NCBI RefSeq assembly: GCF_001463745.1
Contig: NZ_BBWJ01000008.1
Location: 1-63,329 of the forward strand
Reading direction: 5' to 3'
DNA from: Aureimonas sp. AU22
Lineage (GTDB): Bacteria > Pseudomonadota > Alphaproteobacteria > Rhizobiales > Rhizobiaceae
DNA: 63,329 bases
Shown here: positions 1 to 63,329 of the stretch, in pieces
Numbering within the stretch: position 1 is the first letter of the stretch
How the letters are laid out: each line of letters begins with the position of its first letter
Position numbers and translations under genes: made by a program
The notes under the pieces: model-generated
Told to the model about the DNA's origin: nothing
Databases searched by the model: none
Seen by the model: the letters and a program-made list of their open reading frames with translations, nothing else

Positions 1-950
1 GTCGCGGTCGGCGATGCCCCTCCCGCCGGTGTCGCGGTCGTGGCCGTTGCCGGCCGCGGCGCGCCGCCGCCCGGGCCGCCCGCGTTGTCGAAGTAGCGGA
101 AGAACTCCGAGTCGGGACGCAAGAGCATCGTCGTTCCGCCGTTCTCCAGCGCCGTGCGATAGGCCTGCATGGCGCGGTAGAACTGGAAGAATTCCGGGTC
201 GCGCTGGTAGGCGTTGGCGAAGATCGAGGAACGCTCGGCCTCGCCCTCGCCCTGCAGGATCTCCGCGTCGCGTCGGGCACCCGACACGTTTTCCGACACG
301 GAGCGGTCGGTGGAGGCGCGGATCTCGCGCGCCGACACCCTGCCCCGCGCCCGCACGCGCTCGGCCTCGGCCAGACGCTCGGCACGCATGCGCGCATAGG
401 TCTGCTGCGACACGTCGTCGGTAAGGTCGGTGCGGCGGATGCGCACGTCCACGAGGTTGATGCCGAGCTGCGTGGCGTCGGGACGGATCTGGTCGCGCAC
501 CTCGACCATCATCTGCGAGCGCTCTTCCGACAGAGCCGATTCGAAGTTGCGCAGACCGTAGACCCGGCGCACGGCGGCGTCGAAACGGTTGCGCAGGCGC
601 TGCTCGGCCTGGTCCACCGAACCGGAGACGGCCTGGCGGAAGCGGGCCGCGTCGTCGATCGTGTAGACCAGGAAGGCGTCCACGATATAGAACGCGCCGC
701 CCGAAACCTGGACGCGCATGTTGTCGAGGTCGAGACGCAGGAGCCGGTTCGGCAGGACCTGGATGTTGTCGGCGCCCGCGAAGTTCAGCGGCAGCTTGAA
801 GTAGAGGCCCGGCTCCGTGACGACGCGCTGGATCTGGCCGAAGCGCGTGACCACGGCCTGGTTGCCCTCGCGCACGATGAAGACCGAGTTGTAGAGGACG
901 AAGAGCGCGGCGAGGACGACCGCGAGAAGAGCGTAGACGCGGTTGCTCAT
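1..950 (-). CDS. hflC: HflC, SPFH/prohibitin-family protease modulator (3' end cut by window edge)
   Basis: HflC forms the HflKC membrane complex that surrounds and modulates FtsH protease. 316 codons are visible and the frame is still open at base 1, so the C-terminus is missing. An N-terminal membrane segment (about residues 5-25) is followed by an SPFH/band 7 domain with the stretch FIVREGNQAVVTRFGQ. The visible tail after FFRYFDNAGG is rich in Ala, Thr, Pro and Gly. The start ATG overlaps the hflK stop by four bases (ATGA), the usual coupling in this operon. The family call is firm; the full length cannot be judged. Confidence 0.93.
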   Translation of the reverse strand, partial: MSNRVYALLAVVLAALFVLYNSVFIVREGNQAVVTRFGQIQRVVTEPGLYFKLPLNFAGADNIQVLPNRLLRLDLDNMRVQVSGGAFYIVDAFLVYTIDDAARFRQAVSGSVDQAEQRLRNRFDAAVRRVYGLRNFESALSEERSQMMVEVRDQIRPDATQLGINLVDVRIRRTDLTDDVSQQTYARMRAERLAEAERVRARGRVSAREIRASTDRSVSENVSGARRDAEILQGEGEAERSSIFANAYQRDPEFFQFYRAMQAYRTALENGGTTMLLRPDSEFFRYFDNAGGPGGGAPRPATATTATPAGGASPTA

Positions 951-2179
951 CGGGTGCCCCCCTGGATGCTGGACAGGTTGGTGCCCTGCACGTTGTTCCC
1001 TTGCGAGGGCGCCGGGACGCTGGAATCGGGGGTGTTGGTCCCGCTCGGCTGGATCGTGCGCGTGCCCCCGACGGCGTTCGGGCTTTGCGCGCTGGGTCGC
1101 GGCAGTTCGTTCAAGGGCAGGTAGGGCACGACGCCCTGGCCGCCGGCCGCCGGGTCCATGATGACCTTGGAGGAGTTGCCCAGCACCCCTTCCATCGTCT
1201 CGAAGTAGAGACGCTGGCGGGTGATCTCGGGCGCCTTCTCGTATTCGCCGAGGATGGCGGTGAAGCGCTGCGACTCGCCCTGCGCCTCCTGAACGACGCG
1301 GTTCTTGTAGGCGGCCGCGTCCTCGCGGATCTGGACGGCCTCGCCTTGCGCGCGGCCAAGCTGCTCGTTCTGGTAGCGACGCGCCTCGTCGACGAACTGC
1401 GCCTCGTTCTGCTCGGCGCGCTGCACCTCCTCGAAGGCGTCGGCGACGTCGGACGGCGGGGCCGCGTCCTGGATCGTGATGGCGTTGACCCGAAGGCCGG
1501 CGCCATAGGTGTTGAGCGTGTCCTGCGTGATCGCGCGCACCTGCTCGGCGATGCCGGCGCGATCGTCGCGGAAGATGTCCTCGACGGGTCGACGGCCGAC
1601 CACCTCGCGCATGGCGCTCTCGGCTACCTGGCGCAGCAGCGCCGGAGGATCCTGAACGTTGAACAGGTAGTTGTCGGGGTTCTCGACCTGGTAGTTCACG
1701 GTGAACTGCACGTCGACGATGTTCTGGTCGCCGGACAGCATCAGACCGGAGCCCTCGCCGCCCTGGGACGAGCCGATCACCATCTGGCTTTCGGCGGTGG
1801 AGACGGTCTCCACCGTCTCGAAGGGCCACATCACGAAATGGAGGCCGGGCTCGGACAGCTGCTCGTTGGGCTTGCCGAAGAGAAGCTCGACGCCGACCTC
1901 GTCCGGCTGCACGGTGTAGACCGCGTTGAGGAGCCAGACGACAGCAAGGCCCGCGACCGCAAGACCTGCGATCGCCGCGCCACCGCCGGCGCCCGGACCG
2001 CGTCCACCGCCACCCGGCATGGCGCGGCGCAGGCGGTCCTGACCGCGGCGCAGGATGTCCTCGAGATCAGGCGAGTTGTTGTTGCCGCCGGGACGCGGTC
2101 CTTGCGGCCCCTGCCCCCAAGGGCCGCCGCCACCGCCGCCTTTCCAGCCGCCGTTCCCCGTCTGATTGCTCCAGGGCAT
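947..2179 (-). CDS. hflK: HflK, FtsH protease modulator
   Basis: Partner of HflC in the SPFH complex of the inner membrane. The 410-residue protein starts with a very Gly-rich cytoplasmic segment (about residues 9-65), has one membrane span at about 68-88, then the band 7 domain beginning YTVQPDEVGVELLFGK. A charged Glu/Arg/Gln-rich helical region lies at about 265-330. The C-terminal 60 residues are Ser/Thr/Pro/Asn-rich and probably disordered. Length and layout fit the family. It is translationally coupled to hflC; folA and thyA lie upstream on the same strand with a gap of about 140 bases. Confidence 0.95.
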   Translation of the reverse strand: MPWSNQTGNGGWKGGGGGGPWGQGPQGPRPGGNNNSPDLEDILRRGQDRLRRAMPGGGGRGPGAGGGAAIAGLAVAGLAVVWLLNAVYTVQPDEVGVELLFGKPNEQLSEPGLHFVMWPFETVETVSTAESQMVIGSSQGGEGSGLMLSGDQNIVDVQFTVNYQVENPDNYLFNVQDPPALLRQVAESAMREVVGRRPVEDIFRDDRAGIAEQVRAITQDTLNTYGAGLRVNAITIQDAAPPSDVADAFEEVQRAEQNEAQFVDEARRYQNEQLGRAQGEAVQIREDAAAYKNRVVQEAQGESQRFTAILGEYEKAPEITRQRLYFETMEGVLGNSSKVIMDPAAGGQGVVPYLPLNELPRPSAQSPNAVGGTRTIQPSGTNTPDSSVPAPSQGNNVQGTNLSSIQGGTR

Positions 2180-2316
2180 GGATGTCCTTCCGTCAAAACC
2201 TTGAGGCGGGCTCCAGGCGAAATTCGCCGTGCCGCGTCATCAACTCCTTATAGGAACCGCAAAATCGCGTTTCAACGCGCGTCACGGCCGAATGATCGAC
2301 CGCCCTTGCGCCATGG

Positions 2317-2841
2317 TTAGCGGGGCGACGCCATCCGCTCCCATCGCTGGTAGCGGGTCGGAGCGCTGTCGCGCGGGCCGGGGATGCCGGGTTCCTCGGC
2401 GATCAACGCGAAGCCTGCGGCGGAGAGGTCGGGAAAGAAGGCGTCTCCCACCGGTTCCGCCTCGATCATCGTGCGCTCGACGCGCGTCGTCAGAGGCAGG
2501 AACTGCCGGTAGATCTCGCCTCCGCCGGCGATCACGATTTCGTTCGCCCCGCGTCGATCCGCCGCCTGCCGCGCCAACGCCAGCGCTTCCTCGGGCGATG
2601 CGGCGAGAATCGCCCCGGCGAAGGGCAGGCTCGGCGCACGGGTCAGCACGATCGTATCGCGACCGTCCAGCACGCGTCCGATCGCTTCGAGGGTGCGCCG
2701 ACCCATGATCATCGGCCGCCCCATGGTCAGCGCCCGGTAGCGCTTGAGGTCGGACGGGATCGACCAGGGCATCCCCCCCTGGAAACCGATCACCCCGTTG
2801 GCGGCCGTCGCGACCACCGCCACGAGCGCAAGCGCGCTCAT
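2317..2841 (-). CDS. folA: Dihydrofolate reductase
   Basis: Reduces dihydrofolate to tetrahydrofolate with NADPH, regenerating the cofactor oxidised by thymidylate synthase. The 174-residue chain has the DHFR landmarks: an N-terminal beta strand, NGVIGFQGGMPW, then PSDLKRYR carrying the substrate-binding Asp, MGRRTLEAIG, and the NADPH-binding segment VIAGGGEIYRQFLP. The start codon lies one base after the thyA stop, so the two are co-transcribed and functionally paired. Length is normal. Confidence 0.95.
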   Translation of the reverse strand: MSALALVAVVATAANGVIGFQGGMPWSIPSDLKRYRALTMGRPMIMGRRTLEAIGRVLDGRDTIVLTRAPSLPFAGAILAASPEEALALARQAADRRGANEIVIAGGGEIYRQFLPLTTRVERTMIEAEPVGDAFFPDLSAAGFALIAEEPGIPGPRDSAPTRYQRWERMASPR

Positions 2842-2842
2842 C

Positions 2843-3637
2843 TCAGACCGCGACCTTGGCGGCGATGTGGTCGTGCGCCTCGTACCCCTCGATCGCGATG
2901 TCCTCGAAGCGGAAGGCGAAGAGATCGCGCACCTCGGGGTTGAGCACCAGGCGCGGCAGCGGCAGCGGCTCGCGCGTCAGCTGCAGGCGAGCCTGGTCGA
3001 GGTGGTTGTGATAGAGATGCGCGTCGCCGAGCGTGTGGACGAAATCGCCGGCCTCGAGCCCCGTCACCTGCGCCACCATGTGCGTCAGCAGCGCATAGGA
3101 GGCGATGTTGAAGGGCACGCCGAGGAAGATGTCGCCGGAGCGCTGGTAGAGCTGGCAGGACAGGCGCCCGTTCGAGACATAGAACTGGAACAGGCAGTGG
3201 CAGGGCGGCAGGGCCATCTCGTCCACCATCGCCGGGTTCCAGGCCGAGACGATCAGGCGGCGCGAATTGGGGTTGGTCCTGATCTGCTCGACGACCTTGG
3301 CGATCTGGTCGATATGGCCGCCCTTCCCGTCCGGCCAGGAGCGCCACTGCGAGCCGTAGACAGGGCCGAGGTCGCCGTTCTCGTCCGCCCATTCGTCCCA
3401 GATCCGGACGCCGTTCTCCCGGAGGTAGGCGATGTTGGTCTCGCCCCGCAGGAACCAGAGAAGCTCGTGGATGATGGAGCGCAGGTGCAGCCGCTTGGTG
3501 GTGACGAGCGGAAAGCCTTGGCGCAGATCGAAGCGCATCTGGTGGCCGAAGACGCCGCGCGTTCCCGTTCCGGTGCGATCGCCCCGGTCGGTGCCGTCGT
3601 CCAGGGCGCGGGCGAGAAGGTCGAGATAGGCGCGCAT
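2843..3637 (-). CDS. thyA: Thymidylate synthase
   Basis: Methylates dUMP to dTMP using methylene-tetrahydrofolate. The 264 residues match the length of the classic ThyA enzyme. Visible motifs are [19 protein letters not shown] (folate/dUMP region), [11 protein letters not shown], the active-site Cys in [30 protein letters not shown], and the terminal IAAKVAV. It is first in a two-gene thyA-folA unit. The ssrA promoter region lies upstream on the opposite strand. Confidence 0.97.
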
Positions 3638-3782
3638 GTCGGCTCCGGTATCCGCGTGTCAGCTGGATGGATCGTCCGTTTCGGGCGCGGAGTCGAGTCC
3701 CGCGGCGTGCCCCGATGCGGGCGCTCCATCAAAAGCATTTTCCCGTCTTTTCAGAGCCCTGCCAAATCCCTATATTCGGCGC

Positions 3783-4105
3783 GCCGGGGCTTGCTCCGGC
3801 TATGGCGATAAACGGCCGATGGAATAAACCTTTCGGACCCGGGGGCGGTACCCGGCGCCTCCACCTGAACCCAGCCCCCGGCTGGTTTGAGGCGGGGGCG
3901 AAATAGGATCGACGAGGGTGTAAAGATCGTTCTTTCGCTCGGCATGGTACCACCGTTATCGGGCTGAAAAAGTAGTTGCCAACGACAACTATGCGGAAGT
4001 GCGTCTCGCCGCTTAACGCGGTGCGATAGCTTCAAATCAAGCCCTGGGGGTTCGCACTCTCAGGCGGGGCTCGGAGGTGCCTGGCAACAGAAACCTCCAC
4101 TTAGT
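3783..4105 (+). ncRNA. ssrA: Circularly permuted two-piece tmRNA (alpha-tmRNA)
   Basis: Rescues stalled ribosomes by trans-translation. The gene is permuted: the acceptor piece comes first, then the coding piece. Acceptor 3' strand CGCCTCC (3856-3862) pairs over seven positions with GGGGGCG (3894-3900); the third pair is G-U, the alanine identity pair. A T-arm (CCGGG, seven-base loop, CCGG) precedes it. Discriminator A and CC follow at 3863-3865, but the next base is T. The linker 3866-3893 would be removed in processing. The tag is read from GCC near 3977 to a TAA as ANDNYAEVRLAA. The 3' end forms a GGAGGT/ACCTCC stem around the conserved GCCTGGCAACAGAAA. A TATATT box at 3771-3776 suggests transcription starts near 3783. 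End positions are approximate. Confidence 0.93.
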
Positions 4106-4155
4106 TCTTCGGGCCCAAGCGCCCGCAGCCGGGCGTTGCGAATTCAGGACCACCG

Positions 4156-4761
4156 ATGGGCCAGGACCTTATCCGATACGATGTTCTGGCGCAGGACGCC
4201 TTGCGCGGCGTCATCCGCAAGGTGCTGGGCGAGGTCGTCAAGACCGGCCTGCCCGGCGAGCACCACTTCTTCATCACCTTCCTGACCTCGGCGCCCGGCG
4301 TTCGGCTTTCCTCGCGCCTGCGCGAGAAGTATCCCGAGCTGATGACCATCGTCATCCAGCACCAGTACTGGGACCTCTCGGTCAACGACACCGCCTTCGA
4401 GGTCGGCCTGTCCTTCTCCGACATTCCCGAACGCCTGCTGATCCCCTATTCGGCGATTCGCGGATTCTACGATCCCGCCGTGAACTTCGAGCTCGAGTTC
4501 GACGTGCGCGACATGGACGCGGCCAACTCGCAGGACGAGAGCGCCCCGGCGCCGACCGCCCTCGCGCCCGTTTCGTCCAACGCCGCCGCCGTCAAGCCAC
4601 TACCGCAGAAGTCCGCCGCACCGTCCGGCAAGGTGCCGGCCAAGGCCGCGCAGGACGACGCAAAGTCCGAGACCTCCGAGGCCGCCGGTGACGAGCCGGG
4701 GCAAGCCGAGAAATCCTCGGCCGACGTCGTGTCGCTGGACGCCTTCCGCAAGAAGCCCTGA
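4156..4761 (+). CDS. sspB: SspB family ClpXP adaptor (alpha type)
   Basis: Adaptor that binds ssrA-tagged proteins and delivers them to ClpXP. The folded domain spans about residues 1-120 (DLIRYDVLAQDALRGVIRKV, HHFFITF, PELMTIVIQHQYWDL, IPYSAIRGFYDPAVNF). An Ala/Pro/Lys-rich linker of about 65 residues follows, then a short basic/hydrophobic C-terminal tail, VVSLDAFRKKP, in the place where SspB proteins carry the ClpX-docking peptide. It lies about 50 bases downstream of the tmRNA gene on the same strand, so the tag source and its reader sit side by side. Length (201) fits alphaproteobacterial members. Confidence 0.93.
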   Translation: MGQDLIRYDVLAQDALRGVIRKVLGEVVKTGLPGEHHFFITFLTSAPGVRLSSRLREKYPELMTIVIQHQYWDLSVNDTAFEVGLSFSDIPERLLIPYSAIRGFYDPAVNFELEFDVRDMDAANSQDESAPAPTALAPVSSNAAAVKPLPQKSAAPSGKVPAKAAQDDAKSETSEAAGDEPGQAEKSSADVVSLDAFRKKP

Positions 4762-4765
4762 CCGC

Positions 4766-4984
4766 TTGGGCGAGGTCGTCAATCTTCGCCTCGCTCGCAA
4801 GCGCGCCGCCCGTGCGGCCGGCGAGGAAGCGGCCGCCCGCAACCGCGCCAGCCACGGTGTATCGAAGCCCGAGCGCGAGGCCGCACGCCGCGAAACGGAG
4901 CATGCGGGCCGAGTGCTCGACAGTGCTCGACGGGATGGTGGTTCGAGACAGGCGACGGCATCGGGCGACGACCCGCAGACATGA
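4766..4984 (+). CDS. DUF4169-like small basic protein
   Basis: A 72-residue Arg/Ala/Glu-rich protein with the pattern VVNLRLARKRAARA...NRASHGVSKPEREAARRE, which I recognise as the short DUF4169 family of Rhizobiales; its function is unknown. The start is taken as TTG at 4766, four bases after the sspB stop. This gives the conserved N-terminus directly, whereas the upstream in-frame ATG at 4688 would overlap sspB. Its TGA overlaps the ATG of the next gene. Probably one alpha helix; nothing catalytic is visible. Confidence 0.65.
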   Translation: MGEVVNLRLARKRAARAAGEEAAARNRASHGVSKPEREAARRETEHAGRVLDSARRDGGSRQATASGDDPQT

Positions 4985-5205
4985 CCGGCAAGCGTTCCCT
5001 GTCGATCCGGGGGCACCGGACATCGATCAGTCTCGAGGACGCCTTCTGGTCGGAACTCCGGTCCCTCGCCGTGCGCCGCCATATGAGCCTCGCCGCGCTG
5101 ATCGCCGAGATCGATGCCGAGCGCGGGGCCGACACCAACCTGTCCTCCGCCATCCGCCTGCATGTGCTCGCCGACGCCCTGGCGCGCGCGCAGGGCAACG
5201 CCTGA
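4981..5205 (+). CDS. Ribbon-helix-helix domain protein
   Basis: 74 residues, nearly all taken up by a ribbon-helix-helix DNA-binding fold: a basic beta strand (RSLSIRGHRTSISL), then two helices (EDAFWSELRSLAVRRHMSLAALIAEI and the segment ending LHVLADALARA). The family is common in alphaproteobacteria as a stand-alone putative regulator. ATG overlaps the preceding stop (ATGA), so it is the last gene of an sspB-DUF4169-RHH unit. The DNA target is unknown; autoregulation is possible but no operator is evident. Confidence 0.8.
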   Translation: MTGKRSLSIRGHRTSISLEDAFWSELRSLAVRRHMSLAALIAEIDAERGADTNLSSAIRLHVLADALARAQGNA

Positions 5206-5408
5206 CGGCCGCCGGGACGCAGCGACCTTCCTTCGACGCAAGCGCCAACGAGCGCCCGGCAGGCGCATCCCGGCTCGGCGAGCGGCGGGGATAGCCGAGC
5301 CTTCAGACGGACGACATCGCGATGGGACAGACGTGCGGTCCCGACTGGAGCATGCCCCGCCGGAACGGATGACGCCGCAGGGCGAACCGGCATAGCGCGC
5401 GGCGCGCC

Positions 5409-8400
5409 CTAAAGGCGGTTGGGATCGCTGACGCCCGGCAGCCCCCCGAACCCCGCACCCGGCACGCGCGCGGGTGGCAGCAGCGGTTGCAGTTCGAAGT
5501 CGGGCGGCGGCGAGCGCTCAGGCGGCACCGCACGCGCGGCGGCTTCCGCTTCGGCCTGCGCGGCAGCCGCCTTCGCGGCGGCGGCAAGGGCGGCGGCCTC
5601 GCGCGCCGCATCCGCTTCGCGCGCCGCCCGGGTTTCCGCTTCGCGCCGCTCAGTCTCCGCCCGCTCGCGCTCCAGGCGCTCGGCTTCCTGCCGGGTGGCC
5701 TCCTCGCGGGCCGCCGCCTCGCGCGCTTCGCGCTCTTGCCGCAGATTCTCGCGCACGCGCTCGCGTTCACGGTAGAGGCGCGCCTCGCGCCGCAGCCGCA
5801 CGGTCTCGCGCAGATCGTCCTCGATCGCCTCGATCCGCTCTTCCTCGCGCCGGGCACTGAGCGCCGAGAGATAGGCCGCCAGCGGCTGGACGGACGCCTG
5901 AAGGCTTGGGTTCCCCCACGGGCCAGCGATCCGGTATCCGACGGATGGAGGCGCCTCCTCGATCGCGTCGTCGGCCGGCGGCACGAGACGAAGGGCAAGG
6001 CTCGCGTCCACGAGCCCCGTCCGCAGGTCGAAGGCTGCCGCCCCCTCCAGCGCGGCGTCCGCGAAGTCGCGCCGGAGGGGCGCCGTGCGCAAGGTTCCGG
6101 CCCCGAGGGTCCAGTCGGTCGCGACCGTTCCGAGCGACACCTGCGCCTCCGCCGAGAGACGGTCCACCAGGGACGCGACCGCGCGCGCACCCGGCTCGAA
6201 CCCGTCCGCATCCGACGCCGCGAGAACCGGCGCGAGAAGGTCCGGCCTGACGCCGCGCAACGCCGCGTCGGCGACCGTCAGCCGGCCGCGCCCGTCCAGC
6301 GAGGCGAGCAGCGCCGTCCAGCTCTCGCCGCCCCCGGACAGTTCGCCGGAAATGTCGAGGCGGCCGGCGAGCAGACTGGCCTGGGCCGACACCGGCTGGC
6401 CGCGCAGGCTCATGTCGAGGCGCGTCGACACGATGCCACCGGCGTTGCGCACCTCGCCGGCACCGGCAAGGCGCGCGCCGGACACCGTGGCGGCCGACAG
6501 ATCGGAGACCGCAAGCCGCGCGCCGTCGCCCTCGACCGCAGCCGCGAGTCCCGACAGGTTCAGGCCGAGCCCCGCCGCCCGGTCGGCCGCCAGCGCGAGA
6601 CGGAAAGACCGCGCGGGAAGGAGCGGCGCGGCGAAGGGCGTGGGCTGGTCGCCGTCGAGGCCGAGCGCGCTGCGCCCAACCACGCCGCCCACCACCGTGC
6701 CGAGCCAGTCGAGCGACAGATCGGACAGGACGAGCTTTCCCGATACGGGCGCGCCGGTCGGCGCCGACAGTTCGGCGGACATTCGCGAGCCCGCGATCTC
6801 GCCGGCCAGGCCTTCGAGGGACCAGCCGTCCTGCGTCCAGGACAGCCGGGCTTCGCCGCTCGCCGGCAAACCGTCCAGCGGCTGGCCGTAGGCCAGCGCC
6901 AGCCGCGTCGCCCAAGGCGCGAGATCGTCGCTGCGCAGGCGAAGGGCCAGCCCCGCGGCCTGCAATCCGGCCGCACCGAGGGTCGCCGTGCCATTGGCGG
7001 AAAGCTCCGTGCCGGTCGAGCGCATCCGCAACGAGACGTCCGTCGGCTGGCCGGGAGCGCCGGATACGGCGAGGTCGGCGGTGAGCGGCACGGTGGCGCC
7101 GACGGGCAGAACGGGAAGCCCGGCCTGTGCCAGGAGGATGCCGGCATCCGCCTGAGCGACGGACAGATCAAGGCCGAAGCGCCCGTTGCGTTCGGTGGCT
7201 GCCAGACCGTTCTCCAGCGCGAGGCGCAGCGTGACCTCGGTGCCGGCCGCAGTCCCCGCGAGATCGAGGGCGAGGTCGGAGCGGCCCGCGCCCTGCGAGG
7301 TCGCCGTGCCGCTCAAGGCGAGCGGCCCGAGCGTCGGCGCGCGACGGGCGAGCGTTTCGGCCAGCGGACTGTCCGGCAGCCGTCGGCGCAGGAACTCCAC
7401 GACCTCGGCGGGATCGGCGGCGGAAAGCTCGAGGCTGAGATCGGGACGGGGCGTGCCGAACGGGTCGGCCAGCGTGCCCTCGGCATGAAGGTCCGCGCCC
7501 GCGAAGTCGCGCGCGTCGAGGCTCGCGATGTCGAGGAGCCCGCGATCGAAGGACAGGTCGGCCTCCAGCGACGCCGCCTCGAAGTCGCCGAACCGAGACC
7601 GGCCGGCGGCGAACTGTACCTCGAAACGCTCCCCATCGCGCGGGGCGCCCTCCTTCAGGGCGAGGAGCCGCGCCAGAGCCGTGACCGGTTCGAGATCGAC
7701 GCCGTCGCCGCCGTCCTCGCCGCTGAGATCGATCGCGGTGTTCGAGCCCTCGGGACGGACCGTGCGGCGGATCGAGCCGTTGAGGCTCCGACCGTCGAGA
7801 TCCACCTCCAGCTTGTCGAAGCGCTGGTCGCCGGGAGAAAGCTCGACCTCGGCCGAGAAGCCGGCACGGCCGAGCCGGGTCAGCGCCGGCTCCGATACGC
7901 CGGCAGCCCAAGCGAGAAACGTGGCTGGCTGACGCGCCGCCAGGAGCAGGTTGCCGCGAAAGCCGGGCACCTCGTCCGTGCGCAGGACCCCCGACGCCTC
8001 CACGAGCGTCCGCCCCGGCAGTTCGGCCGACAGCGACTGGAGCGACCAGCCTTCGCTTGCCGGCGAACCGGCCAGGGCGACGTTGCGGATCGTGGTGTCG
8101 CCGATGGTAACGAGCGGCAGGGCGAGGCGCACCCGCCCCGGCATGCGAGGCGTCGGCAGCCCTTCGAGCGCGGCCCGGAGCGCCTCGATGCGGGCCGGAA
8201 GGCCCGGCGTTTGGCTGCCGGACACCACCGGCGGGGCGATCCGGTCGACGTCGATCGCCTGCCCGTCGAGCTGAAGGTCGAAGCGCGGGATCGACCCGAC
8301 ATCCACGAGCGCCGAGCCTGTCGCCACATAGGGCTGCTGCGGGTCGCCGACCTCCGCGCGCAGGTCCGAGGCCTCCAGCGAGGTGGGCGTGGCGCCGAGT

Positions 8401-9194
8401 TTCGTCGTCAGCCGCAGCGGCGGCAGCAGCGCGACCGTCCCCTCCGGCCGCTCGGCGGACGGGTCGATCGGGCTCGACACCGTCAGGACGCCGTCGGCCA
8501 GCCGTTCGCCGGGAAGGCTGGAGGCGACGGCATCCAGGGTGGCGCGCGCATCGAGCCGCGGCGAATCGAGCGTCAGGCGGAAGGCGAGACGCCCCTCCCC
8601 TGCGCCCGTGCCGGTGGAGAACGACGCCGCCAGCGGCTCGCCGTCGGCGAAAAGAGTCGCGCTGCCCACGAAAGGTCCGCGCAGCGACTGGGCCGACAGG
8701 GTGCCCGCGATGTCCGACAGGGCGATGCGGCGTGCGGAGCGGCGATCCGACAGGACGGCCGAGCCGTCCACGACCTCGATGCGCTCGAGGACGACGTTGC
8801 CCCGCGGTGGCTCCGCCCGCGCTCCCACGGGCCATCGGATCGCGCCGTCCGCCTCGACCGGCAGGCTCAGCGCCGGGCCGTCGAGGCGCATGTCGAAGAT
8901 CCGGATCTCGCCCGACAGGTAGGGGGCGAGCTCGGCGTCCATGCGGAAGGCGCGCACCGAGAGGACCGGATCGGCGGGATCGTCGCCTACCACGACATCT
9001 GTGAAGGACAGGGATGGAAACGGCAGGAGGCGCGCCGATGCGGTACCCCGCACCTTGACCTTCTGGCCGAGGATGCGCGAGGCCTCCGCCTCGAAATTGG
9101 CCCGGTAGCTCGTCCAGTCGACGAAAGACGGGCCGACGAGGAGCACGAGCAGAGCCACGACGAGGAGGCCGCCCAGTGCGATGAAGAGCTTCAT
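5409..9194 (-). CDS. Very large AsmA-family protein with coiled-coil tail
   Basis: 1261 residues. An N-terminal membrane anchor (about 3-24) is followed by the AsmA signature region (FEAEASRILGQKVKVRGTAS, LPFPSLSFTDVVVGDD) and a long beta-rich repeat region typical of AsmA/TamB-like periplasmic bridge proteins, which are linked to lipid traffic to, or assembly of, the outer membrane. After an AsmA_2-like C-terminal section (about 930-1080, GRGRLTVADAALRGV) the last 180 residues change to an Arg/Glu then Ala/Glu-rich helical segment ending in a Pro-rich tail. The AsmA call is firm; the exact role is inferred. The gene is divergent from uvrD with 191 bases between. Confidence 0.85.
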   Translation of the reverse strand: MKLFIALGGLLVVALLVLLVGPSFVDWTSYRANFEAEASRILGQKVKVRGTASARLLPFPSLSFTDVVVGDDPADPVLSVRAFRMDAELAPYLSGEIRIFDMRLDGPALSLPVEADGAIRWPVGARAEPPRGNVVLERIEVVDGSAVLSDRRSARRIALSDIAGTLSAQSLRGPFVGSATLFADGEPLAASFSTGTGAGEGRLAFRLTLDSPRLDARATLDAVASSLPGERLADGVLTVSSPIDPSAERPEGTVALLPPLRLTTKLGATPTSLEASDLRAEVGDPQQPYVATGSALVDVGSIPRFDLQLDGQAIDVDRIAPPVVSGSQTPGLPARIEALRAALEGLPTPRMPGRVRLALPLVTIGDTTIRNVALAGSPASEGWSLQSLSAELPGRTLVEASGVLRTDEVPGFRGNLLLAARQPATFLAWAAGVSEPALTRLGRAGFSAEVELSPGDQRFDKLEVDLDGRSLNGSIRRTVRPEGSNTAIDLSGEDGGDGVDLEPVTALARLLALKEGAPRDGERFEVQFAAGRSRFGDFEAASLEADLSFDRGLLDIASLDARDFAGADLHAEGTLADPFGTPRPDLSLELSAADPAEVVEFLRRRLPDSPLAETLARRAPTLGPLALSGTATSQGAGRSDLALDLAGTAAGTEVTLRLALENGLAATERNGRFGLDLSVAQADAGILLAQAGLPVLPVGATVPLTADLAVSGAPGQPTDVSLRMRSTGTELSANGTATLGAAGLQAAGLALRLRSDDLAPWATRLALAYGQPLDGLPASGEARLSWTQDGWSLEGLAGEIAGSRMSAELSAPTGAPVSGKLVLSDLSLDWLGTVVGGVVGRSALGLDGDQPTPFAAPLLPARSFRLALAADRAAGLGLNLSGLAAAVEGDGARLAVSDLSAATVSGARLAGAGEVRNAGGIVSTRLDMSLRGQPVSAQASLLAGRLDISGELSGGGESWTALLASLDGRGRLTVADAALRGVRPDLLAPVLAASDADGFEPGARAVASLVDRLSAEAQVSLGTVATDWTLGAGTLRTAPLRRDFADAALEGAAAFDLRTGLVDASLALRLVPPADDAIEEAPPSVGYRIAGPWGNPSLQASVQPLAAYLSALSARREEERIEAIEDDLRETVRLRREARLYRERERVRENLRQEREAREAAAREEATRQEAERLERERAETERREAETRAAREADAAREAAALAAAAKAAAAQAEAEAAARAVPPERSPPPDFELQPLLPPARVPGAGFGGLPGVSDPNRL

Positions 9195-9385
9195 GCGTCC
9201 TGCCTCCTTTCCGCTCGTGCCCCGGTTCGCCCCGATCGGGGCGTCTTCCCTGTTTTTGGGGCATAAGCCGCAGCAAGAGCAAGGCGGCGCGCGCCACAGA
9301 CGTGGGGATAGCCGGCGGACGGCTCCCGCTCGCGGCCTTTCGATGTTCCCCTAGTGTTCCCGGCGGAATCGATTAAGTAGAGGCG

Positions 9386-12058
9386 ATGGACGAGACCCGA
9401 GATCAGAACGCCGCGCCCGAGAGCCGGCCGAAGGGCGGCATCGCGGCGCGGGCCATGGCCGCGCGCGGCGCCCCGGTGGCCGCTCCCGCACCCGACTACC
9501 TGTCCGGGCTCAACCCGGAGCAGCGTGCGGCGGTGGAGACGACGGAGGGCCCGGTGCTCGTGCTGGCGGGCGCCGGCACCGGCAAGACGCGCGTCCTCAC
9601 CACCCGCATCGCTCATATCCTGGCGACGCGGCGCGCCTTTCCGTCGCAGATCCTCGCCGTCACCTTCACCAACAAGGCCGCGCGCGAGATGAAGACGCGC
9701 ATCGGCCATCTCGTCGGCGGCGAGGTCGAGGGCATGCCCTGGCTCGGCACGTTCCACTCGATCGGCGTCAAGATCCTGCGCCGCCATGCCGAGCTGGTCG
9801 GCCTCAAGTCGAACTTCACCATCCTCGACACCGACGACCAGATCCGTTTGATCAAGCAGCTGATCCAGGCCGAGAATCTCGACGACAAGCGCTGGCCGGC
9901 CCGCGCCTTCGCCACACTGATGGACGGCTGGAAGAACAAGGGCCTGACGCCGGACAAGATCCCGGAAGGCGACGCACGCGCCTTCGCCAACGGTCGCGGC
10001 CGCGAACTCTACCGCGCCTATCAGGACCGCCTCGTCAGCCTCAACGCCGCCGACTTCGGCGACCTCCTGATGCACCCGATCGCGATCTTTCAGAACCATC
10101 CGGACGTGCTCGCCGACTACCACCGCCGCTTTCGCTACATCCTGGTGGACGAGTACCAGGACACCAACGTCGCGCAGTATCTCTGGCTGCGGCTTCTCGC
10201 CCAGCATTCGCCGGTGCGAGCCGAAAGCGGCCAGGCGGCGGTGAACGTCTGCTGCGTCGGCGACGACGACCAGTCGATCTACGGCTGGCGCGGCGCGGAG
10301 GTGGACAACATCCTGCGCTTCGAGCGGGACTTTCCGGGCGCCACCGTGATCCGGCTGGAGCGCAACTACCGCTCCACCGCCCATATCCTTGGGGCGGCCG
10401 CCGGTCTCATCGCGGTCAACGAGGATCGCCTCGGCAAGACGCTCTACACCGACCTCGACGATCCCGAACACGAGAAGGTCTCCGTCGCCAACGGTTGGGA
10501 TTCGGAGGAGGAGGCGCGCGCGATCGGCGAGGAGATCGAGCAGCTCCAGCGCAAGGGCACCAAGCTCAACGACATGGCGATCCTCGTGCGCGCCTCGTTC
10601 CAGATGCGCGAGTTCGAGGACCGCTTCGTCACGCTCGGCCTCAACTATCGCGTTATCGGCGGTCCGCGCTTCTACGAGCGCCAGGAGATCCGCGACGCCC
10701 TCGCCTACTTCCGCTGCGTCTGTCAGCCGGCGGACGACCTCGCCTTCGAGCGCATCGTCAACACGCCCAAGCGCGGCCTCGGCGACGCGGCGATCCGGCT
10801 CCTGCACGAATACGCCCGCGCCAAGGGCCTGCCGCTCATCGCCGCCGCCGGCGATCTCGTCCAGGGCGACGAGCTGAAGGCGCGTCCGCGCGCGGCGCTC
10901 GCCGACGTCGTGCGCAACTTCGAGCGCTGGTCGGGGCTTCTCTCCACGATGCGCCACACCGATCTCGGCGAGATGATCCTCGACGAGTCCGGCTATACTG
11001 AGATGTGGCAGGCCGACCGCTCGGCCGAGGCGCCGGGGCGGCTGGAGAACCTGAAGGAGCTCATCCGCTCCATGGACGACTACGAAAGCCTGCCGGGCTT
11101 TCTGGAGCACATCGCGCTCGTGATGGACGCCGAGCAGAACGCCGAGACGGACGCGGTCTCGATCATGACGCTCCATTCGGCCAAGGGGCTGGAGTTCGAC
11201 ACGGTGTTCCTGCCCGGCTGGGAGGAAGGTCTCTTTCCCCATCAGCGCTCGCTGGACGAAGGGGGGCGATCCGGCCTCGAGGAGGAGCGCCGGCTGGCCT
11301 ATGTCGGCATCACGCGCGGCAAGCGCCGGGTGAAGATCTGGTTCGTCTCGAACCGGCGCATCCACGGCATGTGGCAGTCCACCATCCCCTCGCGCTTCCT
11401 CGACGAACTGCCGGAAGACCATGTCGACGTTACCGAGCCCTCCACTTCCTATGGCGGCTACGGGGCCGGCGGCATGGGCGGCTACGGGGCCTCGCGCTGG
11501 GACGGCAACGCCTTCTCGACCTCCTCCTACGGCACGCCCGGCTGGCGCCGCGCGCAGGCGGCGGGGGGCGCCGGCGGCTATGCCGGTGGACGCGGCCGCG
11601 CGATCGAGTATGGCGAAGAGGGCGTCAGGGGTTCGGGTCCGGATGCGCGCTCGCGCGCGGCGGCGACGGCCGACAAATACATCGCCCGCGATGGTGCCGG
11701 CGGGCGCTCGCCCGGTGGTTTCGACGAGGCCTCCGGGGCGGGCGCGGACCGTTCGGGCTTCGCCGGCCGGCTGACCGATCCCTTCTCGGCCAATCGTTCG
11801 CGTGGGGCCAACCAGCCGCCGCGCAAGGGCGGCGGACTCTATTCGTCGGCGCGGGCCGGCGGCCCTCGCGAGATCGAGGGGACGCTGGTCGCGAAATCCG
11901 TCGCCGACGAGCCGAGCCGCTTCGCCCTCGGCGACCGGGTGTTCCACCTCAAGTTCGGCGCGGGCACCGTGGCGCTGGTCGAGGGCAACAAGCTGACGGT
12001 CGATTTCGACCGCGCCGGGCAGAAGCGCGTGCTGGAAGGGTTCGTGGAACCCGCCTGA
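9386..12058 (+). CDS. uvrD: UvrD/PcrA-type ATP-dependent DNA helicase
   Basis: Superfamily 1A 3'-5' helicase for nucleotide excision and mismatch repair. The 890 residues include an Ala-rich leader of about 40, the Q-motif segment LSGLNPEQRAAV, Walker A GAGTGKT, TFTNKAAREM, the DEYQD Walker B, DDDQSIYGWRGAE, LERNYRSTAHI, SIMTLHSAKGLEFDTVFLP, and LAYVGITRGKRR. A long Gly/Ser/Arg-rich linker (about 690-830) leads to a C-terminal Tudor-like domain (VFHLKFGAGTVALVEGNKL), as in PcrA/UvrD. It is monocistronic, with a hairpin directly downstream. Confidence 0.95.
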   Translation: MDETRDQNAAPESRPKGGIAARAMAARGAPVAAPAPDYLSGLNPEQRAAVETTEGPVLVLAGAGTGKTRVLTTRIAHILATRRAFPSQILAVTFTNKAAREMKTRIGHLVGGEVEGMPWLGTFHSIGVKILRRHAELVGLKSNFTILDTDDQIRLIKQLIQAENLDDKRWPARAFATLMDGWKNKGLTPDKIPEGDARAFANGRGRELYRAYQDRLVSLNAADFGDLLMHPIAIFQNHPDVLADYHRRFRYILVDEYQDTNVAQYLWLRLLAQHSPVRAESGQAAVNVCCVGDDDQSIYGWRGAEVDNILRFERDFPGATVIRLERNYRSTAHILGAAAGLIAVNEDRLGKTLYTDLDDPEHEKVSVANGWDSEEEARAIGEEIEQLQRKGTKLNDMAILVRASFQMREFEDRFVTLGLNYRVIGGPRFYERQEIRDALAYFRCVCQPADDLAFERIVNTPKRGLGDAAIRLLHEYARAKGLPLIAAAGDLVQGDELKARPRAALADVVRNFERWSGLLSTMRHTDLGEMILDESGYTEMWQADRSAEAPGRLENLKELIRSMDDYESLPGFLEHIALVMDAEQNAETDAVSIMTLHSAKGLEFDTVFLPGWEEGLFPHQRSLDEGGRSGLEEERRLAYVGITRGKRRVKIWFVSNRRIHGMWQSTIPSRFLDELPEDHVDVTEPSTSYGGYGAGGMGGYGASRWDGNAFSTSSYGTPGWRRAQAAGGAGGYAGGRGRAIEYGEEGVRGSGPDARSRAAATADKYIARDGAGGRSPGGFDEASGAGADRSGFAGRLTDPFSANRSRGANQPPRKGGGLYSSARAGGPREIEGTLVAKSVADEPSRFALGDRVFHLKFGAGTVALVEGNKLTVDFDRAGQKRVLEGFVEPA

Positions 12059-12068
12059 GACGCGGTGC

Positions 12069-12093
12069 CCCGGGTTCGCTGGGGGAACCCGGG
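12069..12093 (+). terminator. Hairpin behind uvrD, probable terminator
   Basis: A perfect nine-base stem, CCCGGGTTC / GAACCCGGG, with a seven-base loop begins ten bases after the uvrD stop. No T-run follows, so it may slow polymerase or protect the 3' end instead of acting as a classic intrinsic terminator. Confidence 0.55.
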
Positions 12094-12811
12094 CTCAAGC
12101 GCCACGAGGGGTTCTGGCCCGCTTGGCTGAACCGCACCGGGCCGCAACCGGAGATGGAGGCGTCCGTTGCCCCGGTCCGCGTCAAGGCGGGCTTTTCCGA
12201 CGAGACGCGCCGCGCGCGACAGTTCGCGGCGCTCATGACGACCCGCGCTTGCGCATTCGCCGTTCGAGACGAGCGAGAATGGTGGAAGGCGGTCTCCGGG
12301 AAGCCGATCGTCAGCGGGTCCTCGTCGGCCCCGGCGACACGGCCGCAACTGGCGAAGACGGGTGGCTGTTGGGGCGTAGCCCCGCATTGCAGGGCGTCGG
12401 GGCATACTTTCCCGAGAAAACCTCGCCCGCACATGCACCTTCCGCACGATGGCGAACCGGAGGGCTGTTCCCTCCGTCTCGAACGGTGTGCCCCTGCACA
12501 CCAAGGGTTGGCGATCGAGGGTTGTCGCGCTCGCCAATCCGCATCGCAGCGAGCGGACGGCGTCCGGCCCTGCATGATGGACCGGGCATGGCTCGCGGTG
12601 CTCGATCGCGGTGGCGACGTCGGACGGGATAAGCGATGGCGAGCGGCCGCTAGCACGGATGGATCCCATCGCAACGTGTGTCAGGCCGCGCGCGGCATCG
12701 ACGGGGTTTCGACAGCGCGGTTCGAGCGCGCCGCCACCGCACCTATCCCCTCGCCCGCCCGAACCCCGGGCGCGACCGCCAAGCCGCGGCCGGCCGAAGC
12801 GGTCGTTCCGG
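12094..12811. other. Gene-free gap with a run of compact inverted repeats
   Basis: About 720 bases between uvrD and a convergent gene. Open frames here have no recognisable domain, and none has a family-like composition. The region holds consecutive perfect stems: GGGGC/GCCCC (12371-12383), GGAGGG/CCCTCC (12459-12475), GGTGTGC/GCACACC with a four-base loop (12485-12502) and TTGGCGA/TCGCCAA (12508-12537). This could be a structured RNA, a decayed gene, or chance pairing in GC-rich DNA. No convincing promoter was found. Confidence 0.4.
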
Positions 12812-13396
12812 TCAGGATACGCCGGACAGAAGCTCGTGGACGCGGCGCAGATACGCTTCGGTCTGGCGGCACTTGGCCTCGGCCTCCAGCGCCCGCTGTT
12901 CCGCGCGCTTGGCCCGCATGTCGGCTTCCCATTCGTGGTATTCGGCGTCGCGCAGCGTGGTTTCGGCCGTGACGACCCTCTCCTCCGACTGACGCAGCCG
13001 CTCCTCCAGAGCCTGGATGTGGGTCTGCAGTCGGTGCTGGTCCTCGGCCGCGCGGTCGGCGAGAGCCTTGGACTGCTTCTCCAACTGCACGAAGCGCTTC
13101 TCGTACGCCCGGATCGTCGCCGCCGTCCGCTCCACCAGCGTCAGGGTGCGAGTCCAGTCGGTCGGCGAGGGCTCGATCGTCAGATGCCCCACCGCCAGAG
13201 CGATCGCGCCGGCCTGCGTCACCGGCTGGTCCGGCGTCAGCGCCCCCGGCACCGGCTCTGCGCGCGCCGGCTCGGCAGGAGAAACCTCCTGTACGGGAAA
13301 GAGGCTCGTGACCTCGGCCGCACGTCCGCCGTCGGATTGCGCCATGGTCTCGGCCTCGCCTTCGGGAAAGGAGACGGTTTCGCGGACGGCGCTCAT
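12812..13396 (-). CDS. Coiled-coil protein, function unknown (third of three)
   Basis: 194 residues. An acidic, Pro/Ala-rich N-terminal part (about 1-70) is followed by a long helical section from about residue 80 (ERTAATIRAYEKRFVQLEKQ onward) with heptad-like spacing of Leu/Ala and many Glu/Arg/Gln. The start is chosen at 13396 because it overlaps the stop of the upstream gene as ATGA; a longer frame upstream would lie inside that gene. No enzymatic motif or membrane span is seen. It probably works with the two coiled-coil proteins encoded just upstream. Confidence 0.75.
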   Translation of the reverse strand: MSAVRETVSFPEGEAETMAQSDGGRAAEVTSLFPVQEVSPAEPARAEPVPGALTPDQPVTQAGAIALAVGHLTIEPSPTDWTRTLTLVERTAATIRAYEKRFVQLEKQSKALADRAAEDQHRLQTHIQALEERLRQSEERVVTAETTLRDAEYHEWEADMRAKRAEQRALEAEAKCRQTEAYLRRVHELLSGVS

Positions 13397-13866
13397 TCGT
13401 CGATACCGAGGCGCCCGCCGGCCAGGGCCGCGCGAAGCTCGGCCTCGGCACTGTCTTCGCTGGCGAGCATCTGCCCGAAGCTGCCGACGATCGTATCGTG
13501 CATCTTGGCGAGCCACGCCTCGGCCTCGGCGGCACGGGCCTCGGCGAGGCGCACGCGCGCCTCGGTCTCGGCCAGACGCACCTCCGATTCGTCGAGCTGC
13601 TCCTGCAGCGAGCGGATCTCCTCGCTCGCGCGCTCCGCGTCGAGGCGATGCTCGATCTCCATCTCCGTCGCGCGCTCGTCGCGGATGCGGATCGCCTCGC
13701 TCGCCTCGCGCACGAGATCCAGCGCCGCCGACCAGTCGCGCGCGCCCCCCGACCTGTCGTTGTTCGAGACCAGCATGAAACCGGCATCGCCCCGGCCGGC
13801 GGCGGAATGCTCCGTCACGCTCTGCCGCAGGCTCACGCCGATCTCCTCGCTCGCACCATTCGCCAT
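13393..13866 (-). CDS. Coiled-coil protein, function unknown (second of three)
   Basis: 157 residues from the ATG at 13866, chosen because an AGAGG ribosome-binding sequence lies nine bases upstream; in-frame ATGs up to 13980 would lengthen it by at most 38 residues. The middle (about 50-130) is one continuous Glu/Arg/Ala-rich heptad helix (RSLQEQLDESEVRLAETEAR). The C-terminus ends RAALAGGRLGIDE. It is translationally coupled to the next gene and lies 173 bases downstream of the large coiled-coil gene. I do not recognise a family. Confidence 0.75.
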   Translation of the reverse strand: MANGASEEIGVSLRQSVTEHSAAGRGDAGFMLVSNNDRSGGARDWSAALDLVREASEAIRIRDERATEMEIEHRLDAERASEEIRSLQEQLDESEVRLAETEARVRLAEARAAEAEAWLAKMHDTIVGSFGQMLASEDSAEAELRAALAGGRLGIDE

Positions 13867-14039
13867 CTTGTCGATCCTCTGCCGCCGCTCACGCATCGCC
13901 TCCGAGAGCCCTGAACCGAACCTTCGGATATTTTCCCGCATCCGTCCAACGGGTTGCGGCGCATTTCCTGTTTGCCGCACGCCGTTGTCCGGCCGTCACG
14001 TCCCCCGTCGCCGCAGGCGAACCGGCAGGCGCCGGGACC

Positions 14040-15560
14040 TCAGTCGCCCTTCTCGGGCACCGGGAAGGGGCGGACGTTGGAGGCGGCATCGCCGCCGCCA
14101 TGTCCGTCCTGCGCGCCCTCGCCGAGAAGCCCAGCCTCGCCCGCGCGCGAGCGCGTCGCGCGCTTCAGCGTCTCGTTCTGGCGCTGGAGAGCGGACCGGT
14201 TCTCGCGCGCGATGTCGAGCGCCCCTTGCGCCAGGGTGCGCTCGGCCTTCTCGTTCTGCAGTTCCTCGATCAGCCGGCGGTTGGCCGCCTCCAGCGTCTG
14301 GCGCTCCTGCTCGAAGCGAAGCGTCAGCGCCTCGACGCGGTCGGACAGGTTGTTGGCCCGGGTGGTTACGCCCTCCAGCGCCGCGTCCTTGGCGGCCAAC
14401 GCCTTCACCAGCATGTCGGCGCGGGCTTCCAGCTCCATCCGGCCCTTCTGGGCGTCCTGAAGCTGCGCCAGGAGACGGCCGGCCTCGGTCTTGCTGGCCT
14501 CCAGGCGCCGGTCGAAGGTGGTGCGCTCGGCGATCGCCTCCTTGTTGGCCCGCTCGGCCGCGCGCATGGCCTCTTCGCGCTCGCGGAGCTGGCCCCGGAC
14601 CTGGCCGAGGATCTGGTCGGTCGCCATGAGGCGCGCCGACAGGGCCTCGATCTTCATGGAAGCGCTGGACCGCTCGGTCTTCATGGCCGAGAGCTCGGCT
14701 TCGAGCTGGGCCACGGCCCGCTGGCGACCGGCCTGTTCGGAGGCGAGCTGGGTTCCCTGCAGCGCGATGGTCTGGAGATGCGCCTCGATCTGGGCCGCCA
14801 TCTCGTCCATGCGGCTGCCGCCCGACACGAGCTCGGCGGCCTGCTCTTCGGCGAGGTTCTGAAGGCGCCGGTTCTCCTGCTCCAGGATCTGGCGGCGCTC
14901 GGACACTTCGCCGAGCATGCGCTCGGCATCGGCCAGCGCCTGATCGGAAACCTGCGCTTCGGCGCGCAGGGTCTTCACCTCCAGCGAGAGCGACTGGTTC
15001 TGCTCGACCTCGGCCAGAAGCTGGCGTTCCAGCGCGTTGGCGTGGGTCGTCTTCTCGCGCAGCGTCAGGCGCTGCTCGTCGAACGAAGTTTCCTGCTCGC
15101 GCAGGAGGTTTTCGAGCCGCGACGCACGCGCGACGGCCGTGGAGAGTTCGCTGGAGGCGGTGGAATAGCGTCCGAGCAGCGAGTCCACCTCGCGGCGGAG
15201 CGCCTGCCCGCTTTCCATCTCCTGCTGCAGGAGAGCCTCGAGCTCCAGGATGCGCGACTTCGAACGCGGCAGCTCCTCGGCGATCGTCTCGATCGGGCCG
15301 ATGAGCTGGGCGAAGTCGTCCGTCAGGGAGCGAAGGTCGCCGAGGCGCTCGGCCATCTCGCCGATGCGCACTTTGAGCAACTCGTTGCGCTGGCCGATAT
15401 TGTCGAGCGGGGGCACGAAACCGGCGGGACCCGGCGCAGCAGGGGCGGAAGCGCGCGGCGCCACGGGATCCATCACCTTTGCGAAATCCGGCCGTTCGCC
15501 GGCGTTCTCGCTTGGGCGCTGGCCGTCACGCCGGAAGAAGAACGACAGCGGTGAGCTCAT
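14040..15560 (-). CDS. Large coiled-coil, filament-like protein
   Basis: 506 residues. A short N-terminus with the basic/hydrophobic patch PLSFFFRRDG and a Pro/Ala-rich stretch is followed by about 430 residues of almost unbroken coiled coil starting near PLDNIGQRNELLKVRIGEM. The C-terminal tail, starting near residue 470, is Gly-rich and ends NVRPFPVPEKGD. The layout (short head, long rod, short tail) resembles crescentin and other alphaproteobacterial intermediate-filament-like proteins, but I cannot show homology. Start: GGGGAG lies about 10 bases before the ATG at 15560; an upstream in-frame start at 15611 is less likely. Confidence 0.8.
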   Translation of the reverse strand: MSSPLSFFFRRDGQRPSENAGERPDFAKVMDPVAPRASAPAAPGPAGFVPPLDNIGQRNELLKVRIGEMAERLGDLRSLTDDFAQLIGPIETIAEELPRSKSRILELEALLQQEMESGQALRREVDSLLGRYSTASSELSTAVARASRLENLLREQETSFDEQRLTLREKTTHANALERQLLAEVEQNQSLSLEVKTLRAEAQVSDQALADAERMLGEVSERRQILEQENRRLQNLAEEQAAELVSGGSRMDEMAAQIEAHLQTIALQGTQLASEQAGRQRAVAQLEAELSAMKTERSSASMKIEALSARLMATDQILGQVRGQLREREEAMRAAERANKEAIAERTTFDRRLEASKTEAGRLLAQLQDAQKGRMELEARADMLVKALAAKDAALEGVTTRANNLSDRVEALTLRFEQERQTLEAANRRLIEELQNEKAERTLAQGALDIARENRSALQRQNETLKRATRSRAGEAGLLGEGAQDGHGGGDAASNVRPFPVPEKGD

Positions 15561-15778
15561 CCCTATCGACTCCCCTTCGGTCCGATCACCCAGCGGTCTT
15601 GCCGGGGACATCGGATCGAAGCAACATGATTTACGAAATATTAATCAATTTTTCCAGATGGGTGCGGTCGCGTCACACCGTCCGGCTGCATCGGAGAGGT
15701 GCCGCTAGGAGACGTTCAGGAACCGTTCAGGTCGAAAGCGGTTCAACGGACAGGATCGAACTTGTCCGGAGGTTTCCC

Positions 15779-16273
15779 ATGCGCATTCCCAAATGGCTTG
15801 GCGGACGGGCACTGGCCGTCGCGCTCGCGCTGACCATGGTGCCGGCCGCCCTGCCCTCCACCACCCCGCTCGTCGGCGTCACCGCCGCGAAGGCGGATCC
15901 CTACTACCGCTACGGCCACGGCGGCTTCCGCGGCGGCCACGGCTGGAACCGGGGCCGCGGTTACTACGGCGGCGGACCGCGCTACTACGGTGGCGGCCCG
16001 CGCTACGGCTACCGCGACCGCGGTTATCGCCGCCACAACGGCGGGGCTGCGATCGCCGGTGCGATCGTCGGTCTCGGCGTCGGCGCGGCGATCGCCAGCG
16101 CCGCCCAGCCGCGCTACGTCGAACGGGCCCCGCGCTACTACGCGGCACCTGCCTACCGGGCTGCCCCCTGGACGCGCGAGTGGTACAACTACTGTTCGCA
16201 GCGCTACCGGTCCTTCGACCCGCGTTCGGGCACGTTCCAGCCCTACAACGGCCCGCGCCAGCTCTGCCGCTGA
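15779..16273 (+). CDS. BA14K-family secreted protein (Gly/Tyr-rich)
   Basis: 164 residues with a signal peptide (about 1-40, cleavage near AAKADP). A Gly/Tyr/Arg-rich low-complexity region follows (YGGGPRYYGGGPRYGYRDRG), then an Ala/Gly hydrophobic segment (AAIAGAIVGLGVGAAIASAA) and the C-terminal BA14K motif WYNYCSQRYRSFDPRSGTF...LCR with two conserved Cys. Brucella BA14K is an immunoreactive, lectin-like cell-surface protein. Start at 15779 has GGAGG seven bases upstream. The promoter area 15620-15660 is unusually AT-rich and is shared with the divergent coiled-coil gene. Confidence 0.85.
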   Translation: MRIPKWLGGRALAVALALTMVPAALPSTTPLVGVTAAKADPYYRYGHGGFRGGHGWNRGRGYYGGGPRYYGGGPRYGYRDRGYRRHNGGAAIAGAIVGLGVGAAIASAAQPRYVERAPRYYAAPAYRAAPWTREWYNYCSQRYRSFDPRSGTFQPYNGPRQLCR

Positions 16274-16400
16274 GGCCGTCCAGGAAGCATGAAGCGACAT
16301 CGGCGGCCGCTCCCTCGTGGGGCGGTCGCCCGCGTTCGGGAACCAAGCGCCCGGCGGCCGCCTTTAGCGATCAGCGATGACCGCGGTTGGGGAGAGCGTG

Positions 16401-16886
16401 ATGGATGGTTGGCGCCGGACGGCATGGGCGGCACTTGCCGTGGCAGCGCTTGGTTCGGTGCCCTCGGCACCGGCTCTGGCGGGCGACTATGTCGGTCTCG
16501 ATCCCTACAACCGCCCCGTCTACGTCCGTCCGGACCCGATCCCGACGGTGCCGCTCGCGGTCTCGCCGCCCGTCTACAAGCGTGGCCCCGGCCAGTTCGG
16601 CGGCCCCCTCGTCGCAGGTCCCCTGTACTACGCCCGCCCCGCTCCGCCAGCACCCGGGCTCTATCGCGACGATCCGGCACTGACCGCAGGCTCGATCCTC
16701 GCCTTCGACCTCGACGCGGCACTGGCGGATGCCGAGCCGCCGCGAGGCGTGACCGTGGTGCGCAAGGGCGGCCCGGCTCCCTTCACCGGGCCTTGGTATC
16801 GCTATTGCGAGTCCCGCTATCGCTCGTTCGATCCGGAGACCGGCACCTACCAGCCGTCCTCGGGCCCCCGCCGCCTCTGCCGCTGA
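16401..16886 (+). CDS. BA14K-family secreted protein, second copy
   Basis: 161 residues from the ATG at 16401, which has GGGGAG upstream; an ATG at 16377 would add eight residues before the signal peptide. The signal peptide covers about 1-27 (ALAGD). The middle is Pro/Tyr/Val-rich. The C-terminus WYRYCESRYRSFDPETGTYQ...LCR is nearly the same as the motif of the neighbour, so this is a tandem pair with diverged middles. Probably surface-exposed or periplasmic; biochemical role unknown. Confidence 0.82.
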   Translation: MDGWRRTAWAALAVAALGSVPSAPALAGDYVGLDPYNRPVYVRPDPIPTVPLAVSPPVYKRGPGQFGGPLVAGPLYYARPAPPAPGLYRDDPALTAGSILAFDLDAALADAEPPRGVTVVRKGGPAPFTGPWYRYCESRYRSFDPETGTYQPSSGPRRLCR

Positions 16887-16894
16887 CCGCGGCC

Positions 16895-18724
16895 TTATCC
16901 GTCCGCTAGCGGACGGGTCGCGGCCTCGAGCCAGACCCGCACCTCGCCATCGAGACGCGGCGCGATCGCCGCGCGCACATCGGCATGATAGGCGTCGAGC
17001 CACGCCCGTTCCCCGGCATCGAGATGTTCGGTCGCGATCATCCGCCGATCGATCGGCGCGAAGGTCAGGGTCTCGAAGCTGTGGGTGTCGAGATCGCCGC
17101 CCGCGATCCGCTCCGGCTTCGAGACCAGGATCAGGTTCTCGATGCGGATGCCGAACGCCCCCTCGCGATAGTAGCCGGGCTCGTTGGAGACGATCATCCC
17201 CGCCTCCAGAACGGCCATGCCGCGCCGCGAGATCGACTGCGGCCCTTCATGGACGGCGAGGTAGGATCCGATCCCATGGCCCGTGCCATGGGCGTAGTCG
17301 CAACCGGCCTGCCAGAGCGCGACGCGCGCCAGGGGGTCGAGATCGATGCCGCGCGTTCCGACGGGAAAGCGGGCGCGGCTGATCGCGATCATGCCCTTCA
17401 GAACCAGCGTGAACTTGCGCCGCGCCTCGTCCGCCACGCGCCCGATCGCCACCGTGCGCGTGATGTCGGTGGTGCCGTCGAGATACTGCGCACCGGAATC
17501 GATCAGGAACACCTCGCCCTCGCCGAGCACGCGGTTGGACTGACGGTTCACCCGGTAGTGCGGCAGGGCGGCGTTGGGACCGGCGGCGGAGATCGTGTCG
17601 AAGGACAGGTCGCGCAGCGGCTGCCCGTCGGCCTCGCCGAAGCGTGCGCGGAACCGCTCCAGCGCCTCGGCCGCGCCGATCTCGTCCACCGTTCCGGGCG
17701 CCTGGGCATCGAGCCAGGCGAGGAAGGCCGAGACCGCCGCCCCGTCGCGCAGGTGCGCCCGGCGCGAGCCCTCGATCTCCACGGCGTTCTTGCGCGCACG
17801 GGGGAGGCGAGCCGGATCGGCACCTGCGACCACGGTGCCCCCGGCCCCTTCCACCACCTCGCGCAGGCGGTCGGCGGCCAGCGCGGGGTCGAGCATGATG
17901 CGCCTCTCGGCCGCGAAAGCTGCCAGCGAGCGCTCCAGCGTCTCGGGTGCGGCGATGTCGGCAAGGTCGCCGAGCGCCCGAGCCACGTCGTTCCCGAGCT
18001 TCTCCGCGTCGATGAAGAGGGTCGGCCGTCCCTCGCGCGGGATCAGCGCGAAGGAGAGCGGCAGCGGCGTGTGCGGCACGTCCGAGCCGCGGATGTTGAA
18101 GGTCCAGGCGACGGAGGACGGATCGGTGAGCACCGTGGCGTCCGCGTTCGCCTTGGCCAGCGCTTCGCCGATCTCGCCGAGCTTTTCCGCGCTCGAGCGC
18201 CCGGCATGTTCGATCGGGTGGACGGCGACCGCGCCCTTCGGCGGCAGCGGCCTGTCCTGCCACACGCGGTCGAGCGGATTGTGCGCCAGAGGGACGAGTT
18301 CGCCCCCGGCCTCCGCCATGGCCGCGCGGAGCATGGCGACCTCGCCCACCGTGTGCAGCCAGGGGTCGATCCCGATACGCAGGGTCTTGGCATGCTCGCG
18401 CAGGTAGGTGCCGAGCGGCGTATCGACCGAGCTTTCGATGGCGAACACGGAAGCGTCCACCTGTGCGCGCACCTGCACGGTGTAGCGACCGTCGACGAAG
18501 ATCGCGGCCGTCTCCGGCAGGACCAGCGCGGTGCCGGCCGATCCGGTGAAGCCGGTGAGCCAGCGCAGGCGATCGGCGGCGGCGGGGATGTACTCGCCCT
18601 GATGCTCGTCGGCCCGCGGCACCACGAACCCGTCGATCCCCATCTCCTTCAGGCTGGCGCGCAACCACGCCGCGCGCGACGCGCTCTGGCTGGAATCCGA
18701 CGCTTCGTCGAAGTTCTGGAACAT
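16895..18724 (-). CDS. pepP: Xaa-Pro aminopeptidase (M24B)
   Basis: Removes N-terminal residues preceding proline. The 609 residues follow the long, three-part aminopeptidase P layout: two creatinase-like N-terminal domains (FTGSAGTALVLPETAAIFVDGRY; FNIRGSDVPHTPLPLSFA) and a pita-bread catalytic domain. Metal ligands are visible in DSGAQYLDGTTDITRT (two Asp), HGTGHGIGSYLAVHEG (His) and SNEPGYYREGAFGIRIEN (two Glu). It is monocistronic and convergent with the BA14K genes. The symbol is by family only; substrate range is not testable here. Confidence 0.92.
   Translation of the reverse strand: MFQNFDEASDSSQSASRAAWLRASLKEMGIDGFVVPRADEHQGEYIPAAADRLRWLTGFTGSAGTALVLPETAAIFVDGRYTVQVRAQVDASVFAIESSVDTPLGTYLREHAKTLRIGIDPWLHTVGEVAMLRAAMAEAGGELVPLAHNPLDRVWQDRPLPPKGAVAVHPIEHAGRSSAEKLGEIGEALAKANADATVLTDPSSVAWTFNIRGSDVPHTPLPLSFALIPREGRPTLFIDAEKLGNDVARALGDLADIAAPETLERSLAAFAAERRIMLDPALAADRLREVVEGAGGTVVAGADPARLPRARKNAVEIEGSRRAHLRDGAAVSAFLAWLDAQAPGTVDEIGAAEALERFRARFGEADGQPLRDLSFDTISAAGPNAALPHYRVNRQSNRVLGEGEVFLIDSGAQYLDGTTDITRTVAIGRVADEARRKFTLVLKGMIAISRARFPVGTRGIDLDPLARVALWQAGCDYAHGTGHGIGSYLAVHEGPQSISRRGMAVLEAGMIVSNEPGYYREGAFGIRIENLILVSKPERIAGGDLDTHSFETLTFAPIDRRMIATEHLDAGERAWLDAYHADVRAAIAPRLDGEVRVWLEAATRPLADG
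16899..16916. terminator. Convergent-end hairpin
   Basis: CCGTCCGC-TA-GCGGACGG is a perfect palindrome between the end of the second BA14K gene and the end of pepP (it covers the last pepP codons). It may stop transcription from either side. No T-run is seen on either strand. Confidence 0.4.
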
Positions 18725-18872
18725 GGGAGCGGTCCTCGTTTGCCTTGTCGCGTTCCTGTGTTTCAGTCTCCGGCGACGATCTCAAGACCCGATCGAATGC
18801 GGAGGGGATCGCGTCCCGGCCGAGCGGCTGACCGCTTGATCGGACGCCGGATCGGCAGTAGATATCGCTGAG

Positions 18873-18892
18873 TGACGTTTACGCAAACGTCA
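18873..18892. promoter_or_regulatory. Palindromic operator before the beta-oxidation genes
   Basis: TGACGTTT-ACGC-AAACGTCA is a perfect eight-base inverted repeat with a four-base centre, 25 bases before the acyl-CoA dehydrogenase start codon. From memory it resembles operators of LiuR-type MerR regulators that control fatty-acid and branched-chain amino-acid degradation in proteobacteria. The regulator is not in this window. Confidence 0.6.
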
Positions 18893-18917
18893 AAGCTTGA
18901 CGCTGGGAGTTCTCGTC

Positions 18918-20714
18918 ATGCCGGTCTATCAGGCCCCCGTCGCCGACACGCTTTTCGTCCTCAACGACCTTCTCGGTTGGGAGCGACACGGCAACCTGCC
19001 GGGCTTCTCGGACGCGACACCGGACGTCGTGGAGGCCATCCTCGGCGAGGCCGGCAAGTTCGCGACCGACATCTTCCTGCCGCTGAACCAAGTGGGCGAC
19101 CAGGAGGGTTGCCACCGCGCCGCCGACGCGTCGGTGACGACGCCGAAGGGCTTCAAGGCAGCGTACGACCAGTTCCGCGAGGCGGGCTGGGGCGGACTGT
19201 CGGCGAGCCCCGAATACGGCGGCCAGGGCCTGCCGCACACGCTGGCGGCCGCCGTCAACGAGTTCCTATCCTCGGCCAACATGGCCTTCGCCATGTATCC
19301 CGGCCTGACGCGCGGCGCGATCGCGGCGATCGAGAGCCACGGGTCCGACGAGCAGAAGGCACTCTATCTGCCGAAGATGGTGGACGGCATCTGGACCGGC
19401 ACCATGAACCTCACCGAGCCGCATGCGGGCACCGATCTCGGCCTCCTGCGCACTCGCGCCGTGCCGGCGGAGGACGGAACCTACAAGATCTCCGGCCAGA
19501 AGATCTTCATCTCGGCCGGCGAGCACGACCTCTCCGAGAACATCGTCCACCTCGTGCTCGCCCGCATCGAGGGCGCGCCGGAAGGCGTGAAGGGCATCTC
19601 GCTCTTCATCGTGCCGAAGTTCCTGCCCGACGAGGCCGGCAACCCCGGCGCGCGCAACGGCGTCTCCTGCGGCTCGCTCGAAGAGAAGATGGGCATCCAC
19701 GGCAACGCCACCTGTGTCATGAACTACGACGGGGCGACGGGCTGGCTGGTCGGCGAAGCGCACAAGGGCCTGCGCGCGATGTTCACGATGATGAACGAGG
19801 CGCGGCTCGGCGTCGGCGTGCAGGGGCTCGCGATCTCCGAGATCGCCTATCAGAACGCCGTCGCCTATGCCCGCGACCGCCTGCAGGGCCGCGCGCTCGC
19901 CGGCTCCAAGCATGGCGAGAAGGCCGCCGACCCGATCATCGTCCACCCCGACGTCAGACGCATGCTGATGTCGATCCGCGCCGTCAACGAGGCGGGCCGC
20001 GCGCTGATCCTCTGGACGGCGCTCCGGGGCGACCTCGCGCACCGCGCCGAGGACGCCAAGGTGCGCGAGGCGTCGGACGACTGGATGGGCCTCCTGACCC
20101 CCGTCATCAAGGGCGTCCTCACCGACAAGGGCTTCGAGAACGCCGTGATGGCCCAGCAGGTCTACGGCGGCCATGGGTATGTGCGCGAATGGGGCATGGA
20201 GCAGTTCGTGCGCGACGCGCGCATCGCCCAGATCTACGAGGGCGCCAACGGCATACAGGCGCTCGACCTCGTCGGCCGCAAGCTCGCGCTGAACGGCGGC
20301 CGGGCGATCCAGGCCTTCTTCAAGGAGGTGGGCGCCTTCTGCGAAGAGCACCGCGCCAACGCCGAGATGGCGCCCTACACCAAGTCGCTGAAGAAGGGCC
20401 TCAACGACCTCCAGTCCGCCACGATGTGGCTGATGACCAACGCCATGGCCAAGCCCGACAACGCCGGCGCCGCCTCCACCGACTACATGCACCTCTTCGG
20501 CCTCGTGGCGCTCGGCTACATGTGGGGCCGCATGGCGCACACCGCGCAGGAGAAGCTTGCGGCCGGGGCGGGTGACGAGGCACCCTTCCTCCAGAACAAG
20601 CTCGTCACCGCGCGCTTCTTCATGGACCGGCTGATGCCCGAGACCGCGGTGCATCTCGTCCGTATCTCGACGGGCGCCGATTCGATGATGGCGCTCGACG
20701 CCGACGCCTTCTGA
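18918..20714 (+). CDS. Acyl-CoA dehydrogenase, long (DmdC-like) type
   Basis: FAD enzyme introducing the alpha-beta double bond in an acyl-CoA. The 598 residues exceed the usual 380-residue class and match the long group with an extra C-terminal domain, which includes 3-methylmercaptopropionyl-CoA dehydrogenases; the N-terminus MPVYQAPVADTLFVLNDLLG is typical of that group. Motifs: MNLTEPHAGTDLG, ISAGEHDLSENIVHLVLAR, YGGHGYVREWGMEQFVRDA and IYEGANGIQALDLVGRK, the region of the catalytic Glu. Start ATG at 18918 is preceded by GGGAG. Substrate chain length is not determined. A thiolase gene follows after 41 bases. Confidence 0.88.
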   Translation: MPVYQAPVADTLFVLNDLLGWERHGNLPGFSDATPDVVEAILGEAGKFATDIFLPLNQVGDQEGCHRAADASVTTPKGFKAAYDQFREAGWGGLSASPEYGGQGLPHTLAAAVNEFLSSANMAFAMYPGLTRGAIAAIESHGSDEQKALYLPKMVDGIWTGTMNLTEPHAGTDLGLLRTRAVPAEDGTYKISGQKIFISAGEHDLSENIVHLVLARIEGAPEGVKGISLFIVPKFLPDEAGNPGARNGVSCGSLEEKMGIHGNATCVMNYDGATGWLVGEAHKGLRAMFTMMNEARLGVGVQGLAISEIAYQNAVAYARDRLQGRALAGSKHGEKAADPIIVHPDVRRMLMSIRAVNEAGRALILWTALRGDLAHRAEDAKVREASDDWMGLLTPVIKGVLTDKGFENAVMAQQVYGGHGYVREWGMEQFVRDARIAQIYEGANGIQALDLVGRKLALNGGRAIQAFFKEVGAFCEEHRANAEMAPYTKSLKKGLNDLQSATMWLMTNAMAKPDNAGAASTDYMHLFGLVALGYMWGRMAHTAQEKLAAGAGDEAPFLQNKLVTARFFMDRLMPETAVHLVRISTGADSMMALDADAF

Positions 20715-20755
20715 ACACGTCGTACGAACTGGCCGCACAGGAAAGATCCGATCCC

Positions 20756-21964
<1,209 letters not shown>

Positions 21965-21993
21965 TGCCCAGCGTCGCGCCGGCGATCGCGCGC

Positions 21994-22779
21994 TCAGGCG
22001 ACCAGGCTGCGGCTGGTGCGATGAGTGGCGCGGATCGACATGTCGATCTCCGGAAGCGCCTCGAAGGCGGGCTTGGCGAACCAGTAGCCCTGGAAGAGCG
22101 TGATGCCGGCGGCCTTCAGGATGGTGAACTCGTCCTCGGTCTCGACGCCCTCGGCCAGAACCTGGATGCCGAGTTCGCGCGCCGCGGTGGCGATCGTCGC
22201 CACGATGATCTGGCGCGGCCGGCTCACCTCGATGCCGCGGATGAGCTTCATGTCGAGCTTGATCAGGTCGGGCTGGAAGTCGGCCAGAAGCGTGAGCCCC
22301 GCATAGCCGGCGCCGAAGTCGTCGAGCGCCGTGATGAAGCCCTGGCGGCGGTATTCGGCGAGGATGTTGTGGAGGTGGCCGGTGTCGACGATCTCCTCGT
22401 TCTCGGTGAACTCGAACATCAGCGACTGCAGCGGGAAGTCGTGGCGCCGCGCCGCGATGAGCGTCGCGCGCAGGCAGGCCGCCGGCTCGTAGACGGCGTT
22501 GGGCAGGAAGTTGATCGACAGGCGCATGTTCTCGCCGCGCGGAAAGAGGCGGGCGGCGAGCTCCAGCGCCTTGACGCGGCAGGCCTGGTCGAAGCGGTAG
22601 CGCTGTTCGTCCGAGACCTGCGACAGGATCGCGTAGGCGCCCTCCCCCTTCAGTCCGCGGATCAGCGCCTCGTAGCCCCAGACGCGGCCGGCGGCGAGGT
22701 CGAAGATCGGCTGGAAGGCCATCGAGAAATCGAAGTCCAAGGGTTTGCCCGACCGGCACCCTTCGCAATCCGCCGCCAT
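21994..22779 (-). CDS. Stand-alone EAL-domain protein (c-di-GMP phosphodiesterase)
   Basis: 261 residues, almost all EAL domain, with a short N-terminal segment carrying CEGC (Cys 5 and 8). Expected residues are present: GYEALIRG (the EAL motif), the metal-binding Asn in SINFLPN, FEFTENEEI, ITALDDFGAGYAG, LIKLDMKLIRG, VLAEGVETEDE and QGYWFAKP. It therefore looks catalytically competent and would hydrolyse c-di-GMP. No GGDEF or sensor domain is attached. It lies on the minus strand between thiolase and the beta-oxidation bifunctional gene. Confidence 0.88.
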   Translation of the reverse strand: MAADCEGCRSGKPLDFDFSMAFQPIFDLAAGRVWGYEALIRGLKGEGAYAILSQVSDEQRYRFDQACRVKALELAARLFPRGENMRLSINFLPNAVYEPAACLRATLIAARRHDFPLQSLMFEFTENEEIVDTGHLHNILAEYRRQGFITALDDFGAGYAGLTLLADFQPDLIKLDMKLIRGIEVSRPRQIIVATIATAARELGIQVLAEGVETEDEFTILKAAGITLFQGYWFAKPAFEALPEIDMSIRATHRTSRSLVA

Positions 22780-22923
22780 CGTCCCGGTCCCGCATCCTGT
22801 GTGTCGGGGTCGATTCTAGCCGCCAGGTCTTGGGAATCCCTGAAGACCAAGGGTTTTTGACAGCCTGTCTAAGGACTTTCGCCGCGTTCCATCGCAGCGG
22901 ATCGAGTGTTCGGGAGAAAACGC

Positions 22924-25125
22924 ATGGACCTTCGCAACTTCACCGTCGAGACCGACGCGGACGGGCTCGCCCTGGTCACCTGGGACATGCCGGACCGCTC
23001 GATGAACGTCTTCACCGAAGAGGTCTTGCGCGAGATCGAGACGCTGGTGGATGCCTTCGCAGCCGACGCTGCGGTCAAGGGCGTGGTGCTCGCCTCGGGC
23101 AAGCCCGGCTCGTTCACCGGCGGCGCCGACCTCAACATGCTCGGCGCGATGTTTGCGGCCTTCGACGCCAAGCGGAAGACCGACCCGGAGGGCGCCGTCG
23201 CAGAACTCTTCGAGCGCTGCGGCGAGATGGGCCGGATCTGGCGCAAGCTGGAAACGAGCGGAAAGCCCTATGTCTGCGCGATCAACGGCACCTGCATGGG
23301 CGGCGGCTTCGAGCTGGCGCTCGCCTGCCACGGGCGCGTCGCGGCCCAGAGCGCCAAGATGGGCCTGCCGGAGGTGAAGGTCGGCATCTTCCCCGGCGCC
23401 GGCGGCACGCAGCGCGTGCCGCGCCTCACAGATACGCAATCGGCGCTCCAGATGCTCCTGAAGGGTGAGACCCTGACGGCGGCCAAGGCCAAGGGCATGA
23501 AACTGATCGACGAGGTCGTCGCCGACGACCAGTTGATCGCCGCGGCGAAGGCCATGCTGAAGGCCGGCCTCAAGCCGGTGAAGGCGTGGGACGAGAAGGG
23601 CTTCAAGCTCCCATCGGGCCCGGTCTACTCGCCGGCCGGCGCGCAGGTCTGGCCCGCCGTCGCCTCGCTCTACCGCAAGGAGACCGCCGACAATTATCCG
23701 GGCGCCCGCGCCATCGTGAAATGCGTCTACGAGGGGCTGCTCGTTCCGATCGACACGGCGCTCCGGATCGAGCAGCGCTATTTCACGCAAGTCCTGCAGA
23801 CCACCGAAGCGGCGATGATGATCCGCTCGCTCTTCGTCTCCATGCAGGCGCTGAACAAGGGTGCCCGGCGCCCGGCCGGCGTGCCGGAGCAGGCAATCGG
23901 GAAGATCGGCGTGATCGGTGCCGGCTTCATGGGCGCCGGCATCGCCTACGTCGCGGCGAAGGCCGGGATCGAGGTGGTTCTGGTCGATCGCGACCAGGCG
24001 GCCGCCGACAAGGGCAAGGCGCATTCGGCTGATCTGATGGAGGGCCTCGTCAAGAAGGGCCGCGCCAAACCCGACGAGGCCGAGGCGCTCCTCGCGCGCA
24101 TCACGGCGACGCCCGACTACGCAGCGCTCGGCGACGCCGACCTCGTGATCGAGGCCGTGTTCGAGGACCGCGACGTGAAGGCCGAGGTGAGCCGCCGGGT
24201 CGCCGAAGTGCTCAAGGCCGACGCGATCTTCGCCTCCAACACCTCGACCCTGCCGATCACGAGCTTGGCACAAGCCTTCCCCGACGCCTCGCGCTTCATC
24301 GGCATCCACTTCTTCTCACCGGTCGACCGGATGATGCTGACCGAGGTGATCCTCGGCAAGGAGACGGGAGACCGCGCGCTCGCCGTCGCGCTCGATTTCG
24401 TGCGCGCCATCAAGAAGACGCCGATCGTCGTCAACGACACGCGCGGTTTCTTCGCCAACCGCTGCGTCCTCCGCTACATGACGGAAGCCTACGACATGTT
24501 GGTCGAGGGCGTGCCGCCGACGATGATCGAGAACGCGGCGAAGTTCGCCGGCATGCCGGTCGGCCCGCTGGCGCTCAACGACGAGACGGCGGTGGACCTC
24601 TCCCAGAAGATCATGAAGGCTGCGATTCGCGACATGGGCGAAGGCGCGATCGACCCGCGCCACCTCGCGCTCGTCAACGAGATGGTGGATGGCGAGGGCC
24701 GTCTCGGCCGCAAGGCGGGCAAGGGCTTCTACGACTATCCCCAGAAGCCCGCCAAGAAGCACCTGTGGCCGGGGTTGAAGGACAAGTTCCCGCAGCAGAA
24801 GGCGGACGCCGTCGACTTCGAGGAGTTGAAGCAGCGCTTCCTCGTGACCATGGCGCTGGAGGCGGCGCGCACGGTCGAGGAAGGCGTCGTCACCGACCCG
24901 CGCGAGGCCGATGTCGGCTCGATCCTCGGTTTCGGCTTCGCGCCCTATACCGGGGGCACGCTTTCCTACATCGACGGGATGGGCACGAAGGCCTTCGTGG
25001 CGCTCTGCGAAAAACTCGCATCGAAATACGGCGAGCGCTTCCGGCCGACCCCGCTCCTCAAGGAGATGGCGGAGCGCGGTGAGAATTTCTACGGGCGCTT
25101 CGCGCCAGCCAAGGCCGCCGCCTGA
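22924..25125 (+). CDS. fadJ: Enoyl-CoA hydratase / 3-hydroxyacyl-CoA dehydrogenase, bifunctional
   Basis: 733 residues. The N-terminal crotonase domain (about 1-195) has the oxyanion and catalytic region CAINGTCMGGGFELALACHG and KVGIFPGAGGTQRVPR. The NAD-binding dehydrogenase domain begins about 325 with IGKIGVIGAGFMGAGIAYVA, followed by GIHFFSPVDRMMLTEVI and the C-terminal helical domain (RGFFANRCVLRYMTEA, GRKAGKGFYDYP). It carries out the hydration and dehydrogenation steps of beta-oxidation. Start at 22924 has GGGAG upstream; an in-frame GTG at 22906 lies 18 bases before. The FadB versus FadJ assignment is by general resemblance. Confidence 0.9.
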   Translation: MDLRNFTVETDADGLALVTWDMPDRSMNVFTEEVLREIETLVDAFAADAAVKGVVLASGKPGSFTGGADLNMLGAMFAAFDAKRKTDPEGAVAELFERCGEMGRIWRKLETSGKPYVCAINGTCMGGGFELALACHGRVAAQSAKMGLPEVKVGIFPGAGGTQRVPRLTDTQSALQMLLKGETLTAAKAKGMKLIDEVVADDQLIAAAKAMLKAGLKPVKAWDEKGFKLPSGPVYSPAGAQVWPAVASLYRKETADNYPGARAIVKCVYEGLLVPIDTALRIEQRYFTQVLQTTEAAMMIRSLFVSMQALNKGARRPAGVPEQAIGKIGVIGAGFMGAGIAYVAAKAGIEVVLVDRDQAAADKGKAHSADLMEGLVKKGRAKPDEAEALLARITATPDYAALGDADLVIEAVFEDRDVKAEVSRRVAEVLKADAIFASNTSTLPITSLAQAFPDASRFIGIHFFSPVDRMMLTEVILGKETGDRALAVALDFVRAIKKTPIVVNDTRGFFANRCVLRYMTEAYDMLVEGVPPTMIENAAKFAGMPVGPLALNDETAVDLSQKIMKAAIRDMGEGAIDPRHLALVNEMVDGEGRLGRKAGKGFYDYPQKPAKKHLWPGLKDKFPQQKADAVDFEELKQRFLVTMALEAARTVEEGVVTDPREADVGSILGFGFAPYTGGTLSYIDGMGTKAFVALCEKLASKYGERFRPTPLLKEMAERGENFYGRFAPAKAAA

Positions 25126-25150
25126 ACGAACGGGAGGCGCGCCGGGTGCA

Positions 25151-26179
25151 TCACCCCGCGCGCTTCTCGCGCGACAGCGAGCGGCCGATCGTGTCGGCGA
25201 CACGCGCGCCGCGTTCGCCGAGCGGCTTGTCCGGCACGTCGGTCGTGTCCATCGCGGTCTGATGCTCCATCTCGGCGTTCACCTCGGCACCGACGATGAA
25301 GATGATGGACGAGATCCAGACCCACATCATGAAGCCGATGACCGCGCCCAGGGAACCGTAGGTCACGCTGTAGTTGGCAAAGGAGCGCAGGTACCAGGAA
25401 AAGCCGATGGAAGCGGCCAGCCAGATGCTTGCGGTCAGGATGGCGCCGAACAGGACCCACGTCCAGCGCGCCCGGTTGCGGCTCGGCCCGTAGCGATAGA
25501 CCATGCTGATGGCACCGACGATCAGCAAGAAGACCACCGGCCAGCGCGCGGCGGCGATCAGCCCGTCGGTGTAGCTCTGGGCCCCTACGATCGCCATGAC
25601 GGCCGGCACCACGCCGACCGAGACGAACAGGATGGTGGCGATGAAGAAGGCGCCGATCGTGAAGCAGAAGGCGACGGCGTTGAGCTTCAGGAACGAGCGC
25701 TGCTCGTGCTCGCCGTAGGCGACGTTCATCGCCTCGAACAGCGTCTTGATGCCGTTGTTGGCGCTCCAGAGCGAAAACAGGAGGCTGGTCACGAAGCTTG
25801 CCGACAGCGAGGCGGGATCACGCGAGACGAGATATTCGAGCTGCGTCGTCAGGATGTCGGTCCCCGCCTGCGGCAGGAAGCGTCCGACGAAGGCGATGTG
25901 GTCGGCGATCGTGGTCGGGTTGGCGACGATGCCGTAGAAGGAGACGAAGACAGCGAAGGCCGGAAACAGGGCCAGCAGGAGATAGAAGGTGGCGCCGGCC
26001 GCGATCAGCATCACGCGGTCCTCGAAGAACGAATAGTAGAGCCGCCAGATGATGTCCTTCCAGCCGCGCCAGGGAATGCCGAGCGGTCCCGTCGCGTCGC
26101 GCCCGCGCCCGGGCTCGCTGGCGCGCATGCGGGTTTCCTCGGTGGTGTTGGGCGCGAAGCGGAAGCCGGTCGTACTCAT
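25151..26179 (-). CDS. YihY/BrkB-family inner membrane protein
   Basis: 342 residues with about six membrane spans (AAGATFYLLLALFPAFAVFV, ASFVTSLLFSLWSANNG, FCFTIGAFFIATILFVSVGV, PVVFLLIVGAISMVY, VLFGAILTASIWLAASIGF, LGAVIGFMMWVWISSIIFI). The family was once called ribonuclease BN by mistake; its true activity is unknown, possibly transport. Start at 26179, with AGGA eight bases upstream, is preferred to longer in-frame starts because upstream residues lack family character. Convergent with the fadJ-like gene. Confidence 0.88.
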   Translation of the reverse strand: MSTTGFRFAPNTTEETRMRASEPGRGRDATGPLGIPWRGWKDIIWRLYYSFFEDRVMLIAAGATFYLLLALFPAFAVFVSFYGIVANPTTIADHIAFVGRFLPQAGTDILTTQLEYLVSRDPASLSASFVTSLLFSLWSANNGIKTLFEAMNVAYGEHEQRSFLKLNAVAFCFTIGAFFIATILFVSVGVVPAVMAIVGAQSYTDGLIAAARWPVVFLLIVGAISMVYRYGPSRNRARWTWVLFGAILTASIWLAASIGFSWYLRSFANYSVTYGSLGAVIGFMMWVWISSIIFIVGAEVNAEMEHQTAMDTTDVPDKPLGERGARVADTIGRSLSREKRAG

Positions 26180-26438
26180 CCCTATCCTTCCACGCGCTTG
26201 AACCCTTCCAACCAACCCGAGGGCACCAGCAAGGGCGCGGCGGAGCGATCGCCACAAACCCCCCAAGAAATGCCGCATTCGCCTCCGGGGTTCCCGGCCA
26301 TCGAGGAAAGATCGCAGGCCGGGGCATCGCACGGGATCGTCTCAAACCCGTGGAAAACACTGGATTTCAGCGGTCGTACGCGCGAATCGGCGCACGAATT
26401 ATCGACAGGACCGGAGTCACATCTTAGACAGAATGTGT

Positions 26439-26456
26439 CGAGGACTATATTCCTCG
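26439..26456. promoter_or_regulatory. Inverted repeat over the -10 box of the S24 regulator gene
   Basis: CGAGGA-CTATAT-TCCTCG is a perfect six-base inverted repeat whose centre contains TATATT (26446-26451), a likely -10 box. It lies about 50 bases before the S24 regulator start. A protein bound here would block RNA polymerase, which suggests autoregulation. It lies in a 328-base intergenic region shared with the divergent YihY gene; I see no other gene in it. Confidence 0.5.
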
Positions 26457-26507
26457 TCGAAGGGCGAGTTCCGCCGGCGCCGACGCGAGGCTTGAAAGGT
26501 TTGACGC

Positions 26508-27152
26508 ATGCTGTCGCATGACAGGATCTGGGCCGCGATCGACGGGCTCGCCGCCCGGCTGAAGATGTCGCCTTCGGGCCTTGCGCGGAAAGCGGGACTC
26601 GACCCGACGACGTTTAACAAGTCCAAGCGGATGGCGTCCGACGGGCGCCCGCGCTGGCCCTCGACGGAATCGATCGCCAAGGTGCTGGAAGCGACGGGCA
26701 CGAGTTCGGAGGCCTTCTTCGCCGAGCCGGAAGCCAGCCTGCGCTCGCTGCGCGCCGTCCCCCCGCCGCGCACCTCCGTGCCGCTCCTCGGCAGTGCGGA
26801 AGCCGGCGTCGGCGGTTACTTCGACGATGCAGGCTTCCCGGCCGGCCAAGGCTGGGAAGAGGTCGAGCTGCCCGGCGCGGACGATTCGCTCTATGCGCTC
26901 GAGGTCTCCGGCCAGTCCATGATGCCGCTGTACCGCGACGGCGACGTCGTGGTGGTCAAGCCCGGCGCGCCGGTCCGTCGGGGCGACCGGGTCGTGGTGC
27001 GCACCAAGGGCGGCGAGGTCATGGTCAAGGTGCTCCAGCGGCAGACGGCGCGAACGCTGGAACTCGCCTCCGTGAACCCGGAGTTCCCCGACCGCCAGTT
27101 TCCGCTGGCCGACATCGAATGGATCGCACGCATCCTCTGGGTCAGCCAGTAG
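26508..27152 (+). CDS. XRE/LexA-like regulator with S24 peptidase domain
   Basis: 214 residues. The N-terminal HTH (about 1-70) contains MSPSGLARKAGLDPTTFNKSKR. The C-terminal S24 domain has the Ser nucleophile in SGQSMMPLYRDGD (Ser137) and the Lys base in GGEVMVKVLQ (Lys174), with an Ala-Gly cleavage-like site at 99-100 (GSAEAGVGG). It has the build of a self-cleaving repressor of the CI/LexA kind. It is probably not LexA itself, whose HTH is of winged type. No prophage genes are nearby, so it is probably a chromosomal stress regulator. Confidence 0.85.
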   Translation: MLSHDRIWAAIDGLAARLKMSPSGLARKAGLDPTTFNKSKRMASDGRPRWPSTESIAKVLEATGTSSEAFFAEPEASLRSLRAVPPPRTSVPLLGSAEAGVGGYFDDAGFPAGQGWEEVELPGADDSLYALEVSGQSMMPLYRDGDVVVVKPGAPVRRGDRVVVRTKGGEVMVKVLQRQTARTLELASVNPEFPDRQFPLADIEWIARILWVSQ

Positions 27153-27193
27153 CCCCCCACCCGGCGTGCTCGTCATCCGACCGCGATCGGCGA

Positions 27194-27214
27194 CAGGGAT
27201 ACTCGTCATACCAG
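27194..27214. promoter_or_regulatory. GntR/FadR-type operator before apnO (imperfect copy)
   Basis: CAGGGAT-N7-ATACCAG matches the perfect repeat CTGGTAT-N7-ATACCAG at 31825-31845 in arm sequence (right arm identical, left arm five of seven) and in spacing. It lies 58 bases before the apnO start codon. Both copies are followed within five to seven bases by GAGTTCGCGTCTTC. This supports common control of the two gene groups. Confidence 0.65.
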
Positions 27215-27272
27215 TTGACGAGTTCGCGTCTTCGTGCGACGCCAGGGGAGTTCCAATTGCGAGGATTCCTCC

Positions 27273-28100
27273 ATGACATCGATCGCCCTGTTCGGGGCCG
27301 GCGGCAAGATGGGCACACGCCTCGCCGGCAATCTCAAGGGATCGCGCTTCGACGTGCGCCACGTGGAGCGGTCCGAAGCCGGACGCGAGCGCCTGAAGAC
27401 CCATCTCGGTGTCGCGTGCGTGGACGAGGACGCGGCGCTGAACGGTGCCGAGGTCGTCGTTCTCGCCGTGCCCGATACCCTGATCGGCAAGGTCCTGTCC
27501 GGCATCGAGGCGAAGTTGAAACCCGGCACGATGGTGGTGATCCTCGATGCCGCGGCGCCCTTCGCCGGCCACCTCCCGGAGCGGTCGGACCTCACCTATT
27601 TCGTCACCCACCCCTGCCATCCGCCGATCTTCAACGACGAGACGGAAGCGGCCGCCAAGCGCGACTTCTTCGGCGGTGTCGCGGCCAAGCAGCACATCGT
27701 CTCCGCGCTGATGCAGGGACCGGACGAGGCCTACGCGCTCGGCGAGGAGATCGCCAAGGTGATCTGGGCGCCGGTGATGCGCTCGCATCGCATCACGGTG
27801 GAGCAGATGGCGCTTCTGGAGCCGGGACTGTCCGAGACGGTGACGGCCAGCCTCCTCGACGTGATGCGCGAGGCGATGGACGAAGTGGTTCGGCGCGGCG
27901 TGCCCAAGGAAGCCGCCCGCGACTTCCTGCTCGGCCACATGAACGTCCTCGGCGCGGTGATCTTCGAGGAAACGCCCGGCGTCTTCTCCGACGCCTGCAA
28001 CAAGGCGATCGAATTCGGCAAGCCGGCCCTGATGCGCGACGACTGGAAGCGCGTCTTCGAGCCGGACGAGCTGATGGCCTCCATCCGCCGCATCACCTGA
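27273..28100 (+). CDS. apnO: D-apionate oxidoisomerase
   Basis: 275 residues. Rossmann start MTSIALFGAGGKMGTRLAGN, NAD-binding VVVLAVPDTLIGKVL, then the distinctive YFVTHPCHPPIFNDE and a helical C-terminal domain of the phosphogluconate-dehydrogenase-like type. Members of this group in apiose clusters convert D-apionate with NAD+ to 3-oxo-isoapionate (oxidation with skeletal rearrangement). The function is inferred mainly from the cluster: apiose dehydrogenase, lactonase, DUF1537 kinase and a RuBisCO-like protein are all adjacent. Start at 27273 follows GAGGA. First gene of the cluster. Confidence 0.82.
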   Translation: MTSIALFGAGGKMGTRLAGNLKGSRFDVRHVERSEAGRERLKTHLGVACVDEDAALNGAEVVVLAVPDTLIGKVLSGIEAKLKPGTMVVILDAAAPFAGHLPERSDLTYFVTHPCHPPIFNDETEAAAKRDFFGGVAAKQHIVSALMQGPDEAYALGEEIAKVIWAPVMRSHRITVEQMALLEPGLSETVTASLLDVMREAMDEVVRRGVPKEAARDFLLGHMNVLGAVIFEETPGVFSDACNKAIEFGKPALMRDDWKRVFEPDELMASIRRIT

Positions 28101-28113
28101 TCCGGAGCGTCCC

Positions 28114-29142
28114 ATGAGCGAGCTACGCGGCGCCCTCGTCGGCTGCGGCTTCTTCGCCCGCAACCAGATGCACGCCTGGGAGGATATCCCGGGCGTCTCC
28201 ATCGTCGCGATCTGCGACCGCGACGAAGCGCGGCTCGCCGAGATGGGCGATGCGTTCGGCATCGCCCAGCGCTTCACCGATGCGGCCGCGATGCTGCGCG
28301 AGGTGCAGCCGGACTTCGTCGACATCGCCACCACCGCACCGAGCCACCGGGCGCTGGTGGAACTCGCGGCGTCCCTCAGGATACCCGCGATCTGCCAGAA
28401 GCCCTTCGCGCCGACGATGGACGACGCGCGCGCGATGGTCGCGGCCTGCGAGGCGGCCGGCGTGCCGCTGATGATCCACGAGAACTTCCGCTGGCAGTCG
28501 CCGATCCAGGCGGTGCGCCGGGTTCTGAGCGCCGGTGAGATCGGCGCGCCGTTCTTCGGCCGCGTCTCGTTCCGCTCGGCCTACGACGTCTATGCCGGCC
28601 AGCCCTATCTGGCGGAGGGCGAGCGCTTCATCATCGAGGACCTCGGCATCCACGCGCTCGACATCGCCCGCTTCCTGTTCGGCGACGTCTCGGCCATCAC
28701 CGCCCGCACCCAACGCGTGAACCCGAGGATCCGCGGCGAGGACGTCGCCACCATGCTGCTCGACCACGAGGCGGGTTTCTCCTCCGTGGTGGACTGCTCC
28801 TACGCGACGAAGCTGGAAACCGAGCGCTTCCCGCAGACGCTGGTCGAGATCGACGGTGCGCACGGCACCCTTCGGCTGGACGAGGGCTATCGCCTGACGG
28901 TGACGGCCCCGGGCGGCACCCGCGTCGAGGACGTCTCGCCGCCGCTCCTGCCGTGGGCCTCGCGTCCCTGGCACAACATCCAGGAGAGTGTGGCGCTGAT
29001 CCAGGCGCACTGGGTGGAAACGCTGCGCTCGGGGGTCGAACCCGATACGTCGGGCCGCGACAACCTCAAGACCTTCGCTCTCGTCGAGGCGGCCTACAGG
29101 AGCGCCGCGAGCCGCCTGACACTCGATCCGTCCGAGGTCTGA
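28114..29142 (+). CDS. apsD: Gfo/Idh/MocA oxidoreductase, probable D-apiose dehydrogenase
   Basis: 342 residues. The N-terminal NAD(P)-binding fold begins RGALVGCGFFARNQMHAW; DIATTAPSHRALVELA and the Lys motif ICQKPFAP (in place of the more common EKP) follow; then IHENFRWQSPIQ and the substrate domain with FIIEDLGIHALDIARFLFGD. Family members oxidise sugars at C1; in apiose clusters the enzyme makes D-apiono-lactone. It lies 13 bases after apnO with GGAG before the ATG, and the next gene begins two bases after its stop. The specific substrate is inferred from neighbours. Confidence 0.8.
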   Translation: MSELRGALVGCGFFARNQMHAWEDIPGVSIVAICDRDEARLAEMGDAFGIAQRFTDAAAMLREVQPDFVDIATTAPSHRALVELAASLRIPAICQKPFAPTMDDARAMVAACEAAGVPLMIHENFRWQSPIQAVRRVLSAGEIGAPFFGRVSFRSAYDVYAGQPYLAEGERFIIEDLGIHALDIARFLFGDVSAITARTQRVNPRIRGEDVATMLLDHEAGFSSVVDCSYATKLETERFPQTLVEIDGAHGTLRLDEGYRLTVTAPGGTRVEDVSPPLLPWASRPWHNIQESVALIQAHWVETLRSGVEPDTSGRDNLKTFALVEAAYRSAASRLTLDPSEV

Positions 29143-29144
29143 CC

Positions 29145-31070
29145 GTGGCGGACCCGGTGAAACTCTTCGGTACGCGCGAGGAAGCCGCTCCCGTCCGCCA
29201 CCTTCGGGCGGGGCAGCTCTGCGTGGACCTCGTCGCGGGCAATCTGCGTACGGTCCGCTTCGCCGGGGTCGAGGTGCTTCGCGCCGTCGGCTACGTCGTG
29301 CGCGACCGCGACTGGGGCACCTACGATCCGCCGATCCGCGATCTTGCGCTCGAGGAAGACGACGACCGGTTCCGCGTGCACTACCGGGCCGAGGTCGAGG
29401 CGCCGGACGGCGTACGCCTCCGCGTCGTCGCGTCGATCGAGGGGTCGGCTGACGGGACGCTCGGCTTCGCGGTCGAGGCCGTGACCGACGGGGCCTTCGA
29501 GACCAACCGTTGCGGCTTCTGCGTGCTTCATCCGATCGAGGGCAATGCCGGCGCGCCCGTCCGGGTCGAGCACACCGACGGCACCGTCGAGGACGCGCGC
29601 TTTCCCGATCATATCGAGCCCTGGCAGCCCTTCCAGGACATTCGATCGCTCGCCCACGAGCCGGTACCCGGCCTCCGCGTGACCTGTCGCCTCGAGGGCG
29701 ACGCTTTCGAGATGGAGGACCAGCGGGCCTGGTCCGACGCCTCCTACAAGACCTACGTGCGCCCCCTCGCCCGCCCCTGGCCCTACCGGTTGGAAGCGGG
29801 CAGACCGGACCGGCAGTCCGTGACCCTGCGAATCGCGGCGCAGGCGGGCTTCGCGCCGGACAGCGCCGACACGGCCCGCGGTCCCGTCGCGGTCCGTCTG
29901 GGGGCGCCGCTGCCCGAGCGCATGCCCCGCTTCGGCCTGGCCGTGGCGCCGGAGGACGCGCAGGCCGTTCTGGCGCTGCCCGCCCGGCTTCACGACCTCG
30001 CGCCCGCCTTCCTGCTGTTTCATTTCGACCCCCTGGCCGGCCACGGGGCAGACGCGCTGGAAGGTTTCGCCCGCATCGCCGCTCTCGCGCCCGAGGCCGA
30101 GTGCGCGCTGGAACTCGTGCTGCCGGGCCAGGACGATCCTGCGGCGGAGACCGCGCAGGCGGCACGGCTCATCGAGGCCTCGCCGTTCCGACCGCACACG
30201 ATCGTGGTCGGTCCTTCCGTGGATCGCCAATCGACGCCGCCGGGCAGCCAGTGGCCGGCCTGTCCGCCGCTCGAGGACGTGTATCGCGCCGCTCGCGCCG
30301 CCTTCCCGGGTGTCACGCTCGGCGGCGGCATGTTCAGCTATTTCACCGAGCTCAACCGCAAGCGCGTGCCGCTGGGTGATCTCGACTTCGTCACCCACGC
30401 GACCAACCCGATCGTCCATGCCGCCGACGATCTGTCGGTGATGCAGACGCTGGAGGCGATCCCCTTCATCGCGCGCTCGACCCGCGCCTTCGTCGGAAAC
30501 ACACCCTACCGCCTCGGTCCCACCACGATCGGCATGCGCCAGAACCCCTACGGTTCGCGCACCATGCCGAACCCGGAGGGCAAGCGCATGCCGATGGCGA
30601 ACGACGATCCGCGCGCTCGCGGTCTTTTCGGCGCGGCCTTTCTGGTCGGCTACGCCGCGCGGCTCGTCGGCGTCGGCGTCGAGGCCTGGGCGGGTGCGAG
30701 TCTGGCCGGCCCGCGCGGCCTGCTTCTGCCGGGGGGCGGCGTCGCACCGGCCTTCCACGTGGCCCGAGGGCTGGCCGCGCTCGGGGGCACCGGGCGCCTC
30801 GACCTGCAATCGACGACGCCGGGCGCAGTGGACGGCATCGCGGCAAGGCGGCCCGATGGCGGGCTCGAGATCTGGCTCGCCAATCTGACACCCGAGCCTC
30901 AGGACGTGGCGATCGAGGGCATCGGACCGGACGCCGCCGTCTCGCTCCTGGACGAGGAGGCCTTCGACGCGGCGGCGGACGGCGCGCTCCCGGCGGCACG
31001 GGCGAGCGACGGACGCCTCGTTCTGCCACCCTATGCCGTCCTGCGGCTCCTTGCGCCTCAGGCGCCCTGA
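29145..31070 (+). CDS. apnL: D-apionate lactonase
   Basis: 641 residues from a GTG at 29145, two bases after the apsD stop; this gives the N-terminus ADPVKLFGTREEAAPVRHLRAGQL, the natural beginning of the protein. It has no signal peptide or membrane span, so it acts in the cytoplasm. A beta-rich first half (WGTYDPPIRDLALEEDDDRF, CGFCVLHPIEG, FPDHIEPWQPFQDIRSL) is followed by a barrel-like second half (GGGMFSYFTELNRKRVP, FVTHATNPIVHAADD, GPTTIGMRQNPYGSRTMPN). These segments fit the apionolactonase family described with apiose pathways. It opens the lactone made by apsD to D-apionate. The 3' end overlaps the convergent regulator gene by 13 bases. Confidence 0.8.
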   Translation: MADPVKLFGTREEAAPVRHLRAGQLCVDLVAGNLRTVRFAGVEVLRAVGYVVRDRDWGTYDPPIRDLALEEDDDRFRVHYRAEVEAPDGVRLRVVASIEGSADGTLGFAVEAVTDGAFETNRCGFCVLHPIEGNAGAPVRVEHTDGTVEDARFPDHIEPWQPFQDIRSLAHEPVPGLRVTCRLEGDAFEMEDQRAWSDASYKTYVRPLARPWPYRLEAGRPDRQSVTLRIAAQAGFAPDSADTARGPVAVRLGAPLPERMPRFGLAVAPEDAQAVLALPARLHDLAPAFLLFHFDPLAGHGADALEGFARIAALAPEAECALELVLPGQDDPAAETAQAARLIEASPFRPHTIVVGPSVDRQSTPPGSQWPACPPLEDVYRAARAAFPGVTLGGGMFSYFTELNRKRVPLGDLDFVTHATNPIVHAADDLSVMQTLEAIPFIARSTRAFVGNTPYRLGPTTIGMRQNPYGSRTMPNPEGKRMPMANDDPRARGLFGAAFLVGYAARLVGVGVEAWAGASLAGPRGLLLPGGGVAPAFHVARGLAALGGTGRLDLQSTTPGAVDGIAARRPDGGLEIWLANLTPEPQDVAIEGIGPDAAVSLLDEEAFDAAADGALPAARASDGRLVLPPYAVLRLLAPQAP

Positions 31071-31771
31071 TGCTGGTAGAGATCGCGCGAGCGTTCGAGG
31101 TGGCGCACCATCGCGGCCTCCGCGCCGTCCGGGTCGCGGCGGGCGATGGCGTCGAGGATCTCCTCGTGCTCCAGAAGCGTGACGTTCTCCTTGCCGCTCC
31201 AGATCAGGAGTTCGTTGTGGTACTGGCGCAGCCAGCCGAGCATGGACTCGGCCACGGCCTCGAAGATCGGGTTGCCGGGCACCGCCGCAATTCGGGCATG
31301 GAAACGCATATCGATGCCGATGAACCGCTCGGGATCGCCAAGCGCCGCGCGCTGCTCCGCCAGGAAGGCCCCGAGCGCGTCGATGTCGGCGGGCTCCGCC
31401 CGCTCGGCCGCCTGGCGCACGATCCCGCGCTCGAAGAAGATGCGCGCTTCCTTCAGGTGGTCGAGCGCGGCGGGCGAGGTGGTCAGCATGATCTCCGCCG
31501 CCCGGTCGACCTGGCCGAACAGCGAGCGCGGCGTCACGTTCAGGACCTTGGCCCGCTCGCCGTGCGAGATGGCGAGCAACCCCATGCCGTTCAGCGCCTG
31601 CATCGCCTCGCGGATCGCCGGCCGGCCGACCCCGAAACGCTCCATCAGTTCGCGCTCGGACGGCATCTGGTCGCCGGCCTTCAGTTCGCCCGTCGTGATC
31701 ATCGACTTCAGGCGCTCGTAGACCTCGGTCGAGAGCTTGCGGCGAACGATCGGCTCGCTCGGCTGGGTCAT
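31058..31771 (-). CDS. GntR-family (FadR subfamily) transcriptional regulator
   Basis: 237 residues. The winged HTH (about 10-75) shows STEVYERLKSMITTGELKAGDQMPSERELMERFGVGRPAIREAMQ, with the classic GntR signature. The FCD effector domain (about 100-225) has the metal-binding Asp/His pattern in IGIDMRFHARIAAVPGNP and LLEHEEILDAIARRD. It lies between the two plus-strand halves of the apiose cluster and is the obvious candidate to bind the CTGGTAT-N7-ATACCAG repeats. The inducer is probably an acid intermediate such as apionate (inference). A longer in-frame region upstream is antisense to the RuBisCO-like gene. Confidence 0.88.
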   Translation of the reverse strand: MTQPSEPIVRRKLSTEVYERLKSMITTGELKAGDQMPSERELMERFGVGRPAIREAMQALNGMGLLAISHGERAKVLNVTPRSLFGQVDRAAEIMLTTSPAALDHLKEARIFFERGIVRQAAERAEPADIDALGAFLAEQRAALGDPERFIGIDMRFHARIAAVPGNPIFEAVAESMLGWLRQYHNELLIWSGKENVTLLEHEEILDAIARRDPDGAEAAMVRHLERSRDLYQHQGA

Positions 31772-31824
31772 GGATGACGTCCCCGCTGACGGTCGGCGCG
31801 TTGCGAAGGGCGAACGCGCCGACA

Positions 31825-31845
31825 CTGGTATGGAGACGATACCAG
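31825..31845. promoter_or_regulatory. GntR/FadR-type operator before oiaX
   Basis: CTGGTAT-GGAGACG-ATACCAG is a perfect seven-base inverted repeat with seven-base centre. It lies 53 bases upstream of the divergent GntR gene and 49 bases upstream of the RuBisCO-like gene, so one bound protein could control both directions. A related copy stands before apnO at 27194-27214. Confidence 0.75.
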
Positions 31846-31894
31846 ACCGGAGGAGTTCGCGTCTTCCCTTATGCGTCCAAAGGAAGTTTCCGAG

Positions 31895-33172
31895 ATGAGT
31901 GACGACATCGTCCTGACCTACCGCATCGAGACGCCCGGCAGCGTCGAGAAGCTGGCGGCGAAGATCGCGAGCGACCAGTCCACGGGCACCTTCGTGCCCC
32001 TGCCGGGCGAGACGCCGGAGCTGAAGGCGCGCGTCGCCGCCCGGGTCCTCGATGTACGAGCGCTGGAGCCCGTTGCAGAGCCCGCCTTCGGCCGCAGCCA
32101 TGACGACCTCGCCGCCCCGCGCGTCTTCCAGTGCGGCGAGGCCGACATCGCCTTTCCCATGGAGGCGATCGGCACCGACCTCGCCGCGCTGATGACGATC
32201 GCGATCGGGGGCACCTTCTCCATCAAGGGCTTCAGCGGCATCCGCGTCACCGGGCTGAAGCTTCCATCGGCGTTCGGCAAGGCCTGGCCGGGTCCGCAGT
32301 TCGGCATCGAGGGCTCGAAGCGCCTGACCGGCGTTTGCGGACGGCCGATCATCGGCACGATCGTGAAGCCCGCCCTGGGGCTCCGCCCGCCCGAAAGCGC
32401 TGACATGGTGAAGGAGCTGGTGGAGGCCGGCGTCGACTTCATCAAGGACGACGAGAAGCTGATGAGCCCGGCCTATTCGCCGCTGCCCGAGCGGGTGAAG
32501 GCGATCATGCCGGTGGTTCTCGACCACGAGCAGCGCACCGGCAAGAAGGTGATGGTGGCCTTCGGCATCACGGCCACCGACCCCGACGAGATGATGCGCA
32601 ACCACGACCTCGTGCTGGCGGCGGGGGGCAACGCCGCCGTCGTCAACATCAACTCGATCGGCATGGGCGCCATGGCCTTCCTGCGCCGGCGCTCGGGGCT
32701 GGTGCTGCATGCCCACCGCAACGGCTGGGATATCCTCACCCGCCATCCCGCGCTAGGGTTCGACTTCTCGGTCTACCAGACCTTCTGGCGACTGCTCGGC
32801 GTCGACCAGTTCCAGATCAACGGCATCGCCGCAAAATACTGGGAGCCGGACGCCTCGTTCCTGCGCTCCTATCACGACCTGTCGCAGCCGCTGTTCCACG
32901 AGGGCGACCAGCCGCTGCCAGTGGTCGGCTCCGGCCAGTGGGGCGGACAGGCACCCGCGACCTACGCTGCCGTTCGCTCCACGGACCTCCTTTATCTCTG
33001 CGGCGGCGGCGTCGTCAGCCATCCGATGGGACCGGCGGCGGGGGTCCGGGCCGTGCAGCAGGCCTGGGAGGCGGCCGTGGCCGGCATCGACCTTGCGGCC
33101 TACGCCGTCGATCACCCCGAGCTCGCCGCCTCGATCAAGACGTTCGGCGGCGCGGATTCCAAGGGAGCCTGA
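31895..33172 (+). CDS. oiaX: RuBisCO-like 3-oxo-isoapionate-4-phosphate decarboxylase
   Basis: 425 residues, a RuBisCO large-subunit homologue. Conserved positions: Lys158 in IVKPALGL, Lys184-Asp-Asp-Glu187 (the carbamylated Lys and metal ligands of RuBisCO), His274 in HAHRNG, Lys314 in IAAKYWEPD, VVGSGQWGG, and the phosphate loop LCGGGVVSHPMGP. In apiose clusters this group decarboxylates 3-oxo-isoapionate 4-phosphate to a tetrulose phosphate. True CO2 fixation is unlikely: there is no small subunit or phosphoribulokinase, and the context is sugar breakdown. Start ATG at 31895 has GGAAG upstream; an ATG at 31871 lies before the ribosome-binding site. Confidence 0.82.
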   Translation: MSDDIVLTYRIETPGSVEKLAAKIASDQSTGTFVPLPGETPELKARVAARVLDVRALEPVAEPAFGRSHDDLAAPRVFQCGEADIAFPMEAIGTDLAALMTIAIGGTFSIKGFSGIRVTGLKLPSAFGKAWPGPQFGIEGSKRLTGVCGRPIIGTIVKPALGLRPPESADMVKELVEAGVDFIKDDEKLMSPAYSPLPERVKAIMPVVLDHEQRTGKKVMVAFGITATDPDEMMRNHDLVLAAGGNAAVVNINSIGMGAMAFLRRRSGLVLHAHRNGWDILTRHPALGFDFSVYQTFWRLLGVDQFQINGIAAKYWEPDASFLRSYHDLSQPLFHEGDQPLPVVGSGQWGGQAPATYAAVRSTDLLYLCGGGVVSHPMGPAAGVRAVQQAWEAAVAGIDLAAYAVDHPELAASIKTFGGADSKGA

Positions 33173-33176
33173 ACCG

Positions 33177-34502
33177 ATGACCGCGCCTCTTCTCGCCTTC
33201 TACGGCGACGATCTCACCGGCTCGACCGACGTCATGGAATCGCTGTCCCTGCGCGGCATCGAGACGGTGCTCTTCACCGACCGGCCGACCGAGGCGCAAG
33301 CGGCCCGCTTCGCCGGCGCGCAGGCGATCGGCCTTGCCGGCACAAGCCGCAGCGAGACGCCGGCCTGGATGGACGAACACCTGCCCGCCGTCTTCGAATG
33401 GATGAAGGCGCTCGGCGCCAGGCTCACCCATTACAAGGTCTGCTCGACCTTCGATTCCAGTCCCCCCATCGGCTCGATCGGGCGGGCGGCCGAGATCGGA
33501 CGGCGCGTCTTCGGCGATCGGCCCGTGCCGCTCGTCGTCGGCGCGCCCCAGCTCAAGCGCTGGACGGCCTTCGGGAACCTCTTCGCCGCCTTCCGGGGCG
33601 AGACCTTTCGCATCGACCGCCATCCGGTGATGAGCCGTCATCCCGTGACACCGATGCGGGAAGCGGACCTGGCGCTGCATCTCGCCGCGCAGACATCGCT
33701 CGCCGTCGCCCTTCTCGACCATCTGGCGCTGACGGCCGAGGACGCCGACGCGCAAGCGGACGCGATCCTCGCCGCCGATCCCGGCCTCGTGCTGATCGAC
33801 GTCCTGAACGGGCAAACGCAGGAAGCGGCAGGGCGCCAGCTCGAACGGCTGCGGGAGGCCGGCTGCCGCTTCACGGTCGGCTCGTCGGGCGTCGAATACG
33901 CGCTGACGGCTCACTGGTCGAAGACGGGACGCATCGGCGCACCGGCCGAATTCGCGCAGCTCGCCCCGGTGGAGCGCATCAGCGTCGTCTCGGGAAGCTG
34001 CTCTCCCACCACCGAGCGCCAGATCCGCCATGCCGGCGCGAACGGCTTCGAGCCGATCGACTTCGACCCGCGCGCCTTCGTCACCGGCGACACGGCGGCG
34101 GTGGAAGCCGTCGGATCACGCGCCGAGGCGGCGCTGCGGGCCGGACGCTCGGTGATCGTCCACACCGCCATGGGGCCGGAGAGCGACCTCGGGGACGAGT
34201 TGTCGGGAACGGACGGCGCGCGCCATGCGATCGGCCGGGGCCTTGGGGACCTCCAGGCCGCGCTCGTGCGCCGGCTCGGGCTCCGCCGCGCCGTGATCGC
34301 GGGTGGCGACACGTCGAGCCACGCCTTGCGCCAGCTCGGCATCCACGCGCTCACGACCCGCCTGCCGCTGCCCGACACGCCGGGCTCGCCCGTCGCCCTC
34401 GCCCACAGCGACGACCCCGTCTTCGACGGGCTGGAGATCGCGCTGAAGGGCGGTCAGGTCGGGGGCGACGACTACTTTTCTCGCGTGCGCGACGGGGGAT
34501 GA
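33177..34502 (+). CDS. oiaK: 3-oxo-isoapionate kinase (DUF1537 / four-carbon acid sugar kinase family)
   Basis: 441 residues. The N-terminal sugar-binding domain starts LLAFYGDDLTGSTDVMESL, with the Asp-Asp signature of DUF1537 kinases, and continues with LTHYKVCSTFDSSPPIGSIG. The C-terminal nucleotide-binding domain contains VVSGSCSPTTERQI, AVIAGGDTSSHALRQLG and FDGLEIALKGGQVGGDDYF. It phosphorylates the product of apnO, making the substrate of oiaX. It begins four bases after the oiaX stop, with AAGGGAG before the ATG, so the pair is co-expressed. Substrate assignment is by cluster context. Confidence 0.83.
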   Translation: MTAPLLAFYGDDLTGSTDVMESLSLRGIETVLFTDRPTEAQAARFAGAQAIGLAGTSRSETPAWMDEHLPAVFEWMKALGARLTHYKVCSTFDSSPPIGSIGRAAEIGRRVFGDRPVPLVVGAPQLKRWTAFGNLFAAFRGETFRIDRHPVMSRHPVTPMREADLALHLAAQTSLAVALLDHLALTAEDADAQADAILAADPGLVLIDVLNGQTQEAAGRQLERLREAGCRFTVGSSGVEYALTAHWSKTGRIGAPAEFAQLAPVERISVVSGSCSPTTERQIRHAGANGFEPIDFDPRAFVTGDTAAVEAVGSRAEAALRAGRSVIVHTAMGPESDLGDELSGTDGARHAIGRGLGDLQAALVRRLGLRRAVIAGGDTSSHALRQLGIHALTTRLPLPDTPGSPVALAHSDDPVFDGLEIALKGGQVGGDDYFSRVRDGG

Positions 34503-34508
34503 AACGAG

Positions 34509-34537
34509 CGGGTGCGGCTTTTTACAGCTCGCACCCG
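34509..34537. terminator. Hairpin at the convergent oiaK / GH15 end
   Basis: CGGGTGCG (34509-34516) pairs with CGCACCCG (34530-34537). The loop contains a short T-run and the GH15 stop codon. It may act as a two-way stop between the convergent genes. Confidence 0.4.
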
Positions 34538-36342
34538 TCCACGGTCGCCGCCGCCTGGATCAATGCGAGGTGGCTGAGACCCTGGGGCATGTTGCCGAGA
34601 TAGGCGAGCGTAGCGGGGTCGACCATCTCGGCGAGGATGCCCGTGCCCCGTTCTCCCAGCGCCGCCAGCACCTCGTCGAGCCGCAGGCGCGCCTCGTCCC
34701 GGTGGCCGAGCAGCGCGAGGCCCTCGATGATCCAGAAGGTGCAGGCGAGAAAGCAGCCCTCGTCGTTCTCGACCCCGTGATAGCGGTAGTGGAAGAGACC
34801 GCTTCGCAGCTTGCCGTCCAGCGCCCGCAGCGTCTTTTCCAGCCGGTCGCGCCCGTCGAAGCCGAACCGCACCGCGAGCGCCAGCGAGGCGTCGAGTTCG
34901 TCCCCGCCCGGCACCATGACATAGGCCTGCTGGCGCTCGGACCAGCAGTTGGCATCGACCCACTGCGCGATCCGGTCACGGGATCGCGCCCAGCGCTCGC
35001 GGCAGGTGGCGGGGATATGGCCGCCGTCTGCCAGTTCCACGGCCCGCGCCAGGGCCTGCCAGGCGCTGATCTTGGACATCGTGTAGTGGCGGCGTTCCGA
35101 GAGCTCCCAGATCCCGCTGTCGGGCTGCCGCCAGGTCTCGGCGCAACGATCCGCGACGCCGGCGAGCACGGAGGCGCTGTTGGGGTCGAGCACGTGCCCG
35201 CCCGCCACGAAGCGCGCCGCGGTCTCGAAGATGTCGCCGTAGATCCCGTGCTGATGCTGGCCCGCTGCCTGGTTGCCGCGCCGCACCGGACGGCTGTCGC
35301 GGTAACCCGGCAGGTCGATCACGACCTCTTCCTTGTCGAGCTTGCCGCCTTCCAGCGTGTAGCACACCAGCGCGCCGTGCTCGGCGAGACGCTTGATGAG
35401 CCAGGTGAAGGCGCCCTTGGCCTCCGCCATGGCGCCGATCCGCAGGAAGGCCTTGATCGTGTAGGAGGCGTCGCGCACCCAGGCATAGCGGTAGTCGTAG
35501 TTCTTGTTGCCGCCGATGCCCTCGGGCAACGAGGTCGTCGCGGCGGCCGCGATCGCACCGGTCGGGGAGTAGAGAAGGAGCTTGAGCGCCAGCGCGCTGC
35601 GCATCACCGCCGGACGATAGCTGCCCTGGAACTCGATGCCCGCACACCACTGCCGCCATTCCTCGTCCGTGACGTCGATGCGCGCATCGATCCGCTCGGG
35701 CGAATCGACCACCAGCGGCTCGTCCTCGCCCGCGAGAATGGCGACCACCTCGCGCGCGCCGGCCGAAACGGTCACCCGCCCCCGGATCTCGCCGTCGTCC
35801 TCCTCCTCGATGTGCACGCCGTCGCTGGTGCGCAGAAGGCCGATCACGGATCCCGCGTGAAAGGTCGTGGCATTGGCGTTGGTGAAGAGGAACGGGCAGA
35901 TCGTGTCGGCATGGGTGCCGAACACGAGGCGCATCTCGAACGTGACGTCGCCCTCCAGTCCCTCCACGCGGCGCGCGAGTTCGCACCAGGGCAGGCGCCC
36001 GCCCGAACCACTGTTGAGGGCCTCCACCAGACGAGCACGACCGGCGGGTGTCTCGAACACGGTCTCGAGGACGTTGGAGTCCGGCCGATAGGCCCGCGTC
36101 GCCGTGTAGGGTCCCAGCGGCGTCAGGGAGAAGTAGCCGCCGCGCGCCTCGTCCAGCACCCGGTCCAGCATCGGCGCCGAATTCATGTTGGGAACGCACC
36201 ACCAGTCGATCGACCCGTCGAGGCCGACCAGCGCCACGCTGCGTCCGTCGCCGAGCGCGGCGTAGGATTCGAGCGGCAGCGCACCAGGTCGGCTCGAGAC
36301 GGCGACGTCGGGATCCTGCGCCGGCATCTCGCGGGTCAGCAT
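34522..36342 (-). CDS. Glycoside hydrolase family 15 protein
   Basis: 606 residues. An N-terminal beta-rich domain (ALGDGRSVALVGLDGSIDWWCVP, GGYFSLTPLGPY) is followed by the (alpha/alpha)6 barrel: NKNYDYRYAWVRDASYTI, CYTLEGGKLDKEEVVIDLPG, GNQAAGQHQHGIYGDIFE, and ENDEGCFLACTFWIIEGLALLG, the region of the second catalytic Glu. The family includes glucoamylases, glucodextranases and trehalases; this bacterial subgroup is often cytoplasmic, and no signal peptide is visible. Substrate unknown. Minus strand, convergent with oiaK, and with no apiose operator upstream, so a link to that pathway is unproven. Confidence 0.87.
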   Translation of the reverse strand: MLTREMPAQDPDVAVSSRPGALPLESYAALGDGRSVALVGLDGSIDWWCVPNMNSAPMLDRVLDEARGGYFSLTPLGPYTATRAYRPDSNVLETVFETPAGRARLVEALNSGSGGRLPWCELARRVEGLEGDVTFEMRLVFGTHADTICPFLFTNANATTFHAGSVIGLLRTSDGVHIEEEDDGEIRGRVTVSAGAREVVAILAGEDEPLVVDSPERIDARIDVTDEEWRQWCAGIEFQGSYRPAVMRSALALKLLLYSPTGAIAAAATTSLPEGIGGNKNYDYRYAWVRDASYTIKAFLRIGAMAEAKGAFTWLIKRLAEHGALVCYTLEGGKLDKEEVVIDLPGYRDSRPVRRGNQAAGQHQHGIYGDIFETAARFVAGGHVLDPNSASVLAGVADRCAETWRQPDSGIWELSERRHYTMSKISAWQALARAVELADGGHIPATCRERWARSRDRIAQWVDANCWSERQQAYVMVPGGDELDASLALAVRFGFDGRDRLEKTLRALDGKLRSGLFHYRYHGVENDEGCFLACTFWIIEGLALLGHRDEARLRLDEVLAALGERGTGILAEMVDPATLAYLGNMPQGLSHLALIQAAATVDGCEL

Positions 36343-36740
36343 GAGACCGCCGATCGCGACGGTTCACGGATCGAACGGGCATCGGACGGCCGCCGCAGTC
36401 GCTCCCCGCAAGGGCGGCAGTGGACGCTCGCAACACCGAATGAAAGCTCTGGGAGGCGGGATAGGTCGATCATCGTGCCGGGAATGCTTGGGTGGCCAAA
36501 TAAGATCCTGCGGCACAGGCGCACATGCCTGCACGCAGTTTGCACCCCCGGACGCGGAAAGATCTAACGCCGACTTGCCTTTTCGGTTCGGCGAGGGCAT
36601 ATCGGAATGGTCGAAAGATGGCCGGACGCCTGGGCCCTGTGCCGCTCGCGCGGTGCCAGTTCCACTCCGTTTCATCGCGATACTCGAAACTGGAGCGCGC
36701 CGACAGGCCGCCGACGAACGCTTGCGTAGAAAGGTGTCCC
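36343..36740. other. Intergenic region and cold-shock leader
   Basis: Divergent spacer between the GH15 gene and the cold-shock gene. No coding region is supported. The part nearest the cold-shock gene probably forms its 5' untranslated leader, as usual for cspA-type genes, ending in AAAGGTGTCCC before the ATG. No clear promoter consensus could be fixed. Confidence 0.45.
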
Positions 36741-36950
36741 ATGGCTACGGGAACCGTGAAATGGTTTAACTCCGACAAGGGCTTCGGCTTCATCGCCCCC
36801 GACGATGGCGGCCAGGACGCCTTCGTGCACATCACGGCGGTGCAGCGCTCGGGCCTCGATGGCCTGGCCGACGGCCAGAAGGTCAGCTTCGAGCTCGTCG
36901 CCGACCGCAAGACGGGCAAGCTCGCGGCGCAGAACCTCAAGGCTCTCTGA
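36741..36950 (+). CDS. cspA: Cold-shock protein (CspA family)
   Basis: 69 residues, one cold-shock domain. The RNA-binding motifs RNP1-like [10 protein letters not shown] and RNP2-like DAFVHITAV are intact, preceded by [12 protein letters not shown]. It is a single-strand nucleic-acid chaperone that melts mRNA structure. It is monocistronic, with a terminator 51 bases after the stop. Whether it is cold-induced or constitutive cannot be told from sequence. Confidence 0.95.
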
Positions 36951-37001
36951 GCCCCGCTCCGGGCGACGCGGCTCCACGAGAGACCCGCCGATCCCGACCC
37001 T

Positions 37002-37032
37002 CCCGCCGATCCGTCGGCGGGTGACCCTTTTT
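37002..37032 (+). terminator. Intrinsic terminator of cspA
   Basis: CCCGCCGA-TCCG-TCGGCGGG forms a perfect eight-base stem with a four-base loop (37002-37021). After a six-base gap comes a run of five T (37028-37032). It stands 51 bases behind the cspA stop. Confidence 0.75.
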
Positions 37033-37144
37033 CGAAAGCAGGCGTTCAGTCTCGCACAGGCTTCGAATGCCAGAACTTTCCTCGTCGCCCCGCTTCGACC
37101 ACGGATGAACTGGCGGAACGGGACGACAAGCATCGACATGATCG

Positions 37145-37176
37145 AACCCTGCGCCGTTTCGGCCGCAGGGTTTTTT
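37145..37176 (+). terminator. Second intrinsic terminator with no assigned gene
   Basis: AACCCTGCG and CGCAGGGTT pair around an inner CCG-TTT-CGG stem, followed by six T. It is the best intrinsic terminator in the window. No coding region lies between it and the cspA terminator 110 bases upstream. It may catch read-through from cspA or end a small RNA. Confidence 0.75.
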
Positions 37177-37486
37177 CTTGCGCGCATGACGGCACTCCCA
37201 TGTCGCAAGACATTGAGAGAGATGCAGCGCCGCTCTCGCCGCAACCTCTGCCCCACCCTTTCGTCGCAAGCGAATATTCGTCTGACTTAATCTGCCCACT
37301 TCGCGCCCCGACACTTCGGCAGGCTTCCGTTTGAGTGCCGACATAACAGTATAGTGTTCGACCGCAGGGCTTCGATCACAACTCCGGTGGAGCGACCCGG
37401 GAACACGACTGGACAAGCGGGCCGGAATCCTATGCAGTTCACGGCAGCGTCATGATTTTTGGCGCTCCGACATTCTGGGAGGAATC
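37177..37486. other. Intergenic region before the tripartite transporter
   Basis: About 310 bases with no supported gene. A short imperfect repeat, AACA-GTATAG-TGTT (37345-37358), overlaps a TATAGT that could be a -10 box. The apiose-type CTGGTAT/ATACCAG repeat is absent here. GGGAGGA precedes the tctC start. Confidence 0.4.
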
Positions 37487-38467
37487 ATGTCGCCGATTTG
37501 GAAGGGGCTCCTGGCCTCGATCGCCGTTCTCGCCGCTGCGTCCACGGCCTCGGCCCAGGCCGACTATCCCACCCAGCCGATCACGATCGTGGTGCCCTTC
37601 TCCGCCGGCGGCCCGACCGACACCGTCACCCGGCTGATCGCCCAGACCATGACGGCGGAACTCGGCCAGCAGGTGCTGGTGCAGAACGTCGGCGGTGCCG
37701 GCGGAACGCTCGGCGCCGGTCAGGTGGCCCAGGCGAAGCCCGACGGCTACACGCTGCTTCTGCATCATATCGGCATGTCGACGGCTCCGACCCTCTACCG
37801 TCAGCTCGCCTTCGACCCGCTGAAGGCCTTCGCCCCGATCGGCCAGGTGACCTCCGTGCCGATGACGATCGTGGCGCGCAAGGATTTCGAGCCGACCGAT
37901 GCGGCCAGCCTCGTCGCCTACCTCAAGGAGAACGGCGCCGACACGACCTATGCCCATGCCGGCATCGGCTCGGCCTCGCACCTGTGCGGCATGCTTCTCC
38001 AGGAAGCGGTCGGCGTGCAGATGATCACCGTGCCCTACCAGGGCGCCGCGCCGGCCATGACCGACATCGTCGGCAGCCAGGTGGATCTCCTGTGCGACCA
38101 GACCACCAACACGACCAACCAGATCAAGGCCGGCGAAGTGAAGGCCTATGCGGTGACCTCGCCCGAACGCCTCGCCTCCCTCCCCGACCTGCCGACCACG
38201 AAGGAGGCCGGGCTCGACAAGTTGCAGATCGGCGTCTGGCACGGGCTCTACGCACCGGCGGGCACGGACCCGGCGATCGTCGCCAAGCTGGAAGGCGCGC
38301 TGCAGAAGGCGCTCGCCGACGAAACGGTGAAGGCGCGCTTCGCCGAGCTCGGCACCGCGCCGGCGACCGCCGAGGAAGCCACGCCCGCCTCGCTCCAGAA
38401 CCAGCTGACCTCCCAGATCGAGCTCTGGCGCCCGATCATCCAGGCGGCCGGCACCTACGCCGACTGA
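37487..38467 (+). CDS. tctC: Tripartite tricarboxylate-type transporter, substrate-binding protein
   Basis: 326 residues. The signal peptide (about 1-23, STASA cleavage) is followed by the Bug/TctC family fold: YPTQPITIVVPFSAGGPTDTVTRLIA, VQNVGGAGGTLGAGQVAQAKPDGYTLLLHHIG, VPYQGAAPAMTDIVGSQVDLLCD, and AYAVTSPERLASLPDLPTTKEAG. A periplasmic receptor that passes an organic acid to TctAB. Ligand unknown; such proteins bind a wide range of carboxylates. Closely spaced with tctB and tctA. Confidence 0.92.
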   Translation: MSPIWKGLLASIAVLAAASTASAQADYPTQPITIVVPFSAGGPTDTVTRLIAQTMTAELGQQVLVQNVGGAGGTLGAGQVAQAKPDGYTLLLHHIGMSTAPTLYRQLAFDPLKAFAPIGQVTSVPMTIVARKDFEPTDAASLVAYLKENGADTTYAHAGIGSASHLCGMLLQEAVGVQMITVPYQGAAPAMTDIVGSQVDLLCDQTTNTTNQIKAGEVKAYAVTSPERLASLPDLPTTKEAGLDKLQIGVWHGLYAPAGTDPAIVAKLEGALQKALADETVKARFAELGTAPATAEEATPASLQNQLTSQIELWRPIIQAAGTYAD

Positions 38468-38492
38468 CGCTCGCGCCCGTCCATCGTTGAAA

Positions 38493-38525
38493 GGACCGGT
38501 CGCGGCTGAAACCGCCGGCCGGTCC
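38493..38525 (+). other. Intercistronic hairpin between tctC and tctB
   Basis: GGACCGG and CCGGTCC form a seven-base stem enclosing an inner GCGG/CCGC pair, in the 93-base spacer after tctC. It has no T-run. Such hairpins often protect the upstream message so that the binding protein is made in excess over the permease. Confidence 0.5.
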
Positions 38526-38560
38526 GCAGGCCTACCACAGGGTTCGGGGGGACCATCCGC

Positions 38561-39034
38561 ATGCATGCATCCGAAGGCGTGAAATCGCATCGCGACCTGA
38601 TCGCGGGACTGATCTTCGTCGCGATCGCCGCCGGCTTCGCCTTCGAAGCGTCGAACTACGACATGGGCCGGGCCATCCGCATGGGACCGGGCTTCATTCC
38701 CATGACGCTCGCCATCCTCCTGGCCATCCTCGGGATCGCGATCATCGTCTCGGGGATGAAGAAGGACGAGCGGGTCGAACGAACGCCGGTTCCCTGGAAG
38801 GGGATCTTGCTGATCCTCGCCGCCCTCGTGATCTTCGGCGAGTTCGGATCGCTCCTCGGCCTCGTGCCGGTGGTGTTCATCGGCACGGCGATCGTGGCGC
38901 TCGCCTCGGCGCGCAACACCGTCGTCTCGGCGCTCTCCATCGCGCTCTGCATGTCGGCCCTGTGCTGGCTGGTCTTCAAGGTCGGCCTCGGCATCACCCT
39001 GCCGACCTTCGGCCCCCTCCTGACCTTCTCCTGA
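38561..39034 (+). CDS. tctB: Tripartite transporter small membrane subunit
   Basis: 157 residues with four membrane spans (LIAGLIFVAIAAGFAFEA; GFIPMTLAILLAILGIAIIVSG; GILLILAALVIFGEF to VVFIGTAIVALASA; SIALCMSALCWLVFKVGLGI). Family features include GPGFIPMTLA near the N-terminus and a C-terminal LP.FGP pattern. It partners tctA in the inner membrane. Ten bases separate its stop from tctA. Confidence 0.88.
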   Translation: MHASEGVKSHRDLIAGLIFVAIAAGFAFEASNYDMGRAIRMGPGFIPMTLAILLAILGIAIIVSGMKKDERVERTPVPWKGILLILAALVIFGEFGSLLGLVPVVFIGTAIVALASARNTVVSALSIALCMSALCWLVFKVGLGITLPTFGPLLTFS

Positions 39035-39044
39035 GGCGCGCTCC

Positions 39045-40550
39045 ATGGAACTCCTGTCCCATCTCGCCCTCGGCTTCGAGACGGCGCTCACCCCCGTCAA
39101 CGTCTTCTGGTGCTTCGTCGGCGTGCTTCTGGGCACCCTGGTCGGCGTCCTGCCCGGCATCGGGCCGACGGCGACCATCGCGATGCTCTTGCCGATCACC
39201 TTCACCTTCTCGCCGGTGACGGCGCTGATCATGCTGTCGGGCATCTACTACGGCGCCCAGTACGGCGGCTCGACGACCGCGATCCTCATCAACCTGCCGG
39301 GCGAAAGTTCCTCGGCGGTGACGGCGATCGACGGCTACCAGATGGCAAGACAGGGGCGAGCCGGCACCGCGCTCGCCACGGCCGCGCTCGGCTCCTTCTT
39401 CGCCGGTTCGGTCGCGACGCTGCTGCTCGCCATCGCCGCCCCACCGCTTGCGCGCGTCGCCCTTCAGTTCGGCGCACCCGAATATTTCGCCCTCATCGTT
39501 CTCGGGCTCCTCGTCTCGATCTCGCTCGCCCACGGCTCCATCGTGAAGGCGCTCGCGATGATCCTGCTGGGCCTCTTGCTCGGAACGGTGGGCCAGGACA
39601 TCTACACCGGCACGCCGCGCTTCACCTTCGGCCAGCTCGAGCTCTACCAGGGCATCAACTTCGTCTCGATCGCGGTCGGCGTCTTCGGTGTCGCCGAGAT
39701 CTTCCGCAATCTCGAGAACGAGACGACGCGCGAGGTGGGCGTCAAGAAGGTGGCCGGCCTCTGGCTCACGAAAGACGACTTCCGCCGCATCGTCGGTCCG
39801 GTCCTGCGCGGCACCGCGCTCGGCTCCATCCTCGGCGTGCTGCCCGGCGGCGGCCACGTCCTGTCGTCCTTCGCCTCCTACTCGATGGAAAAGAACCTCG
39901 CCAAGGACAAGTCGGAGTTCGGCAAGGGGGCGATCCAGGGCGTCGCGGGTCCCGAAAGCGCCAACAACGCGGCCGCCCAGACCTCGTTCATCCCGCTCCT
40001 GACCCTCGGCATCCCCGCCCATCCGGTGATGGCGCTGATCGTCGGCGCCTTCATCCTCCAGGGCATCACGCCCGGCCCCAACGTCATCAACACGCAGCCC
40101 GCCCTCTTCTGGGGCATCATCGCGTCGATGTGGATCGGCAACGTCCTCCTCGTCATCCTGAACCTGCCGCTGATCGGCATCTGGGTGAAGATGCTGACGA
40201 TCCCCTACCGCATCCTCTTCCCCGCCATCGTGCTGTTCGCCGCCATCGGCTGCTACTCGATCAACAACAACCCGTTCGACGTCTATGCGATCGGCGTCTT
40301 CGGCGTCCTTGGATATGTCCTCATCCGCCTCGGCTGCGAGCCGGCGCCGCTGCTGCTCGGCTTCGTGCTGGGGCCGCTTCTCGAGGAGCACCTGCGCCGC
40401 GCCATGATCATCTCGCGCGGCAACGCCATGGTGTTCCTGGAGCGGCCGATCTCCGCCTCGCTGCTGGCGCTCGGCCTCGCCTGCGTCGTCTTCGCGCTCC
40501 TGCCCTCGATCCGCAACAAGCGCAAGGAGGTCTTCGTCGAGGACGACTGA
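39045..40550 (+). CDS. tctA: Tripartite transporter large membrane subunit
   Basis: 501 residues, about 12 membrane spans. Signature segments: VGVLPGIGPTATIAMLLPITF near the N-terminus, IYYGAQYGGSTTAILINLPGE, and the repeat-like IQGVAGPESANNAAAQTSFIPLLTLGIPAHPVMA in the middle, all typical of TctA. It forms the ion-coupled permease for the ligand delivered by TctC. Gene order C-B-A is standard. The cytoplasmic C-terminus is short. Confidence 0.93.
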   Translation: MELLSHLALGFETALTPVNVFWCFVGVLLGTLVGVLPGIGPTATIAMLLPITFTFSPVTALIMLSGIYYGAQYGGSTTAILINLPGESSSAVTAIDGYQMARQGRAGTALATAALGSFFAGSVATLLLAIAAPPLARVALQFGAPEYFALIVLGLLVSISLAHGSIVKALAMILLGLLLGTVGQDIYTGTPRFTFGQLELYQGINFVSIAVGVFGVAEIFRNLENETTREVGVKKVAGLWLTKDDFRRIVGPVLRGTALGSILGVLPGGGHVLSSFASYSMEKNLAKDKSEFGKGAIQGVAGPESANNAAAQTSFIPLLTLGIPAHPVMALIVGAFILQGITPGPNVINTQPALFWGIIASMWIGNVLLVILNLPLIGIWVKMLTIPYRILFPAIVLFAAIGCYSINNNPFDVYAIGVFGVLGYVLIRLGCEPAPLLLGFVLGPLLEEHLRRAMIISRGNAMVFLERPISASLLALGLACVVFALLPSIRNKRKEVFVEDD

Positions 40551-40592
40551 GCCGCGCTTGACGGATCGCCCGGCCGCCCGATCCTTCCCGTC

Positions 40593-41054
40593 ATGGGCAC
40601 CGAGATCGAGCGCAAGTTCCTGATCCGCAGCGACGCCTGGCGCGGCCAGGCGGACGAGGGAACCCTGGTCCGCCAGTTCTATCTGGCGATCCGGGAGGGG
40701 CTGAGCGTACGCGTCCGGGTGCGCGAGGGGCGGCCCGCCATGATCACCGTCAAGACAGGCGTGGGCGACGCGCGCGGCGAGTACGAATATCCGATCCCCG
40801 ACGCCGATGCGGCCGAGCTCGAAGCCGCGCGCGTCGGCGTCGTGATCGAGAAGCGCCGCCATCTGGTGCCGCTCGGGGATCTCACCGTCGAAGTCGACGT
40901 CTTCGCCGGTGCGCTGGCGCCCCTCGTGATGGCCGAGATCGAGTTGCCCGCCATCGGCCATCCCGTCGACCTGCCGGACTGGATCGGGACGGAGGTGACC
41001 CGGGACGAGCGCTACAGCAACGCCTGGCTCGCCTCCAACGGGCGCCCGGAGTAA
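40593..41054 (+). CDS. CYTH-domain protein (triphosphate tunnel metalloenzyme)
   Basis: 153 residues. The ExExK signature is present at the start (EIERKFLI, Glu4, Glu6, Lys8). Charged tunnel residues alternate in later strands (SVRVRVREGRPAMITVK, EYEYPI, VIEKRRHLV, VEVDVF, MAEIEL). The family hydrolyses inorganic triphosphate or related compounds; a few are class IV adenylate cyclases. Lacking a fused CHAD domain, it sits 137 bases before a separate CHAD gene, which suggests joint work on polyphosphate or triphosphate. Confidence 0.88.
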   Translation: MGTEIERKFLIRSDAWRGQADEGTLVRQFYLAIREGLSVRVRVREGRPAMITVKTGVGDARGEYEYPIPDADAAELEAARVGVVIEKRRHLVPLGDLTVEVDVFAGALAPLVMAEIELPAIGHPVDLPDWIGTEVTRDERYSNAWLASNGRPE

Positions 41055-41191
41055 AGGCCGGCTGCCGACCATACGCCGTTCGCTCGATGGCGATCGACAT
41101 GATCGGCGGAAACGGCGGAGGCGCTTTCGGCGTACACAGTCGCCTGAGACGCTCTAGTTGGGTCTGCGGCCCGCCGGTCACAGAGGAAACA

Positions 41192-42139
41192 ATGGCCTAC
41201 CGCATCGATCCCCGCGTGCCTGTCGACGCCGCCCTCCGGCGCGCGGCTCAAGAACAGATCGACAAGGCCGTCCGCGACCTGTCGGGCGGCGAAGAGGAAC
41301 GGCACGAAGGCGTGCACGAGGCGCGCAAGCGCTTCAAGAAGCTTCGCGGCCTCGTGCGCCTGTTGCGCGAGGCCGCCCCCTCCTTCGCCGATGCCGAAAA
41401 CGCGCGCTATCGCGAGGCCGGGCGCACCCTGTCCGGCGTTCGCGATCGCACGGCACTGATCGAGGCGCTGGACGGGTTGGAGAAGCGCTTCGAGGGCGAG
41501 GTGGCGACGTCCTCCTTCGCCGTCGTGCGCACCGCGCTGGAACTCAAGCGGCAGGCGGCGATCGATGCGCAGGGCAGCCCGGAGGACATGGCGTCGGAAG
41601 CGCTGAAGGGCCTGAAGGAAGGGCGCTTGGCGCTAGACGCCCTGGTGCTCGGACGCAAGTCCTCGCGCAACCGCGAGCGGATCGTCGCCGCGATCGAGGC
41701 GAACTACCGCCGTGCGCGGCGCGATCTGAAGGCGGCGCTCGCCAGCGGCCACGCGGAGGATTTCCACGACCTGCGCAAGCGCATCAAGTATCTCGGCATG
41801 CACCTGAAGCTTCTGGAAGACCTCTGGCCCTCGGTCCTTGCCCCCTTGCGCGAGGAAGCCGATCGCGCAGCCGAGGCGCTCGGACGCGACCACGACTACG
41901 CGGTTCTCCACACCGAGATGCTGGCGGACCCGCGCTCGTTCGGCGCGCGGGCCGATCTCGACGTGGTGCTGGCCCTCCTCGACCGGCACCAGGCCGAACT
42001 GCGTGCCGGGGCGGCCGAAATCTGCGGGCGGCTGCTCGCCGAGATGCCCGATGCCTTCGCCGCCCGCATCGGCCGGCTCTGGGCCCTGGCCGCAAAAGCC
42101 CCCGACCCGGCCGCGCCGCCCGAGCCCGCGCCGGCCTGA
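41192..42139 (+). CDS. CHAD-domain protein
   Basis: 315 residues, fully helical, with the conserved His/Arg/Lys of CHAD: EGVHEARKRFKKLRGLVRLLRE near residue 40-60 and DFHDLRKRIKYLGMHLKLL near 190-210. CHAD domains bind polyphosphate. Start at 41192 is set by AGAGGA seven bases upstream; in-frame ATGs at 41087 and 41099 lack such a site. It probably acts with the preceding CYTH protein. Confidence 0.88.
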   Translation: MAYRIDPRVPVDAALRRAAQEQIDKAVRDLSGGEEERHEGVHEARKRFKKLRGLVRLLREAAPSFADAENARYREAGRTLSGVRDRTALIEALDGLEKRFEGEVATSSFAVVRTALELKRQAAIDAQGSPEDMASEALKGLKEGRLALDALVLGRKSSRNRERIVAAIEANYRRARRDLKAALASGHAEDFHDLRKRIKYLGMHLKLLEDLWPSVLAPLREEADRAAEALGRDHDYAVLHTEMLADPRSFGARADLDVVLALLDRHQAELRAGAAEICGRLLAEMPDAFAARIGRLWALAAKAPDPAAPPEPAPA

Positions 42140-42207
42140 GGGCTTGCATGCCGCTTGCCGCCGTCGCAAGGAGGGGCACCCGATCGCCGGGTGCGCCGGA
42201 CCTCACG

Positions 42208-42996
42208 ATGCCACACAAGGAACGATCCCCCTTCCGATCCCGAAGCGGTCGCGGGCAGGCCGGAGCCTCGCCTCCGGAGCGCGGCCACGGCCTCGCGCGT
42301 GTCCTGTCCAAGCTTGGCCACTGTTCGCGCACGCAGGGCGAGGCGCTGGTGCGCGAGGGGCGCGTGAGCGTGGATGGGCGCATCATCCGCGACCCCGAGC
42401 ACCGCACCTTCGCCTCCACCGCACGGATCGAGGTGGACGGCCGGACGGTCAAGGCCGAGGCGCCGGTCACCTTGATGCTCAACAAGCCGCGCGGCCTCGT
42501 GACGACCCGCGACGACCCGGAGGGGCGCGACACCATCTATCGCTGCCTGGAGGGCCTCGACCTGCCCCACGTCTCGCCGGTCGGCCGCCTCGACAAGGCG
42601 AGCGAGGGTCTTCTTCTCCTTACCAACGACACGGCGTTCGGGCAGGCTCTGCTCGATCCCGCCTCGCACGTTCCGAAGACCTACCACGTGCAGATCGACC
42701 GGCCGGCGGACGAGGCGCTGCTGGCGGGGGTCCGAGCCGGCGTCGAGGATCGGGGCGAGTGGCTCGGCGTGCGCTCCGCGAAGGCCCTGCGCGAAGGCGC
42801 GCGAAACGCCTGGCTGGAGATCGTGCTCGAAGAGGGCCGCAACCGGCACATCCGCCGGCTGCTGGCGGCGCTGGGTGCCGAGACGCTGCGCCTCGTGCGC
42901 GTCGCGATCGGCGATCTCCAGCTTGGCGACCTGCCCAAGGGCGCGGTGCGTCCCCTCACCGAGGCCGAACGTGCCCTTCTGGAGCACACCCCGTGA
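42208..42996 (+). CDS. Pseudouridine synthase, RsuA/RluB/E family
   Basis: 262 residues. A basic N-terminal extension (1-30) is followed by an S4 RNA-binding domain (GLARVLSKLGHCSRTQGEALVREGRVSVDG) and the catalytic domain with LNKPRGLVTTRDDPEGRDTIYRCL and the active-site Asp in VSPVGRLDKASEGLLLLTND. RNARHIRR-like segment GRNRHIRRLLAALG is present. It modifies rRNA; which site cannot be decided. Its TGA overlaps the GTG start of the next gene. Confidence 0.88.
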   Translation: MPHKERSPFRSRSGRGQAGASPPERGHGLARVLSKLGHCSRTQGEALVREGRVSVDGRIIRDPEHRTFASTARIEVDGRTVKAEAPVTLMLNKPRGLVTTRDDPEGRDTIYRCLEGLDLPHVSPVGRLDKASEGLLLLTNDTAFGQALLDPASHVPKTYHVQIDRPADEALLAGVRAGVEDRGEWLGVRSAKALREGARNAWLEIVLEEGRNRHIRRLLAALGAETLRLVRVAIGDLQLGDLPKGAVRPLTEAERALLEHTP

Positions 42997-44150
42997 CGCT
43001 TTCCCTGTCGCCCGCGGAGGCCCGCCGCATCGCGCTCGCCGCGCAGGGGTTCGGGAAGGCCAGGCCGGAGCGCGCAGGCGGCCAGCACCTGCGCCGCAAC
43101 CTCGACCGTCTGGGCCTGCACCAGATCGACAGCGTGAACGTCGTGGCGCGGGCGCACTATCTGCCGGCCTTCTCGCGCCTCGGCGCCTACGACACCGCGC
43201 TTCTCGATCGCGACGCCTGGGGCCGCCCGTCGCAGCGGCGCGTCTTCGAATACTGGGCGCACGAGGCATCGCTTCTGCCGCTCGACCTTCATCCGGCGCT
43301 GCGCTGGCGTATGGCGCGCGCCGACCGGGGCGGGGCGGGCTATGCCGGAATGCGCGCCTTCGCCGGGCCGCGCCGGGCGGAGGCGATGGCGATCCTCGAC
43401 CGCATCCGGCAGGAAGGCCCGCTCGGCGCGTCCGACTTCGAAAAGGGCCGCACCGGCTGGTGGGAATGGTCCGAGCCCAAGCGCATGCTGGAGTGGCTCT
43501 TCTATGCCGGCCACCTGACGACGAGGACGCGCCGGCGCTCCTTCGAGCGCGTCTACGACCTGCCCGAACGCGTGATCCCCGCCGAGATCCTCGCGCTGCC
43601 GACCTTGGACGAAGGGCATGCCCATCGCCTGCTGGTGGAGCGCTCCGCCCGTGCGCTCGGCATCGCCACGCTGGGGGAGTTGAAGGACTACTTTCGCCTG
43701 GGGCCGGCCGAGACGCGGCTCGCGGTGGCGGAACTGGTGGAGGCCGGCGCGCTCCTTCCCGTCGCGGTGCCCGGCTGGCCTGCGGCCTATCTGCACCCGC
43801 AAGCCAAAGCCCCGCGCCGCATCGCCGCCTCGGCGCTGCTGACCCCGTTCGATCCGCTGGTGTGGGAACGCGCTCGCGCCGAGCGCCTGTTCGGCTTCCG
43901 CTACCGGATCGAGATCTACGTGCCGGCGGCCCTGCGGCAGCACGGCTACTACGTGCTTCCCTTTCTCCACGGCGACCGCCTCGCCGCGCGCGTCGACCTC
44001 AAGGCCGACCGCGCGAGGTCCAGGCTCCTGGTTCCCGCCCTGCACCTCGAACCGGACGCACCGGCCGACACGCGCCAGGCGCTGGAGGTCGAACTCCATC
44101 TCCTCGCACGATGGCTTGGCCTCGGCGAGGTCGTTCACGGAGCGGGATGA
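42993..44150 (+). CDS. YcaQ-like winged-helix protein (crosslink DNA glycosylase family)
   Basis: 385 residues from GTG at 42993, overlapping the preceding stop by GTGA. Conserved segments are LGLHQIDSVNVVARAHYLPAFSRLG, RVFEYWAHEASLLPLDLHP, WWEWSEPKRMLEWLFYAGHL, and LLTPFDPLVWERARAERLFGF...YRIEIYVP. Family members carry three winged-helix domains and some unhook DNA interstrand crosslinks; the QxD-type catalytic motif is represented by HQIDS. Coupling to an RNA-modifying gene is probably accidental. Confidence 0.83.
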   Translation: MTLSLSPAEARRIALAAQGFGKARPERAGGQHLRRNLDRLGLHQIDSVNVVARAHYLPAFSRLGAYDTALLDRDAWGRPSQRRVFEYWAHEASLLPLDLHPALRWRMARADRGGAGYAGMRAFAGPRRAEAMAILDRIRQEGPLGASDFEKGRTGWWEWSEPKRMLEWLFYAGHLTTRTRRRSFERVYDLPERVIPAEILALPTLDEGHAHRLLVERSARALGIATLGELKDYFRLGPAETRLAVAELVEAGALLPVAVPGWPAAYLHPQAKAPRRIAASALLTPFDPLVWERARAERLFGFRYRIEIYVPAALRQHGYYVLPFLHGDRLAARVDLKADRARSRLLVPALHLEPDAPADTRQALEVELHLLARWLGLGEVVHGAG

Positions 44151-44245
44151 CCGCCGCCATCGCCGGCGCGCGGCCGGGCTGAGACGCTTGCCGCGACCTG
44201 CGGCGGCGGACAAGCCATGCGTCGCGCGATGCGCTACGCTGGGGC

Positions 44246-44713
44246 ATGCGGAACGCTCCACCGATCGTCCCTGAACTCGGCGTCGCCGATCTCGACGTCT
44301 CGCTTCGGTTCTATATCAAAGGCCTGGGCTTCGTGGCGGCCGCCGAACGCCCGGAGGAGCGCTTCGCGTACCTGACGCGTGGCGCCGTCCACCTGATGAT
44401 CGAGGAAGCGGAAGGTCCGGGACGTCGCTTCCGGACCGCGCCGCTCGCGTACCCGTTCGGGCGCGGGATGAACCTTCAGATCGAGATACCCGATGTCGAT
44501 GCACTCTACGGCCGCGCCGTGATCGCCGGCCTGACGATCCACCTGCCGCTGGAGGAACGCTGGTATCGGCAAGGCCAGGAGGAAGCGGGAAATCGCCAGT
44601 TCGTCGTGATCGACCCCGACGGCTATCTCCTGCGCTTCTTCAGCGGCTTGGGACGACGACCGGCCGCGCCGAACCGCGAGAATGGCACCGGGATCCCCGA
44701 CGCATCCGCGTGA
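44246..44713 (+). CDS. VOC-family (glyoxalase/bleomycin-resistance fold) protein
   Basis: 155 residues. Paired beta-alpha-beta units: PELGVADLDVSLRFYIKGLGF, RGAVHLMIEEAEG, FGRGMNLQIEIPDVDALYGRA and QFVVIDPDGYLLRFFSGLG. The general shape and the final Asp-Pro-Asp-Gly-Tyr-Leu-Leu-Arg-Phe motif fit bleomycin-resistance-like members. It may bind a small molecule or a metal; no specific reaction can be assigned. Monocistronic as far as seen. Confidence 0.8.
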   Translation: MRNAPPIVPELGVADLDVSLRFYIKGLGFVAAAERPEERFAYLTRGAVHLMIEEAEGPGRRFRTAPLAYPFGRGMNLQIEIPDVDALYGRAVIAGLTIHLPLEERWYRQGQEEAGNRQFVVIDPDGYLLRFFSGLGRRPAAPNRENGTGIPDASA

Positions 44714-44861
44714 ACCGGATGCCGCGCAAAACCTATCCGCTTTCCACTGGTAAAACACACATCCATCGCTCGCGTGATTGATATGCGGAACTTACATTCC
44801 GGTTCTTCTCACATGAACGACGCATGGCCGATCCCTCGAGATCGCGCCCGGAGTGCCCGCC

Positions 44862-46085
44862 ATGACCGATGCCACCCTCCGCCCCGCGCCCACGGCCCTG
44901 CCGGGCGGCCCGGGCCTCGCCGCGCTGGCCGCGCTTCTTCTCGGCAGCCTCGCCCTCGGGCTCGCCTATGGGCCGCTCCAAGGCGCGCTGCTGCTTCTGG
45001 GCGGCGCGCTGGGGCTGACCCTCTACCACGCCGCCTTCGGCTTCACCTCGGCCTGGCGCGTCTTCATCCTCGAGCGACGCGGGCGGGGCCTGCGCGCGCA
45101 GATGGCGATGCTGGCGCTCGCCGTCGTCCTGTTCTTTCCGGCGCTCGGCGCCGGCACGCTGTTCGGTCACGAGGTGTCGGGCAACGTCTCGCCCCTTTCC
45201 ACGGGTGTCGTGGTGGGCGCCTTCCTGTTCGGCATCGGCATGCAGATGGGCGGCGGCTGTGCATCGGGCACACTGTTCACGGCCGGCGGCGGCAATGCGC
45301 GCATGCTGGTGACGCTGTTCTTCTTCGTCGTCGGCTCGGTGCTCGCCACGGTGCATTTCGACTGGTGGCTGGCCCTCCCCTCGATCCAGCCGGTCTCGTT
45401 GGTGAAGACGTTGGGCGTGGCTCCCGGCATCGCCGTCTCGCTCGCGCTCTTCGCCGCGATCGCCGCCTTGACGGTGTGGGCCGAGCGCCGCCGCCACGGC
45501 GCACTGGAGACCGAGGCGCAGCCGACGACCCGGGGCCTTGCCCGTTTCGCGCGCGGACCCTGGCCGCTCCTGGCCGGCGCGCTGGCGCTCGCCGTCCTCA
45601 ATTTCGTGACGCTGGCGCTCGCCGGCCGCCCCTGGGGCATCACCTCGGCCTTCGCGCTGTGGGGAGCCAAGGGTGCCGAGGCGATCGGCTTCAATCCTGC
45701 CGCTTGGGCCTACTGGCAGACGCCCGGCAACGCCAAGGCGCTGGCGAACAGCGTCTTCGCCGACGTCACATCGGTGATGGACTTCGGGATCGTGGCGGGC
45801 GCCATGCTGGCGGCGAGCCTCGCCGGCCGCTTCGCGCCGAGCCTGCGCATCCCGCTGCGCTCGCTGCTGGCGGCGGTCGTCGGCGGCCTCCTTCTCGGCT
45901 ACGGCGCGCGCATCGCCTATGGCTGCAACATCGGAGCCTACTTCTCCGGCATCGCGAGCGGCTCGCTGCACGGCTGGCTGTGGCTCGCGGCGGCCTTCGC
46001 GGGCAACACGGTGGGCGTGCGCCTTCGTCCCTTCTTCTTCGGCGAACGGCGCGGCGGGCGCGTGGCCCGCGGCGACGGAGCCTGA
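44862..46085 (+). CDS. YeeE/YedE-family sulfur-compound transporter
   Basis: 407 residues with about ten membrane spans. Both conserved halves are present: FGIGMQMGGGCASGTLFTAGGG and GARIAYGCNIGAYFSGIASGS, each with the Cys of the family. Members import thiosulfate or related sulfur species. No TusA-like partner gene adjoins. Start at 44862 has GGAG eight bases upstream; an ATG at 44853 is nine bases earlier. An AT-richer stretch at 44740-44820 probably holds the promoter. Confidence 0.88.
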   Translation: MTDATLRPAPTALPGGPGLAALAALLLGSLALGLAYGPLQGALLLLGGALGLTLYHAAFGFTSAWRVFILERRGRGLRAQMAMLALAVVLFFPALGAGTLFGHEVSGNVSPLSTGVVVGAFLFGIGMQMGGGCASGTLFTAGGGNARMLVTLFFFVVGSVLATVHFDWWLALPSIQPVSLVKTLGVAPGIAVSLALFAAIAALTVWAERRRHGALETEAQPTTRGLARFARGPWPLLAGALALAVLNFVTLALAGRPWGITSAFALWGAKGAEAIGFNPAAWAYWQTPGNAKALANSVFADVTSVMDFGIVAGAMLAASLAGRFAPSLRIPLRSLLAAVVGGLLLGYGARIAYGCNIGAYFSGIASGSLHGWLWLAAAFAGNTVGVRLRPFFFGERRGGRVARGDGA

Positions 46086-46159
46086 CGGCTCGCCCGAACC
46101 GGACGGAAGGCGTAAAACCCCATTCCCGTCCGCCCCGCAAAGCCTTATAGGCGTCTGTC

Positions 46160-47974
46160 ATGAGCCAGACGCCTCTTTCCCGCATCCGCAACTTCTCCAT
46201 CGTCGCCCATATCGACCATGGCAAATCGACGCTCGCCGACCGGCTGATCCAGCTGACGGGAGGGCTCGACGCGCGCGAGATGGCGGGCAAGGAGCAGGTT
46301 CTCGATAACATGGATATCGAGAAGGAGCGCGGGATCACCATCAAGGCGCAGACCGTGCGCCTGACCTATCCCGCCAAGGACGGCGAGACCTACGTCCTCA
46401 ACCTCATCGACACGCCGGGGCACGTCGACTTCGCCTACGAGGTGTCGCGCTCGCTCTCGGCCTGCGAGGGCGCGCTCCTGGTGGTGGACGCCGCGCAGGG
46501 CGTCGAGGCACAGACGCTCGCCAACGTCTATCTCGCCCTCGACAACAATCTCGAGATCGTGCCGGTCCTCAACAAGATCGACCTGCCCGCCGCCGAGCCC
46601 GACAAGGTGAAGGAGCAGATCGAGGAGGTCATCGGCATCGATTCCTCCGACGCCGTCCTGATCTCGGCCAAATCCGGCCTCGGCATCGAGGACGTGCTGG
46701 AAGCGATCGTGAAGCGCCTGCCGGCGCCGAAAACCGGCGATCGCGCCGCGCCTCTGAAGGCGATGCTGGTCGATTCCTGGTACGACGCCTATCTCGGCGT
46801 CGTCGTGCTCGTGCGCGTCATCGACGGCGAGTTGAAGCGCGGCCAGACCATCCGCATGATGGGCACGGACGCCAAGTACCCGGTCGACCGGGTCGGCGTC
46901 TTCACGCCCAAGATGATCAACATGGAGGCCCTCGGCCCCGGCGAGATCGGCTTCATCACCGCCTCCATCAAGGAGGTCGCCGATACCCGCGTCGGCGATA
47001 CGATCACCGAGGACAAGCGCCCAACGGCTGAAATGCTGCCGGGCTTCCAGCCGGCTCAGCCCGTCGTGTTCTGCGGTCTGTTCCCGACCGATGCCGCCGC
47101 CTTCGACGACCTGCGCGCGGCGATGGGCAAGCTGCGCCTCAACGACGCGAGCTTCTCGTTCGAGATGGAATCCTCCGCCGCGCTCGGCTTCGGCTTCCGC
47201 TGCGGCTTCCTCGGGCTCCTGCATCTCGAGATCATCCAGGAGCGCCTGTCGCGCGAGTTCGACCTCGATCTCATCGCGACCGCCCCTTCGGTGGTCTACG
47301 AGATCCGGATGCGCAACGGCGAGACCGTGATGCTGCACAACCCGGCCGACATGCCGGACACGATGCAGATCGAGGCGATCTACGAGCCCTGGATCAAGGC
47401 GACGATCCTCACCCCCGACGACTATCTCGGCAACATCCTGACGCTCTGCCAGGAGCGGCGCGGCATCCAGGTCGACCTCTCCTATGTCGGCAAGCGCGCG
47501 ATGGTGACCTACGAGCTGCCGCTCAACGAGGTGGTGTTCGACTTCTACGACCGTCTGAAGTCGATCTCCAAGGGCTACGCCTCCTTCGACTACCAGCTCG
47601 CCGACTATCGCGAGGGCGACCTCGTGAAGCTCTCGATCCTCGTCAACGCCGAGCCGGTCGACGCGCTCTCCATGCTCGTCCACCGCATGCAGGCGGAGAA
47701 GCGCGGCCGCGCCATGTGCGAGAAGCTGAAGGAGCTGATCCCCAACCACCTCTTCAAGATCCCGATCCAGGCGGCGATTGGCGGCAAGGTGGTGGCGCGC
47801 GAGACGATCTCGGCCCTGCGCAAGGACGTGACCGCCAAGTGCTACGGCGGCGACGCCTCGCGCAAGCGCAAGCTCCTCGACAAGCAGAAGGAGGGCAAGA
47901 AGCGCATGCGCCAGTTCGGCAAGGTGGACATCCCGCAGGAAGCCTTCATCGCCGCCCTGAAGATGGACAGCTGA
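46160..47974 (+). CDS. lepA: Elongation factor 4 (LepA)
   Basis: 604 residues, usual length. GTPase motifs: G1 [14 protein letters not shown], switch region [12 protein letters not shown]3 [13 protein letters not shown]4 [14 protein letters not shown]-like domains II, III and V follow, and then the LepA-specific C-terminal domain with [36 protein letters not shown]. It acts on ribosomes that are stalled or mis-translocated. Start ATG at 46160 is the natural N-terminus. A weak inverted repeat (46100-46132) lies upstream. Confidence 0.97.
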
Positions 47975-48071
47975 CGACCGGAGCCACTCGGCCCCCGCTT
48001 GCCCCAGCCCCCGTGCTTCGACTGTCCCGATGCCGGACCGCCCGACCCTCCAGAGCGCCGTGAACGATCCC

Positions 48072-48956
48072 ATGCAGCAGTTTGTCCTGACGGTGACCTG
48101 CCCGACATCGCGCGGCATCGTGGCCGCGATCTCGACCTATCTGGCGGGACAGGGCTGCAACATCATCGACAGCGCCCAGTTCGACGACATGGACGCCGGC
48201 CGCTTCTTCATGCGGGTCGGCTTCCGCTCGGAGGAAGGCGTCGGTCTCGATGCGCTGCGCGAGGGGTTCGCCCCGGTCGCCGCGCCCTTCTCCATGGCCT
48301 ACGAGATCTTCGACACGGCGGTGCCGGCCAAGGTCCTCCTCATGGTCTCGCGCTTCGGCCACTGCCTCAACGACATCCTCTACCGCTGGCGCATCGGGGC
48401 GCTGCCGATCGACATCGTCGGCGTCGTCTCCAACCATCTCGACTACCAGAAGCTCGTGGTGAACCACGACATCCCCTTCCACCACGTGCCGGTGACGAAG
48501 GCGAACAAGCCGCAGGCCGAGGCGCGCATCCTGGAGATCGCGACAGGGGCCGGCACCGAGCTGATCGTGCTCGCCCGCTACATGCAGGTGCTGTCCGATG
48601 CGATGTGCCAGGCGATGTCGGGGCGGATCATCAACATCCACCACTCGTTCCTGCCGAGCTTCAAGGGGGCCGCACCCTACAGCCAGGCCTATGCGCGGGG
48701 CGTGAAGCTGATCGGGGCGACGGCGCACTACGTCACCGCCGATCTCGACGAGGGCCCGATCATCGAGCAGGACGTCGCGCGCGTCACCCATGCCCAGTCG
48801 GCGGCGGACTACGTCTCGATCGGACGCGACGTCGAGGCGCAGGTCCTGTCGCGCGCCATCCACGCCCATATCCACCACCGCGCCTTCCTGAACGGCGACC
48901 GCACCGTGGTCTTTCCCGCTTCGCCGGGCGGCTACGCGTCGGCGAAGATGGGCTGA
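48072..48956 (+). CDS. purU: Formyltetrahydrofolate deformylase
   Basis: Hydrolyses 10-formyl-THF to formate and THF, balancing one-carbon pools. 294 residues from the ATG at 48072. An N-terminal ACT domain (QFVLTVTCPTSRGIVAAISTYLAGQGCNIID) is followed by a formyltransferase-like domain with INIHHSFLPSFKGA (Asn-His) and LDEGPIIEQD (Asp). An in-frame ATG at 48030 would add 14 residues; the shorter start matches the usual family beginning. Neither start has a strong ribosome-binding sequence. Confidence 0.92.
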   Translation: MQQFVLTVTCPTSRGIVAAISTYLAGQGCNIIDSAQFDDMDAGRFFMRVGFRSEEGVGLDALREGFAPVAAPFSMAYEIFDTAVPAKVLLMVSRFGHCLNDILYRWRIGALPIDIVGVVSNHLDYQKLVVNHDIPFHHVPVTKANKPQAEARILEIATGAGTELIVLARYMQVLSDAMCQAMSGRIINIHHSFLPSFKGAAPYSQAYARGVKLIGATAHYVTADLDEGPIIEQDVARVTHAQSAADYVSIGRDVEAQVLSRAIHAHIHHRAFLNGDRTVVFPASPGGYASAKMG

Positions 48957-48984
48957 AAGCCGCGCTTCCAGCCCCACCGTCGCA

Positions 48985-51900
48985 TCAGCCGATCGTCATC
49001 AGGCTGGCATTGCCGCCGGCGGCCGCCGTGTTGACGGAGGTCGAGACCTCCTCCACCAGCCAGCTCAGGCAGATCGCCTCCGGATCGCTCGCCAGAGCCT
49101 GCGTCGTCGCCGCCTGAACCAGCACCAGCGGCCCATCGAGGGCGGCGATGCACGTGTTCAGCTCTCGCACGCGAGCACCATCGCCTTCCACCAGCGCGCC
49201 CGCGAACGGTCCGCTCTTCGCCCAGTCCGCCGTGCGGGAGACGCGGGCGGCGACGCTCGCCGGCAGATCGCGCAGCGCCCCCTCCAGGCCCGCCGTCTCG
49301 TCCACCACGGCCGTGTTGCCGGTGGCAAGCGTTGCGGCGAGCAAGCGGCGCAGCCCTCCCTCCGTTTCCGGCACGAGCAGCACGCGACCGCGCGGATGGA
49401 GCCCGTAGAGGTTGGTCTCGCCCACGGGGCCCGGGAGTTCGCGCACGAGGCCGACGCCGGAGCGCTCCGCCATCTCGCGCGCGGCGGCGCCGTCCTGGCT
49501 ATGGCCGCGCTCCTCCAGCCAGCGGGCGTAGTCCATGAGCGCCTCGTCCGTGTGCGGCATCCCCTCGTGCATCGGCACCGGCGCACGGGCGACGAGACGG
49601 CCGAGATAGAGCGGTCCGCCGGCCTTCGGCCCCGTGCCCGAAAGACCTCGCCCGCCGAAGGGCTGGACACCGACCACGGCGCCGATGACGTTGCGGTTGA
49701 CATAGAGATTGCCGGCGCGCACGCGGCTCGTCACATGCGCCACCGTCTCGTCGAGCCGGGTATGGAGGCCGAAGGTCAGCCCGTAGCCGGTGGCGTTGAT
49801 CGCATCCACCAGCGCGTCGAGATCGTCGCGATAATAGCGCAGCACGTGCAGCACCGGGCCGAACACCTCGCGCTTGAGTTCCGACAGGTCGCGGATCTCG
49901 ATCAGGGTCGGGGCGACGAAGGTGCCGTGGGCAGCGTCCTGCGGCAGATCGAGGCGTTCGACCTTGAGGCCGAGGCCGCGCATGCGCTCCACATGCGCCT
50001 CGATTCCGGCGCGCGCCTCCTTCGAGATGACGGGACCGACATCGACGGCGAGGCGGTCCGTGCGGCCGAGCGCCAGCTCGCGCATCGCGCCCTTCAGCAT
50101 GGCGAGCGTCCGGTCGGCAATGTCTTCCTGCAGGCAGAGGACACGCAGCGCCGAGCAGCGCTGACCGGCGGAATCGAAGGCGGAGGCGATGACGTCGGCG
50201 ACCACCTGTTCGGCGAGCGCGGAGGAATCGACGATCATCGCGTTCTGTCCGCCGGTTTCCGCGACCAGCGGGATCGGCCTGCCCTCCGCCGAGACCCGGC
50301 TCGCGAGCTGGGCCTGGATCAGGCGCGCGACCTCGGTCGAGCCGGTGAACATGACGCCCGCCGTCTCGGGCGCGCCGACGAGCGCCGCTCCGAGCCGTCC
50401 GTCGCCCGGCGCGAACTGGAGCGCCGCCGCGGGAACGCCGGCCTCGTGGAGGATGCGGACCGCCTGGTAGGCGATGAGAGGCGTTTCCTCGGCAGGCTTT
50501 GCGATCACCGGATTGCCCGCGACGAGCGCGGCCGCGACCTGGCCGGTGAAGATCGCGAGCGGGAAGTTCCAGGGGCTGATGCAGACGACCGGCCCGATCG
50601 GCGCATGAGCGGGGCCGAGCCCGGAGCGCGCTTCCCTCGCGTAGTAGCGCAGGAAGTCCACCGCCTCGCGCACCTCGCCCACCGCGTTGGCGGCGGTCTT
50701 GCCGGCCTCGCGCATCACGGTTCCCATCAGCGCGCCGATCCGCGCCTCCATGAGATCGGCGGCACGCTCGAGGCAGGCGGAACGAGACGCCGTCGGCAGC
50801 GCAGCCCAGGCAGGCCCGCCCTTGGCGGCGGCCCGCACGACGGCGCCCGCCGCCTCCACGGGAAGGTCCGCGACATGGCCCACCGTGTCGCGCCCGTCGG
50901 CCGGGTTCCGAACAGGGCGCGCATCGCCGCCCTGCGCACCGGTCGCCACGAGGGGATGGGCCGAAACGGGCGCGTCGACGGTCTCGGACAGTTCGCGCGA
51001 CAGGCGGGCCAGTACGCTCTCGTCCGACAGGTCGAGCCCGCGTGAATTGATCCGCTCCGTTCCGAACAGGTCGGCGGGGGCAGCGATGCCCTCGTGCTGG
51101 GCACCGATCACGCCCTCGGCGGCGACGAGTTCGGCCGGATCGGCGATCAGCGCCTCGATCGACACCTTGGGGTCCGAGATGCGGTTGACGAAGGAGGAAT
51201 TGGCACCGTTCTCCAGGAGCCGGCGCACGAGATAGGCGAGCAGCGTCTCGTGCGTTCCGACGGGCGCGTAGATGCGTGCCGGGCGGCCGAGCTTCTGCGA
51301 GCCGACGACCTCGTCGTAGAGCGGCTCGCCCATGCCGTGCAGGCACTGGAACTCGTAGGCGTCCGCCGCGAAGTCCGGGCCGGCGAGGTGGTAGATCGCG
51401 GCCAGGGTCTGCGCGTTGTGGGTTGCGAACTGCGGGAACACCGCACCACCGGCGGCGAGCAGCTTCCTGGCGCAGGCGACATAGGCGACGTCGGTATGGA
51501 CCTTGCGCGTGTAGACCGGGAACCCCGGCAGCCCGTCCACCTGCGCCCGCTTGATCTCGGCATCCCAGTAGGCGCCCTTCACAAGGCGCACCATGATGCG
51601 CCGATCCGAGCGCCGGGCGAGGTCCACGATCCAGTCGATCGCGAAGGAGCAGCGCTTGCCGTAAGCCTGGAGCACGAAGCCGAGGCCCTGCCAGCCCGCC
51701 AGCGCCGGATCGAGGCTGAGCGCTTCCAGGAGGTCGAGCGAAAGCTCCAGCCGGTCGGCTTCCTCGGCGTCGATGTTGAGGCCGATGTCGTAAGCCTTGG
51801 CGAGAACGGCGAGGGCCTGCACGCGCGGCAGGAGTTCCGACATGACACGGTCCGCCTGGGCGCGGCTGTAGCGCGGATGGAGCGCCGAAAGCTTGATCGA

Positions 51901-52689
51901 GATGCCGGGGCCCTCGTAGACGCCGCGCCCCGCCGACGCCTTGCCGATGGCATGGATCGCGTTTTCGTAGTCGCGACGGTAGCGCTCGGCGTCGGCGGCC
52001 GTGGTCGCCGCCTCGCCCAGCATGTCGTAGGAATAGCGGAAGCCCCGTGCCTCGAGGGGCTTGGAGCGCTTCAGCGCCTCCTCGATCGTCTCGCCGGTGA
52101 CGAACTGCTCGCCCATCATGCGCATGGCCATGTCGACGCCGCGCCGGATCACCGGCTCGCCGGCCCGCGCGATGAGGCGCGTCAGCGCCGCCGAGAGCGA
52201 ACGGTCGCTGACCGTGGCGGTCAGCTTGCCGGTGACCACGAGACCCCAGGTCGCAGCATTGACGAAGAGCGAGCGCCCGCCGCCGACATGCGACTTCCAG
52301 TCCCCGTCGGCGATCTTGTCGCGGATCAGCGCATCGCGCGTCGCGGTGTCGGGAATGCGCAGCAGCGCCTCGGCGAGGCACATGAGAGCGACGCCCTCCT
52401 GGCTCGACAGCGAGTATTCCCGCACCAACCCTTCCACGCCCGTGCCCTTGTGCTTGGCGCGCAGCGCCTCGATCAGCCGGCGGGCGGTGCGTGCCACCGG
52501 CTCGCGCAGGGTCTCGGGCAATCGCGCCGCATCGACGAGCGGCGGCAGGCACTCTGTCTCCGGCCGGCGATAGGCCGCCGTGATCGCGGCGCGAAGCGGC
52601 GTCGGCTCCGACACCGGCGGAGCGAAGCGCGTGAAGGGCGCGGCAGTGGCGGAATCGGTCGTGACGGGACGATCGAGCGTGGCGGACAT
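48985..52689 (-). CDS. putA: Bifunctional proline dehydrogenase / P5C dehydrogenase
   Basis: 1234 residues. It lacks the N-terminal ribbon-helix-helix of autoregulating PutA. The proline dehydrogenase barrel (about 140-470) shows [41 protein letters not shown] and [16 protein letters not shown]. The aldehyde dehydrogenase part (about 560-1010) has [18 protein letters not shown], the Glu in [16 protein letters not shown] and the catalytic Cys in [14 protein letters not shown]-terminal domain (about 1030-1230) is also present. It oxidises proline to glutamate at the membrane. Start at 52689 has GGAG seven bases upstream. Divergent from putR. Confidence 0.95.
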
Positions 52690-52818
52690 CGGCGGGCTCC
52701 GGGGCGGGAGAGGACGTGGCGCTACCATATCCCCTCGCGCGCCAGCGTTCCGTCTTGTGTCGGGCTCGCGATAGTCCGTATGGATCGTTCGCGAGCCTCG
52801 TTTCAGGACGAACGACCC

Positions 52819-53280
52819 ATGGACGACAAGAAACTAAGCGATCTGGACGCCTTCGATCGCAAGATGCTCGACGTCCTCGCGGAGAACGGGCGCATCTCGG
52901 TGACGGAGCTCGCCGCACGCGTCGGCCTGTCGAAGACGCCCTGCCAGATCCGCTTCCGGCGTCTGGTGGAAAGCGGGGTCATCGACGGGTTCAAGGCCGT
53001 CATCAATCCGACGCGCATCGGGTTGGAACACGTCGCCTTCACCGAGGTGAAGCTGTCGTCGACGGGCGAGGACGCGCTCCATGCCTTCAACGCCGCGGTG
53101 AAGCGGATCCGCGAGGTGGAGGAGTGCCACCTCATCGCCGGCCGCTTCGACTATCTCCTGAAGGTGCGCACGCGCGACATCCGCCGCTACCGGCAGGTCC
53201 TCGGCGAGGTGATCTCGAATCTGCCCCATGTCGCGAGCACCTCGACCAACGTCGCCATGGAGGCGATCAAGGAGAAATGA
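52819..53280 (+). CDS. putR: Lrp/AsnC-family regulator PutR
   Basis: 153 residues. The N-terminal HTH (LDAFDRKMLDVLAENGRISVTELAARVGLSKTPCQIRFRRL) is followed by the RAM ligand-binding domain (AFTEVKLSS, ECHLIAGRFDYLLKVRTRDI). It lies divergent to putA with 129 bases between the starts, the usual place for PutR, the proline-dependent activator of putA in alphaproteobacteria. AGGACG precedes the ATG at 52819; an ATG at 52780 would extend the protein by 13 residues. Confidence 0.9.
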   Translation: MDDKKLSDLDAFDRKMLDVLAENGRISVTELAARVGLSKTPCQIRFRRLVESGVIDGFKAVINPTRIGLEHVAFTEVKLSSTGEDALHAFNAAVKRIREVEECHLIAGRFDYLLKVRTRDIRRYRQVLGEVISNLPHVASTSTNVAMEAIKEK

Positions 53281-53436
53281 GTTGCTCGACCTCCGGGAAT
53301 CAGGGAGCGGATGCCCGGGGACACTGTGGCCGGAAAGCCGCTGCGTCGCGCTTGCGGGACGGCGGGGCGTGTCCCGCCCCTGTTCAAGTCGCCGGCGATT
53401 TCTAGTTTCGGCGACTTGCAGCTTCAGAATCGGCCG

Positions 53437-55329
53437 ATGAACGAGACCCGACCCGACACGCCGTTCGAAGCGGCATCGCCCCAGCGACGGAGCGATGCTC
53501 GCGTCCATGCCCTGATGCGCAGCGGCCTGCTGGAACGCACGGGCGAGCGGCAGTTCACGCTGATCGCCGAGCATGTCCGGGTGATGCTCGGCGTGCCGGT
53601 CGCCTTGGTGACGCTGGTTGGCAGCGACCGGCAGTTCTTCGCGGCGAGCCCCGGCCTCGGCGAGCCTTGGGCCGGCCGGGGCGAAACGCCGCTCGATCTG
53701 TCCTTCTGCCGGCACGTCGTGGAGGAAGGTGCGCCGGCCGTGGTGCCGGACGCCCGGCTGGACCCGGATTTCTGCCACAACGGCGCCATCGAGGCTTTGG
53801 GGGTAGTGGCCTATCTCGGCGTGCCGCTCCGCCTGCCCGGCGGCGAGGTCGTGGGCGCGCTCGCCGCCATCGACAGCCAGCCGCGCGCCTGGTCCGACGG
53901 CGACCTCGAGCGCCTGTCGTCGGCGGCCGGACTCGTGATGGGCGCGATGACCGAGCGGCTGTCGGACGCACGCTGGCGCACGATCTTCGAGCAGTTGGAA
54001 GAGGCCTTCATCCTCGGCCGCGTGGTGCGCGATGCCGAGGGCCGGGTGGTGGACTGGGTCTACGAGGAGGTCAACCGCGCCTGGTACACGCTGACGGGCA
54101 TCCCCGAGGGAACCGTGATCGGGCGCAGCATTCGCCAGGTGCTTCCGCAGATCGAGGCGGAGTGGATCGACGACTTCGCCGTCGCGGTCGAGACGGGGCA
54201 GTCCCACCGCTTCACGCGGCGCGTCGGCACCCTCGGGCGCTGGTACGAAGGCATCGTGCGCCCTCTCGGCGATGATCGCTTCACCGTGATCTTCCTCGAG
54301 GTCAGCGACAGGATCGAGCAGGAGGAGGCACTTCGCAACAACGAAGCGAGGGTCCGCACTCTGGTGGAAAGCATACCGATCGGCGTGCTCCTCGCAGAAG
54401 CGCCGTCGGGCCGCCTCCTGGTCGCCAACCGGCGTCTCGCCGATCTTCTGGGGCTGGGCGGCGGGCCGCTTCCGACGGAGGCAGGCGGCCTCTTCCTCGG
54501 CGTCGACGAAGACGGAAGGCCCCTGGCGACCGACGAGCATCCCTTGGCGCGCATCGTCTCGGGCAAGGCCGACGCCGCCTCCCAGGAGATGCGGATCACC
54601 CTGCCCGAGAACGGCAGCCGGTGGATCGAGGTGAAGGGCAGCGCCGTCAAGGATGCGCGCGGGCGAACGGTGGCGGCGGTGGTGACCGTCAGCGACATCG
54701 AGGACCGCAAACGCGACGACGCGCAACGCACCCTCCTCAACCACGAGCTGGCGCACCGGCTCAAGAACACGCTGGCGGTGGTCCAGTCGATCGCCACCCA
54801 GACCTTGCGCGGCGCGCCCGACCTTGCGACCGCGCGCGCCAGCCTGAGCCAGCGGATCCGCACCCTGTCGCAGGCGCACGACATCCTCCTCGCCGGGCGC
54901 CGCGACGCCGGCTCGGTCGAGGCGATCCTGCGCGCGGCGGTCTCGCCCCACGACCCGGACGAGCGGATCGTGCTCCGCGGCCCGGCGGTCATGATCGGCC
55001 CGAAGGCCGCGCTGGCCCTGGCGCTGGTCGGACACGAACTCGCGACCAACGCGGTGAAATACGGCGCCCTGTCCGTGCCGGGCGGCATCGTCTCGGTGAC
55101 GTGGGCGCTCGGCGAGACCGAAGGCCAGCCCATCCTCGACCTCCTCTGGTCCGAAGCGGGCGGCCCGCCCGTGGCACCGCCGCAGCACAAGGGCTTCGGC
55201 ACACGACTGATCGAGATGGGGTTGCCGGGTTCGACCAGCGGCTCCGTCGCGATCGATTACGCGCCGGCCGGGTTGCGCTGCCGGCTGGAGGCGCAGCTCA
55301 CCGAACTGCAGTCGCCCGACGAGGTCTGA
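53437..55329 (+). CDS. GAF-PAS-PAS sensor histidine kinase, HWE family
   Basis: 630 residues, no membrane span, so a cytoplasmic sensor. A GAF domain (about 35-175) is followed by two PAS domains (about 185-300 and 308-425), then an HWE kinase core: LLNHELAHRLKNTLAVVQSIA (phospho-accepting His), LVGHELATNAVKYGALS (N-box with the HWE His) and LLWSEAGGPPV (the Trp-x-Glu G1 box). HWE kinases in this group often carry light-sensing LOV domains, but I see no LOV Cys motif. No response regulator gene adjoins. A longer open frame from 53311 lacks a ribosome-binding site. Confidence 0.88.
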   Translation: MNETRPDTPFEAASPQRRSDARVHALMRSGLLERTGERQFTLIAEHVRVMLGVPVALVTLVGSDRQFFAASPGLGEPWAGRGETPLDLSFCRHVVEEGAPAVVPDARLDPDFCHNGAIEALGVVAYLGVPLRLPGGEVVGALAAIDSQPRAWSDGDLERLSSAAGLVMGAMTERLSDARWRTIFEQLEEAFILGRVVRDAEGRVVDWVYEEVNRAWYTLTGIPEGTVIGRSIRQVLPQIEAEWIDDFAVAVETGQSHRFTRRVGTLGRWYEGIVRPLGDDRFTVIFLEVSDRIEQEEALRNNEARVRTLVESIPIGVLLAEAPSGRLLVANRRLADLLGLGGGPLPTEAGGLFLGVDEDGRPLATDEHPLARIVSGKADAASQEMRITLPENGSRWIEVKGSAVKDARGRTVAAVVTVSDIEDRKRDDAQRTLLNHELAHRLKNTLAVVQSIATQTLRGAPDLATARASLSQRIRTLSQAHDILLAGRRDAGSVEAILRAAVSPHDPDERIVLRGPAVMIGPKAALALALVGHELATNAVKYGALSVPGGIVSVTWALGETEGQPILDLLWSEAGGPPVAPPQHKGFGTRLIEMGLPGSTSGSVAIDYAPAGLRCRLEAQLTELQSPDEV

Positions 55330-55336
55330 GCCGCGA

Positions 55337-56722
55337 TCAGGCGGCGCGCGACAGGTCGCTCTCGATGCGCAGGGCGACGCGGGCCAAGGCCGCGAGGCAG
55401 ACGGGATCGAAGGCGGTGCCCACCTCGCGTTCCATCAGCGCGAGGGCGTCCACTGCCGGCATCGCCGAGCGATAGGGGCGGTCGGCGGTGAGCGCGTCGA
55501 AGACGTCGGCCACCGTGACGATGCGGGTGTCGAGATCGATGGCGTCGCCCTTCAGCCCGTTGGGATACCCGCCCCCGTCCAGCCGCTCGTGATGGGCGCC
55601 GCCGATCCGCGCCATGTCCCGAAAGGCCGGAACCCGGGCAAGGATGCGTTCCGACAGCTCGGCATGGGCGCGCACCTGCCGCCACTCGTCCTCGTCCAGG
55701 TTGCCGTTCTTGTCGAGCACCGCGTTGGATACGCCGAGCTTGCCGAGATCATGCAGGAGCGCGGCCCGCCGCAGCCAGCGGCGGTGCGGGGCACCATGGC
55801 CGAGTTCGGCGGCGATCATCTCGGCATAGACGGCCACGCGCGCCGAATGGCCCGACGTGAATGGGCTCTTGGCATCGACGATCTCGGCAAAGGCGCGGGC
55901 GATGTCGTCGAGATAGTCCTCGTCGGCGTGGAGATTGTTCTGGCCGGGCTCTAGGGCGAACACGCGCGCCGGCAGATCGGCGTCGGCGAGGGCGGTCCAG
56001 AAGCCGTCCTGCGCCGCGGCAGCCTCCAGGCAGGCGACGGCGGCGGGGTCGAACCAGCTTCCCGCGCGTGCCCGGGCCTCCTCCAGCGCCGCTGCCGGGC
56101 CGGCGGCCGTATGGAACACGTCCACGATCTGCGACAGAAGGGCGATGCGCGCGAACACCGGAATGGCCGCGCCTGCCAAGCCCTCGGGCTTGCCGCCGCC
56201 GCTCCAGTGCTCGTCCAGCGAACGGATGCCGGCACTCACCGTTTCGGAAAAGCGCAGGGCGGCCGCGATCGCCGCGCCCCGATCGCATCGCGTCCGGATC
56301 AGGTCCTCGGCGACCGTTCCCCCGTTGCGCGCGATATGGAGGATGGCGCGCAGGCGATCGCCGAGCGGCGAACTGCGACCGGTATGCGACAGGACGAAGC
56401 CGAGCACCTTGGGGAGACTGGTGCCGAGCGTCTTGAAATCGCGTTTGAAGGCGAGGTCGTCGGCGAGATACAGCTCGCAAATGCGCGCCGCGTTGCTCGA
56501 GCACCCGAGGTCCTTGAGGAGAACGGTGTAGTAGAGATCGCGCAGCTCGGTTTCATCCAAGCCCATGCGCCGGCCGATCTCGAGGCCGATCCACGTGGCT
56601 CTCGCGCAATGGCCGATCGGTTGCCCTTCCGTGAGATCGAGCGCGAAGGACAAAGCCCCAAGGAGCTCAGATAGACGAACTGTCGCACCTGTGTCGCCCG
56701 GTGCCGCACTGGCGGTACGCAT
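55337..56722 (-). CDS. HD-GYP phosphodiesterase with degenerate N-terminal HD domain
   Basis: 461 residues. The C-terminal HD-GYP domain (about 270-450) is intact: SPFTSGHSARVAVYAEM, AALLHDLGKLGVSNAVLDKNG, HAELSERI, GGAHHERLDGGGYPNGLKG, ADVFDALTADRPYR. It should hydrolyse c-di-GMP. The N-terminal half (about 20-130) looks like a second, decayed HD domain: GHCARATWIGLEIG and LLKDLGCSSNAARI, where Lys-Asp replaces His-Asp. Convergent with the HWE kinase gene, seven bases apart. Start at 56722 is chosen over 56833 because upstream residues have no family character. Confidence 0.85.
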   Translation of the reverse strand: MRTASAAPGDTGATVRLSELLGALSFALDLTEGQPIGHCARATWIGLEIGRRMGLDETELRDLYYTVLLKDLGCSSNAARICELYLADDLAFKRDFKTLGTSLPKVLGFVLSHTGRSSPLGDRLRAILHIARNGGTVAEDLIRTRCDRGAAIAAALRFSETVSAGIRSLDEHWSGGGKPEGLAGAAIPVFARIALLSQIVDVFHTAAGPAAALEEARARAGSWFDPAAVACLEAAAAQDGFWTALADADLPARVFALEPGQNNLHADEDYLDDIARAFAEIVDAKSPFTSGHSARVAVYAEMIAAELGHGAPHRRWLRRAALLHDLGKLGVSNAVLDKNGNLDEDEWRQVRAHAELSERILARVPAFRDMARIGGAHHERLDGGGYPNGLKGDAIDLDTRIVTVADVFDALTADRPYRSAMPAVDALALMEREVGTAFDPVCLAALARVALRIESDLSRAA

Positions 56723-56959
56723 GCCTGATCCCGCTGTCCCCCGACCCCACTGCGCCATCCTGGCCGGGCGATGGTTTCCCGAGCGTTTCCGATAGCTTGC
56801 GCCTTCTAGGCAGGGTGAACCAGACGTGGGCAATGCCGCGAAACTTCGCTCGAACGCGTGTGGACGTGAGCGGCGGCAAATTTTTTTCGCAATATTTTAT
56901 TTGCCAGACTTACAAGTAGTTTAATGCGGGGAACGGGGCGCCGAACCCACACTGACGTC

Positions 56960-57454
56960 ATGAGCCAAACCCCTTCGTCGTCCGGCGCCGTCCCCAACTC
57001 GTCCGCCTCAGCGCAAGCTGGCGAGGGGAGCATGGTGCAGCACCTCCTGTCGATTTCGAAGTCGACGCGAGCGTTCCTGTCGCTTCTCCTGATGGAGATC
57101 GACCTTCATCCGGGCCAGGATCAGCTCCTGGCCCGCGTCGAACCGGGCGTTCCGATCAGCGTGTCGGCCCTGGCCGACCAGCTCTCGGTTCGTCCCTCGA
57201 CCGTGTCCAAGATGCTGGATCGGCTGATGGAGAAGAACCTCGTCGAGCGCACGGCCCACAGCCACGACGCCCGCCGCACCATGGTGATGCTGACCCCGGC
57301 AGGCGAAGCGCTGCGCGGCCGCGTCAACGCATTGTGGGAGAAGCTGGAGGCCGATCTGGCCTCGGCCGTGGCGCCCGAGCGGCGCGAGGATCTGCAGGAA
57401 GCCCTGCGCGAGGCCGACGAGCTTCTGTCCGCCAAGCTGCGCCGATTGCGCTGA
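56960..57454 (+). CDS. MarR-family transcriptional regulator
   Basis: 164 residues. The winged HTH lies in about 70-130: VSALADQLSVRPSTVSKMLDRLMEKNLVERTAHSHDARRTMVMLTPAG, with the beta-wing Asp-x-Arg. Dimer helices flank it. An alternative ATG at 57032 is preceded by GAGGGG but would remove the first 24 residues, which are Ser-rich and dispensable-looking; either start is possible. The region just upstream (56880-56930) is strongly AT-rich, likely promoter, and contains ACTTACAAGT. Effector unknown. opgG lies 103 bases downstream. Confidence 0.87.
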   Translation: MSQTPSSSGAVPNSSASAQAGEGSMVQHLLSISKSTRAFLSLLLMEIDLHPGQDQLLARVEPGVPISVSALADQLSVRPSTVSKMLDRLMEKNLVERTAHSHDARRTMVMLTPAGEALRGRVNALWEKLEADLASAVAPERREDLQEALREADELLSAKLRRLR

Positions 57455-57557
57455 CGCCGCGAGCGGGGCGCCGGTCGCGGACGGCGCGCTAGGCAGGCGG
57501 CGGCTTATTGCGTATGCTAAGGGCCTTGCCGCAGCTCGAAAGAAGCCTCCCATTTCC

Positions 57558-59198
57558 GTGACGCGTTCCTCCCTCACCACACGCCGTACGGCTCTTCAAT
57601 ACGGACTGGGCGGGGCGATCGCCCTTCTCTGGGCGCACCGCGCCGAGGCGCAGCAGCAGCCCGCAGCGCCAGGCCAGCCCGCCCCCGCCGCGGCTCCGGC
57701 CGCTCCGCCGGCCCCGCCGCCCACCGTGGTGGACCTCAACGCCTTTTCCTTCGACGCCCTGTCCAACGCGATGCGGGCCCGGGCGGCCGCGCCCTGGGCC
57801 GAGCCGCCGCGCGACCTGCCCCAGCCGATCGCCGACCTCGACTACGACAGCTACCGGCGCATCCTCTATCGGCGCGACCAGACGATCTGGGCGAACGAGC
57901 CGCTGAACTTCCATCTCCAGGCCTATTTCCCCGGCTTCCTCTACAAGGACACGACGCGCCTCTTCGTCGGCGACGGCACCCATTTCCAGCCGCAGATCTT
58001 CTCGGGCGCGAATTTCGAGTTCCTCGCCCCGCTCGATCCCTCGACCTTCCAGAACATCCAGCTTCCCGGCGTCGCGGGCTTCCGTCTGAACTACCCTCTG
58101 GATCGACCCGACCTCTACGACGAGCTGGTCTCGTTCCTGGGCGCCAGCTACTTCCGCGCGCTCGGCATGAACAACCGCTACGGCCTGTCGGCGCGTGGCC
58201 TTGCGATCAACACGGCGACGGCGGTGGCCGAGGAGTTCCCGCGTTTCACGGCCTTCTACATCGTGAAGCCGCAGCCGGGTCAGGAGCTGATCCAGATCTT
58301 CGCCGAGCTGGAAGGGCCGAGCCTGGCCGGCGCCTATGCCTTCGCCGTGCGTCCCGGCGTCAAGACGCAGATCGACGTGACGGCCCGCCTGTTCTTCCGC
58401 GGCGAGGTGGAGCGTCTGGGCGTCGCGCCGCTGACCTCGATGTACCATTTCGGCGAGAACGACCACAACGAGCGCGAGGACTTCCGTCCGGAGGTCCACG
58501 ACAGCGACGGGCTGTTCATCCTGCGGCCGAGCGGCGAGCGTCTGTGGCGCCCGCTGAAGAACCCGGAAGAGCTGGCTCTCTCCTATTTCGGCGAGACCTC
58601 GCCCAAGCTCTTCGGCCTCCTCCAGCGCGACCGCGACTTCTCCCACTACGAGGACGTCGAGGCCCATTACGAGCTCCGGCCCTCGCTGGTCATCGAGCCG
58701 ATGGGGGACTGGGGACGCGGCATCATCCAGCTGGTCGAGATTCCGACCAATTCGGAAGTCAACGACAACATCGTCGCCTTCTGGGTGCCGGAGGAGAAGC
58801 CGGCCGCCGGCTCGCAGTTCGAGTTTCGCTACCGGATGCACTGGGGCTTCGTCGACGAGATGGAAAGCCATCAGGCCACCGTCGGCGCGACCTATGCCGG
58901 GCTCGGCGGCAACGGGGCCGACACCGGCGAGACCAACCTGCGCCGGTTCGAGATCAACTTCGTCGGCGGCACCGCCGAGAACCTCCCGGGCGACGCCGTG
59001 GTGGTGCCGATCCTCGAGGTGCCCGACACGGCCCGCCTCGTGCACAGCGGCATCAGTCGGCTGCCGGGTGGGGGCTGGCGCCTGTCGATCGAGCTCGAGA
59101 AGCTCGACGCATCGCCCGTGGAACTGCGCGCCAAGCTGTCGTTCAACCAGCGCATCATCTCCGAGACCTGGCTCTATCAATGGACGGGCCGTCCGTGA
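57558..59198 (+). CDS. opgG: Periplasmic glucan biosynthesis protein, MdoG/OpgG family
   Basis: 546 residues. A Tat-type signal (TTRRTALQYGLGGAIALLW, twin Arg at 9-10, cleavage near AEA) and an Ala/Pro linker (about 34-55) precede the MdoG domain: FSFDALSNAMRARAAAPW, DYDSYRRILYRRDQTIWA, FPRFTAFYIVKPQPG, LTSMYHFGENDHNEREDFRPEVHDSDGL and FSHYEDVEAHYELRPS. It takes part in making osmoregulated periplasmic glucans. The Tat signal is more typical of OpgD than OpgG, so the subtype is open. It is followed by a coupled small gene and opgC. Confidence 0.92.
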   Translation: MTRSSLTTRRTALQYGLGGAIALLWAHRAEAQQQPAAPGQPAPAAAPAAPPAPPPTVVDLNAFSFDALSNAMRARAAAPWAEPPRDLPQPIADLDYDSYRRILYRRDQTIWANEPLNFHLQAYFPGFLYKDTTRLFVGDGTHFQPQIFSGANFEFLAPLDPSTFQNIQLPGVAGFRLNYPLDRPDLYDELVSFLGASYFRALGMNNRYGLSARGLAINTATAVAEEFPRFTAFYIVKPQPGQELIQIFAELEGPSLAGAYAFAVRPGVKTQIDVTARLFFRGEVERLGVAPLTSMYHFGENDHNEREDFRPEVHDSDGLFILRPSGERLWRPLKNPEELALSYFGETSPKLFGLLQRDRDFSHYEDVEAHYELRPSLVIEPMGDWGRGIIQLVEIPTNSEVNDNIVAFWVPEEKPAAGSQFEFRYRMHWGFVDEMESHQATVGATYAGLGGNGADTGETNLRRFEINFVGGTAENLPGDAVVVPILEVPDTARLVHSGISRLPGGGWRLSIELEKLDASPVELRAKLSFNQRIISETWLYQWTGRP

Positions 59199-59530
59199 GG
59201 GTGCCCCCCGCCACCTCGACGGGGCGCCCCGCCGCGGCAGCGCCCCAGGACCACGAGCGCTTCTTCGACGCGCGCCCGGCCGGCATGCTGGTGGACCGGC
59301 CGGACCTCACCGAAGAGGACCTCCTGAACGCGATCGCCGAGCGGCTCGTCTTCGAGGGCCGCACCGGTCCCGAACCGCAGGTCGTCATCGAGGCGGCGCG
59401 GCTCGGCAAGCGCAAGGCGCTGGCCTTCCTGCGCAAGCTTCTTCTTCCGCCGCCGCGCGCGCCCCTGTCGATGCCGGTTCGCCCGATCCTGCGCGAGCAC
59501 ATGTCGCGCACGGACGAGGACATGCGCTGA
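59195..59530 (+). CDS. Small protein of unknown function coupled to opgG
   Basis: 111 residues from GTG at 59195, which overlaps the opgG stop (GTGA); an ATG at 59180 would add five. A Pro/Ala-rich N-terminus is followed by MLVDRPDLTEEDLLNAIAERLVFEG and VIEAARLGKRKALAFLRKLLLPP, predicted helical and basic towards the end. No signal peptide or membrane span. I do not recognise a family. Its position between opgG and opgC suggests a part in glucan synthesis or its control. Confidence 0.7.
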   Translation: MRVPPATSTGRPAAAAPQDHERFFDARPAGMLVDRPDLTEEDLLNAIAERLVFEGRTGPEPQVVIEAARLGKRKALAFLRKLLLPPPRAPLSMPVRPILREHMSRTDEDMR

Positions 59531-59736
59531 CTCTAGTCCGGCTAAGGTTTTTTCCGCCGGAAAGCCCCCCTGGCGCCGAGGGTGGACGCCCGGTTTCGCG
59601 TGCCGCCGCGCATGCGATGCACGGCTTTGCCTTGCCCTCGCCTGATCCGAGGGCAATATCATCCAAAGGGACATGACGGTCGAGGCGCTCGCAGGGGCGA
59701 TGCGGCCGCGCGCGTAAGAGTTCGGTCGAAGTATCC

Positions 59737-60915
59737 ATGACAGCACCAACACGGCGCCTTCCGACGCCGCGCGATCATCGCATCGACTTCTACCGCGGCA
59801 TCGCGCTTCTGATGATCTTCGTGAACCACGTGCCCGGGGTTCTCTGGGAGCACTTCACCTCGCGCAATTTCGGCTTCTCCGATTCGGCGGAGCTCTTCGT
59901 GTTTCTGGCCGGCCTGTCCTGCGCCCTCGCCTACGGCCGCAACTTCCTGGAGCGCTCCGGCCTCATCGCCACGATCCGGGCCTTCCGCCGCGCGGGCGTC
60001 CTCTACCTCAACCATATCGCCCTGACGATGATCGTGGTCAGCCTCTATGCCTTCGCCTCGCTGGCGACGGGCGACGGGCGCTACCTCATGCAGCTCGGCT
60101 TCGGCTACTTCCTCTCGCGCCCAGTGGATACGCTCGCCGGCATCGCGACGCTCGGACACCAGTTCGCCTATCTCAACATCCTGCCGATGTATGCGGTGCT
60201 GCTCATGCTGCTGCCGGCCATGCTGGCCGTGGTCCGGCGGTTCGGCCTTCCGGGGCTCCTCGCGGCCTCGGTCGCGCTCTGGCTCGTCTGCGGCCTCTGG
60301 CGCTTCAACCTGCCGAACCATCCCAATCCCGGCGGCTGGCAGTTCAACCCGTTCGCCTGGCAGCTGCTCTTCGCGATCGGCCTCGCCACCGGCCTTGCCA
60401 AGGCTGGAGGCCATGCGCTGGTCGCCTATTCGCGCCCGCTCTACATCGCCGCGCTCGCCTATCTCGGCGTGTCCTTCGTGTTCGTGTCGGGTTCGATGTG
60501 GGGCTGGGAGCAGGCCTTGCCGCTTCCCCAGTTCCTGCGCGAGTTCGATAAGACCTACGTTTCCTTGCCGCGTCTCCTGCATGTCCTCGCGCTGGTCTAC
60601 GTCTTCGCCCATGCGCCGGCCCATTCGCCGCTCCAGCGCGTCGGGCGCGACAACCCGTTCGCGCTTCTCGGTCGCCATTCCCTCCCGGTCTTCGCGGTGG
60701 GCACCGTCCTGTCGCTGTTCGCACAGCTCCTGCGCCTCAACCGGGAGCCGTCGCTGGCATTCGATACCGGGTTGATCGTCCTGGGGCTCGGCGTCCACTT
60801 CGCGCTCGCCCTGTTCCTCGACTGGTGGCGGGCCGTGAACGCACCGGCGTCCGCCGAACGCGCGCCGGCGGAACGGCGCACGCCCGAGGAAGCCGTGGCT
60901 CGCGCCCGGGCCTGA
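59737..60915 (+). CDS. opgC: OpgC-family membrane acyltransferase
   Basis: 392 residues, about ten membrane spans. The N-terminal HRIDFYRGIALLMIFVNHVPG and FGFSDSAELFVFLAGLSCALAYG are the signatures of OpgC, which adds succinyl groups to periplasmic glucans. Further conserved: LGFGYFLSRP, FAYLNILPMYAVLLMLLP, and WQFNPFAWQLLFAIGLATG. The C-terminal tail is Ala/Glu/Arg-rich. It lies 206 bases after the small opgG-coupled gene; no gene is seen in that gap. Confidence 0.9.
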   Translation: MTAPTRRLPTPRDHRIDFYRGIALLMIFVNHVPGVLWEHFTSRNFGFSDSAELFVFLAGLSCALAYGRNFLERSGLIATIRAFRRAGVLYLNHIALTMIVVSLYAFASLATGDGRYLMQLGFGYFLSRPVDTLAGIATLGHQFAYLNILPMYAVLLMLLPAMLAVVRRFGLPGLLAASVALWLVCGLWRFNLPNHPNPGGWQFNPFAWQLLFAIGLATGLAKAGGHALVAYSRPLYIAALAYLGVSFVFVSGSMWGWEQALPLPQFLREFDKTYVSLPRLLHVLALVYVFAHAPAHSPLQRVGRDNPFALLGRHSLPVFAVGTVLSLFAQLLRLNREPSLAFDTGLIVLGLGVHFALALFLDWWRAVNAPASAERAPAERRTPEEAVARARA

Positions 60916-61013
60916 CTGGAGGGCCTCGCAAGAACGTGTGCCGGCGGGCGTGCCTCGGCACGCCGCGCCCGCTATAAGGCGGACGCCGGATCACCCGGCC
61001 GGAGGACCGTCCC

Positions 61014-61232
61014 TTGAAGGATGCCAGCCATCCCTTCTTTCGCCCGCTCTGGCGACGCGTCGCGCTGGTGGCGGTGTGCGCCGCCTGGACCGTGGTGGAG
61101 CTGGTCGTCGGCGATCCGACATGGGCGGTGATGACGGGCGCGATCGGCGCTTACGCCGCCTGGACGTTCCTCATCGCCTACAAGCCGGCCACGGAAACCG
61201 CCGAGGCGCCCCGCGACCCGCCGGCCGGCTAA
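61014..61232 (+). CDS. Small membrane protein, function unknown
   Basis: 72 residues from TTG at 61014 with GGAGG eight bases upstream. Two hydrophobic segments (RVALVAVCAAWTVVELVVG and WAVMTGAIGAYAAWTFLIAY) and a charged C-terminal tail. Convergent with cobT: stops are two bases apart. I do not recognise the family; similar short proteins are common next to unrelated genes. Confidence 0.6.
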   Translation: MKDASHPFFRPLWRRVALVAVCAAWTVVELVVGDPTWAVMTGAIGAYAAWTFLIAYKPATETAEAPRDPPAG

Positions 61233-61234
61233 TC

Positions 61235-62251
61235 TCAATCCCGGTTGGCGAGGCCCGCCTGCGCGAAGGTCGCCATGCCGTTGTGGCAGGCGACGGCGGC
61301 CTTGACCACGGCCGCCGCCAGCGCCGCGCCCGTGCCCTCGCCGAGCCGCATGCCGAGGGCCAGGACCGGCACCTTGTTCATGAGCCGCAGCGCCTTCTCG
61401 TGCCCGGGCTCGGCCGAGACATGGCCGAACAGGCAGTGGTCGAGCGTCCCGGGGTTCATCGCATGGAGGACGGCGGCCGCCGCCGTGGCGACGAAGCCGT
61501 CGACGATCACCGGCACGCGCTGCATGCGCGCGGCCAGGATCGCCCCGCTCATTGCCGCGATCTCCCGTCCGCCGAGCCGGCGCAGCACCTCCAGCGGATC
61601 GTTGAAATGCGCGCGGTGCAGTTCGAGGGCCTGGTCCACCACCGCCGCCTTGCGCGCCATGCCGGCGGCGTCCTGTCCCGTGCCGGGGCCCACCCAATCG
61701 GCCGCCGTTCCCCCGAACAGCGCGGCGAAGAGGGCGGCGGCGACCGCCGTGTTGCCGATGCCCATCTCGCCGAGGATCAGAAGGTCGGGCTCGCCGGCGA
61801 GGCACTCCATGCCGAAGGCCATCGTCGCGGCACAGTCGCGCTCGGAGAGCGCCGCGTCTTCCGAGATGTCGGCGGTCGGATAGTCCAGCGCGAGATCGAA
61901 GATCTTGAGGCCGAGGTCGAAGGTCGCGCAGATCTGGTTGATTGCCGCCCCGCCCGCCGCGAAGTTCTCCACCATGCCCTGCGTGACGGAGGGCGGGAAG
62001 GCCGAGACACCCTTCGCCGCGACCCCATGATTGCCGGCGAAGACCGCGACCACCGGCCGATCCACGGTCGGCGCACGCCCTTGCCAGGCCGCCATCCATT
62101 CGGCGATCTCCTCCAGCCGCCCGAGGCTGCCCGAGGGCTTGGTCAGTTCCTCCTGCCGGTGCCGCGCCGCATGCCGTGCCGCCCCATCGGCCTGCGGCAT
62201 CTGGCGGATCAGGGCGCGGATGTCGTCGAAGGGAAGGCCGGTGGCGGACAT
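61235..62251 (-). CDS. cobT: Nicotinate-nucleotide-dimethylbenzimidazole phosphoribosyltransferase
   Basis: Activates the lower ligand of cobalamin by making alpha-ribazole phosphate. 338 residues. Conserved: LTKPSGSLGRLEEIAEWMAAWQG, VVAVFAGNHGVAAKGVSAFPPSVTQGMVENFAAGGAAIN, LLILGEMGIGNTAVAAAL, FVATAAAAVLHAMNP and the C-terminal LALGMRLGEGTGAALA containing the catalytic Glu. Start at 62251 has GGAG upstream. Divergent from cobS by 126 bases; no cobalamin riboswitch is visible there. Confidence 0.95.
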   Translation of the reverse strand: MSATGLPFDDIRALIRQMPQADGAARHAARHRQEELTKPSGSLGRLEEIAEWMAAWQGRAPTVDRPVVAVFAGNHGVAAKGVSAFPPSVTQGMVENFAAGGAAINQICATFDLGLKIFDLALDYPTADISEDAALSERDCAATMAFGMECLAGEPDLLILGEMGIGNTAVAAALFAALFGGTAADWVGPGTGQDAAGMARKAAVVDQALELHRAHFNDPLEVLRRLGGREIAAMSGAILAARMQRVPVIVDGFVATAAAAVLHAMNPGTLDHCLFGHVSAEPGHEKALRLMNKVPVLALGMRLGEGTGAALAAAVVKAAVACHNGMATFAQAGLANRD

Positions 62252-62377
62252 GGACGGGCAACTCCGGAAGGGATCGGGCGGGGCCCCGCGTGATAGGCGC
62301 AAAGCCCCGGCTTCGCAAACCCGCCGCCGCGATACGCACCGTGCCCGGCGAACGCGCGTTCGTGTAGGCTCGGCGCC

Positions 62378-63157
62378 ATGATTCGACTGGTCCATTCCAC
62401 CTTGCGTGCCGGCGCCTTCCTGACGCGCCTGCCGACCGTGACGCGCGCCTTCGCCGGGCCGCCGGTGCCGCTCGGCCGGGACGCGCCGGCGTTTCCGGTG
62501 GTGGGCCTCCTCGTCGCCGCACCTCCTGCCCTCCTTCTGGCCGGCCTTCTCCAGGCGGGTCTCTCGCCGCTCGCGGCATCGGCCTTCGCCGTGCTCCTTC
62601 TCGTCGCACTCACCGGGGCGCTGCACGAGGACGGGCTCGGCGACACCGCGGACGGACTGTTCGGCCACGCCGACCGGATCCGCGCGCTCGCGATCATGAA
62701 AGACAGTCGCATCGGCACCTACGGTGCGCTGGCCCTTTTCGGCGCACTCGCCTTGCGCATCGCCCTCGTCGCCGACATCGCCGGCGCCTCGACGCTCGCC
62801 GGTGCGCTGGCGCTGCCGGCGGCCGCGGCCGTCAGCCGGGGCGCGATGGCGCTGCTCTGGTCCGCCCTTCCCAGCGCCGATCCGGGCGGGCTTGCCGACC
62901 GGATGGGCCGCCCCTCGCCGGCCGCCGGCTGGTGGGCCACGGCGGTCGGGTTCGGCTCGGCGCTTCTCTTCGGCATTCCCGTCGGCGGCTGGAGCGTGCT
63001 TCTGCTGCCGCCGCTCACGGCGGCAATCGCCTTCATCGCCCTCCGCCGCGTCCTCAAGCGCCGGCTCGGCGGTCAGACCGGCGATACGCTGGGGGCGTGC
63101 CAGCAGTTGGTCGAGATCGCCTGGCTTCTCGGCCTCGCGCTCCTCACCACGCCATGA
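62378..63157 (+). CDS. cobS: Cobalamin synthase (adenosylcobinamide-GDP ribazoletransferase)
   Basis: Joins adenosylcobinamide-GDP with alpha-ribazole. 259 residues, about six membrane spans. The conserved acidic motif LHEDGLGDTADGLFGHADRIRALAIMKDSRIGTYG, near residue 85-120, is intact. C-terminal TGDTLGACQQLVEIAWLLGLAL is typical. It is paired with divergent cobT, and its 3' end overlaps that of cobD by 14 bases. Confidence 0.95.
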   Translation: MIRLVHSTLRAGAFLTRLPTVTRAFAGPPVPLGRDAPAFPVVGLLVAAPPALLLAGLLQAGLSPLAASAFAVLLLVALTGALHEDGLGDTADGLFGHADRIRALAIMKDSRIGTYGALALFGALALRIALVADIAGASTLAGALALPAAAAVSRGAMALLWSALPSADPGGLADRMGRPSPAAGWWATAVGFGSALLFGIPVGGWSVLLLPPLTAAIAFIALRRVLKRRLGGQTGDTLGACQQLVEIAWLLGLALLTTP

Positions 63158-63329
63158 CGGCGAGCGCCAGGGTCAGGGCGAGAAGAAGGTCGCAGGCCCG
63201 TCGGAACAGGCGCAGCGCTGAGCGGATGTCGTGCGGCCCCGCATCGCGCCGACCCGCCGCATGGAGCATGGCGGCCTCGACCGCGATCTCGCCGTAACGG
63301 CGGGGACCGCCGAGCGCGAGATCGAGCGC
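63144..63329 (-). CDS. cobD: Adenosylcobinamide-phosphate synthase, C-terminal part (cut by window edge)
   Basis: 62 codons including the stop run in from the right edge, reading LALGGPRRYGEIAVEAAML, then GPHDIRSALRLFRRACDLLLALTLALAVMAW. The LALGGPRRYGE pattern, the following helix with a DI..ALRL motif and the final hydrophobic segment fit the end of CobD/CbiB. The cobT-cobS neighbourhood supports this strongly. It would attach aminopropanol to cobyric acid. The start lies outside the window. Confidence 0.8.
   Translation of the reverse strand, partial: ALDLALGGPRRYGEIAVEAAMLHAAGRRDAGPHDIRSALRLFRRACDLLLALTLALAVMAW

Follow-up and report, generated by a model that had tools for sequence, protein, structure and literature searches.

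Six genes at positions 27194-34502 of the DNA analysed (a stretch of 63,329 bp from Aureimonas sp. AU22, hereafter the window) raise the question of whether this bacterium degrades the plant sugar D-apiose by a route in which a RuBisCO-like protein (RLP) acts as decarboxylase. The D-apiose pathway itself is already described. The reading favoured here, to which a probability of about 0.9 is assigned, is that the two arms of the locus form a pair of operons for the breakdown of D-apiose and D-apionate by the OiaX route, assisted by an unlinked module on contig C14 and controlled by a NanR-like repressor.

Gene content and organization of the locus

A D-apiose cluster is indeed present: all six genes lie within open reading frames and, in family profile scans, match the families earlier assigned to them. 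Their order is apnO, apsD, apnL (plus strand), regulator (minus strand), oiaX and a DUF1537 kinase gene (plus strand). The sequence-only reading had listed the five enzymes as a chain from apiose dehydrogenase to decarboxylase; the enzymes are there, but the order given is the metabolic one, and differs from that of the genes. A minus-strand regulator followed by plus-strand oiaX and kinase genes, at most 1.4 kb apart, is found in 77 of 80 related loci, and because order and spacing are shared to this extent the synteny is far beyond chance.

The apnO gene (27273..28100, plus strand) encodes a probable D-apionate oxidoisomerase of 275 aa, which matches PF16896 (PGDH_C, 251.8 bits) and has 5t57 as best PDB match (437.6 bits); ApnO proteins, 73-96% identical, are found in 67 of the 80 OiaX loci. 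The product of apsD (28114..29142, plus strand; 342 aa) is a Gfo/Idh/MocA protein (PF01408/PF22725) and a probable D-apiose dehydrogenase. Its best PDB match is the 5uhw group (527 bits, the next match scoring 75.6), and the gene is present in 74/80 OiaX loci. No NCBIfam model scores above its cut-off for either ApnO or ApsD. The D-apionate lactonase gene apnL (29145..31070, plus strand, GTG start; 641 aa), found in 68 or, in another count, 72 of the 80 loci, encodes a protein that passes the curated NCBI cut-off of NF049900 (845.2 bits versus 750), and matched no Pfam family in the Pfam scan. In the AlphaFold2 model of ApnL (pLDDT 87), residues 244-641 form a glycoside-hydrolase-like fold, and the protein is predicted to be a lactonase of glycosidase-type fold. 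No entry titled apiosidase occurs among the best 50 matches listed in each list of the fold search, which excludes nothing.

The kinase gene (33177..34502, plus strand; 441 aa, PF07005 and PF17042) was scanned as 33174-34502, one residue longer than the gene. Its earlier naming as oiaK holds in part. The OiaK (3-oxo-isoapionate kinase) model NF042436 is the best family for this DUF1537 protein, but the score (461 bits) is below the curated cut-off of 700, and the name, probable OiaK, therefore rests on context. Kinases encoded beside OiaX in seven relatives, Rhizobium rhizogenes included, score 442-503, and for three that accompany the other apiose-linked RLP the range is 541-582; all of them fall short of the same cut-off. 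A kinase gene lies near the RLP gene in 79/80 OiaX loci.

Two earlier claims lack support in the form given. The cluster had been called complete-looking; the last isomerases, acting on erythrulose phosphate, and the sugar ABC transporter are missing from it, so that the cluster alone is not complete, and candidates for both are found on other contigs. Growth on RG-II and apiogalacturonan had been suggested too. The Pfam Apiosidase family PF13204 has no match anywhere in this genome, and growth on wall polymers is thus not supported.

The RuBisCO-like protein and the unlinked DerI module

The oiaX gene spans 31871..33172 (plus strand), the start being more likely at 31895. Its product scores 748.5-748.7 bits with NF042437, the model of 3-oxo-isoapionate-4-phosphate decarboxylase, above the curated cut-off of 700. 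Matches above this cut-off occur in 19 of 249 genomes of the order; that of the window is the lowest, and the next among the matches listed falls to 465.7. The phylogenetic check that had been proposed was run, and the protein groups with OiaX, not with MtnW or isomerising RLPs. It falls, together with R. rhizogenes NBRC 13257, inside an OiaX clade of 18 rows (support 100/99), which is separate from two other RLP clades in a tree whose outgroup branches are long. The metal ligands Lys192-Asp194-Glu195 and the catalytic Lys166 and Lys322 are kept in all 18 rows. The score, the clade, the residues and the co-occurrence with DerI described below support an earlier claim, that of D-apiose/D-apionate catabolism through an OiaX-type decarboxylase.

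An RLP of the methionine-salvage MtnW type, or of another known isomerising type, belongs to the same superfamily. Two MtnW models score 88.8 and 129.5 bits against 748.7 for OiaX, the tree places the protein elsewhere, and no salvage gene was found among the ten neighbours scanned; profile score and tree rule out MtnW or other RLP identities, and next to no weight is left to them. A transcarboxylase/hydrolase of OiaT type deserves slightly more attention, yet is most improbable. OiaT-type enzymes end in 3-phosphoglycerate and glycolate, and so would the pathway. The partner genes are alike: among 28 loci of the second, apiose-linked RLP clade, 20 hold ApnO and 25 a kinase resembling OiaK. The window protein, however, lies in the OiaX clade and passes the OiaX cut-off. 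It carries the residues of that clade, KPA, Gln315 and SGQW, whereas the other clade has KPS (29/29), His in place of Gln315 (28/29) and Thr or Ser in place of Trp (28/29). DerI, moreover, tracks OiaX rather than the other clade.

A DerI gene is found outside the cluster, on contig C14 of the same genome (NF051858, 269.5 bits versus a cut-off of 240), accompanied by a second TIM-type gene, a transketolase and an aldolase. The second TIM-type protein, encoded about 3.4 kb from DerI, passes the plain triosephosphate isomerase model (362.9 versus 293), and no LerI model is present among its profile matches. DerI scores above cut-off in 18 of 19 OiaX genomes, in none of 31 genomes having other RLPs only and in none of 18 lacking RLPs (0/49 non-OiaX genomes), counts that are not independent because OiaX genomes cluster in certain families. 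The exceptions are an OiaX genome with a weak match (G247, 144.5), a borderline one (G149, 239.8 against 240) and a non-OiaX genome scoring 172.3 (G205). A TIM2 or DerI gene lies inside the locus in 23/80 OiaX loci versus 0/28 loci of the other apiose-linked RLP clade. The coupling of OiaX and DerI across genomes thus supports the decarboxylase assignment without recourse to enzymology.

A further RLP is encoded on contig C58 of the same genome, and belongs to a distinct clade that includes PDB 3nwr. Genes for a LacI-type regulator, a TRAP transporter, a VOC-family protein, the RLP and a DUF1537 kinase are found together in 7/7 loci of this clade (six of 35 fetched loci, plus the genome of the window), while ApnO, ApsD and ApnL are found in 0/7. 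It is somewhat probable that the genome runs two RLP pathways, the C58 set serving as a kinase plus RLP route for a different, TRAP-imported sugar acid. A literature search for clusters of this type found no matching paper.

Regulator, operators and a candidate transporter

The regulator gene (31058..31771, minus strand; 237 aa) was scanned as 31058-31777, two residues longer than the gene; its 3' end overlaps by 13 bases that of the convergent apnL, and it is present in 79/80 OiaX loci. The protein had been described as FadR-type. Strand and FCD/GntR family (PF00392, PF07729) are right, but the subfamily model passed is that of NanR (NF003011, 332.7 versus 260), not FadR. In E. coli the DNA bound by NanR is a (GGTATA)3 repeat (PMC8012715). 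Likeness to that system lies in the FCD/GntR family and in a GGTAT half-site; the direct GGTATA repeat is not found here. The sites next to the apiose genes are inverted repeats, so that the regulator, which may work in the manner of NanR, is not classed with the NanR proteins of sialic-acid metabolism.

Operators had been placed on both arms, and this holds: the two are the best sites of the window. One, CAGGGATACTCGTCATACCAG (27194..27214, plus strand), precedes apnO and is followed by TTGACG, a possible -35 element; the other, the palindrome CTGGTAT-N7-ATACCAG (31825..31845, plus strand), lies between regulator and oiaX. With a matrix built from the gaps between regulator and oiaX in 76 related loci, the window being left aside, the two score 19.8 and 18.3 bits; the next site in the 63 kb scores 5.8, and the best of 20 mononucleotide shuffles 12.7. 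The 27194 site reaches its score with a matrix drawn only from the opposite arm, in relatives. Exact TGGTAT-N7-ATACCA occurs once in the genome, at the 31825 operator. With two mismatches allowed the palindrome is found 14 times per strand genome-wide, no more often than a reversed control (20), and is not enriched. Both operators are conserved in relatives: sites of at least 12 bits are present in 74/77 regulator-oiaX gaps, the same gaps that supplied the matrix, and upstream of apnO in 45/65 loci, versus 0/65 stretches inside apnO. The remaining 20 of these 65 relatives have no upstream site of 12 bits (L011 reaches 5.2, L013 9.3). A match of 15.5 bits before an unannotated ORF (L008:3191) was not accepted as a regulon member.

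The 14-mer GAGTTCGCGTCTTC is found 3' of both operators (27220..27233 and 31853..31866, plus strand), and these are its only exact copies in the genome. Its core GCGTCTTC lies within 100 bases of oiaX, upstream, in 2/16 Aureimonas-group loci, and precedes apnO in 0/16.

Most related loci hold a sugar ABC transporter, absent from the window cluster. An ABC transporter operon is found on contig C4 of the same genome, and its solute-binding protein (SBP) is 91% identical to that of the A. ureilytica cluster. The 16-base element TCRTYATACCAGTTGA, a pattern written after both sites had been seen, occurs, with at most one mismatch, at two genome sites only, before apnO and before the C4 operon. The full palindrome is not kept upstream of the latter, where the best matrix score is 2.6 and only a half-site and TTGACGA are shared. 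The C4 transporter probably belongs to the same regulon. Its SBP scores 499 bits to 5ibq/4ry0, which we take to be a D-apiose-binding protein, and is annotated only as a ribose transporter SBP. The title of 4ry0, Rhizobium etli RHE_PF00037 (80% identical to the C4 SBP), names no ligand; the predicted structure of the SBP is poor (pLDDT 61.9), and the fold search was used for the entry title only. The one paper found to mention 5ibq says nothing of apiose. The TctCBA genes at 37487-40550 were not adopted as apiose transporter, because separated from the kinase gene by a minus-strand GH15 gene and, by eye, an apparent cold-shock gene, and because also present in relatives having the locus ABC transporter (L015, L024).

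Proposed route and related systems

ApsD would convert D-apiose to D-apionolactone, the ring of which would be opened by ApnL. ApnO would move the hydroxymethyl group and oxidize the product to 3-oxo-isoapionate, to be phosphorylated by the DUF1537 kinase and decarboxylated by OiaX to L-erythrulose 1-phosphate. These reactions are those of the EC entries and, reportedly, of the 2018 work of Carter et al. The unlinked module, with the second TIM-type protein in the role of LerI, DerI, the transketolase and the aldolase, would take that product on to D-erythrose 4-phosphate and the pentose phosphate pathway. As to control, the NanR-like protein would bind the two palindromes and repress both arms until bound by a pathway metabolite, the C4 transporter being a probable member of the regulon.

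Free apiose might be a minor substrate of the cluster, the principal one being D-apionate or some other sugar acid, branched or of 3-oxo type. ApsD is a Gfo/Idh/MocA protein that has no specific model, the ABC transporter lies outside the cluster in this lineage, and PF13204 is missing from the genome. The frequency of ApsD and ApnL in OiaX loci and the resemblance of the C4 SBP to 5ibq/4ry0 argue against such a preference, which we hold to be unlikely.

The OiaX pathway of Agrobacterium radiobacter K84, reportedly described by Carter et al. in 2018, presumably has the same enzyme set; K84 is, we assume, a near relative of R. rhizogenes NBRC 13257, whose OiaX is 72% identical to that of the window. 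The window differs from K84 in that the ABC transporter is outside the cluster, LerI and DerI are unlinked, and apnO, apsD and apnL are contiguous. The K84 pathway is referred to in PMC6302742. Rhodobacteraceae strain LCG007 can use D-apiose as its only carbon source for growth, and has the same five enzymes by EC number (PMC11747546). The cluster of A. ureilytica (L016) is alike in genes and order, its OiaX being 82% identical; there the ABC transporter is located between operator and apnO, unlike in the window and in L011-L013.

The cluster speaks for apiose breakdown by the OiaX route in Aureimonas, and reveals its probable control and spread over the genome, in which one regulator serves two arms, and a transporter located elsewhere shares a control element. 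The glycosidase-type fold predicted for ApnL and the putative second RLP pathway may prove more valuable than the cluster as such.

Gene organization and families of the encoded proteins

The window corresponds to contig C8 of a genome of 4.63 Mb that is split into 85 contigs, and six genes fill its interval 27273-34502. These are apnO, apsD, apnL, a minus-strand regulator, oiaX and a DUF1537 kinase; apnL and the regulator are convergent, and overlap by 13 bases. The ATG codons of regulator and kinase are located at 31771 (minus strand) and 33177, the scanned ranges being two and one residues longer, respectively. The start of oiaX is more probably 31895 than 31871, given that the majority of its nearest relatives measure 422-430 amino acids and that the motif AAGGAAG precedes the ATG at 31895. 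The nearest OiaX proteins are from Aureimonas (91% in A. flava and A. phyllosphaerae, 90% in Aureimonas sp. Leaf324).

OiaX and ApnL pass curated NCBI models (748.7 vs a cut-off of 700, and 845.2 vs 750). The best NCBI model for the kinase is OiaK, with a score (461) below the cut-off of 700. Since kinases adjoining OiaX in seven relatives, R. rhizogenes among them (442-503), and three adjoining the other apiose-linked type of RuBisCO-like protein (RLP; 541-582) all fall under the same threshold, missed by all eleven scored apiose-cluster kinases, the miss is not peculiar to the window kinase. No curated NCBI model exceeds its cut-off for ApnO and ApsD. The best PDB match of ApnO is 5t57 (437.6 bits), that of ApsD the 5uhw group (527 bits, the next being 75.6). 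Titled 'Oxidoreductase protein', this group is reportedly an oxidoreductase of A. radiobacter examined together with ligands of the apiose pathway. ApnL (29145-31070) is without a Pfam family, and is predicted to adopt a glycoside-hydrolase fold, in which the usual catalytic strands would lack conserved glutamates.

A tree of 62 proteins splits RLPs into three clades; outgroup branches are long, and the separation of the clades, not the root, is relied on. Clade A (18 rows, support 100/99) includes the window OiaX, clade B (29 rows, 99/85) often adjoins ApnO, and clade C (13 rows, 100/100) hosts PDB 3nwr and the second RLP of the genome. Residue signatures agree with this split. KPA, Gln315, Asn317 and SGQW are each found in 18/18 clade A proteins, KPS in 29/29 and His at 315 in 28/29 of clade B, KPN, His, His and SGQW in 13/13 of clade C. 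The Lys-Asp-Glu ligands are present in all members of clades A and C, and in 26/29 of clade B. The assignment of the window RLP to the OiaX type is upheld by model score, position in clade A and residues alike. The OiaX cut-off is exceeded in 19 of 249 genomes drawn from the order, the lowest score being the window's own (748.5), and the next among the matches listed is 465.7.

According to a review (PMC6302742), decarboxylation and transcarboxylation/hydrolysis of 3-oxo-isoapionate 4-phosphate are carried out by RLPs in A. radiobacter K84 and Xanthobacter autotrophicus. Clade B plausibly corresponds to OiaT, the transcarboxylase/hydrolase type. RLPs of loci L165, L166 and L170, which lie in one clade B branch and come from one family, have no apiose query genes nearby. 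In three clade B rows, Ala replaces the metal-ligand Glu and Asp the His of HAHR, as directly seen in L165. In one genome (L160), the OiaX cluster lies some 15 kb from a second RLP, which is of the other kind and linked to ApnO. The second RLP of the window's genome (G000:C58:68969-70204, corresponding to L007:16549-17814), in the separate clade with 3nwr, is found among genes for LacI, a TRAP transporter, a VOC protein and a DUF1537 kinase (L007:11783-19079). LacI, DctP, VOC and kinase recur in 7/7 examined loci of its clade, DctM in 6, and ApnO, ApsD or ApnL in 0/7.

Conserved neighbourhood and putative operators

A single scan of a species-genome collection retrieved 466 relatives, the best 80 of which were kept as loci. 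At distances of up to about 10 kb from OiaX, regulator and kinase were each found in 79, ApsD in 74, ApnL in 72 (68 under stricter coverage) and ApnO in 67, all lower bounds, as some loci are short or ended by a contig edge. Regulator (-), oiaX (+) and kinase (+) are consecutive within 1.4 kb in 77/80 loci, including L070, in which isomerases sit between oiaX and kinase.

The proposal of operators on both arms is borne out by a matrix trained on 76 regulator-oiaX gaps, the window left out, whose two best-scoring sites in the window are 27194 and 31825. In 45/65 loci (those, of the 67 with apnO, that had enough sequence), a site of at least 12 bits lies no more than 250 bases ahead of apnO, vs 0/65 control stretches taken from apnO itself; being coding sequence, these are not an ideal control. 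In four Aureimonas loci (L016, L019, L022, L042) the site instead precedes an ABC operon standing before apnO. Genome-wide, matches to the simple palindrome at up to two mismatches show no enrichment (14 per strand vs 20 in the reversed control); its sole exact copy lies at 31826. The pattern TCRTYATACCAGTTGA, allowing one mismatch, identifies exactly two sites in the genome, before apnO and before an ABC operon on contig C4; its reversed control has no match. Shared control of the two is likely only, because the pattern was composed after both sites had been seen, and the left half-site is lost before the C4 operon. The 14-mer GAGTTCGCGTCTTC is found just downstream of each operator (27220-27233 and 31853-31866), the sole two genome copies, and is not generally kept in relatives.

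E. coli NanR is described in one paper (PMC8012715) as binding GGTATA repeats, binding being weakened by its sugar. By analogy, the cluster regulator may act as a repressor until an intermediate of the pathway releases it.

Functions encoded outside the cluster

Decarboxylation by OiaX would yield L-erythrulose 1-phosphate, and the erythrulose-phosphate isomerases LerI (TIM-type) and DerI (RpiB-type) would then be needed. Both are absent from the cluster, which therefore is not as complete as it had looked. Two TIM-family and two RpiB-family genes are found in the whole genome. Contig C14 groups one of each with genes for transketolase, a class II aldolase and a regulator that has a sugar-binding domain. 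Of the two RpiB-type proteins, that on C14 exceeds the DerI cut-off of 240 with 269.5 and that on contig C32 does not (120.2). The C14 TIM is only a putative LerI, because it exceeds the plain triosephosphate isomerase model (362.9 vs 293). Relatives of the C14 TIM or DerI are found in 23/80 OiaX loci, both in 15, several times directly after the kinase, vs 0/28 B-type loci (Fisher p 0.0008, kinship uncorrected). The DerI survey took in every one of the 50 genomes, out of 249, that have an RLP match, and 18 of the remaining 199, or 68 in total. It is over the cut-off in 18/19 OiaX genomes (one borderline; the nineteenth scores 144.5), in 0/31 with other RLPs only (one scores 172.3) and in 0/18 without RLP match; inside the window's own family, the same comparison gives 5/5 vs 0/5.

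A search of the 80 loci and the window (81 sequences) located the substrate-binding protein (SBP) of a sugar ABC operon in 60, usually flanked by DUF2291, ATPase and permease genes. It was not found in the window and loci L011-L013, all of which have a common left flank (fadB and a lexA-like gene). Such an operon, DUF2291 included, is on contig C4, its SBP sharing 91% identity with the A. ureilytica counterpart (ATPase 86%, permease 88%). Comparison with relatives suggests that the operon once belonged to the cluster and was relocated. The C4 SBP matches 5ibq/4ry0 (499 bits), which is titled as a Rhizobium etli ribose transporter SBP and reportedly binds D-apiose. A TctC-TctB-TctA transporter (37487-40550), 3 kb downstream of the cluster, is kept in some Aureimonas relatives, whether or not the ABC operon is in the locus.

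Free apiose or apionate as the likelier substrate

The apiose pathway and its enzymes were reportedly described by Carter et al. in 2018, a study cited in PMC6302742. None of the papers searched combines Aureimonas and apiose. The pathway and its enzymes are already published, as two articles attest (PMC6302742, PMC11747546). The sequence-only reading had suggested growth on plant wall apiose, which loses ground here, as the genome contains no match to PF13204 (Apiosidase), the single apiosidase family covered. For this reason, the organism more likely takes up free apiose or apionate that others have released than attacks wall polymers itself.
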